From a virus, in the IMG/VR virus record IMGVR_UViG_3300022752_000301, positions 1 through 28,354 of that record: DNA of 28,354 nt; one strand, written 5' to 3'. Each line of letters opens with the position of its first letter. Within the stretch, counting starts at the first letter, position 1. A program made the translations under genes and the position numbers. The notes below the pieces were generated by a model that was not told where the DNA came from, ran no database searches, and saw nothing but the letters and a program-made list of their open reading frames with translations. Of this stretch, positions 1-28,354 are shown piece by piece.

Positions 1-975
1 AATTATGCTCTTTCCGCCACTTGCCAAAGTTTTAGCTTTAGCGTCATGCGGTAGCCAATGTGTACCATATTCGTATGGTCGTTCTTTAATTTGGTTAGCG
101 TAATAGATAATTGGTTGCCCATGTGCTTCGTGGTAATCCAATACTCTAATCTCTCCATGTACGACCTGATACCACCATATAGCTGTAGCATCGTTATAGC
201 CTAAGTCCCAAGCTGTATGGACAGGGAATAGGTTATCGCACTCAACCTTAGTAATACGCCCTGCATCGGTCAATAGTCGCATCTCTGTGCCATATATAGC
301 CCCGACTATGGATGCCTCAAATGAACACTCGAATTCTTGTTGATACTGGTCGACAGACATAGACTTTAGAGCATCATCTAATTCAGCCTGTAAGATTAAT
401 TGGGTTTGACTAGCCCGTAACATAGAGCTATACCATTCATTCTTATTAATCGTGGCGTACTGGTATATGTCGTAAAAAGTATTGTGACCCTTCGGTGTAC
501 CGATAAAGGTAGCCCAACCCTGTCTATCAGCCAATAGGGGTCGAATAATCTCTCCCCAAACACTAGGCTTCATATCAGCGTATTCGTCAAGCACTACGCC
601 ATCTAGGTACAAGCCCCTAAGAGAATTGAAATTTTCTGCACCAAACAAACGAATTCTAGCCCCGTTGAATAGCTCGACCCACAATTCAGACACATTATGC
701 TTGACCCTAGCAGGCTCACTAAACTGCATAAGGTAATCAAAAGCAATAGACTTAGCTTGAGCATAGTACGGGGCAATGTAGGCATATCGGGCATTTTCCT
801 TAGTTTCGGTCAAGGCTCGCCAAAGAATGTCGTTAATACAGGCTACAGTCTTACCAGCCCTTCGGTGGGCAATGATGACAGCCCATCGTTGTTGGCGGTC
901 ATGGAAGTCTAGGAATACATCTCTAGGCTTATATAGTTCTATTTTGACATCAGTAAAGTCTGCTACTTCTTCCAT
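1..975 (-). CDS. terL: Terminase large subunit, C-terminus cut by window edge
   Basis: This is the DNA-packaging motor ATPase/nuclease; 325 residues are visible and the frame is still open at base 1, so the C-terminus and any downstream portal gene are outside the window. An ATPase Walker A-like motif AHRRAGKT is at residues 36-43 and Walker B VVLDEYAD with D130-E131 follows. GTPKG near 159-163 fits the coupling motif, and HTAWDLGYND around D256 fits the first acidic residue of the RNase H-like nuclease domain. The ATG at 975 overlaps the end of the small-terminase gene by 13 bases, the usual coupled arrangement. The motif set makes the assignment secure; the packaging strategy (cos or headful) cannot be read from this fragment. 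Confidence 0.95.
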   Translation of the reverse strand, partial: MEEVADFTDVKIELYKPRDVFLDFHDRQQRWAVIIAHRRAGKTVACINDILWRALTETKENARYAYIAPYYAQAKSIAFDYLMQFSEPARVKHNVSELWVELFNGARIRLFGAENFNSLRGLYLDGVVLDEYADMKPSVWGEIIRPLLADRQGWATFIGTPKGHNTFYDIYQYATINKNEWYSSMLRASQTQLILQAELDDALKSMSVDQYQQEFECSFEASIVGAIYGTEMRLLTDAGRITKVECDNLFPVHTAWDLGYNDATAIWWYQVVHGEIRVLDYHEAHGQPIIYYANQIKERPYEYGTHWLPHDAKAKTLASGGKSII

Positions 976-1250
976 GAAACCACATAACGGATAGGTTTAT
1001 CTTCGCTACCAGTATGTTCAGTACGGGCTAGTTTAGGTACATGGTATTCAGCCACTTGCATAAAGCAGTCAAATGCGTGTTTAGGGCCGTATTTAGGGTC
1101 TTTAGCGATGCTATCTAACCACTCTTGGAGCTTATAGCTATTACCATCAACAAACCTTGCTATGGCTTCTCTAGCCAATGCGGTTGATTTGTTAGGACTA
1201 CCAGCAGGTCTGCCTGCCCCTTTAATATTCTTTAATTGTTTATTTTCCAT
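963..1250 (-). CDS. terS: Terminase small subunit-like DNA-binding protein
   Basis: This 95-residue protein probably recognises phage DNA and hands it to the large terminase, whose start codon lies inside the last codons of this gene. The N-terminus has the basic GAGRPAGSPNKST stretch (residues 11-23) typical of small phage terminase-like proteins, followed by predicted helices (AREAIARF, AFDCFMQVAEYHVPKL). It is shorter than classical TerS proteins of 140-180 residues, so it may be a minimal form. The assignment rests on the N-terminal motif and on position directly before terL; no catalytic motif exists to confirm it. A weak GGA ribosome-binding site precedes the ATG. Confidence 0.7.
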   Translation of the reverse strand: MENKQLKNIKGAGRPAGSPNKSTALAREAIARFVDGNSYKLQEWLDSIAKDPKYGPKHAFDCFMQVAEYHVPKLARTEHTGSEDKPIRYVVSWKK

Positions 1251-1280
1251 ACTTATCCAAGTGATTGATTAAGTTAGGGT

Positions 1281-2408
1281 TTATTCTACTACCTTTTTTA
1301 GTTCTTGCTCTAATATTTCTTTGCGGGTTAATGGCTTGCTGTTTTGTTCTAGTATCTTTACATTGCTAGGCTCAAATACTACAAAGTTGCTTGTGCCACC
1401 ACCTGCACCTCTACTGCCTTCGTCTAAGTACCGTATTCCTGAAATGCCTGAATTTTTAAACCAATTAGTAGCTTTAGCACTAACATCTTGGGTTGATTTA
1501 CTTAAATCTGCTTCATAACCCAACCTCATTTTTTGAATATCTTTACCGCTAAGAGATGTTATTGGTTTTCCCATTATGTTATTTACATATTCATTAAATA
1601 ATGGGTCACTAACAATGCTTTTTTGAACTGTTTTGCTTTGTTCACTAAAAGGTTTATCCCAATCCAACATATTAGGAATGTCTGCATCAGGTATATCTAC
1701 TTTGTATAGATTGCCACCAAACCCAATTTCAGGATAGCCTTCTTTAGCCACTAAATCTTGCAATGCTTTCTTTTGGGCGGCTTCTTTAGGGTATTTGTCA
1801 TCTAATAAACGAATATATTCATCAAAGTGTTCTTTTACCAATGATTTGTTTACAGGCACATCAGGATAATCTAAAGTAACTGTTCGCAATCCTTTAGCAA
1901 TTCTTCCCAAACCTTGATTTAAAGGGTTATCAAAATCCATACTATGTGTTACAACATTTGGATTTATTCCTAATTCTTCCAATGGTTTAGGATATTTAAT
2001 TTCTAACCCACCGCCAGCCCGTTTATATGTTTCAGCAACACTTGGGTTTTCAGCAAAGTACATACCATGCCCATAAGCCTGTGCTCCTTCGCCAGTTCCT
2101 ACCTTGCTAATGTCAAACTTACCTTTAATAGTGTGGGGTGTGCCATGATAAGCGGTCAATCCCATCAAATTAGGTACTTGAGCCATTTGGCGTTCAAAGG
2201 CTTCTCTATCGCCTATCTGTATGCCTTGGTCACCCATTGTTAAAGAAGCGTCTATATCAGCCCGTTGTTGGGCTAGATTTTGTGCGGCTGTTGGGATTAC
2301 ATTAGTTACATAATTCTTTAATTGTCGGGCTAGAGGTGCGTTAGGGCCTGTAACTCCCTGTGGTGTTACATATCCTGCTTGGCGTAGTGTTTCAGCCAAA
2401 CTAGCCAT
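1281..2408 (-). CDS. Stand-alone ADP-ribosyltransferase-like protein (ART-PolyVal type)
   Basis: This 375-residue protein resembles the ADP-ribosyltransferase domain found inside phage polyvalent proteins (ART-PolyVal), which are thought to modify host proteins on infection. YHGTPH around H88 and GMYFAENPSVAETYK around Y117 fit the first two positions of the H-Y-[EDQ] NAD-binding signature. The C-terminal part GIRYLDEGSRGAGGGTSNFV, about residues 321-340, is the other hallmark. The N-terminal ~80 residues are helical and may be a virion or ejection signal. Unlike most relatives it is not fused to other effector domains. RBS AAGGA precedes the ATG, one base after the stop of the 47-residue gene upstream. 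The third catalytic residue was not identified, so activity is inferred. Confidence 0.7.
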   Translation of the reverse strand: MASLAETLRQAGYVTPQGVTGPNAPLARQLKNYVTNVIPTAAQNLAQQRADIDASLTMGDQGIQIGDREAFERQMAQVPNLMGLTAYHGTPHTIKGKFDISKVGTGEGAQAYGHGMYFAENPSVAETYKRAGGGLEIKYPKPLEELGINPNVVTHSMDFDNPLNQGLGRIAKGLRTVTLDYPDVPVNKSLVKEHFDEYIRLLDDKYPKEAAQKKALQDLVAKEGYPEIGFGGNLYKVDIPDADIPNMLDWDKPFSEQSKTVQKSIVSDPLFNEYVNNIMGKPITSLSGKDIQKMRLGYEADLSKSTQDVSAKATNWFKNSGISGIRYLDEGSRGAGGGTSNFVVFEPSNVKILEQNSKPLTRKEILEQELKKVVE

Positions 2409-2409
2409 A

Positions 2410-2553
2410 TCAAGCTATGTCCTTTTGGAACTTATTAAAGTGTGTCAGCAAAGCAGCTTTACGCTTCATGCGTTTTTCTTCGTTGCCTACTAACTTACTG
2501 GGCTTACCACCCTTCATTGAGAAGTCTAGCTTTTTTGGTTCTTTAGTTTTCAT
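2410..2553 (-). CDS. Small basic protein, 47 residues, unknown function
   Basis: A short ORF encodes 47 residues beginning MKTKEPKKLDFSMKGGKPSK and ending HFNKFQKDIA. It is lysine-rich and lacks cysteine and any membrane segment. Support comes from tight packing: its ATG shares one base with the TAA of the upstream 63-residue gene (TAATG), its stop is one base before the ADP-ribosyltransferase ATG, and AAGGA lies at a good distance from the start. The charge suggests nucleic-acid or protein binding, but no family is recognised. Confidence 0.65.
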   Translation of the reverse strand: MKTKEPKKLDFSMKGGKPSKLVGNEEKRMKRKAALLTHFNKFQKDIA

Positions 2554-2744
2554 TACATATCCTTCATTTTGTCGGTAAGCATTTGTTTTCTAGTCTTTTT
2601 GGGCGGTTTTGCCGTCTTAGCCGACTCAATAAAGTCTTGCTTGCTAGGAGCATCTTTGCTACCAACCTTGTTCATCTTTTCGCCTGAACCCGCAGCTATG
2701 CGTTTCTGTTTGGCGTGAATTGCAGCATATAAACCATGTTTCAT
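2553..2744 (-). CDS. Small lysine-rich protein, unknown function
   Basis: Encodes 63 residues, strongly basic, with MKHGLYAAIHAKQKRIAAGS at the N-terminus and lysine-rich segments (AKTAKPPKKTRKQM) after residue 40. The beginning resembles a short phage motif (GLYANIHAKRKRI) seen in many small phage proteins of unknown role. The ATG overlaps the upstream stop as ATGA, so translation is probably coupled. It sits in a run of small basic proteins leading to the ART and terminase genes, which would fit a minor virion-associated or DNA-binding protein. That role is inference only. Confidence 0.7.
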   Translation of the reverse strand: MKHGLYAAIHAKQKRIAAGSGEKMNKVGSKDAPSKQDFIESAKTAKPPKKTRKQMLTDKMKDM

Positions 2745-3241
2745 TTGTAAGCTCCTACGGCTAATTTAAGTTCATCGTCACCCAAAAACTCAGCCACACT
2801 CTTACAAAGCATATAAAAGTCCTCGTAAGCAAAATCGGACTTCATGCGGTTAATAGCTTGGCATACCAATATTGTATTTTCTTTTGTGTAACCTTTGGCA
2901 CTATCTATACGCTCAATCGAAACTGTGTTTAATTTGCCAGCTTCTAGCGTCATTTCTAAACCTGAGTAAGCACAAATCTTATTTTGGCTTTCCCAAAACT
3001 TAGTTATATCTTTGATTTCTAAGGAAAATTCTTGATTACGCTTTTTTGCACTATTTTTGGCGTTGCGTAAGAATATCTTTGCACGAGTTTCAATGCAAGA
3101 ATTTACAAGGTCAACATATTTCTTTTGGTTGGCTTTACAACACATTTTGCACCAACTATGTAAACCATCAGGCGTGTTAGTGCTTTTAAAAAACAAAGCA
3201 TCTTCGTAGCTAGTTTTGCATTTAAAGCAAGTTTTAGCCAC
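2741..3241 (-). CDS. Zinc-ribbon HNH-like endonuclease
   Basis: A 166-residue protein with an N-terminal zinc-ribbon, CFKC (residues 5-8) and CKMC (31-34), then a charged helical linker. A C-terminal HNH/endonuclease VII-like region contains CAYSGLEM, then SIERIDSAKGYTKENTILVC and INRMKSD. In phage HNH proteins the matching segments are C-x2-[ST]G, S-[VIL]-[DE]-R-I-D-x3-G-Y-x3-N and iNxmK, where they form the beta-beta-alpha metal site. The usual catalytic HH pair is not obvious, so cutting activity is uncertain. It overlaps its neighbours by 4 and 8 bases and is co-transcribed. It could be a homing endonuclease or a Holliday-junction nuclease that aids packaging. Confidence 0.7.
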   Translation of the reverse strand: MAKTCFKCKTSYEDALFFKSTNTPDGLHSWCKMCCKANQKKYVDLVNSCIETRAKIFLRNAKNSAKKRNQEFSLEIKDITKFWESQNKICAYSGLEMTLEAGKLNTVSIERIDSAKGYTKENTILVCQAINRMKSDFAYEDFYMLCKSVAEFLGDDELKLAVGAYK

Positions 3242-3527
3242 AGTTCCATCTCCTCATAGATGCTTTTGCTCGTTCAGCGTTTTTGCTGTTTTTTACTACT
3301 CCGCCCATTCTTGCACAAAAACTAGCTTTTCTGCCTTTGTCGGCATCAGTCTTAGGATTTGGGGCGGGGGCTTTTAAATTGGCGTTGTTCTTGCGATTGT
3401 AGGCTTCACGACCTTTGGCGGTCATACCAGCCCCTTGGTCGGTAGGCAGATAGTTCTTACCCTTACCTGTCGTAGTCTTGGGTATCTGCTTCTCTATTGC
3501 AGCACGAATTTGGTCTTGGCGGCTCAT
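3234..3527 (-). CDS. DUF6321-like small basic phage protein
   Basis: The 97-residue product has GAGMTAKGREAYNRKNNANL (residues 33-52), then KASFCARMGG and a C-terminal RAKASMRRWNCG. This order matches a small basic family widespread in phages and known to me as DUF6321; the function is unknown. The two cysteines (in SFCARM and the terminal WNCG) are conserved positions in that family as I recall it. It overlaps the upstream gene by 4 bases and the downstream gene by 8, within the accessory operon that leads to the terminase. Many relatives lie near packaging or structural genes. Confidence 0.75.
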   Translation of the reverse strand: MSRQDQIRAAIEKQIPKTTTGKGKNYLPTDQGAGMTAKGREAYNRKNNANLKAPAPNPKTDADKGRKASFCARMGGVVKNSKNAERAKASMRRWNCG

Positions 3528-3880
3528 TTTAAGAACTTTAACTTGTAGGTCGTAGTGTTAATTAAGTCGGCAATTTCATCAATAATGTTCTGTAGTTCGC
3601 TATCTTGCGGTAAATCTTGGCGGGCTTCTTTAACAAAATTCTGTAAAGATTCCATGTAGCGTAAAGGGTCTTTGGGCTGGTGGTATACATTTGGAAATGC
3701 GGTGAACTTACCATAGATACCAGCGTGGGATTCAGCAAAGCTGTCAGTTAAATCTACAATAGCTTCGTAGTATTTTTGCAACGCTTTGTGGCGTGAATAG
3801 GAATCCGTTGTGAAATGGAAGAAATGCGTATTAGTCGCAGAATGTAGTAATGTAGCTACAAATAAAGCACAATTTTCCAT
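3524..3880 (-). CDS. Dps/ferritin-like helical protein (DUF5856-like)
   Basis: A 118-residue, mostly helical protein. HFFHFTTDSYSRHKALQKYY followed by EAIVDLTDSFAES and the YGKFTAF segment resembles the phage family DUF5856. That family looks like the first half of a Dps-type four-helix bundle (F-H-x-x-T-x-S-y-x-x-H-x-a-l). The His and Glu positions could bind metal, but a full ferroxidase site is not evident. A strong AAGGAG site sits 6-7 bases before the ATG, suggesting it starts a translational unit, with downstream genes coupled by 4-base overlaps. It follows the VRR-NUC gene by 15 bases. Family similarity is moderate and the role unknown. Confidence 0.65.
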   Translation of the reverse strand: MENCALFVATLLHSATNTHFFHFTTDSYSRHKALQKYYEAIVDLTDSFAESHAGIYGKFTAFPNVYHQPKDPLRYMESLQNFVKEARQDLPQDSELQNIIDEIADLINTTTYKLKFLK

Positions 3881-3895
3881 GCAAACTCCTTGTTT

Positions 3896-4192
3896 TTATT
3901 GATTATAGTCGTATTTTGGGATTAATCCAATCACTCTTAATGCAGATTCGGGGCTATCTACCCGACTAAGTGGCCCACCTTTCCAATTAGCTATAAACTT
4001 TAATTGTTCTGCGGTGAATTTAGCTTTAGCGTCACGCTTGACTTCCATCAAGATAGTTTCACCATTAAAAGTTACCAGTAAATCGGGGATTCCTTTGCCA
4101 ACTTTTGATAAGTCGTACACATCAGCACCAGCTTCTCGTAGAGTTTTAACGATTTCTGCTTGATTTGCGTCAGTTCTTCTTGCGTATGCCAT
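3896..4192 (-). CDS. VRR-NUC domain nuclease
   Basis: A 98-residue stand-alone VRR-NUC protein of the PD-(D/E)XK superfamily, usually a structure-specific or Holliday-junction nuclease in phages. The core is GKGIPDLLV (residues 32-40) with the catalytic Asp, then ETILMEVKRD (residues 45-54) providing the E-x-K, then a helix FTAEQLKFIANW. The length is typical for single-domain phage VRR-NUC proteins. It is the first minus gene of the accessory/terminase operon and is divergent from the metallophosphoesterase gene, so a promoter should lie in the intervening 57 bases. No clear ribosome-binding site precedes this ATG. It may resolve branched DNA before packaging. Confidence 0.85.
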   Translation of the reverse strand: MAYARRTDANQAEIVKTLREAGADVYDLSKVGKGIPDLLVTFNGETILMEVKRDAKAKFTAEQLKFIANWKGGPLSRVDSPESALRVIGLIPKYDYNQ

Positions 4193-4249
4193 TGTTTTTT
4201 AACAGTAATCGGTTAATATATGCTAACTTTATCACGATTAGGGTCTTAT

Positions 4250-5281
4250 ATGGCTAAAAATCAGTATGGTGATTACATTAGTGATGACGAATTTATAGAG
4301 AAGTGGCGGTCTTATCCTAGCCCGACAGCATTAGCAGAACATTTAGGGATTGGTGTTCGTGCCGTTATGAATCGTAGGCGGTCAGTAGAGATTAGGCAGA
4401 ATATAACGCTAGTAACCGACCTTAGTTATAAGCAAGAAAAAAGCAAAGAATATATTGAAAGAGCTAGGGCTGACAAGGCAAAACGCCAAGAATTACTGCA
4501 AGAACGCCTAGATGCCACCACCCATAGCGTTAGACGGGGTATGGAGTTAGAAAAGGGTCGAGTCATCATATTTTCGGATGCCCACTTTACTGACCACACT
4601 ACAACAGGGTTTAAGGCATTAATTAAATTTATAGAACATTTCAAGCCTGTTGCTTGCATTTGCAATGGAGATGCCTTTGACGGGGCTGTACTGAGCCGAT
4701 TCCCAAAGATTAACTATGACCGCCAACCTAGCGTATTAGACGAACTAAACTACTGTAAAACGCATTTAGATGCCATTGAAAAGGTTAGACCTGCGGGCTG
4801 TAGGCTAATATGGACTCTAGGTAATCACGATATGCGTTATGAGTCGGCTTTGGTATCTCGTGCCCCTGAGTTTTCGGGGGTGGATGGGTTTAACCTCAAG
4901 TACCATTTTCCCCATTGGGAAACCTGTTGGTCGTTTTGGGTTAATGAGGATACTGTAATTAAACACAGGCATAAGGGCGGTAGGTACGCAGGCTACAACA
5001 ATGTCCAAGCCAGCTTTAGTAATATCTTTACTGGTCATACCCATGTCTTGACTTTAAGTCCTATATCAACCTTTGACCAAAAGACTTACTGGGGTGTACA
5101 AACAGGCACTTTAGCCGATGTCAACGCAGAAAGTTTTAGCTACACAGAAGATAACGCAAAGGATTGGCGGCAAGGGTTTGTCATGGCTTCGTGGGAGCGT
5201 GGCAGACTTTTAATGCCTGAGATGATTCAGGTTTGCGGAGAAAACGAGGTTGAGTTTCGTGGTGAAATATTAGAAGTATGA
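4250..5281 (+). CDS. Calcineurin-like metallophosphoesterase with N-terminal HTH
   Basis: A 343-residue metallophosphoesterase. Metal-binding motifs are SDAH (D110, H112), GDAFD (140-144), GNHD (191-194) and GHTH (262-265), which together give a complete two-metal site. Residues 15-50 (TALAEHLGIGVRAVMNRRRS) look like a helix-turn-helix, suggesting action on or near nucleic acid, and a charged helix follows. An in-frame ATG at 4220 exists, but the ATG at 4250 has AGGG six bases upstream and is preferred. The stop overlaps the next ATG as ATGA. Phage members of this family are annotated as phosphatases or nucleases; the substrate is unknown. Confidence 0.9.
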   Translation: MAKNQYGDYISDDEFIEKWRSYPSPTALAEHLGIGVRAVMNRRRSVEIRQNITLVTDLSYKQEKSKEYIERARADKAKRQELLQERLDATTHSVRRGMELEKGRVIIFSDAHFTDHTTTGFKALIKFIEHFKPVACICNGDAFDGAVLSRFPKINYDRQPSVLDELNYCKTHLDAIEKVRPAGCRLIWTLGNHDMRYESALVSRAPEFSGVDGFNLKYHFPHWETCWSFWVNEDTVIKHRHKGGRYAGYNNVQASFSNIFTGHTHVLTLSPISTFDQKTYWGVQTGTLADVNAESFSYTEDNAKDWRQGFVMASWERGRLLMPEMIQVCGENEVEFRGEILEV

Positions 5282-5433
5282 AATATCCTTTACAGCACAT
5301 ATCTATTTATTGGTTAGATTTGCAACTTTGGCTTACAAAGCGATTTTGGTGGTTTACTTTTGTAGGTGAAGACTATATTTTTAAAAGTAGGCTTGGAGTT
5401 GTTTTTGTGTATTGCAACAAGAAATTATACTAA
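5278..5433 (+). CDS. Small aromatic-rich protein, 51 residues
   Basis: A short ORF linked on both sides: ATGA overlap with the metallophosphoesterase stop and TAATG overlap with the next ATG. The product starts MKYPLQHISIYWLDLQLW and contains KRFWWFTFVGEDYIFKSRLG; it is rich in Trp, Tyr and Phe. No membrane helix of full length is clear and no family is recognised. The coupling on both ends is the main evidence that it is real. A phage-specific accessory factor is possible. Confidence 0.6.
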   Translation: MKYPLQHISIYWLDLQLWLTKRFWWFTFVGEDYIFKSRLGVVFVYCNKKLY

Positions 5434-5786
5434 TGAAAATAACGCCTGAGATTGTTCGCAATTTGTATAGTGCTTTATATTGTTGCTACCCTTTTTCTAA
5501 GTGGGATTTACCTTTACCTGAAGAAATTGACTTTCAAATAACGCATGACCCTGATGTTATGGGTACATACCTTTACGATACTGGTGAAGATTACGAACAT
5601 ACAATTACTATTTCTTCGGCTCGATGCGGTCACCTGATGACAATCTTAACCACGCTATCGCATGAGTGCGTTCACCTGAGTTTTTATCGTCAAAATGGCG
5701 ATAAATGGATGTCACATGGCAAAGAATTTCGTAGGCGTTGCCGTATGGTAGCTGAAGAATTTGGCTTTGACCCGCTAGAGTTGTAG
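5433..5786 (+). CDS. SprT-like zinc metallopeptidase
   Basis: A 117-residue protein with a zinc-peptidase HExxH site, SHECVHLSF (H77, E78, H81), and a third ligand candidate in SHGKEF (H95). This is the layout of compact SprT-like domains, which in cellular proteins cleave DNA-protein crosslinks. An upstream in-frame TTG at 5412 would add seven residues, but the ATG at 5433 overlaps the previous stop (TAATG) and is chosen. The last 12 bases overlap the convergent nuclease gene on minus. It may act on host or virion proteins; substrate and timing are unknown. Confidence 0.8.
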   Translation: MKITPEIVRNLYSALYCCYPFSKWDLPLPEEIDFQITHDPDVMGTYLYDTGEDYEHTITISSARCGHLMTILTTLSHECVHLSFYRQNGDKWMSHGKEFRRRCRMVAEEFGFDPLEL

Positions 5787-6047
5787 CCTAGCCTTAACTA
5801 TACCTAGTAAGGTATCGAACTCAACTTCGTGGTATCTCTCAAAAGCCTTTGCTCCGAGTCCATGCACACCTGTAGCACCTCTGTGATGCTCGGTACATAA
5901 GGGGAGTATTGGTGCTTCTGACCGCTTTCCACCGAATCGTCTGACATGGTGAAGCTCTGCGGGGGTGTCATGGTAGCCCATGTGGTAGCATAAGACGCAA
6001 CCAAGTCTTGCAATATCGTCATGGCGTTTTTTATCCTTTTTGTTCAT
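5775..6047 (-). CDS. Ref-like HNH nuclease
   Basis: A 90-residue protein with CVLC (17-20), ELHHVRRFGG (HH at 33-34), and LPLCTEHHRGATGVHGLG (C51, H54, H55). This pattern matches the C-terminal nuclease domain of phage P1 Ref and lambda-type recombination-associated nucleases (Ref/DUF968 type), which act with RecA-mediated recombination. The length equals the isolated catalytic domain. It is last in the leftward early operon and overlaps the preceding gene by 17 bases. Its 3' end overlaps the SprT-like gene by 12 bases, so the two transcripts converge. Activity is inferred from the intact Cys/His residues. Confidence 0.8.
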   Translation of the reverse strand: MNKKDKKRHDDIARLGCVLCYHMGYHDTPAELHHVRRFGGKRSEAPILPLCTEHHRGATGVHGLGAKAFERYHEVEFDTLLGIVKARLQL

Positions 6048-6429
6048 TAGCGTAGTCGTACCACATTAGATAGAAAGCCTTAAATTCGTCAACCCCGTTG
6101 CCTAGTTTAGTACATCCAAAGGGTTGGACTTGCCAAAAGTTTTCTATAACTAATTGGTTATCTGTGTTGCCTTGCACAATAACGACTGTAAAGTTAGGCG
6201 TTTTAGCAAAGGCTTGCAATAGGCGTTTTTGACCCTCGCTAACCTTTTCATTGGGGCGTTTCCACTCCATCACCAAAAACTTACCATTACGCTCTGCAAT
6301 CCCATCTATGTTACTAGGGCAGAAGTTTTGGTTAGTAGGTATTAAGCCTTTGAACGCACCATAGTCAATGTGTGATGCAAAAGCGTTACGCATTATCTTA
6401 TTGAATGTTTGCATCTTTTTGCAGTACAT
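6031..6429 (-). CDS. PD-(D/E)XK-type nuclease, VRR-NUC-like
   Basis: Up to 132 residues, with PSNIDGIAERNGKFLVMEWK giving the D-x(n)-E-x-K pattern of VRR-NUC/PD-(D/E)XK nucleases, then VSEGQKRLLQAFA as the following helix and FTVVIVQGN as the next strand. The C-terminal ~40 residues are not recognised. The start is uncertain: the ATG at 6429 lies inside the previous gene with no spaced RBS, and in-frame ATGs occur at 6414 and 6393. The latter is just after the preceding stop. It is the second such nuclease in the window, distinct from 3896-4192. It probably processes DNA intermediates in replication or recombination. Confidence 0.75.
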   Translation of the reverse strand: MYCKKMQTFNKIMRNAFASHIDYGAFKGLIPTNQNFCPSNIDGIAERNGKFLVMEWKRPNEKVSEGQKRLLQAFAKTPNFTVVIVQGNTDNQLVIENFWQVQPFGCTKLGNGVDEFKAFYLMWYDYANEQKG

Positions 6430-6565
6430 CCTCTAGTTCTTGGGCATAGTCAGTTATATCGCAACTTAATAAATAGGCTTCGGTATGGTCATTTTTAAGT
6501 TTAAGTTCATGCACCCGTTTAATGGTGCGGGTTAAGTCTAGGAATACTTCTGCAAATCCTCTCAT
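6398..6565 (-). CDS. Small acidic helical protein, 55 residues
   Basis: A compact ORF, MRGFAEVFLDLTRTIKRVHE and so on to VLQKDANIQ, with regular helical spacing and no cysteine cluster. Its ATG overlaps the upstream stop as ATGA, and its 3' end overlaps the next nuclease gene if that gene starts at 6429 or 6414. It lies in the leftward early operon between a conserved helical protein and a nuclease. No family is recognised; coupling and codon context support expression. Confidence 0.6.
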   Translation of the reverse strand: MRGFAEVFLDLTRTIKRVHELKLKNDHTEAYLLSCDITDYAQELEDVLQKDANIQ

Positions 6566-6891
6566 CGTGTTATTTTCTCCAAGTTTCTGTTTGATGCTTG
6601 TTCAGTTCTCCAAATATCTACTCGCATCTTGGCGGCTTCTAATTGCCATCTCAAAGCTTCTTTTTGTTCTACCGCTACCCCTATGGCTTTGCATAAATCT
6701 TGATATTCAGGACTGCGGTAGGCTTCCCGTTCCTGTGCCCCTAGCGACTGCTCTTCGGTTTGCGACATCTTAATGGCTTTAAGACTATGCCTAAAGTTCT
6801 CAAGCTGGGCTAGTTCACCGCTTGCTTTAGCGTATAGCGGTGCGGTTTTAAATATAAAGTCTATTGCTTCGTGTGGGTCATACTCTTTCAT
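6562..6891 (-). CDS. Conserved helical phage protein, unknown function
   Basis: A 109-residue, almost fully helical protein. The recurring features are AIDFIFKTAPLYAKASGELA, QEREAYRSPEYQDL and a C-terminal RWQLEAAKMRVDIWRTEQAS. I recall similar sequences in many phage early regions, always unassigned. The chosen ATG at 6891 is preceded by GGGGGG at about 7 bases and overlaps the upstream stop as ATGA. A TTG at 6906 and an ATG at 6897 are in frame but overlap the G-run. Its neighbours are replication and recombination genes, so a role in DNA metabolism is reasonable but unproven. Confidence 0.75.
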   Translation of the reverse strand: MKEYDPHEAIDFIFKTAPLYAKASGELAQLENFRHSLKAIKMSQTEEQSLGAQEREAYRSPEYQDLCKAIGVAVEQKEALRWQLEAAKMRVDIWRTEQASNRNLEKITR

Positions 6892-7064
6892 TTCCATTCC
6901 CCCCAATTACCTCTGTTTTTTTTACCATATTGGTCAGCGTAGCCTTTAAGTAAATTACTATCAATTTGGTATTTTGATAGGTATTCCCTAAACTTTGCTA
7001 ACCCCCATTGACTACGCCACTTGCATAACTGCCGTACTGCACATTGGTATTGGTGTTCAGTCAA
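6888..7064 (-). CDS. Small basic protein with TTG start, 58 residues
   Basis: An ORF beginning at a TTG that overlaps the stop of the preceding gene, giving TEHQYQCAVRQLCKWRSQWG and then REYLSKYQIDSNLLKGYADQ. It ends by overlapping the next ATG as ATGA. The product is basic and aromatic-rich, with two cysteines about seven residues apart, and has no known family. Evidence is mainly the gap-filling, coupled position in a compact operon where every other base is coding. The TTG start is inferred because no ATG is available in frame. Confidence 0.55.
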   Translation of the reverse strand: MTEHQYQCAVRQLCKWRSQWGLAKFREYLSKYQIDSNLLKGYADQYGKKNRGNWGEWK

Positions 7065-7431
7065 TCTCCATACCCATTCGCATCATACATTTCTTCTTTA
7101 AAGTTTCGTAGCTATCGTAGCCGTTACCTAAGACTCCTAGTTCACGAGCTTTGTTTTCAATACCTTGTTGGCTAAACATCCAAGACCTGTCCACTTTTTC
7201 TTTAACTGGGGTCATGTCTAAAACATCTTCCCATCGTGCAGCGTTTAACCAACTAGCAGGGTACGGGATATAGTCTATTTCGGTGCGTTTAAGCTGCCAA
7301 TGTCTAAGGTGTTTAGGCAAGGCTTCTAAGGCTTCACGCTGCTCAAGGTCAGTCAATCGTTTCCAAGCAATCTCAGCTTTTTTCTTTGCGACCTTTTTGG
7401 GCCAATTTACCCAAAACTTTTCAAAATCCAC
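7057..7431 (-). CDS. Replication initiator-like protein (lambda O/DnaT-type C-terminal region)
   Basis: A 124-residue protein starting at GTG with FEKFWVNWPKKVAKKKAEIA, then a central IDYIPYPASWLNAARWEDVL. These match the conserved tail of phage replication proteins and helicase loaders, where F-x-x-[FW]W-x-x-[YW]P-K-K-x-x-K and P-x-P-x-x-W-L-x-x-x-R-W recur. Here the usual N-terminal winged-helix DNA-binding domain is absent, so only the partner-binding part is present. The start has GGGGG four bases upstream. The family is convincing; stand-alone function is not established. The missing domain could be encoded elsewhere in the genome. Confidence 0.7.
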   Translation of the reverse strand: MDFEKFWVNWPKKVAKKKAEIAWKRLTDLEQREALEALPKHLRHWQLKRTEIDYIPYPASWLNAARWEDVLDMTPVKEKVDRSWMFSQQGIENKARELGVLGNGYDSYETLKKKCMMRMGMEID

Positions 7432-7439
7432 ACATCCCC

Positions 7440-7586
7440 CTATTTTGTTGCAAGTATATAAAGTCCAATATTACTAAAAGCATAACCGCTATATACAACT
7501 GCCATAGCTGTATTACCTTTAAAGCCTTGTTCTATACCTATATAGGCATAAATAAGCCCCGTCACAATAATTAACCAAGAACTCAT
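7440..7586 (-). CDS. Small membrane protein, 48 residues
   Basis: A short ORF, MSSWLIIVTGLIYAYIGIEQ then FKGNTAMAVVYSGYAFSNIG, predicted to have two short hydrophobic segments (about residues 4-18 and 27-45). Its ATG overlaps the stop of the 209-residue gene as ATGA, and its stop is followed by the GGGGG site of the next gene. No family is recognised. It probably inserts into the inner membrane; many phages carry such small membrane proteins in early operons for host takeover or superinfection control, but nothing here tells which. Confidence 0.65.
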   Translation of the reverse strand: MSSWLIIVTGLIYAYIGIEQGFKGNTAMAVVYSGYAFSNIGLYILATK

Positions 7587-8212
7587 AATGCGTCAAAGTT
7601 ATAGAACCATTCATCTTTGGCAGCCCATTTAGCGTGGTTCTCAACGCTATAGACCTCGGTAGGTATTTTAAAGTCGGGAGTCTTTAATACAGCAGGCACA
7701 AGCGATACATCGTACCAAAGGCATCTGTTATTGGGCTGGCAGGCAAACTGCCCGTTATCTAGCTTAATAAAGTTATACGACTTATGTTCCTCAACCCCCT
7801 CGCTAAAGCTCGTATCCAAGCGGTTAGCTTCAGGGCTGGCAAAGTCAATCGTGAACAGGTAATTACCAAAGTGAAACTGTTTGTCTTTACCAAAAAACTT
7901 CACTTTTAGACCTCGTAAATTAGACTTCTCAATCACCGCCATATCGTATGACAGGCAATCCCATATCTGTAGGTGGTCTAAGGGAAGTAATGATTCTACT
8001 GGCTTCCACACATAAGCATGAATTGGCAGTTTGTCGTAAAGCGCACCATACTCAGTCAACATAGACTCTATACGAAATGCTTGACCCTTAATAGCCTTGG
8101 CGGTCATCCATACACAAGGTTCTAGTTCTCCTTGTCCTGACTCGTGGTTATAAAGAAACTCCCTGCGTACAAAGCATTTTACTGGCGGTATGTTAGCTAC
8201 TAAAAATGTCAT
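7583..8212 (-). CDS. Conserved phage protein of unknown function, 209 residues
   Basis: First gene of the leftward early operon. It starts MTFLVANIPPVKCFVRREFL and continues as a mixed alpha/beta protein with no Cys/His cluster, Walker motif, or membrane helix. Recognisable stretches are HAYVWKPVESLLPLDHLQIW, LRGLKVKFFGKDKQFHFGNY and RCLWYDVSLVPAVL. I recall uncharacterised phage proteins of this type but cannot name a family. GGGGGA lies about 6 bases before the ATG, and a promoter with an overlapping operator-like palindrome is 45-75 bases upstream. Early, regulated expression and proximity to replication genes suggest a DNA-metabolism or host-takeover role. Confidence 0.75.
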   Translation of the reverse strand: MTFLVANIPPVKCFVRREFLYNHESGQGELEPCVWMTAKAIKGQAFRIESMLTEYGALYDKLPIHAYVWKPVESLLPLDHLQIWDCLSYDMAVIEKSNLRGLKVKFFGKDKQFHFGNYLFTIDFASPEANRLDTSFSEGVEEHKSYNFIKLDNGQFACQPNNRCLWYDVSLVPAVLKTPDFKIPTEVYSVENHAKWAAKDEWFYNFDAL

Positions 8213-8236
8213 TGAATCCCCCGTAAAGCCTGTAGG

Positions 8237-8250
8237 TTAAGTTTACTTAA
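8237..8250. promoter_or_regulatory. Operator-like palindrome TTAAG-TTTA-CTTAA
   Basis: A 14-base element with perfect 5-base arms and a 4-base spacer. The same architecture occurs inside both rightward early promoters, at 9744-9757 and 11722-11735. Here it lies at the predicted transcription start of the leftward operon. The likely ligand is the Cro/YdaS-like regulator at 9431-9679; that link is inference. Confidence 0.5.
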
Positions 8251-8256
8251 TAATTA

Positions 8257-8286
8257 ATTATATAGGTACTTTCCCTTATATGTTAC
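8257..8286 (-). promoter_or_regulatory. Predicted sigma70 promoter of the leftward early operon
   Basis: On minus, GTAACA (8281-8286) and a consensus TATAAT (8257-8262) are separated by 18 bases. The predicted start is near 8250, immediately followed by the operator-like palindrome. The -35 box matches four of six consensus positions. It would drive 8212 down to 5775. Confidence 0.55.
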
Positions 8287-8324
8287 ATAAAGTCGGTTAA
8301 TGTAACTTTTATATAACTTTATGT
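8282..8324. repeat. Overlapping inverted repeats upstream of leftward promoter
   Basis: Two interleaved inverted repeats share the same left arm region: GTTACAT (8282-8288) with ATGTAAC (8300-8306), and ACATAAAGT (8285-8293) with ACTTTATGT (8316-8324). They cover the -35 box of the leftward promoter and the end of the HNH gene. There is no U-run, so a terminator is unlikely; a second regulator-binding site is more plausible. Confidence 0.5.
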
Positions 8325-8945
8325 ATTGATTGTTTTCCAATCGGTTGTATCCCAGTTGCCTTTACCATGATTACATTCATGGCATAAAACTTGTAAGTTG
8401 TTTATATCTAAAGCAAGCTCAGGGTGCGTTTTTCTAGGCTTTATGTGGTCAACATTCATAGTTGCCCCGTTTTCAGGCGTAGCACCGCAACAAAGGCATT
8501 TGCGGCCATATTTAATTAATGCTTCCATTCTTAATTTACGCCATTCGTAAGATTTTAAGAACGCAGCACTAGCTACATTGTTGGGCTTGGTAACCTCAAC
8601 TTTTGAGGGCAATTTTTGTAAATACGATAAATTTTTAGGGGTTATTTGGCGTGGTTTTTCTTCTAAGTCAAAGGTTATTTTGCGTATGACATAGCTTTTA
8701 GACTTTGTAACTGGCGGTTCGGGTTTATGTATTTCTTTTTGGCGCACAAGGTAAGTTTCGATTGTGCCAATATTTTTTTTGACAAATTTACGAGGATTTG
8801 TGTTGTTGCGAAAAATGCCAATTTTTCCTAATGCTTTAACGCATAAATCATATGGTGATACACCTTCAAATTGACTGTGTTCTTTTCCTAAAACAAGAAG
8901 GTTAAATTTATTAATAAGTATTAAGTTCTGTTGTTCTCTACCCAT
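8319..8945 (-). CDS. HNH endonuclease
   Basis: A 208-residue protein with a C-terminal HNH domain: WRKLRMEALIKYGRKCLCCG (zinc CxxC), MNVDHIKPRKTHPELALDI (catalytic DH), and NNLQVLCHECNHGKGN (second zinc pair and final H/N). The N-terminal ~130 residues are basic, rich in Lys and Pro, and unassigned; they may bind DNA. The domain is complete and likely active on double-stranded DNA. It follows a 183-base AT-rich region, with an AAGGTG site about 10 bases before the ATG. It could be a homing endonuclease or an early nuclease. The gene ends inside inverted repeats of the next promoter. Confidence 0.85.
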   Translation of the reverse strand: MGREQQNLILINKFNLLVLGKEHSQFEGVSPYDLCVKALGKIGIFRNNTNPRKFVKKNIGTIETYLVRQKEIHKPEPPVTKSKSYVIRKITFDLEEKPRQITPKNLSYLQKLPSKVEVTKPNNVASAAFLKSYEWRKLRMEALIKYGRKCLCCGATPENGATMNVDHIKPRKTHPELALDINNLQVLCHECNHGKGNWDTTDWKTINT

Positions 8946-9128
8946 ATAGATAGTTCACCTTAAAAGAAAAACAAGAAACAAAACTACAAACCCCCCCTAC
9001 CCCCCCAAGATTTGAGAAGATACCCTGACAATTCAGGAAAGACCAAAACAAAGAAGAAAAAGAAAACATCAACTCTCTAATCAAGAAAACTGGTGTTTTC
9101 TCTTTCCTCACTCGCAGAAATAGAAAAA
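8946..9128. other. Noncoding polypurine/polypyrimidine region with G-tract
   Basis: No convincing gene lies here. On plus it is strongly A-rich with few T; on minus it is pyrimidine-rich. It contains C7-TA-C7 at 8991-9006, a hairpin CCTGA-CAAT-TCAGG at 9024-9037 and another AGAAAAC-TGGT-GTTTTCT at 9084-9101. Together with the structured RNA candidate next to it, it could be a replication origin or the leader of the HNH gene. Both are inferences. Confidence 0.5.
8991..9006 (-). repeat. G7-TA-G7 tract, potential G-quadruplex
   Basis: The minus strand reads seven G, TA, seven G. This provides four runs of three G with loops of 1, 2 and 1 bases, which suffices for an intramolecular quadruplex. 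It lies in the leader of the HNH gene and next to the structured RNA. Confidence 0.6.
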
Positions 9129-9246
9129 CCCCATAAGGTAGCTCTAAGTTGATACCACTTAACAAAAGAATCCACGACTTTTGCTAAATGCTCAAAGCTA
9201 CCCTATAGGGTCTTGTGGATTGCAACAAACAGGTATCACTCTGCCC
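9121..9246 (-). ncRNA. Candidate structured noncoding RNA with pseudoknot potential and U-run end
   Basis: Seen on minus: a 20-bp stem between 9210-9191 and 9148-9129 (16 Watson-Crick pairs, four G-U wobbles, no mismatch), followed by UUUUU at 9128-9124. Inside is a 6- to 8-bp stem, 9183-9178 with 9168-9163, whose 9-base loop holds GUGGAUU. That loop can pair with AAUCCAC at 9221-9215. UGAUACC at 9238-9232 can pair with GGUAUCA at 9156-9150. These two helices cross the 20-bp stem, so they form a pseudoknot or an alternative fold. On plus, the four wobbles become mismatches, so minus is the functional strand. It may be a discrete RNA of about 120 bases, or an attenuator upstream of the HNH gene. 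No known family is recognised. Confidence 0.6.
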
Positions 9247-9250
9247 CTAC

Positions 9251-9280
9251 AGTATAAAACAAATTATTGTTGTGTGCTAA
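9251..9280 (-). promoter_or_regulatory. Predicted promoter of the structured RNA
   Basis: On minus, TTAGCA (9275-9280) and TATACT (9251-9256) are 18 bases apart. The predicted start lies near 9244, in GGGGC, just before the first pairing element of the RNA. The -35 box overlaps the end of the 56-residue gene. The -10 box matches five of six positions. Confidence 0.45.
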
Positions 9281-9434
9281 TTTTTGATAATTGTATTGTT
9301 GTTTCTTCTTCAAGCTGTTTTACAAGGGTTGTAATTAACTTTGCAAATAAAAGGGCATTACCCTCGCCTTCAATATCCAAATGGGCTACAAGCCCATCTA
9401 CAGTTACTTTAATGGTTGCGACTGTTGTTGTCAT
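9264..9434 (-). CDS. Small protein co-transcribed with the regulator, 56 residues
   Basis: The ORF MTTTVATIKVTVDGLVAHLD to KISTQQ is coupled to the regulator by an ATGA overlap. The first half reads as beta strands, and residues 28-46 (LLFAKLITTLVKQLEEE) form an amphipathic helix. There is no membrane segment or cysteine. It could be an accessory factor of the regulator, such as an anti-repressor or co-regulator, since two-gene units of this type occur in phage switch regions. No family is recognised, and the idea rests on position only. Confidence 0.65.
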   Translation of the reverse strand: MTTTVATIKVTVDGLVAHLDIEGEGNALLFAKLITTLVKQLEEETTIQLSKISTQQ

Positions 9435-9679
9435 AGTTTTTCCTTGTTAAGGTCAGGCCAAATTAAGTGAAATGAGTCAGGAAATAAGTCTTTGCGGCTT
9501 ACCAATCCTTTGGATTCTTGCTCTAACAAAGCCCCCAAATAAACCATTTTATCGGCAGGAATACCTGAGTTTTTCCACATAGACACCGCAGGTACGCTAA
9601 TTTTGCAGATTTTGGCTATTTTGGTAGGCCCACCCAGTAACTCGATAATTTGGCTATCGGTAAACACTTTTTTCTTCAT
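9431..9679 (-). CDS. Cro/YdaS-like helix-turn-helix regulator
   Basis: An 82-residue protein with a helix-turn-helix at residues 8-38: FTDSQIIELLGGPTKIAKIC, then ISVPAVSMWKNSGIPADKMV. This arrangement (LGG-x-x-x-[IV]A, then a recognition helix with A-V-S-x-W) is typical of the YdaS/Cro family of phage repressors. The protein is a single domain without a cleavable CI-type tail, so it resembles Cro more than CI. It is divergent from the rightward early operon across 119 bases, where a palindrome overlaps the promoter. It probably represses early promoters. No integrase is visible, so lysogeny cannot be claimed. Confidence 0.85.
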   Translation of the reverse strand: MKKKVFTDSQIIELLGGPTKIAKICKISVPAVSMWKNSGIPADKMVYLGALLEQESKGLVSRKDLFPDSFHLIWPDLNKEKL

Positions 9680-9731
9680 TCAATTATCTTAACATTAAAT
9701 AGTCACATTTATCCAACACTTACAAATAAAT

Positions 9732-9760
9732 TTGCACAAACGCTTAAATTGGCTTAATAT
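9732..9760 (+). promoter_or_regulatory. Rightward early promoter 1 with embedded operator
   Basis: TTGCAC (9732-9737) and TAATAT (9755-9760) are separated by exactly 17 bases. Inside the spacer and -10 box lies TTAAATTGGCTTAA (9744-9757), an imperfect TTAAG-N4-CTTAA palindrome. The hexamers and most of the spacer recur at 11710-11738. It should drive 9799-11608 and be repressed by the divergent regulator. Confidence 0.75.
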
Positions 9761-9798
9761 GGTGGTACAGCATAAGCTGTTTACTTTTGGAGATGATT

Positions 9799-10011
9799 AT
9801 GGATGACTTACAGGAATTACATAACGAAATGATGGCAGAGCAAGAACGCCTAAATATAGCTTTAGATAAGGCAGAAGATGGTGATATGTTGACATTGGCA
9901 GAAATTGACCTAATCAGGTTTCATTGTGGCTTACCCAATAAGCGTAGGATTAGCCCCATTTTGGGTACGATTTTTGACGATTTTTCTAATATTTTTGGGG
10001 GGAAACAATGA
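9799..10011 (+). CDS. Small acidic early protein, 70 residues
   Basis: First gene of rightward operon 1. The product begins MDDLQELHNEMMAEQERLNI and is acidic and helical up to about residue 45, then ends ISPILGTIFDDFSNIFGGKQ. The ATG at 9799 is six bases after GGAG and is preferred to in-frame TTG (9787) and ATG (9793) codons that overlap the RBS. It overlaps the SSB-like gene by 4 bases. No family is recognised. The position suggests a partner of the SSB/exonuclease pair or an early regulator, but nothing in the sequence proves it. Confidence 0.75.
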   Translation: MDDLQELHNEMMAEQERLNIALDKAEDGDMLTLAEIDLIRFHCGLPNKRRISPILGTIFDDFSNIFGGKQ

Positions 10012-10625
10012 TTGTGACAGGCACAACTACAGAAAAAAAAGAGTTTAAGGTAGCCCCAGTAGGGTCGCACCTAGCTCGTTTATACCGAATAATTGACCTT
10101 GGGACTCAGAAGTCCGAGTACATGGGTCAAGTCAAAATGCTACGCAAGGTCAAGTTCTTTTGGGAATTGCATGGGGATGATTTAAAGATTGAGGGCAAAC
10201 CCCTTATCCAAACACGCAACTACACGCTATCGCTAGGCGATAAGGCTTCTTTACGGAAAGACTTGGAATCTTGGCGTGGCAAATCATTTACCGATGATGA
10301 GTTGCGTGGCTTTGATTTACGCAATTTGTTAGACAAATGGTGCATGGTTACTGTTCAACACAGGACTGCCAATAACGGCAATACCTACGCTGATGCGGTG
10401 GCTATTACCCCAGTTCCTGCAATCGTACAAAAAGCGGGTGTACCACAGGGCGTAAACCCATGCGTATTGTTTGACTTGCAGAAGTTTGACCAAGAAGTAT
10501 TTGACAGCTTATCGCAAGGTTTAAAAGACCAAATCATGCTGTCAGCCGAGTACCGCAACACTTTTACCGATGTAAATAAGAAGTTGCAAGACGCAGCAAT
10601 TATTGATGACGATGTTCCATTTTAG
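10008..10625 (+). CDS. Single-stranded DNA-binding-like phage replication protein
   Basis: A 205-residue protein with an OB-fold-like beta-rich N-terminal two thirds (VGSHLARLYRIIDLG, RKVKFFWELHGDD, KWCMVTVQHRT). A short acidic C-terminus ends DDDVPF, as in bacterial SSB and phage gp2.5-type proteins, where it recruits partners. I recall uncharacterised phage proteins with TRNYTLSLGDKASLRKDLES beside exonuclease genes. GGGGGG sits 6 bases before the ATG. Together with the downstream exonuclease it suggests a recombination or replication module. SSB function is inferred from the tail and context, not from a recognised catalytic motif. Confidence 0.65.
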   Translation: MIVTGTTTEKKEFKVAPVGSHLARLYRIIDLGTQKSEYMGQVKMLRKVKFFWELHGDDLKIEGKPLIQTRNYTLSLGDKASLRKDLESWRGKSFTDDELRGFDLRNLLDKWCMVTVQHRTANNGNTYADAVAITPVPAIVQKAGVPQGVNPCVLFDLQKFDQEVFDSLSQGLKDQIMLSAEYRNTFTDVNKKLQDAAIIDDDVPF

Positions 10626-10648
10626 GGGGTAACCTTTAGGAGCGAGCT

Positions 10649-10846
10649 ATGAACCACATAATTAAAGACTTTATTGACCAAAAATATACAGTCAAGACCT
10701 TTCAAGAACGGGGCTACGATGAGGAAGTACCCATCATTGGATTTGCTCAAGATGACTTGGAAACTGTCATTAAGACTGTGGTTCAGGCTTGTGCCGACAG
10801 GGTTAAAAACTCAGACGATAGAATCGCTGTGCTACAGTTAATGTAA
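10649..10846 (+). CDS. Small protein between SSB-like and exonuclease genes, 65 residues
   Basis: The product starts MNHIIKDFIDQKYTVKTFQE and contains VIKTVVQACADRVKNSDDRI. It is soluble and helical, with one cysteine. AGGAG lies 7 bases before the ATG. The gene is separated from its neighbours by 23 and 18 bases, looser than the rest of the operon. No family is recognised; it may be an accessory to the exonuclease or SSB-like protein. Confidence 0.7.
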   Translation: MNHIIKDFIDQKYTVKTFQERGYDEEVPIIGFAQDDLETVIKTVVQACADRVKNSDDRIAVLQLM

Positions 10847-10864
10847 TGTTTAACAGGGGGATGT

Positions 10865-11608
10865 ATGTTAGTGAAAGAGAATACGAGTGAGAGTGGTCAT
10901 TGGTACTTACCCAATGGCAGTCCAGCCTATCGGGTCATTGGCAAGAATGGCAAAGAAAGAAACTCAACTGTCAAAGACGCAAGAGAACATGGCTTATTGC
11001 CCTCAGTTACCACAATTATTGGTTGTGCGTCAAAACCCGCATTGGATGTATGGAAACAACAACAAGCCATACTTGCCGCTCTTACATTACCTCGCTTAGA
11101 GGGTGAATCTGAGGAAGATTGGCTAAGTCGGGTCGTTGCTGATAGCAAGGAAACTGCCAAGCAAGCAGCAGAACGGGGAACGCAGATACATGGGGTCATA
11201 GAAGCCTTCTACGAGGGTATTTACATCCCTGAGCTACCACCCTATGTCCGAGCCGTAGAAAACGCCATAAACGAGCATTTTGGCTCACAGCTATGGATTT
11301 CTGAGAAGTCCTTTGCTTATGGTGGGTTTGGCGGTAAATGCGACCTAGTTGCCAAGTCAGGCTTTGTGGTTGACTTTAAAACGACTGAAAAAGACCTAGA
11401 CAAGCTCGATTACTTTTTCGACCACCAAATGCAACTGGCGGCTTACCGACAAGGGTTTGAGATGCCCAAAGCTCGGTGTGCGATTGTTTATGTCAACGCC
11501 CTACAAAATAAGGCTAAACTAGTCGAGATACCTGAAGATGACCTGCGAATCGGGTGGGATTGTTTTACGCATCTTTTGGCGTTTTATCGGGCAAAGAATA
11601 AACTATAA
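10865..11608 (+). CDS. PD-(D/E)XK exonuclease (RecB/Cas4-like)
   Basis: A 247-residue nuclease. RGTQIHGVIEAF gives the early His (H109), GGFGGKCDLV the first Asp (D160), VVDFKTTEK the D-x-K (D170, K172), and QMQLAAYRQG the Q-x-x-x-Y helix (to Y194). This is the RecB-family layout of phage exonucleases that resect double-stranded ends for annealing or clear host DNA. The ATG at 10865 has GGGGG five to nine bases upstream; the ATG four bases earlier opens a frame that stops quickly. It is last in operon 1, followed by a hairpin terminator. Paired with the SSB-like gene, it likely forms a replication/recombination unit. Confidence 0.9.
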   Translation: MLVKENTSESGHWYLPNGSPAYRVIGKNGKERNSTVKDAREHGLLPSVTTIIGCASKPALDVWKQQQAILAALTLPRLEGESEEDWLSRVVADSKETAKQAAERGTQIHGVIEAFYEGIYIPELPPYVRAVENAINEHFGSQLWISEKSFAYGGFGGKCDLVAKSGFVVDFKTTEKDLDKLDYFFDHQMQLAAYRQGFEMPKARCAIVYVNALQNKAKLVEIPEDDLRIGWDCFTHLLAFYRAKNKL

Positions 11609-11615
11609 TGATTAC

Positions 11616-11674
11616 GGGGTGGCGGCAATCCCCCTGCCACAATCTCCTTCACACAGAGGGCCACCCCACCTTTT
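11616..11674 (+). terminator. Hairpin terminator, possibly bistable, after exonuclease gene
   Basis: GGGGTGGC (11616-11623) pairs with GCCACCCC (11660-11667), followed by ACCTTTTA. The 36-base loop holds a small hairpin, GGCA with TGCC (11624-11638). The same GTGGC arm can instead pair with GCCAC at 11636-11640, so two exclusive folds exist. The U-run is short. It ends operon 1 and precedes promoter 2. Confidence 0.55.
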
Positions 11675-11709
11675 ATGCTGTATATCCATACATTAGGGAA
11701 AATACCTAG

Positions 11710-11738
11710 TTGCACTATATGTTAAGTTGGCTTAATAT
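11710..11738 (+). promoter_or_regulatory. Rightward early promoter 2 with embedded operator
   Basis: TTGCAC (11710-11715) and TAATAT (11733-11738) are separated by 17 bases, identical hexamers and spacing to promoter 1. The operator-like TTAAG-TTGG-CTTAA (11722-11735) is perfect here. It should drive the six small genes 11767-12766. Confidence 0.75.
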
Positions 11739-11766
11739 TTAATCGTTGTTTAACTAAGGGGGATTT

Positions 11767-11859
11767 ATGAAAGACTTTTTATTAGGTGTACTAGCAGGTC
11801 TATTAGCATTTGGCATACCTGCTATTGTTTATGTGTGGAGAACTGGGGGAATATCATGA
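11767..11859 (+). CDS. Very small membrane protein, 30 residues
   Basis: The ORF MKDFLLGVLAGLLAFGIPAI followed by VYVWRTGGIS is a single transmembrane helix from about residue 3 to 23, with a short charged tail. GGGGG lies five bases before the ATG. The stop overlaps the lipoprotein ATG as ATGA, so both are translated together. No family is recognised. It is first in an operon of tiny membrane-associated proteins under a regulated early promoter. Confidence 0.7.
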   Translation: MKDFLLGVLAGLLAFGIPAIVYVWRTGGIS

Positions 11860-12107
11860 AATACGCAATCGCACTATCAACCGCATTATTAGGGGCTTGT
11901 TCATCGTTTGAGCCACCTAACGCTACATTAGAAACAGATAAGACTGTTTTTCACATGACTCGTAGTCAGGTTATCTTGGCTATTAATGAATGTGAATCAG
12001 CCAACACAAGACCAGTAGTGATTGAGGCTAGACGCAAGATTAACGGGGTTACTACGACTGTACCCGTTGAGGTGACTTGCCATCCACGCTATAAAATCTT
12101 TTACTAG
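11856..12107 (+). CDS. Small lipoprotein, 83 residues
   Basis: The N-terminus MKYAIALSTALLGACSSFEP is a lipoprotein signal with lipobox LLGAC (Cys at residue 15). The mature part is about 69 residues and probably sits at the outer or inner membrane facing the periplasm, with two further cysteines (in NECES and VTCHP) that could form a disulfide. Start choice: GGGGGA is five bases before the ATG at 11856; a GTG at 11835 would remove the signal from the N-terminus. Rz1 spanins are lipoproteins too, but this one is in an early, regulated operon opposite the lysis genes. Superinfection exclusion is a plausible role; unproven. Confidence 0.8.
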   Translation: MKYAIALSTALLGACSSFEPPNATLETDKTVFHMTRSQVILAINECESANTRPVVIEARRKINGVTTTVPVEVTCHPRYKIFY

Positions 12108-12115
12108 GGGGTAAT

Positions 12116-12319
12116 ATGATTGGTACTGTAACGATTGGCGATACGCCTGTTGATGTATATGGCACAGAATGTCCTTCTGAACCTGATGTGGGCATTATGG
12201 GCAATTATGTTGAGATTGAGGACTTAGAAGTAGGTGGCATTAGCATCTATGAGATGGTCGTTAATAACCCAATCTTTGAACAAATCCAAGAAGCAATTAA
12301 CGATATGGTGAACTCATGA
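12116..12319 (+). CDS. Small acidic soluble protein, 67 residues
   Basis: The product begins MIGTVTIGDTPVDVYGTECP and continues with EIEDLEVGGISIYEMVVNNP, ending with an acidic helix. There is no signal or membrane segment and only one cysteine. A GGGGG site six bases upstream sets the ATG. The stop overlaps the next ATG as ATGA. No family is recognised. Similar acidic small proteins appear in phage early regions as inhibitors of host functions, but this is only a general possibility. Confidence 0.7.
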   Translation: MIGTVTIGDTPVDVYGTECPSEPDVGIMGNYVEIEDLEVGGISIYEMVVNNPIFEQIQEAINDMVNS

Positions 12320-12483
12320 AAATAAATAGTCAAATTAAGCAATTAAACAAAGAGCTTAGAGAAGTAAAAGGCCAATTAGACGAAAAAACTATGGAAATTT
12401 TAGATAAAAACATAGAAATTGCACAGTTAGAAAGAAAATTATTTATTGCTTTAAGGTTTATAACTTTAGCGGGGGAAAAATGA
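12316..12483 (+). CDS. Small coiled-coil protein, 55 residues
   Basis: The ORF MKINSQIKQLNKELREVKGQ then LDEKTMEILDKNIEIAQLER shows regular heptad spacing of Leu/Ile over roughly residues 7-45, followed by a hydrophobic stretch KLFIALRFITLAG. A dimeric coiled coil, perhaps with membrane contact at the C-terminus, is likely. It is coupled to both neighbours by ATGA overlaps. No family is recognised; it may oligomerise the small membrane proteins encoded beside it. Confidence 0.7.
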   Translation: MKINSQIKQLNKELREVKGQLDEKTMEILDKNIEIAQLERKLFIALRFITLAGEK

Positions 12484-12566
12484 ACCTATTTGTAGCTACA
12501 ATTCTATTTGTGTTATTTGCAGTAGCTTGTACAACTCTAGGTTATATTTTAGGTGGGTATTTATGA
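12480..12566 (+). CDS. Tiny membrane peptide, 28 residues
   Basis: The ORF MNLFVATILFVLFAVACTTL then GYILGGYL is one hydrophobic helix throughout. The ATG overlaps the upstream stop, GGGGG is just upstream, and the stop overlaps the next ATG as ATGA, so it is flanked by coupled genes on both sides. The VACTT segment is not a convincing lipobox because little mature peptide would remain. Function unknown; membrane insertion is the only safe inference. Confidence 0.65.
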   Translation: MNLFVATILFVLFAVACTTLGYILGGYL

Positions 12567-12766
12567 ACATTCCATACAACAACGGCAAAGTCAGTATTGG
12601 TAAGTATTATGTGCCACCTAAGTATGTTGAAAAAGACACCGATATGCTTGAGCTTCAGTCTTATTTAATTCACGACCCAGCCCGTCTTAACAGGGTTTAT
12701 TGGACAGAAAAAGCCTTATTAGTGCTAAGTCTGTTTGTCGTTATGGTTATATTCCTCAAGAGCTAG
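12563..12766 (+). CDS. Small C-terminal tail-anchored membrane protein, 67 residues
   Basis: The product starts MNIPYNNGKVSIGKYYVPPK; a soluble part of about 48 residues follows and ends with the helix ALLVLSLFVVMVIFLKS, so the protein is probably anchored in the inner membrane by its C-terminus. The ATG at 12563 overlaps the stop of the 28-residue peptide; an earlier in-frame start at 12527 would run through that gene. The last 42 bases overlap the end of the endolysin gene on minus, so the early and late transcripts converge here. The family is unknown. Confidence 0.7.
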   Translation: MNIPYNNGKVSIGKYYVPPKYVEKDTDMLELQSYLIHDPARLNRVYWTEKALLVLSLFVVMVIFLKS

Positions 12767-13264
12767 TTTTCTAGCATCCTCAACCCGATTAAGCCAACCT
12801 TTAATAAAGCGAGCTTGGTCGGGTTTTCTTGCCACTATGCCTTGGTAGAAATCTGCCCTAGCGTCTGAAAACTTTGCAATAAGGTCTTTAGGGTTTGCAT
12901 CATTAATTGCTGCCATAGTCTTAGGCCCGATAACTCCATCACTAACGCATCCGATTGCCTGTTGTAGCGTCTTAACGCTTCTGCCTGTGCCTGCATTAAC
13001 GGCAAAATCGAATACCACATAATCTAAGCCTTTCGGTAGAACTTCACAATAACTGGGATTCCAATACTTTAATTTATACATTGAGCCGACTTTTTCGGGG
13101 GTCAAAGCTCGCATATCCGCTTCGGATACAGGATGCCCCACAAATTCTTCCCAAACACGCTTAGTAACGCCTAGGTTAGTCATACCGCCTGAGTCTAGGG
13201 GGTCATTAACAAAACCGCCCTCGTGCTTTAGGATGCGTTTTAAACACTCCTCAAATCGGCTCAT
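12725..13264 (-). CDS. GH108 endolysin
   Basis: A 179-residue cell-wall hydrolase. The N-terminus has LKHEGGFVNDPLDSGGMTNL, including the catalytic Glu (EGG) and the D-x-G-G-x-T-x-x-G-V-T segment of the GH108 (muraminidase) family. Residues 90-130 (AVNAGTGRSVKTLQQAIG, DGVIGPKTMAAI) form a peptidoglycan-binding domain of type 3. No signal peptide is present, so export needs the holin encoded just upstream. The length is typical. It is the last late gene and converges on the early operon with a 42-base overlap. Cleavage of peptidoglycan glycan chains is well supported. Confidence 0.95.
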   Translation of the reverse strand: MSRFEECLKRILKHEGGFVNDPLDSGGMTNLGVTKRVWEEFVGHPVSEADMRALTPEKVGSMYKLKYWNPSYCEVLPKGLDYVVFDFAVNAGTGRSVKTLQQAIGCVSDGVIGPKTMAAINDANPKDLIAKFSDARADFYQGIVARKPDQARFIKGWLNRVEDARKLALEEYNHNDKQT

Positions 13265-13280
13265 AGCCTAACCATGCGGT

Positions 13281-13649
13281 TCATTTTTTCAGGTTTGCCA
13301 TAATGCGACTACCAAATAAGAATCCAAAGGCTATGTTGGCAGCTTCCAAACCTATGCGTTGAACATATTGGTCAACAGGTAAAAATAGGGTAGAAAGACC
13401 CACCACAATGACTGTTAAAGCCCCTAAATAACGGCTAGACGCTCTTAAATCTATAACCCATTGGCTAGGTTGACCAAACGGGTTATCGAGCTTGGCAAGG
13501 GCTTCTAAACGAGCTATTTCGCTGTTATCAAGCTGAATCTGCTCTGAAATGGTGGTTGGGCGAACTCCACCATTAAAACGCCCTATAAGCTGTTTAATTC
13601 CTTCTACGCCTACTGGGACTAAAGCCCCGATGATAGTTTCAATAATCAC
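13281..13649 (-). CDS. Holin (3-TM superfamily)
   Basis: A 122-residue membrane protein starting at GTG. An N-terminal amphipathic/hydrophobic segment (IETIIGALVPVGVEGIKQLI) is followed by a charged helix and two transmembrane helices near residues 73-90 and 104-116 (GALTVIVVGLSTLFL and AANIAFGFLFGSRIM). This matches the holin family of gene-transfer agents and phages with three TM segments. It lies 17 bases upstream of the endolysin gene, as expected for a lysis cassette. The GTG overlaps the upstream stop (GTGA). Role: pore formation for endolysin release; strong by context. Confidence 0.85.
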   Translation of the reverse strand: MIIETIIGALVPVGVEGIKQLIGRFNGGVRPTTISEQIQLDNSEIARLEALAKLDNPFGQPSQWVIDLRASSRYLGALTVIVVGLSTLFLPVDQYVQRIGLEAANIAFGFLFGSRIMANLKK

Positions 13650-13813
13650 TTAGGTAACGACCACCCATGAGTAGATAGGTAGGCATAACCTAGACCACCT
13701 ACAAAGACATAAAACAATGTTCGTAGTGAGAACCAACCAAACTGGCTTACTTTCTCATTTAACCATTCTTTAATGGCTTCTTTAACTACTTCTTTTTGGA
13801 TTTCGTTAGACAT
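13646..13813 (-). CDS. Small membrane protein in the lysis cassette, 55 residues
   Basis: The true start is the internal ATG at 13813; a longer ORF reaching 13963 exists only because it reads through the next gene in another frame. The product is MSNEIQKEVVKEAIKEWLNE, then a charged region, then a helix FSLRTLFYVFVGGLGYAYL and a short tail. One C-terminal transmembrane segment places it in the inner membrane. Position before the holin suggests an antiholin, pinholin or spanin-like accessory. Which one cannot be decided; it lacks a lipobox. Confidence 0.7.
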   Translation of the reverse strand: MSNEIQKEVVKEAIKEWLNEKVSQFGWFSLRTLFYVFVGGLGYAYLSTHGWSLPK

Positions 13814-13973
13814 TTTTCTTCCTAACTGTAGTCTTTTTAACAGCAGGTTTTCTTTTAACCGCAGGTTTTTTGGGCGTGGCTTTAACTTCGCCTTGCCAAT
13901 CATTGAGAATAGTAAGCCAATGTACCTTTTTGGTGTAACCCATCTTATCAAAAACCCAATCAATGATAAACAT
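13806..13973 (-). CDS. Small basic protein with Lys/Pro/Ala-rich tail, 55 residues
   Basis: The ORF starts MFIIDWVFDKMGYTKKVHWL and ends with a repeated KPAVKRKPAVKKTTVRKK segment. The first half (M-G-Y-x-K-K-x-H-W) is a motif I recall from small phage proteins near lysis or tail genes, and the basic tail has two AVK repeats. It overlaps the next gene by 8 bases in another frame. This gene explains the spurious N-terminal extension of the neighbouring ORF. It may bind nucleic acid or peptidoglycan-associated polymers; unproven. Confidence 0.65.
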   Translation of the reverse strand: MFIIDWVFDKMGYTKKVHWLTILNDWQGEVKATPKKPAVKRKPAVKKTTVRKKNV

Positions 13974-13984
13974 AAATTACCTAT

Positions 13985-14149
13985 TTAAGTTGATGTTATT
14001 GTTTGCCAAGCAGAACCTGTGTAAACACAAAGTTTTCCTAAAGTGCTATCAAACACAATGTATCCTGCTGACGCAGTAAGTGCATTTTTTTGTGTTGTTG
14101 TTACAACTGGAACGCCAGCACCATTTGTACCATCAATAATTACTGGCAT
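13985..14149 (-). CDS. Small tail-fibre-like protein, 54 residues
   Basis: The product contains ALTASAGYIVFDSTLGKLCV followed by YTGSAWQTITST. This matches the short structural motif P-x-G-x-x-[VI]-[FY]-D-[ST]-x-x-x-K-x-x-x-Y-x-G-x-x-W that recurs in phage tail fibres and receptor-binding tips. It is only one base from the stop of the assembly-protein gene and belongs to the fibre cluster. Because it is so short, it may be a separately translated fibre tip. Similar modules lie in the genes at 15638-16501 (MIRFNSTLNSYEGYTS). Confidence 0.7.
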   Translation of the reverse strand: MPVIIDGTNGAGVPVVTTTQKNALTASAGYIVFDSTLGKLCVYTGSAWQTITST

Positions 14150-14150
14150 A

Positions 14151-14552
14151 TTAAACCTCTATTTGTTTTAACTGCTCAAGCGTTGTGGCTTGGTCAGCTA
14201 GTTGAGTAATATCTCTGAGTCTTTGCTTCTCAGCTACGATAGCAGTCGTATCAGCACCCGACTCTAATGCTCTCTGAAACGCTACATCTTGGGCTTGCAA
14301 TAAAGGTGTACGCTCTGCTCTTAATCGGTCTTTAGTAATCGCTTTGGCTTTGTCAAAGTTAATCGTAACAGTCGTGCCATTAAGTTCCCAAGCATTAAAG
14401 AAGTCATTGTCTGTTGGCAGGTCAGAAGTATCAACAATTAAAGAACTAACGGGGGTATCTTTTGCTTGCACCTGCTCAATAGGCAGTTCGCCAGTAGGAG
14501 TACAAACGGAAACACCGCCAGTAGCGTTTGTAAATATAATTACTTGTGACAT
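14151..14552 (-). CDS. Tail-fibre assembly/chaperone-like protein
   Basis: A 133-residue protein: MSQVIIFTNATGGVSVCTPT at the N-terminus, then a two-helix C-terminal half with DKAKAITKDRLRAERTPLLQ and AFQRALESGADTTAIVAEKQ, then LRDITQLADQATTLEQLK. I know this layout as phage tail-fibre assembly proteins or tail chaperones with a C-terminal helical domain. It directly follows the fibre genes, the usual place. It would assist fibre folding or attachment and need not be in the virion. Name of the family is not certain. Confidence 0.75.
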   Translation of the reverse strand: MSQVIIFTNATGGVSVCTPTGELPIEQVQAKDTPVSSLIVDTSDLPTDNDFFNAWELNGTTVTINFDKAKAITKDRLRAERTPLLQAQDVAFQRALESGADTTAIVAEKQRLRDITQLADQATTLEQLKQIEV

Positions 14553-14561
14553 TTTGAGTCC

Positions 14562-15074
14562 TTATCTAGTTACTTGAATGTTTAAATAGGCAGCATTAAA
14601 AGCAGTACCAGCATCATTAACTGCATTTATTCTTATTGTTGTTGTAGTTGGTGCTGAAACTGCCCCTGTACTAGCAATACGATTTAATGTAGAAATTCCC
14701 GCTCTAGTTGCAGAATAATCTCCACTACAACCCCCAGTAACACAATAATTAGTATCTGCAAAAGCATTAGTAAAAGTTATGGTTATATCGCCAGTAGCGT
14801 TATATGTTACAGATGAAACATTGTAAGAAGAATTAACAACTTGAGTAGAACAGTTGTAACTTACCCAAGCCTTTGCAGAACCTTTAATTGGATTAGTTGC
14901 AGAAGTGCTATTAGTGCCGTCTGATAGCGTTGTGACAATAGCAGTAGGAATTGTTGCTCCGCTTGAATTAACAGTCAGCTTAGTCGTTCCATTGTTTTGT
15001 AACTCAATTATTCCACTTGTATCAGCACTCTGAACCAGCCCTGTGGTTGTACTCGCATTTATTGTGACAGCCAT
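14562..15074 (-). CDS. Tail-fibre / receptor-binding protein
   Basis: A 170-residue, Thr/Ser/Asn-rich, beta-structured protein. NGTTKLTVNSSGATIPTAIV matches a generic fibre shaft motif and SAKAWVSYNCSTQVVNSSYN then VSSVTYNATGDITITFTNAF is a C-terminal tip domain common in phage fibres (KAW-x-n-F/Y ... NVSSVT ... GD-x-x-x-x-F). The tip probably binds the host receptor. It sits between two other fibre genes, each with AAGGA-type RBS sites. Host specificity cannot be predicted from the sequence. Confidence 0.8.
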   Translation of the reverse strand: MAVTINASTTTGLVQSADTSGIIELQNNGTTKLTVNSSGATIPTAIVTTLSDGTNSTSATNPIKGSAKAWVSYNCSTQVVNSSYNVSSVTYNATGDITITFTNAFADTNYCVTGGCSGDYSATRAGISTLNRIASTGAVSAPTTTTIRINAVNDAGTAFNAAYLNIQVTR

Positions 15075-15086
15075 AATTTATCCTTA

Positions 15087-15641
15087 TTAGGTAGCAATTT
15101 CAGTAATGATAATTGAGGAAGAATAAATGCCACCATACAACCTAGCACTTGAAGAACCATTAAAGGTAGTAGTTCCTGCTGTGTTAGCACCAACTCTAAC
15201 TTTAAAAGTTGTAGAAGATGTAGTTCCAGCAGTCATGTAATAAGTAAAAGGTATTACCATTGGTTTTCCAGCAGTTTCAAATCCTTGGCAACTTGCCGCT
15301 AAACCATTTGCAATCGAGTCTTGAAACAAAGCTGCGGTCATTCTTCCACCGCCAGCACTACTTGAAACTTGAATTGTTACTTGAATAATTAAAGTGCTTG
15401 TTGCTGAATTTGGCGTAAAAGCCAATGTCATGTATTGGTCACCTTCCGTATTTTGCGGAATAGTATCATCAGAAGGAATTTGAGTTGTACCTGTTGCAAC
15501 TGCACCTGTTTGGGTAACTCCAATTTTAATAATTGGCAAAGTACCACTTACAGCAGGTAAAGTAATTACAGTAGTACCAGCAACGGCTGGTTCTTGTAAT
15601 GTAATGCTACCTGAAGTTGAACCTTGTAATATAAGACTCAT
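15087..15641 (-). CDS. Tail-fibre-like structural protein, 184 residues
   Basis: Starts MSLILQGSTSGSITLQEPAV, a common N-terminus of phage fibre/tip proteins, followed by beta-rich Ser/Thr/Gly-rich sequence. The ATG at 15641 overlaps the previous stop as ATGA and has GGTGGG seven bases upstream; an in-frame GTG at 15653 lies inside that site. The C-terminal half (TAALFQDSIANGLAASCQGF, SARLYGGIYSSSIIITEIAT) looks like a receptor-binding domain. Role: adsorption. Confidence is from N-terminal motif and position. Confidence 0.8.
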   Translation of the reverse strand: MSLILQGSTSGSITLQEPAVAGTTVITLPAVSGTLPIIKIGVTQTGAVATGTTQIPSDDTIPQNTEGDQYMTLAFTPNSATSTLIIQVTIQVSSSAGGGRMTAALFQDSIANGLAASCQGFETAGKPMVIPFTYYMTAGTTSSTTFKVRVGANTAGTTTFNGSSSARLYGGIYSSSIIITEIAT

Positions 15642-16501
15642 AGAATTACCCACCTTTGTCCGCTTGGTACTGTTACTGTTACACCGCTATTAATCGTAAT
15701 TGGCCCAACAGACATAGCATTTTTGTTAGTGCTTAATGTGTAGTTAGCCGTTACAGTTACACCATTCTCTACGAATATTTGGTCACCACCTGCACCTGTT
15801 GCACCACCACCAATTTGTGCCCAACTACCATATACATATGAACCCATTACAGTAGCGTTACCGCTTGGTGTAGATAACATTGTATAAGTAAATGTTGTTG
15901 TTCCCGTAACTGTAATAACAAATGTTCCACTATAGGCGGCAGGGGTAGTACCCGTAATAAATACAGTATTTCCCGTATTTAAACCATGTGCCGTTGCAGT
16001 TGTTAAGGTAGCTGTAGTTGTAACAAATGTAATGGTGCTAATTGTTGCACCTGTGTACGATGTATAACCCTCATATGAATTTAAAGTAGAGTTAAAACGA
16101 ATCATTCCACTAACTGGTGTTGCAGAGCGTTGACCAGTTGTTCCATTAGGAATCTTTAATTGCCCTGTACCGCTCATTGTGGTATCAGAACTTAAAACAG
16201 TAGCCCCTGTAACTGTTAGGGTAGAAGAACAAACCACCGCACCACCAAAAGTAGGGGTGTTAAATTGGGTAAAATTAATTCCATCACCACTAATTGTTCC
16301 AGTAGCAAGGTTTGTTACCTTGTTGCTGTTCATGTTTAATGGCCCTGTCATTGGGGTTTGACCATCTGCGGCAACCGAGTCGGTCATAGCAGAAGCCAAA
16401 TCGTTCATGGTGTTATTAGCCCATGTAGTCGCAATGACTGTGCCTGATACTACTGGATTACCAGCAGGTAGTGTGTATGTGCCTGACCCGTTTCTACTCA
16501 T
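15638..16501 (-). CDS. Tail-fibre protein with phage-shared FCCH-like domain
   Basis: A 287-residue fibre. Residues 1-75 (NGSGTYTLPAGNPVVSGT, TTWANNTMNDLASAMTDS, DGQTPMTGPLNMNSNKVTNL) form the usual virion-attachment region of such fibres. A tip-like motif MIRFNSTLNSYEGYTS follows, then residues 154-225 hold an Ig-like domain (AHGLNTGNTVFITGTTPAAY) that also occurs in the protein at 21215-22981. The C-terminus is short and beta-rich. It overlaps the ejection-protein gene by 8 bases. It probably anchors the fibre complex to the tail; the shared domain is unusual. Confidence 0.85.
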   Translation of the reverse strand: MSRNGSGTYTLPAGNPVVSGTVIATTWANNTMNDLASAMTDSVAADGQTPMTGPLNMNSNKVTNLATGTISGDGINFTQFNTPTFGGAVVCSSTLTVTGATVLSSDTTMSGTGQLKIPNGTTGQRSATPVSGMIRFNSTLNSYEGYTSYTGATISTITFVTTTATLTTATAHGLNTGNTVFITGTTPAAYSGTFVITVTGTTTFTYTMLSTPSGNATVMGSYVYGSWAQIGGGATGAGGDQIFVENGVTVTANYTLSTNKNAMSVGPITINSGVTVTVPSGQRWVIL

Positions 16502-18149
16502 TTATTGCTCCTTGTACGCCTTGTGTAGTCAACATACGAGCCATATTTCTTAGCTCTGCGTCTGTTAATTTTGGAATATTTCGTGTAGCTCTGCCTACAC
16601 CATAAGCACCCATACCAACTAAGCGTGGGCTTGTTAATGGCAATGCAGCTAATGCCATAGGGTTTACAGTTAAAGCACCGCCAGCACCAATACCTAAAGC
16701 TGCACCTTGCCCTGCCAATCCTCTTGGGGTAAATGAACTTAGTGCTTGACCTGCTAATGCTGGCATTAAGTCTTGACCGCCTTGTTCTTGTAAAGCCTTA
16801 GCCAATTCCATGCGATAGCCATAATTAGTATTAGCGTTATTGCGAGTTAAAGATTGTAGTTTACGAATAGCGGTGTCGGCTGCACTTCTGTTATTTAATG
16901 ACAACGCTCTTTCAATTTCACGCTCAAGGCTTAAAGATTCTTCATACGCTTTCATTGTTTTAGCGTAGTTTTTGTCTTGAGCCACAATCGTATCTTTAAC
17001 AGTATTGCGAACAGAAGTTACTGCTCGTTGTACTTGCTTTTGCATTGGGCTGTCAGGATATAAAGCATCTAAACGCTGTTTAAGGGCATCTAAACCTTCG
17101 GCAGTATGCAAAGCGGGGTTTTTACGCCATGTATTAACAACATCTTCTAATTCGCCAATTTTATTAATTTCAGCAGAACCAATCTTAAATTCGCTACCTA
17201 CTGGCGTTTTAACTTTAAGACTTTCTACAACCTCATCTAATTTGCCCGTAATAGGTGCAAAGTCTAATTTAGGTGGCATTTTAGGTAAAGGTTTGCCAGC
17301 ACGAATTTCAAGGTCAGGCATTGTGCTAGTAATACCTTGACGATAAGCCTGACTTCTAGCAGAACGCATATTAGCCAACGCATCTTTAGCTTGGTCTAAT
17401 ACATCCATAGCAGAAACATCACCACGAATATTTTGCAAAAACGCTTGGTTGCCTTCACGCCCTGCTCGTAATGCTTGTGATATAGATTCTTCGCCAGCAC
17501 CCGTAGTTAAGCCTAAACCTCTACGAATAGCCCCACCTGCCGCTTGTATGCCACGCCCAATAACAGGAATAGCCGTACCGATTGCACCGCCTGTAGTTAC
17601 ATTTTGACCCATTTGTTCGTACATTTGTGGGCCAGTAGCACCTGTTTCTACGGGGGTCATAGCACCTGTAATAGCACCTACACCAGCACCTTGCACATAA
17701 GGATTGGCACGAGCAAAACTAGGTATTGCACCAATTCCTTTAGCTACACCAGCAGCAGGCAATATTGCACCGCCTACACGCCCACCAATATATGACGCTG
17801 GGTTGGCTTCTTCATATTGGGCAGATTCTTGGGCTAAACGCTTTACAGCATCACTAACGCCACCACGCCCACCTGTAACGCCTTGAGCTACAGCTAATAA
17901 TGGGTCAATAGCAGAACGAGTAGCACCTGCCATAAACGACTCTAATGGTCTAGGTTCAGGTTGTACATTTAAACGCACCCCACGAACAGGTCTACCAACA
18001 ACCGCACCACCACCCGTTTCAGCAAATTCTGATTGAGTAGGTTGTGCTTGTGTAGGTTGTAAAGAAATTAAACCTTCGTTAGAAAGTTTGGTTAAATCAC
18101 CGCCTTTTAAAACTAATAAATCGGCATCAGAAAGTTTGGATAAATCCAT
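16494..18149 (-). CDS. Large Ala/Gly-rich ejection (internal virion) protein
   Basis: A 551-residue protein. It begins MDLSKLSDADLLVLKGGDLT, a short repeat region, then Ala/Gly-rich amphipathic stretches (GGAILPAAGVAKGIGAIP, GGAIGTAIPVIGRGIQAAGG) that may insert into membranes, then a charged coiled-coil part (residues ~250-440) and another hydrophobic region near 470-530. This order fits podovirus DNA-ejection proteins such as those of the P22 gp16/gp20 class, which form a conduit through the envelope. No lytic enzyme domain is evident. It shares the TAATG junction with the upstream gene. The function is inferred from composition and position. Confidence 0.65.
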   Translation of the reverse strand: MDLSKLSDADLLVLKGGDLTKLSNEGLISLQPTQAQPTQSEFAETGGGAVVGRPVRGVRLNVQPEPRPLESFMAGATRSAIDPLLAVAQGVTGGRGGVSDAVKRLAQESAQYEEANPASYIGGRVGGAILPAAGVAKGIGAIPSFARANPYVQGAGVGAITGAMTPVETGATGPQMYEQMGQNVTTGGAIGTAIPVIGRGIQAAGGAIRRGLGLTTGAGEESISQALRAGREGNQAFLQNIRGDVSAMDVLDQAKDALANMRSARSQAYRQGITSTMPDLEIRAGKPLPKMPPKLDFAPITGKLDEVVESLKVKTPVGSEFKIGSAEINKIGELEDVVNTWRKNPALHTAEGLDALKQRLDALYPDSPMQKQVQRAVTSVRNTVKDTIVAQDKNYAKTMKAYEESLSLEREIERALSLNNRSAADTAIRKLQSLTRNNANTNYGYRMELAKALQEQGGQDLMPALAGQALSSFTPRGLAGQGAALGIGAGGALTVNPMALAALPLTSPRLVGMGAYGVGRATRNIPKLTDAELRNMARMLTTQGVQGAINE

Positions 18150-19333
18150 TACTTTAGTCCTCTACGCTTAAGTTCGGCATCGATGGCAGATTGGCTTGGC
18201 ATATTAGTTGGTTTAACTTCAGGTTTTGCAGTTGGAATAGCTGGTTGTGCCCCTAAACCAGCACCACGCCCTGCGGCAATGCCAATATCTCGTTCAGCTT
18301 GTTCTCTAGCAAGAGCTTTTTGAGCAATTTGGTCAGGTTTGTCACCAAATACAGGAAAGAATGTTCTATTGTTTCTAGTAACTTCAGGCTCAGTAGCGGC
18401 AGCACCAGTTTTAAAGCGTAGATACGCTTCTGACCATTGGTCTTGTGCTTGTTTATATTGTTGAGCAGTAACAGGTACAAGTGGATTAGCAGTACCTCCA
18501 GCTAATTTAACCGCAGTTTGACTTCTAAATGAAGTGGGGTCAAATCCACCAGCTTCAAGATTTTTAACTGCGTTACTAGCAGAAACCATTTGGCTTTGAA
18601 AAGCAGATGCTTTGCCTTGTGCTTCAGTTAGGTCTTTACCGCCTGCTTTATTTGATTTATCAAATTCAAACTTTTCTCTGTCAAGATTTAATCGTTCTCT
18701 ATCTGCGGGAGTAATCTGTTGTTTATAGTCATTGAATGTGCCTTTAAACCCTTGTGATTTAGCAAACTCAAAGTTTTGCATATCAGTTGTAGGTTTCCCA
18801 GCACCTTGATAAATTGGTTTTAAAGTAGTTGGGTCAAGTAATACATCCTCAGCACCTACTTTCATTGGGCCTTCGTTCATTTTTTGTAAAGCAAATTGTC
18901 TTTGTGCTTGCGTAGCTCTTGGATTTGTATAAAGATTTGCTAATGCAACTTGTGGGTTAGCAGGTATGGCTGGCGTTCCAGCATCAATTAATTCGTAGCC
19001 AGCAGGCGCAGGTTGAGCGGGTCTGCCTTGTTTTTGTTGCATATAATCAGTCATAGCAGATATTTCGTCTGCTCGTAGCTGTTTAGCTAAATCTAATTGG
19101 CGTTGTTCAACCTTTTCTAACTCTTTTCTACCTACATAGCCTTGCAATAAAGGTGCAGCGTATTGAAAAAAACTAGGTGCAACATAACGCCCACTTACCA
19201 TCTGTCCTTGTGGCGTTTGCTGACTTTGTTGCATCAACAACTCTGCCATTCTCTGTTGGCGAGCAATTTGTTGCTGTTCTATTTGTTGTTCGGGGCTTAA
19301 ATTGCCACCTAGATTGAGCATTGGTTGTGCCAT
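18149..19333 (-). CDS. Gln-rich structural/ejection protein
   Basis: A 394-residue protein, Gln/Ala-rich at the N-terminus (EQQIEQQQIARQQRMAELLM) with a coiled coil at 85-110, then a lower-complexity middle with a recurrent helical region DFDKSNK/FEFAKSQGFKGTFNDY. A C-terminal RFKTGAAATEPEVTRNNRTF is a phage virion motif I recall from ejection proteins. AAGGA lies at the ATG. It is placed between two other predicted internal proteins, so it likely travels in the virion and is ejected with DNA. Its precise role is not known. Confidence 0.65.
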   Translation of the reverse strand: MAQPMLNLGGNLSPEQQIEQQQIARQQRMAELLMQQSQQTPQGQMVSGRYVAPSFFQYAAPLLQGYVGRKELEKVEQRQLDLAKQLRADEISAMTDYMQQKQGRPAQPAPAGYELIDAGTPAIPANPQVALANLYTNPRATQAQRQFALQKMNEGPMKVGAEDVLLDPTTLKPIYQGAGKPTTDMQNFEFAKSQGFKGTFNDYKQQITPADRERLNLDREKFEFDKSNKAGGKDLTEAQGKASAFQSQMVSASNAVKNLEAGGFDPTSFRSQTAVKLAGGTANPLVPVTAQQYKQAQDQWSEAYLRFKTGAAATEPEVTRNNRTFFPVFGDKPDQIAQKALAREQAERDIGIAAGRGAGLGAQPAIPTAKPEVKPTNMPSQSAIDAELKRRGLK

Positions 19334-19342
19334 GTTTAGTCC

Positions 19343-19723
19343 TTAATTGCTTGGAATAAGTTGACCATAAGCACCTACCGATGGCATATTTTTAATAGGC
19401 TCATATTGGTCTTGCCCTGTAATTTGGGTAGGTACAGTACCTTGACCACCAAATCCATAAACATTTTCTGCACCATATTTTTTCATAGCTTCTTGTGCAT
19501 TAGCGTAAGGGTCACTTTGTCCTTTGCGTAGCATCATTGCCATAGCCATAGGGTTCATACCACCTTGTACTGTACGCCCTGCATCTTGTGTTAACCCTTG
19601 AGCCTGTTGCATAGCCATATTTTGCATGGCTTGTTGATTTGCTATGTTTTGAAATACAGGATTTAACCCACCTAAGTCTTGTGGTTGAGCCATTTGTTGA
19701 ATGTAAGGGTTGTACATATTCAT
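19343..19723 (-). CDS. Met/Gln-rich small virion-associated protein
   Basis: A 126-residue protein rich in Met, Gln, Asn and Gly: MNMYNPYIQQMAQPQDLGGL, then NIANQQAMQNMAMQQAQGL and NPMAMAMMLRKGQ. Its composition matches the neighbouring ejection-type proteins. The ATG overlaps the previous stop as ATGA. No family is recognised. It may be a short internal protein or an assembly factor for the larger ejection proteins. Confidence 0.65.
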   Translation of the reverse strand: MNMYNPYIQQMAQPQDLGGLNPVFQNIANQQAMQNMAMQQAQGLTQDAGRTVQGGMNPMAMAMMLRKGQSDPYANAQEAMKKYGAENVYGFGGQGTVPTQITGQDQYEPIKNMPSVGAYGQLIPSN

Positions 19724-20778
19724 GGTAATAGTCCGTAATCTACGACTTTATAGCCGTCATCGAGGGTTTTAACTGCATAAGGAAACACTTGCTCTACTTC
19801 TTGTGCCATGACACCAACATGGATGCCATCACCTGCTAATGGGTGAGATTTGACCTCATCAACATATTCAAAGCTGTAAAGAGTCAACCCGTTAGCCATT
19901 ATTCCTACAGGTTTAATATTTTCTTTCAAACGCATATCGGAATATTTCATAATTCCAGCACCAGCAAGCCCCATTAATCCTTGATTTAGGTTAGCTTGGG
20001 CGGCTTGTTTAGCGTTAAAGTCACCCATTTGGGCGTTGTATCCCATCTGTGATGCAGCCAATAAGTCAGGGCCTTGCGTTGTTGCTTGGTTAAACGAATT
20101 AACAAATTGTGGGCCTTGTACTTGTGAACCTGTACGAACCGCAGATAAAGTATTAATTGGTTCATTTCTTTGATATGCTAATTCTCCAAAAGCTGATGCT
20201 CTTGCACGATTTCCAACATCAAATCCTTGTGTTGTTGCACCTAGCAATAAATCGTTTTGTTTTTGGTCAAAATTGCGAATGGCTCGGTCATAAGCCTCAG
20301 AGCCTAGTTGAATACCTTGATTGGCTAATTGTTGCTCTAATCTTTCTTTACTTTGTGCCATTTGTGGGGCAAGGCGTTGCATATAAGCATCTTGATAAGA
20401 CTGACTAGGATTAAACCCTGTGCTTGGTAATTTGCTTGTATCAAACGGGCTTGCCAACATATTCTCAACATAGCCTAAACCTTGACCTGCAAGTCTGCCT
20501 AAACCAATACTAGCTTGGTTTTGATAATCAAGAATTTGTTGCTGTTCAGGGCTTAATGCTTGTGTAGCAGTCCAAGTAGGATTGCCGTATGGGTCAGCAC
20601 CAGTAATATCATACTTAAGACTGCCATAGGGCGTGACTTGATTAACCCGATTAGCCGCAGTTGCAATTCGTGCAGCATTTACATTTTCTTCCGCAGTTAC
20701 TCTCGCAGCCCCCGTATAATCAGGGGGTGCAGGGGCACTTGGAGCAGGCCCTAATCCTAAAAATCCACCACCACCCAT
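19720..20778 (-). CDS. Ejection-type virion protein with short C-terminal S74 chaperone domain
   Basis: A 352-residue protein. The N-terminal 20 residues are Gly/Pro/Ala-rich, followed by NQVTPYGSLKYDITG and ATQALSPEQQQILDYQNQAS, a pattern of podovirus internal or adaptor proteins. Residues 280-352 form an S74 intramolecular chaperone: SDMRLKENIK with the Ser280/Lys285 catalytic pair, FEYVDEV, and HVGVMAQEVEQVFPYAV. S74 domains normally self-cleave after assisting trimer folding of fibres or spikes. This copy ends right at VVDYGLLP and lacks the usual helical tail. It overlaps the next ATG (ATGA). Function as internal protein or fibre is undecided. Confidence 0.75.
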   Translation of the reverse strand: MGGGGFLGLGPAPSAPAPPDYTGAARVTAEENVNAARIATAANRVNQVTPYGSLKYDITGADPYGNPTWTATQALSPEQQQILDYQNQASIGLGRLAGQGLGYVENMLASPFDTSKLPSTGFNPSQSYQDAYMQRLAPQMAQSKERLEQQLANQGIQLGSEAYDRAIRNFDQKQNDLLLGATTQGFDVGNRARASAFGELAYQRNEPINTLSAVRTGSQVQGPQFVNSFNQATTQGPDLLAASQMGYNAQMGDFNAKQAAQANLNQGLMGLAGAGIMKYSDMRLKENIKPVGIMANGLTLYSFEYVDEVKSHPLAGDGIHVGVMAQEVEQVFPYAVKTLDDGYKVVDYGLLP

Positions 20779-20779
20779 A

Positions 20780-21214
20780 CTATTCTCCCTTGTTTAAAGA
20801 GCATCGGATGTTTAAAAACCGACACTCCTCTTTTTTCATAGCCATAATCACTAAATCACCACTCATGTGGGCATCAGGTATTTCAGCTACAACCTTAAAG
20901 CCCAAATGTCGGTTTAACTTTAGGGCATCTGTGTTATCAGCACAGATTTGCCCTAGTATAACGCTAAGTCCAAGTTTATTAAAGGGGTAATCAAATACCG
21001 CCCATATAAAATCTTTACTAGCCCAATGCTCACCAACACTACCAATATGAATCTCACAAGCCTTTGGCATAAAATTGGTATAACCCGCTACTGCTACCAA
21101 ATTGCCGTCTTTTAACTGCCCGATACATTGGGTGGTTTCAGGTAAGGGAAAGTTAAGGATTCGAACTAACCATTCCCCCAAATAGCGTTGGTTTTCAGTC
21201 GTAACTTGTCGCAT
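20780..21214 (-). CDS. GNAT-family acetyltransferase
   Basis: A 144-residue GNAT fold protein. The core is WASKDFIWAVFDYPFNKLGL then SVILGQICADNTDALKLNRH and LGFKVVAEI, matching the acetyl-CoA-binding motif A and the N-x-x-[AS]-x-x-[LF]-x-x-x-x-G-F region of the family. The end is VIMAMKKEECRFLNIRCSLN. Phages often carry such a gene among head/tail genes; possible targets are virion proteins, host proteins or DNA-related factors. It lies one base before the stop-adjacent stabilisation gene. The catalytic pocket residues appear intact, but no substrate is known. Confidence 0.85.
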   Translation of the reverse strand: MRQVTTENQRYLGEWLVRILNFPLPETTQCIGQLKDGNLVAVAGYTNFMPKACEIHIGSVGEHWASKDFIWAVFDYPFNKLGLSVILGQICADNTDALKLNRHLGFKVVAEIPDAHMSGDLVIMAMKKEECRFLNIRCSLNKGE

Positions 21215-22981
21215 TTACAGAACAGCACCCCTTTCCATTACATAGTCTGTACTAGCCCACCGCACATCAATATCTTGCGTTGCAATACTTAAAATAATAC
21301 CTGCTGCATAACCTATACCTGTCACGCCTTGCCATTGTTTAGAGATTGTGTTTCCACCGCCCCAATCAAAGTCATCCCATGTAGAAGTATCCCAAACACC
21401 CACAGAAATTAAGGCAGGGTTAAAACTAACCTGTCCAACATTGTTTTGGGTGTCAAAATCGGTGTTTATACCGCATAAAACTGTCGGTGTGCCATTATCG
21501 GTAAAGAGGATAGGGCGTACCATAGTAAATCGTTTTAACTGCCCTCTAGCGTCAAAATAGCTATACGCCTGTTGGCAAGAAGCCTTGATATTGGTGTCAT
21601 TATCTGACAGTCCATCCCAAAATTTACCAACAAACCCATTACCCCCAAAATACATATCTTCGTCATAAACCTCAAAACAAGTGGCATTGATGTTAGTAAA
21701 ACTAGCCCAAGCCTTAGTGATGTTGTGCATGACATACTGTTGTTGACCACCAATTACAGGAATATTTAATATCAACATATTCTGTTTAGCGTAATAGTGG
21801 ATTTGCCAACCAAATTCTGCGTTATAAAGGTCTGCGGCTTCGCTTACAGCATTGTATATCTTGTCGGTAATGTTAATTCGGGGGTCTAATCGAGAGGATT
21901 GCAACGCACCTGCCAAAGGTACGATTCCGTCTTGGGTAATTAGCAATAAATCTCCACCAAATTTAAAGAAACATCGTCTAGCAAAGACTTGACCTAATTG
22001 CCATACACCAATTAATGACCAATCGGTAGGGTCGGATGGGTCAGAACCTTTAAAAACAATAGCTTCTCCGTTACTTGTAACAAAAACAGCGTAATCATCA
22101 ACTCCGTAACCTGCGTCTAGTGTCCAAGTACCCATTGCCATGATGTAACCACCATTGCGAGCAATAGCACCTAATGGGTAGGAAGTTGCAGCACCACTAA
22201 TAGCGTTAACACTTAAATACCAAAAATTTAAAGTATTTTCTTCTACAAAATAAAGGCGGTCTTTATGCAAATTAACATGAATTAGGTTACTAGAATCTAC
22301 ACCAGTAATGAATTTAGCAACTGTATATGACCCTAATGGGCTTGCAGGGCTAGTAGCTGGGGCTGATAGTGCTGTATAAGTAAAAGTCGTGCTGTTGGTC
22401 ACAGTAATTTTAAATGTGCCGTTATAAGCAGCAGGGCTTGCACCCGTTATAGTGACTTGATTACCTGTTACAAGACCATGTGCCGAGCTAGTTACTAAGG
22501 TGCAAGTAGTTCCTGACCTTGTTAAGTTACTTATTGTTTGGGCGGTGCTAATAGTGGCGTATTTAACCCAATTTGTACCATCATAAATTAGGGCGGCATC
22601 TGTTCCGTTGACTGCAACTAAGAAGTTACCCCCTGTAGTAGAGTCGTTTACATACTGCCATCGGTCACTCCCTAATCCTGTCACAGCAGAAGTTGCCACG
22701 CCACCACTAGAAACATCATAAATGACGCTACCAGCCGCAGCAAATAATTTACTAGTACTACCGCCTGAATACTGCATTAGGGTATCAACTTGCCCAGTAA
22801 TGCCTGTGGCAAATTGGGTATAGCCTTTTCTAAGCTGTATCTGTGATGGGGTAGGGTAAAAGTTATTAAGAACCACCGCATCTAAGGGGTTCATTTCAGC
22901 GACAGAATCCCTAGCGTTCCAACCACCAATCGGGGCGGCAACGGAAGCGGTAACTGCCCGTCTTTGTTGAGCTACCGCCAT
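21215..22981 (-). CDS. Tail/head DNA-stabilisation-type protein with FCCH-like domain
   Basis: A 588-residue structural protein. Residues 15-60 (APIGGWNARDSVAEMNPLDA, VVLNNFYPTPSQIQLRKGYT) are the typical start of phage stabilisation/tail proteins that close the head or extend the tail tube. The middle is beta-propeller-like (LFAAAGSVIYDV, FLVAVNGTDAALIYDG). Residues 150-221 hold the Ig-like module AHGLVTGNQVTITGASPAAY shared with the fibre at 15638-16501. The C-terminus is beta-rich. It follows the homing-endonuclease insertion, and its start at 22981 is just left of the HNH promoter. Exact position in the tail is inferred. Confidence 0.75.
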   Translation of the reverse strand: MAVAQQRRAVTASVAAPIGGWNARDSVAEMNPLDAVVLNNFYPTPSQIQLRKGYTQFATGITGQVDTLMQYSGGSTSKLFAAAGSVIYDVSSGGVATSAVTGLGSDRWQYVNDSTTGGNFLVAVNGTDAALIYDGTNWVKYATISTAQTISNLTRSGTTCTLVTSSAHGLVTGNQVTITGASPAAYNGTFKITVTNSTTFTYTALSAPATSPASPLGSYTVAKFITGVDSSNLIHVNLHKDRLYFVEENTLNFWYLSVNAISGAATSYPLGAIARNGGYIMAMGTWTLDAGYGVDDYAVFVTSNGEAIVFKGSDPSDPTDWSLIGVWQLGQVFARRCFFKFGGDLLLITQDGIVPLAGALQSSRLDPRINITDKIYNAVSEAADLYNAEFGWQIHYYAKQNMLILNIPVIGGQQQYVMHNITKAWASFTNINATCFEVYDEDMYFGGNGFVGKFWDGLSDNDTNIKASCQQAYSYFDARGQLKRFTMVRPILFTDNGTPTVLCGINTDFDTQNNVGQVSFNPALISVGVWDTSTWDDFDWGGGNTISKQWQGVTGIGYAAGIILSIATQDIDVRWASTDYVMERGAVL

Positions 22982-22989
22982 GTTATAAT
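22981..22989 (+). promoter_or_regulatory. Extended -10 promoter of the HNH gene
   Basis: TGTTATAAT (22981-22989) combines a TGN extension with a perfect TATAAT. No good -35 is present, as is usual for extended -10 promoters. The predicted start is near 22996, with CGGAG at 23008-23012 six bases before the ATG at 23019. It lets the inserted gene be expressed against the late transcript. Confidence 0.6.
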
Positions 22990-23018
22990 ATCCCCATATT
23001 GTGATAACGGAGATTCTT

Positions 23019-23501
23019 ATGGAAGAATGGCGTGATGTTGTTGGATTTAAAGGTTTGTATGAAGTTTCTAATCATGGAAATGTTCGTTCCTTTAAAAAGA
23101 AAAAACTTAAAAAAATTAGCGTTGATAAAAAACTTAATCGACCTTTTGTAAACCTTTGGAAAGAAAACAAGCCATATGTTCGAAAACCACATAAACTTGT
23201 TCTTGAAGCATTTGTTAGTGTTTGCCCTGAAGGAATGGAAGGTTGCCATAACGATGGAAACTCTTTCAATAACCATGTTGAAAATTTGCGTTGGGATACT
23301 CACAAAAATAACATTCTTGATAAGTTTGGACATAACACCAGTAATAGTGGAGAACGCTGTAATTGGGCTAAATTGAAACAATTTCAAGTTGATGCCATTC
23401 GTAAGGACAATAGAATTCAACGCATTATTGCGGAAGAATATGGCGTAAAACAAAGCCTTATTAGTCGAATTAAAAATGGCATTCGCTGGAAACATCATTA
23501 A
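23019..23501 (+). CDS. Free-standing HNH homing endonuclease (NUMOD4-HNH)
   Basis: A 160-residue homing endonuclease. NUMOD4-like EEWRDVVGFKGLYEVSNHGN is at residues 2-21, then HNH motifs PHKLVLEAFV, GCHNDGNSFNNHVENLRW (H/N/N), then a C-terminal helix-turn-helix (IIAEEYGVKQSLISRIKNG). The start at 23019 has CGGAG upstream; an in-frame GTG at 23001 precedes that site and is unlikely. It is the only plus-strand gene inside the late block and its last 4 bases overlap the convergent adaptor gene. Such genes spread by cutting a recipient genome lacking them. A mobile insertion is therefore likely. Confidence 0.9.
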   Translation: MEEWRDVVGFKGLYEVSNHGNVRSFKKKKLKKISVDKKLNRPFVNLWKENKPYVRKPHKLVLEAFVSVCPEGMEGCHNDGNSFNNHVENLRWDTHKNNILDKFGHNTSNSGERCNWAKLKQFQVDAIRKDNRIQRIIAEEYGVKQSLISRIKNGIRWKHH

Positions 23502-24421
23502 GTCCCATAGCCAGTGTCTGGAATGTTAGCGTAACCAATTAAGACTTTGCTTGGGTATGGTGCAAACGATAGGGTAGCAGAGCCTTTGTCGTTGGCTTTA
23601 GCAACATTCAAATAGCGGAAATAATCAGCTTGTAGGGAAGTAGTATCAAACCCTTTAATTTGGAAATACTTAAGTTTTGTACCTAAAACCAAGACTGTAT
23701 CGTCAAATATGGTCGTATCGGTATCTACAGTAAAGCTGTTTTTAACTGCATCAGCAGCACTTCTTGCCCAGCCTTTTGAGCGGTACTCAAAACCTAAATA
23801 CTCATTTGTATTATATGGTGGCCAAATTTGGAACTTATCGCCTAGAATACGCCACCTAATGCGAGGGCCTGTCGAGATATAACCCGACTTTAGCCATTGC
23901 CATTGTTGGGCATCTTCAGGGCCTAGCATTTGCCAATGTTTTGTCTTATTCCAATGAGTATTGTCTGTAATGGTTTCAAAATCATTGGGTAAAGGGTACT
24001 TAGTTTGCGAAAAGGTAAAAGTTACGCTTGTATATGTACCACTAGCTAACTGACTCATAACAATGGTCGATAAACCTGTGCCAGAGTTGTAAGTTACGCT
24101 TGACACATAGGTATCTTGGTTAATGCCTGTTCCTGTAATGGTGTAATTGCTATTTAGGGCTGTAGCGTCACCTGTAACAATAATGTTATAACTAGCGTTG
24201 CTAACTGTATTGCCTGTAAAGGTTTGTGCATCGGTATAAAACCGATACTCCAACTGTAGAGCTTGCCAATCATATTCTTTTACCAAGTCATAGCCTTGAC
24301 GATTCATTAGGGCTAGAACCTGTTGAACATCCTGATTAGTATTACCCGCCACATAGGTAGGAATAGCAAGGTTTAGCTCGCTAGTGGTCTGCTGAACAAG
24401 TTGGAGCATCGTTGATGACAT
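23498..24421 (-). CDS. Head-tail adaptor / tail-completion protein
   Basis: A 307-residue protein. The N-terminal helical part TMLQLVQQTTSELNLAIPTY, QQVLALMNRQGYDLVKEYDW and the later YPLPNDFETITDNTHWNKTK and LGPEDAQQWQWLKSG are hallmarks of a common phage connector-type family. A beta-rich insertion occurs at about residues 68-138. The C-terminus (FEYRSKGWARSA, FDDTVLVLGTKLKYFQIKGF) completes it. It likely joins the portal to the tail. It lies one base after the gene for the coiled-coil protein. The insertion of the HNH gene just downstream did not disrupt it. Exact role is inferred from family resemblance. Confidence 0.75.
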   Translation of the reverse strand: MSSTMLQLVQQTTSELNLAIPTYVAGNTNQDVQQVLALMNRQGYDLVKEYDWQALQLEYRFYTDAQTFTGNTVSNASYNIIVTGDATALNSNYTITGTGINQDTYVSSVTYNSGTGLSTIVMSQLASGTYTSVTFTFSQTKYPLPNDFETITDNTHWNKTKHWQMLGPEDAQQWQWLKSGYISTGPRIRWRILGDKFQIWPPYNTNEYLGFEYRSKGWARSAADAVKNSFTVDTDTTIFDDTVLVLGTKLKYFQIKGFDTTSLQADYFRYLNVAKANDKGSATLSFAPYPSKVLIGYANIPDTGYGT

Positions 24422-24422
24422 A

Positions 24423-25064
24423 TTAGACTTTCTCTACGACCTTTGGTTTACGAGTTTTTTTCTCACCAACTGCCGCAAGTACAGCCGCCATTTGTTCTTG
24501 CATTAGGGCGAGCTTCGCATCAGTTTCAGCCTTCATTTTAGCAGTTTCCTCGTCTTTTTTGGCAAGTTCTTGCTTTAACTGATTAATTTCTTCATCCCGT
24601 TTACTAGCGTCTGCGGTTTCGGAAGCAAGGTTTAAATAGCTTTTAGCCTTGTCCCTAAATGAATGAGGTTGCATACCCGCAATCATTCCAATACGCTGTA
24701 ACTGGTAATCTGAAGCATTAGCAATAGATTCGACTGTATAAAACTTGATACCTTTTAACTCTTGGGCTTGGGATTGACTAATTAAAGTCCATTGTTCTAA
24801 AGGTGTGCCCATCATATCGCTACTAGAGTCTTGGGTTGCCTGATATTGAAGCCATTGCTTTGGAAAGCGTTGTTTATGGCTATCCCTTGCATAAGTGTCA
24901 ATTTCGGTTAAGTTATCTCCAGCGACCATAATGCGTACAAAGTCAAAGTCTTTGAATATAGGTCTGCCAGCTTCGCTTGATTCGTGTTCTAGTTGAACGG
25001 CTCGCTTGTAAAACTTAACTGCCAAGCGTGAATCTGCGTCTTGGTTATCGCTATCTATTGCCAT
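24423..25064 (-). CDS. Conserved structural-cluster protein with C-terminal coiled coil
   Basis: A 213-residue protein. Residues 1-150 contain VKFYKRAVQLEHESSEAGRP, DFDFVRIMVAGDNLTEIDTY, QRFPKQWLQYQ, GTPLEQWTLIS and YQLQRIGMIAGMQPHSFRDK, a strongly conserved set that I recall from many phage capsid clusters without a known role. Residues 155-200 form a heptad coiled coil (INQLKQELAKKDEETAKMKA), and the end is Lys-rich. AGGAG precedes the ATG. A minor head protein or an assembly factor is likely. It follows a terminator, so its transcript is either read-through or from a separate promoter. Confidence 0.7.
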   Translation of the reverse strand: MAIDSDNQDADSRLAVKFYKRAVQLEHESSEAGRPIFKDFDFVRIMVAGDNLTEIDTYARDSHKQRFPKQWLQYQATQDSSSDMMGTPLEQWTLISQSQAQELKGIKFYTVESIANASDYQLQRIGMIAGMQPHSFRDKAKSYLNLASETADASKRDEEINQLKQELAKKDEETAKMKAETDAKLALMQEQMAAVLAAVGEKKTRKPKVVEKV

Positions 25065-25090
25065 GTAATGCTCCTAAGTGGTTAGGGTTA

Positions 25091-25127
25091 AAAGAAAAAA
25101 GGGCTACCCAATTAAGAGTAACCCTTT
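25091..25127 (-). terminator. Rho-independent terminator between head-protein and downstream genes
   Basis: On minus, AAAGGGTTAC (25127-25118) pairs with GTAGCCCTTT (25107-25098) over 10 bases, with one G-U pair and a 10-base loop, followed by TTTTTTC. On plus a shorter U-run also follows, so it could stop transcripts both ways. It should reduce transcription beyond the capsid genes. Confidence 0.75.
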
Positions 25128-25147
25128 GTTTTTACTACAAAAGTGTA

Positions 25148-25456
25148 TTAAACACTAGCCTTGCTGAACCAACCATAATCGCCTGATGCCATAGAAGCAC
25201 CTGACAAGTATGTGCCTGTAGCACCCAAAGTTACTTGGAATGTTGAGGCGTTGATGATGCAAGTTGCAGCAGATGCCGCAATTGCTACACCCGCTTGTGC
25301 AAACACATAACGAAAGCCATCATTTCCAAAAGTTTGTGTTCCCAAGGGAGCAAACGCTGGAATGTCAATAGCAGTAGTGCCTGCTGTGTATGAAAAACTG
25401 TCAGGAGTGACATTGTTTAAATCAACTCCTGCAATAGGAAGAACTGAATAAGCCAT
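25148..25456 (-). CDS. Small head decoration-like protein, 102 residues
   Basis: The product is MAYSVLPIAGVDLNNVTPDS, then an Ala/Thr/Gly-rich beta-sheet protein ending YLSGASMASGDYGWFSKASV. Small size, lack of charge and position right after the major capsid gene suggest a decoration or capsid-stabilising protein. AAGGAAA precedes the ATG. A terminator follows the stop, so this and the capsid gene form the end of a strong transcription unit. No precise family is named. Confidence 0.65.
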   Translation of the reverse strand: MAYSVLPIAGVDLNNVTPDSFSYTAGTTAIDIPAFAPLGTQTFGNDGFRYVFAQAGVAIAASAATCIINASTFQVTLGATGTYLSGASMASGDYGWFSKASV

Positions 25457-25484
25457 GATAATTTCCTTTTTTTAGGTTAATTGA

Positions 25485-26459
25485 TTAAGTTGTCAAAAGA
25501 CCCTGCAACTGTGCGTTGCTTGTGGTCATATTGCCAGCAAATCCATACAATTTAACAATCGCATCTTGGTTAATGGCTTGACGCTCACCACCGATAGGTA
25601 CGAAATTACGCTCTTTGTGTGGGCGGAAGAAGATGTAATTGGTGTTCAAGAGATACATATAGTTTGTATTTTCTTGAGCCCCTATACCGCCTCCCAAAAC
25701 GACATCGGCACTCGTGCCTCCTCCGTAAAACTTAAGTGATGCAAAACCTGCTGCACCACTTTCTTCGGTAGTAATACGCTGAATCGCTTGTAATGCGTTT
25801 ACAAAGTACTGATACAAATTGTTACCAGCGATGTACAAGTCAGCCTTGTCTGTGCCACGAATCTGCTTAATAGCGGCTTCGGTCATCTTAGCAAGCATCG
25901 TTGCTGAAGTTGCACCTGTGGTAATTTGGTTACGCCAAAAGGTAAAGTTGGCACGATTAATACCACCATAAGTACCTGTGGTTGGGGAAACTGCTACTGC
26001 GGCAGCCAAACCATCCACATTCTTACCGCCATTACCTGTTCCGTCACCATACAAATCGCCTGAAATGCGGTTCAATAAACGGGCTTCAGAAACTTGCATA
26101 CGACCATCAATGAGGTCAATGATTGCTTCTTTAGAACTGTTTTGGAGCATTTCTAAACCACTCATGGTTACCGATGCAGCGTACTGAGCAATTTTGAACT
26201 GAGCGGCCGAGATTGGGCTATCAGGAGTAATGTTCAATACTTCATATCCGCTATAGGAACTAGCGTTGTTAGTAGTTGTGTCATCATAGAAAATTTCTTC
26301 CAAGATTACATTACCACCTGAAAATGGGCGTACATTGCCCTTAGAGTTAAGTCTTTGCAGAATCGCATTGTTCTGCGTTAAGTTATCAGCCAATTCACCG
26401 CTACGACTTTGAATGGTGGTAGCGATAATATCGGTGATTGCTGAGTTTGCAAATGCCAT
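25485..26459 (-). CDS. Major capsid protein
   Basis: A 324-residue capsid protein, a size typical for HK97-fold podovirus/siphovirus capsids. MAFANSAITDIIATTIQSRS, LNSKGNVRPFSGGNVILEEI, ASVTMSGLEMLQNSSKEAII and GDLYGDGTGNGGKNVDGLAA match a widespread capsid family (phi-C31 gp36-like as often labelled). The C-terminal YIFFRPHKERNFVPIGG and GFAGNMTTSNAQLQGLLTT are also characteristic. It follows the scaffold gene, as expected. AAAGGATA is the ribosome-binding site. Highly expressed late structural protein. Confidence 0.93.
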   Translation of the reverse strand: MAFANSAITDIIATTIQSRSGELADNLTQNNAILQRLNSKGNVRPFSGGNVILEEIFYDDTTTNNASSYSGYEVLNITPDSPISAAQFKIAQYAASVTMSGLEMLQNSSKEAIIDLIDGRMQVSEARLLNRISGDLYGDGTGNGGKNVDGLAAAVAVSPTTGTYGGINRANFTFWRNQITTGATSATMLAKMTEAAIKQIRGTDKADLYIAGNNLYQYFVNALQAIQRITTEESGAAGFASLKFYGGGTSADVVLGGGIGAQENTNYMYLLNTNYIFFRPHKERNFVPIGGERQAINQDAIVKLYGFAGNMTTSNAQLQGLLTT

Positions 26460-26482
26460 GATATATCCTTTATTAAGTTAAG

Positions 26483-27538
26483 TTAAAGCCTACCGCTCTC
26501 TGCATCGGCTAATCCAGCCATTAGTAGAGAACGCCTATCCTTTGCTTCGACTTTCGCTTGTGTTCCGTTAGGAGTAACGGATTTTGGGCTAACAGCCGTT
26601 GCTTTAGCTCGTGCTACTTGCTGGGATTGAGATGCTTGTTTTTTTGCAGAGGACAAGAGTCTATCTTGTTCAACTGCCCAAACTTCATCGTTCATCCTCA
26701 CAGCTTTCGTATAAGCCGTTTCAAGGTTTTGGGCCTTACCTAGCTCAAGTAGTTGAGCCATTTCTTCCCTCACCAAATCAAAGTGCGGAAACCGCTCTTT
26801 GTCGCTTCTTACTCGTTCAATTTCATTACTTAAACGAGCTTGTTCTTCTTGCTCAAACCGCCCTTTTATCGTGCTAACCTCTTGATTAACTTGATAAAGT
26901 TGTTGCATTAACTGTTGTGTATATGCGTCAACTGGTTGTTGCGGTTCATTACTTTCATTTAAGTTTACACCATAATCTCTTGCAAGTGTATGAAACATTT
27001 CTCTTTTTTGTTGAGGAGTTCCCTTTACAAGCATCATGTGGGCACGACCCAAGTTGTTTATCCATGCGGCAGGGTGTATTCCTTGTGATTGGAGTTCGGG
27101 GACAAACGGGTTAATTGCTTCCTCAAGAGCCTTTGCTCGTTCCGCTTCCGCTTTATATACGCTAACGCCCTTTTTAAACTCGTTCTCTCGTTGGTTAAGG
27201 TATTCAAGGTGTTTTTTGCTTTCATCTTTAGTTAATGTTTCTCCCTTGGCTATCTTATCCCATAGAGGTAAAAGGTCTTTCTTCCAAGTCGTAGGCTTTG
27301 GTATATTGCTACTCTCAGGCTGTTCTTCGGGCTGTTCGGGTTCATCCGTATCTTCTGCAACAGCCTCAATGCTCGTTTCCTCTGCCACCGCTTTATCTTC
27401 AGCGACAAACTGTCCCTTCTCATTGCGAGTAGGTTCGTCTTGAGGTATTTCCTCTTCCTCATGTTCCACCTCTTGAGGTTCGTCTTTTATTTCAACTTCA
27501 TTCATTGCTGCTTCCAACATCTCTCTGCGGTCTGCCAT
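26483..27538 (-). CDS. Capsid scaffolding protein
   Basis: A 351-residue, very acidic N-terminal protein (Glu/Asp-rich over residues 10-85: EEEIPQDEPTRNEKGQF), then coiled-coil regions (residues ~120-250, including QLMQQLYQVNQEVSTIKGRF) and a basic/Ala-rich C-terminal end. Scaffold proteins in this family of phages show this arrangement, are removed or ejected during maturation and bind capsid with their C-terminus. It lies immediately before the major capsid gene. An N-terminal protease domain was not seen. Assignment is by composition and position. Confidence 0.8.
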   Translation of the reverse strand: MADRREMLEAAMNEVEIKDEPQEVEHEEEEIPQDEPTRNEKGQFVAEDKAVAEETSIEAVAEDTDEPEQPEEQPESSNIPKPTTWKKDLLPLWDKIAKGETLTKDESKKHLEYLNQRENEFKKGVSVYKAEAERAKALEEAINPFVPELQSQGIHPAAWINNLGRAHMMLVKGTPQQKREMFHTLARDYGVNLNESNEPQQPVDAYTQQLMQQLYQVNQEVSTIKGRFEQEEQARLSNEIERVRSDKERFPHFDLVREEMAQLLELGKAQNLETAYTKAVRMNDEVWAVEQDRLLSSAKKQASQSQQVARAKATAVSPKSVTPNGTQAKVEAKDRRSLLMAGLADAESGRL

Positions 27539-27547
27539 GATTGCTCC

Positions 27548-27922
27548 TTAACGATAGTTTAATTTAGCGTAAGCAAGCTCGGCAATCTTGCGTTTACGGG
27601 CTTCTTTGTCTTTATGGCTTAATTCCACAGGCTTGTGTTGTTTTGGCACATCATTGCCTAATTCAATCATGCGGTGTTGTTTTAAATGGCTTCTATGGTG
27701 ACTTCGGCTACTAATCCAAGAACCATCTACTTGCGATACATAGCCTTCAATGTCTGACATAACCATTGGTGCTTCTTTGGCGGTCATCTCTTGCTTCTGC
27801 TTCCATGCTTCTTCAGCTTCAGGTGTACCTAGGGTAAACCCCCAAAAGTCTAAATAATGTTCTTTATCTGACTTAGTTACAACATGGTTGCTTTCAGAAT
27901 AACCACACTTAGGGCAAATCAT
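27548..27922 (-). CDS. Conserved small protein upstream of scaffold, CxxC motif
   Basis: A 124-residue protein. It begins MICPKCGYSESNHVVTKSD with one CxxC pair, and has DGSWISSRSHHRSHLKQHRM and IELGNDV in the middle, a set I recall in phage proteins located between portal and scaffold genes. The C-terminal 30 residues are basic. The ATG at 27922 has AGGAG six bases upstream, while an in-frame GTG at 27925 is too close; the ATG overlaps the previous stop (TGATG). A metal-binding or capsid-associated role is possible; function is unknown. Confidence 0.7.
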   Translation of the reverse strand: MICPKCGYSESNHVVTKSDKEHYLDFWGFTLGTPEAEEAWKQKQEMTAKEAPMVMSDIEGYVSQVDGSWISSRSHHRSHLKQHRMIELGNDVPKQHKPVELSHKDKEARKRKIAELAYAKLNYR

Positions 27923-28354
27923 CACATTCTCCTTATAAGTTCAGGTATTTGGTCATATTCATGGGGTCTTAGGCATACAACAGAGTCGTACCAACGGGCG
28001 TTTTTCCACCGCCAACAGACAAATTCTTCTTTAGGTAGCAAAACAATGGTTCTAACCCCTAAAGCACCAGCTAAATGAGCCGTACCAGTATCTACAGTTA
28101 CAACTCCTTTCATGGCTTTCATGTGTTGGGCGGTTTTTACCCAATCTTTCTTCCATCCATCGTTAGGTAGTGGGTTAAATAGCCCGTCAGACTTAGGGTT
28201 TAGGCTATAAACATCATCTCCAACCAATTCTTCAATGTGTCGGTAGTCGATTGACTTCAAGTAATACAGAATTTGCTTAGATGCTTCCCAATTTACCCCT
28301 AATTTGGGTGGGATATTGCTAGGAATAGCGTGTAAATAGCCCTCAGAACCCACT
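27922..28354 (-). CDS. Glycosyltransferase-9-like protein, N-terminus cut by window edge
   Basis: At least 143 residues, with the 5' end at the right window edge; a GTG at 28353 is in frame, but the real start is probably further upstream. VTVDTGTAHLAGALGVRTIV then LLPKEEFVCWRWKNARWYDS resembles the C-terminal half of GT9/heptosyltransferase and related TPR-linked domains, where D-T-[AG]-x-A-H-L-A-G-A-L-G binds nucleotide-sugar. A phage copy could modify host lipopolysaccharide, phage proteins or glycans. The N-terminal half is missing, so acceptor and activity are open. The stop overlaps the next ATG as TGATG. Confidence 0.7.
   Translation of the reverse strand, partial: VGSEGYLHAIPSNIPPKLGVNWEASKQILYYLKSIDYRHIEELVGDDVYSLNPKSDGLFNPLPNDGWKKDWVKTAQHMKAMKGVVTVDTGTAHLAGALGVRTIVLLPKEEFVCWRWKNARWYDSVVCLRPHEYDQIPELIRRM

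Follow-up and report, generated by a model that had tools for sequence, protein, structure and literature searches.

The minus strand of virus record IMGVR_UViG_3300022752_000301 (positions 1 to 28,354, the whole stretch of 28,354 nt analysed here and called the window) carries a structured leader module, M5, whose predicted layout of a long stem crossed by two pseudoknots is found again in lake-water phages, in clearly more than a hundred sequences. As far as checked, in Rfam and the open-access literature, M5 is a new class of RNA. Its structure and its modularity are established; what it does is less secure, and we infer, with somewhat less than even confidence, that it acts as a promoter-proximal leader or attenuator that gates the downstream RNA or gene, the pseudoknots setting the level of read-through.

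Layout of the M5 module

The features of the locus are listed below.

9280-9251, minus: sigma-70-like promoter, TTAGCA, 18 nt, TATACT (sequence match)
9244-9114, minus: M5, a 131-nt structured leader module (covariance model and 62 distinct homologues)
9244-9241 with 9232-9229, minus: P0, hairpin GCAG/CUGU, its loop being the 5' strand of PKA
9244-9240 with 9118-9114, minus: P1, an optional 5-bp closing stem, GCAGA/UCUGC
9239-9233 with 9155-9149, minus: PKA, crossing helix (7 of 7 pairs covary)
9221-9215 with 9175-9169, minus: PKB, crossing helix (7 of 7 pairs covary)
9214-9191 with 9148-9125, minus: P2, 24 pairs (pairing and covariation)
9190-9178 with 9168-9156, minus: P3, 13 pairs (pairing and covariation)
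9128-9124, minus: U-run UUUUU closing P2, intrinsic-terminator-like
8946-9113, minus: segment F, which follows M5, a strong AU-rich hairpin and then the HNH-gene leader
8319-8945, minus: HNH endonuclease gene, downstream of M5 (PF01844, E 2.9e-8)
9431-9679, minus: Cro/YdaS-like regulator gene, upstream of M5 (PF15943, E 1.2e-7; phrog_35 transcriptional repressor)

The P0 hairpin is followed by a linker and then by P2, which encloses the hairpin P3. PKA joins the loop of P0 to the bulge that separates P3 from P2, a contact of hairpin loop with bulge because the P0 loop carries its 5' strand; its outer end in the window copy is G.A. PKB pairs the P3 loop with the strand immediately 5' of P2, and with the joints that it has within that loop (2 nt at the 5' side, 0 at the 3' side) it could stack on P3 as ~20 bp beside the 24-bp P2, a geometry that the joints permit and do not prove. 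P1, whose 3' strand lies beyond the U-run, is mutually exclusive with P0.

An earlier note, made from the letters of this stretch alone, had proposed a structured RNA on the minus strand, and this holds: folded alone, the minus strand of 9110-9250 reaches -56.0 kcal/mol (z = -5.7), which none of 200 shuffles matched, against -32.2 kcal/mol (z = -3.0) for the plus strand, and the G-U pairs are kept on one strand only. Its long stem, 20 continuous pairs including 4 G-U (9210-9191/9148-9129), is present, although drawn short of the full 24 pairs; its second stem (9183-9178/9168-9163) is real as well, with 13 bp rather than the 6 described. The pairing of AAUCCAC with GUGGAUU (9221-9215/9175-9169) is exactly as given, while that of UGAUACC with GGUAUCA exists with one correction: C9232-G9156 competes with the P3 stem, and the helix is better placed at 9239-9233/9155-9149. 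That these helices cross the long stem is genuine, as both PKA and PKB covary fully. The 'two exclusive conformers' offered to account for the crossing are unnecessary, since PKA and PKB can coexist with P2, and the sole clearly exclusive pair of helices is P0 and P1. P0, P1, the homologues and the downstream modules lie beyond that description.

The 5' strand of P2 (9211-9200, minus) is itself a small inverted repeat, ACCCUAUAGGGU, and such a repeat occurs with other letters in several subfamilies (AGCCC..GGGCU, GACC..GGUC). It could represent a folding intermediate or a dimer contact.

Homologues and covariation

Exact patterns taken from both P2 strands and from the P2/P3 joint recovered ~95 close M5 loci among IMG/VR phage contigs, 62 of them distinct over the module, a kind of search that undercounts relatives. 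Most of the loci are metagenomic fragments, and the module is one of freshwater phages. In the 62-sequence alignment 95.7% of cells are paired, against 86.5% in shuffles, and 299 cells hold a double change, against 86, neither value being attained by any of 500 shuffles; sliding the partners by one base lowers pairing to ~50%. These covariation counts are of sequences, not of independent events, the changes being many and of several types, as in PKB columns 37-82, where the homologues have CG 28 times, GC 23 times and UA 3 times. The homologues thus keep the pairing and change the letters, the opposite of the outcome that the earlier note had held against its own reading (sequence kept, pairing lost), and the covarying pairs that it proposed to look for are present in every helix.

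The helices differ in how this evidence is distributed. P2 (97.8% paired) has 2 of 24 covarying pairs in the close homologues and 16 of 24 in diverged copies, P3 (97.6% paired) 8 of 13 and 9 of 13, respectively. All 7 pairs of PKA and all 7 of PKB are changed on both sides in the close and the diverged set alike; among the 62 homologues 82% of the PKB cells are paired. P0 is paired in 100% of the 62 sequences and in 91% of 54 diverged ones (both bases altered in 3 of its 4 pairs). Its loop carries the PKA strand in every subfamily checked: in 22 of 22 diverged loci inspected by hand, that strand lies between arms of 4-10 bp. P1 is 95% paired with 4 of 5 pairs covarying in the diverged set A2, and is missing from several subfamilies, for example at loci L109, L121 and L141. 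A relative reached through its HNH gene, L003, has an A-U to U-A swap inside P2.

The window copy scores 148.6 bits (E 5e-47) against our covariance model R1, being itself among the sequences from which the model was built. R1 contains the nested helices only, with PKA and PKB left out. A scan with the core of RF02932, an Rfam family discussed below, returned 112 contigs, and in dozens of these R1 detects M5 ahead of RF02932, down to E ~1e-14. In A2 (54 copies, mostly diverged), 42 of 55 pairs covary, and the full covariation of PKA and PKB is not fitted there because both helices are absent from the model that aligned the set. PKB is only 61% paired in A2, which we attribute to strand positions that differ from one subfamily to the next and that the alignment does not track. 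Beyond the reach of R1, locus L123 has the same layout in unrelated letters (P2 AGACCGUUAUGGUCUGCCGUUUC), and L135 and L130 were assigned to it by eye.

A sequence-blind descriptor, which specifies P2 plus the U-run, P3, PKA and PKB and no letters, gave 145 matches in 3.70 Mb (both strands) against 3 in shuffled sequence. Of these, 140 fall at known M5 sites on the right strand; among the remaining 5 are L191, the L003 element in two records, and MW202674, a complete phage. The matches are no argument for the U-run, because the descriptor demands it. Its first version missed L103, L130, L105, L135 and others, of which a relaxed version recovered L103.

Contig IMGVR_UViG_3300047557_000594 (44,384 bases) holds two copies of M5 with RF02932 (L115, 282-415; L118, 8264-8397); their PKA and PKB letters differ, and each copy is consistent with itself. 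In MW202674 (L215), small hypothetical proteins are annotated on the minus strand over an M5-like RNA and its follower (5007-5377), and are probably spurious gene calls.

Promoter and U-run

The promoter that the earlier note had seen on the minus strand is there, and its TATACT box ends 6-7 nt ahead of the start of M5 and P0 in the window. This spacing is fixed among the homologues although their upstream sequences differ: a match of at least 5 of 6 to TATAAT, ending exactly 6 or 7 nt before GCAG, is found in 59 of 63 distinct upstream sequences. Placed by this conserved -10 box, the RNA likely starts at P0.

At the other end, at least 4 U directly follow P2 in all 54 of the diverged copies found with the model, a set that was not selected for the U-run. 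A standard scan for short-hairpin terminators did not call P2 with its U-run; P2 spans ~90 nt, far more than the usual terminator hairpin. A likely start at P0, PKA, and P2 with its U-run are universal among the copies examined, PKB is present in most, and the window copy combines the P0/PKA/PKB/P2/P3 layout with the -10 box and the U-run. That it is a complete transcript of ~120 bases ending at the U-run, as had been proposed, is not supported: P1 pairs past that point in the main subfamilies, and only a few bases further on a second conserved segment begins, so the longer RNA also matters.

Exchangeable segments downstream of M5

M5 usually lies directly ahead of this second conserved segment, of which there are several mutually unrelated types. 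Type A follows M5 at 55 loci, type B at 12 plus 3 and RF02932 at 6 (at L028, L053, L065 and L102 by Rfam match), with the rarer types D at 4 loci, A' at 2 and E at 1; segment F occurs in the window, at L032 and at L003. Consensus folding of segment A gave poor structure, probably through a fault of the alignment. A second M5 subfamily, unrelated in sequence, precedes A-like, B-like and RF02932 segments. Some phages carry RF02932 without M5 and with a promoter-like box directly in front, and M5 is therefore an optional leader. Since subfamilies and segments are recombined, and RF02932 also stands without M5, leader and follower are separate, exchangeable modules. At L104 and L186 a short, simple terminator-like hairpin (CCUCA...GGUGGGGUUUUUC) takes the place of M5 before RF02932, behind a promoter-like box.

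The RF02932 model has no match in the window. Segment F, which takes that position here, is identical to its L003 counterpart in 159 of 169 aligned columns (94%), compared with 99 of 132 columns (75%) for M5 and 491 of 633 (78%) for the HNH gene, so that it is more conserved between phages than the gene behind it. Besides a long hairpin rich in A and U, it contains a run of seven G twice, which reads as poly-C on the plus strand. The usual RNA may have been replaced here by segment F and the HNH gene as one unit.

Gene neighbourhood

At the loci read, the gene that precedes M5 encodes a short regulator, often of the Cro/YdaS-like kind (L003 and L103 included), and in the window the genes past it include replication proteins. 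The HNH gene, which the earlier note had given as its neighbour, is incidental, as the same RNA has other neighbours in other phages; the suggestion of an origin-linked RNA found no support. In its capsid protein the window resembles Mx8-like phages. Elsewhere in the window, a plus-strand open reading frame at 23001-23501, inserted against the direction of the structural genes, reads like an HNH homing endonuclease, judged from its sequence.

An M5-like element at L191 7366-7495, the same in L216 (1860-1990), has a descriptor score of 133 and a perfect 17-bp terminator-like stem with T6. It stands directly before a 530-aa phage gene (phrog_1735), ending about a dozen bases from the start codon. 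No M5-like element is evident in L217 before a gene 67% identical to that of L191, and related genes in named phages mostly have too little sequence in front of them to accommodate such an element.

A proposed pseudoknotted attenuator and its alternatives

M5 has the sequence hallmark of an attenuator, a GC-containing stem and U-run upstream of a candidate controlled unit. We suggest that P2 with its U-run would stop most transcripts and release a stable RNA of ~120 nt. Both strands of PKA and of PKB are synthesised ahead of the 3' strand of P2, and the two helices together enclose its 5' strand; if the two pseudoknots closed first, that 5' strand would be trapped and the stem delayed, allowing polymerase to continue into whatever follows, a second RNA such as RF02932 at other loci and segment F with the HNH gene in the window. 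The exchange of P0 for P1 would then mark the read-through form. A ligand or protein favouring one folding order is conceivable, and is not indicated.

The attenuator reading, to which we give tentative preference, is favoured by the covariation of every helix, the fixed promoter spacing and the U-run after P2. The presence of mutually unrelated segments directly behind M5, the recurrence of these segment classes behind a second M5 subfamily of different sequence, and the optional nature of M5 point the same way. The L191/L216 element fits, being in the classic position of an attenuator before a start codon, but that case stands alone. It also counts against attenuation that the full-length RNA matters in the main subfamilies, where P1 uses bases beyond the U-run, a point that helps to keep our confidence below even. 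The ~90-nt span of P2 and the negative outcome of the terminator scan weigh on the same side. No dedicated antiterminator helix is evident, because all M5 helices except P0 and P1 can coexist; the exclusivity of those two does not touch P2, and a kinetic trap needs no antiterminator helix.

A stand-alone small RNA gene appears unlikely to us. M5 would in that case end at the U-run and have a trans-acting role on RNA or protein of the host or the phage, and the segment behind it would be a mere neighbour reached by leaky read-through. The promoter at fixed spacing, the self-contained fold and the universal U-run are what such a gene would have. However, the followers begin within a few bases, where no space for separate promoters is apparent, the same segment types turn up after M5 subfamilies that are unrelated to each other, and P1 both extends beyond the U-run and covaries.

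M5 could instead be a 5' domain, protective or architectural in role, within a single long non-coding RNA, its fold blocking decay and the second segment being the working part, comparable to the multi-domain ornate RNAs: the 5' end is buried in P0 or P1, P1 links it to the base just ahead of the second segment, and the second segments are conserved and exchangeable. Against this, a U-run at the module boundary would be a poor choice inside a long RNA, RF02932 is found without M5, and P1 is absent from several subfamilies, so that we rate this 5' domain as rather improbable.

We regard as quite improbable a cis-acting antitermination RNA like HK022 put, the nascent M5 binding RNA polymerase so that it passes later terminators of the replication operon. 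M5 is placed suitably, as the 5'-most part of the transcript and between a Cro-like gene and replication genes, and putL too lies just downstream of its early promoter (PMC9378689). M5 itself, however, ends in a terminator-like stem, and it has no layout in common with put, an RNA of ~70 nt with two stem-loops (PMC9378689).

A DNA-level inverted repeat without an RNA role (an origin, recombination or packaging site) would account for the strong inverted repeats and for module borders that behave like exchange points, but is highly improbable because G-U pairs are kept on one strand only, the sequence-blind matches lie on one strand beside a promoter, and crossing helices make sense for RNA.

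Returning to the attenuator, its broadest form is one that we consider doubtful: a widespread regulatory RNA of phages, new as a class, whose two pseudoknots would decide co-transcriptionally whether a terminator stem closes. It would serve as an exchangeable gate before several unrelated non-coding RNAs, keeping its layout as the letters of the pseudoknots change freely.

Comparison with known systems

Rfam 15 gives no match over 9244-9114 at the gathering cut-off and only unrelated weak ones at permissive settings (E up to 10), the best overlapping being a plant microRNA model at E 0.21, in keeping with the earlier note's statement that it knew no RNA family of this layout; nor did a search of the open-access literature find a matching description of M5. 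Two exact-pattern scans of bacterial and archaeal genomes (84,980 species) gave no match, the patterns being narrow enough that absence is not proven, and one M5 locus searched against plasmids had no match. Among named phages, DNA similarity is limited to MW202674 (Podoviridae ctn9Y15), by a segment-A match, and the descriptor had no strong match in phages whose capsids are related (Mx8, BUCT555, ppBjS10J-1, MW202489). Matches to Rheinheimera DNA (41 bases, E 0.6) are at chance level.

A structured RNA near an HNH-nuclease gene, as in the window, recalls the HEARO/IscB omega RNA. This candidate was rejected: Rfam gives no such match, the HNH protein has 208 aa and only the HNH domain, and other M5 loci have other neighbours. 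GOLLD, ROOL and OLE are likewise structured, in some cases found in phages and of unknown cellular role (PMC12286853), whereas M5 has no Rfam match, is ~130 nt long and is modular with a 3' partner. HK022 put resembles M5 as a phage RNA at the 5' end of an early transcript beside a regulator region, and is set apart by its published description, lacking the terminal U-run stem where M5 is a 131-nt double pseudoknot (PMC9378689). The orphan Rfam family RF02932, Betaproteobacteria-1 RNA, lies immediately 3' of M5 at the same locus in many phages, and is a separate family, as its 120-position model begins after M5 and it is also found without it.

M5 also resembles intrinsic-terminator attenuators and riboswitch leaders, which share the promoter, the folded leader, the GC-containing stem with U-run and the controlled unit. 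M5 differs in that its stem has 24 bp, encloses a hairpin and is crossed by two pseudoknots, and in that the unit behind it is usually itself non-coding. The mechanism we propose is of a known general kind. If our reading is right, M5 would be a new RNA class that keeps its layout while almost all letters change and a strong test case for pseudoknot-controlled transcription; it would give RF02932 a genomic address and a partner, in a group of lake phages where exchangeable pairs of non-coding RNAs occupy a recurring locus next to a regulator gene.
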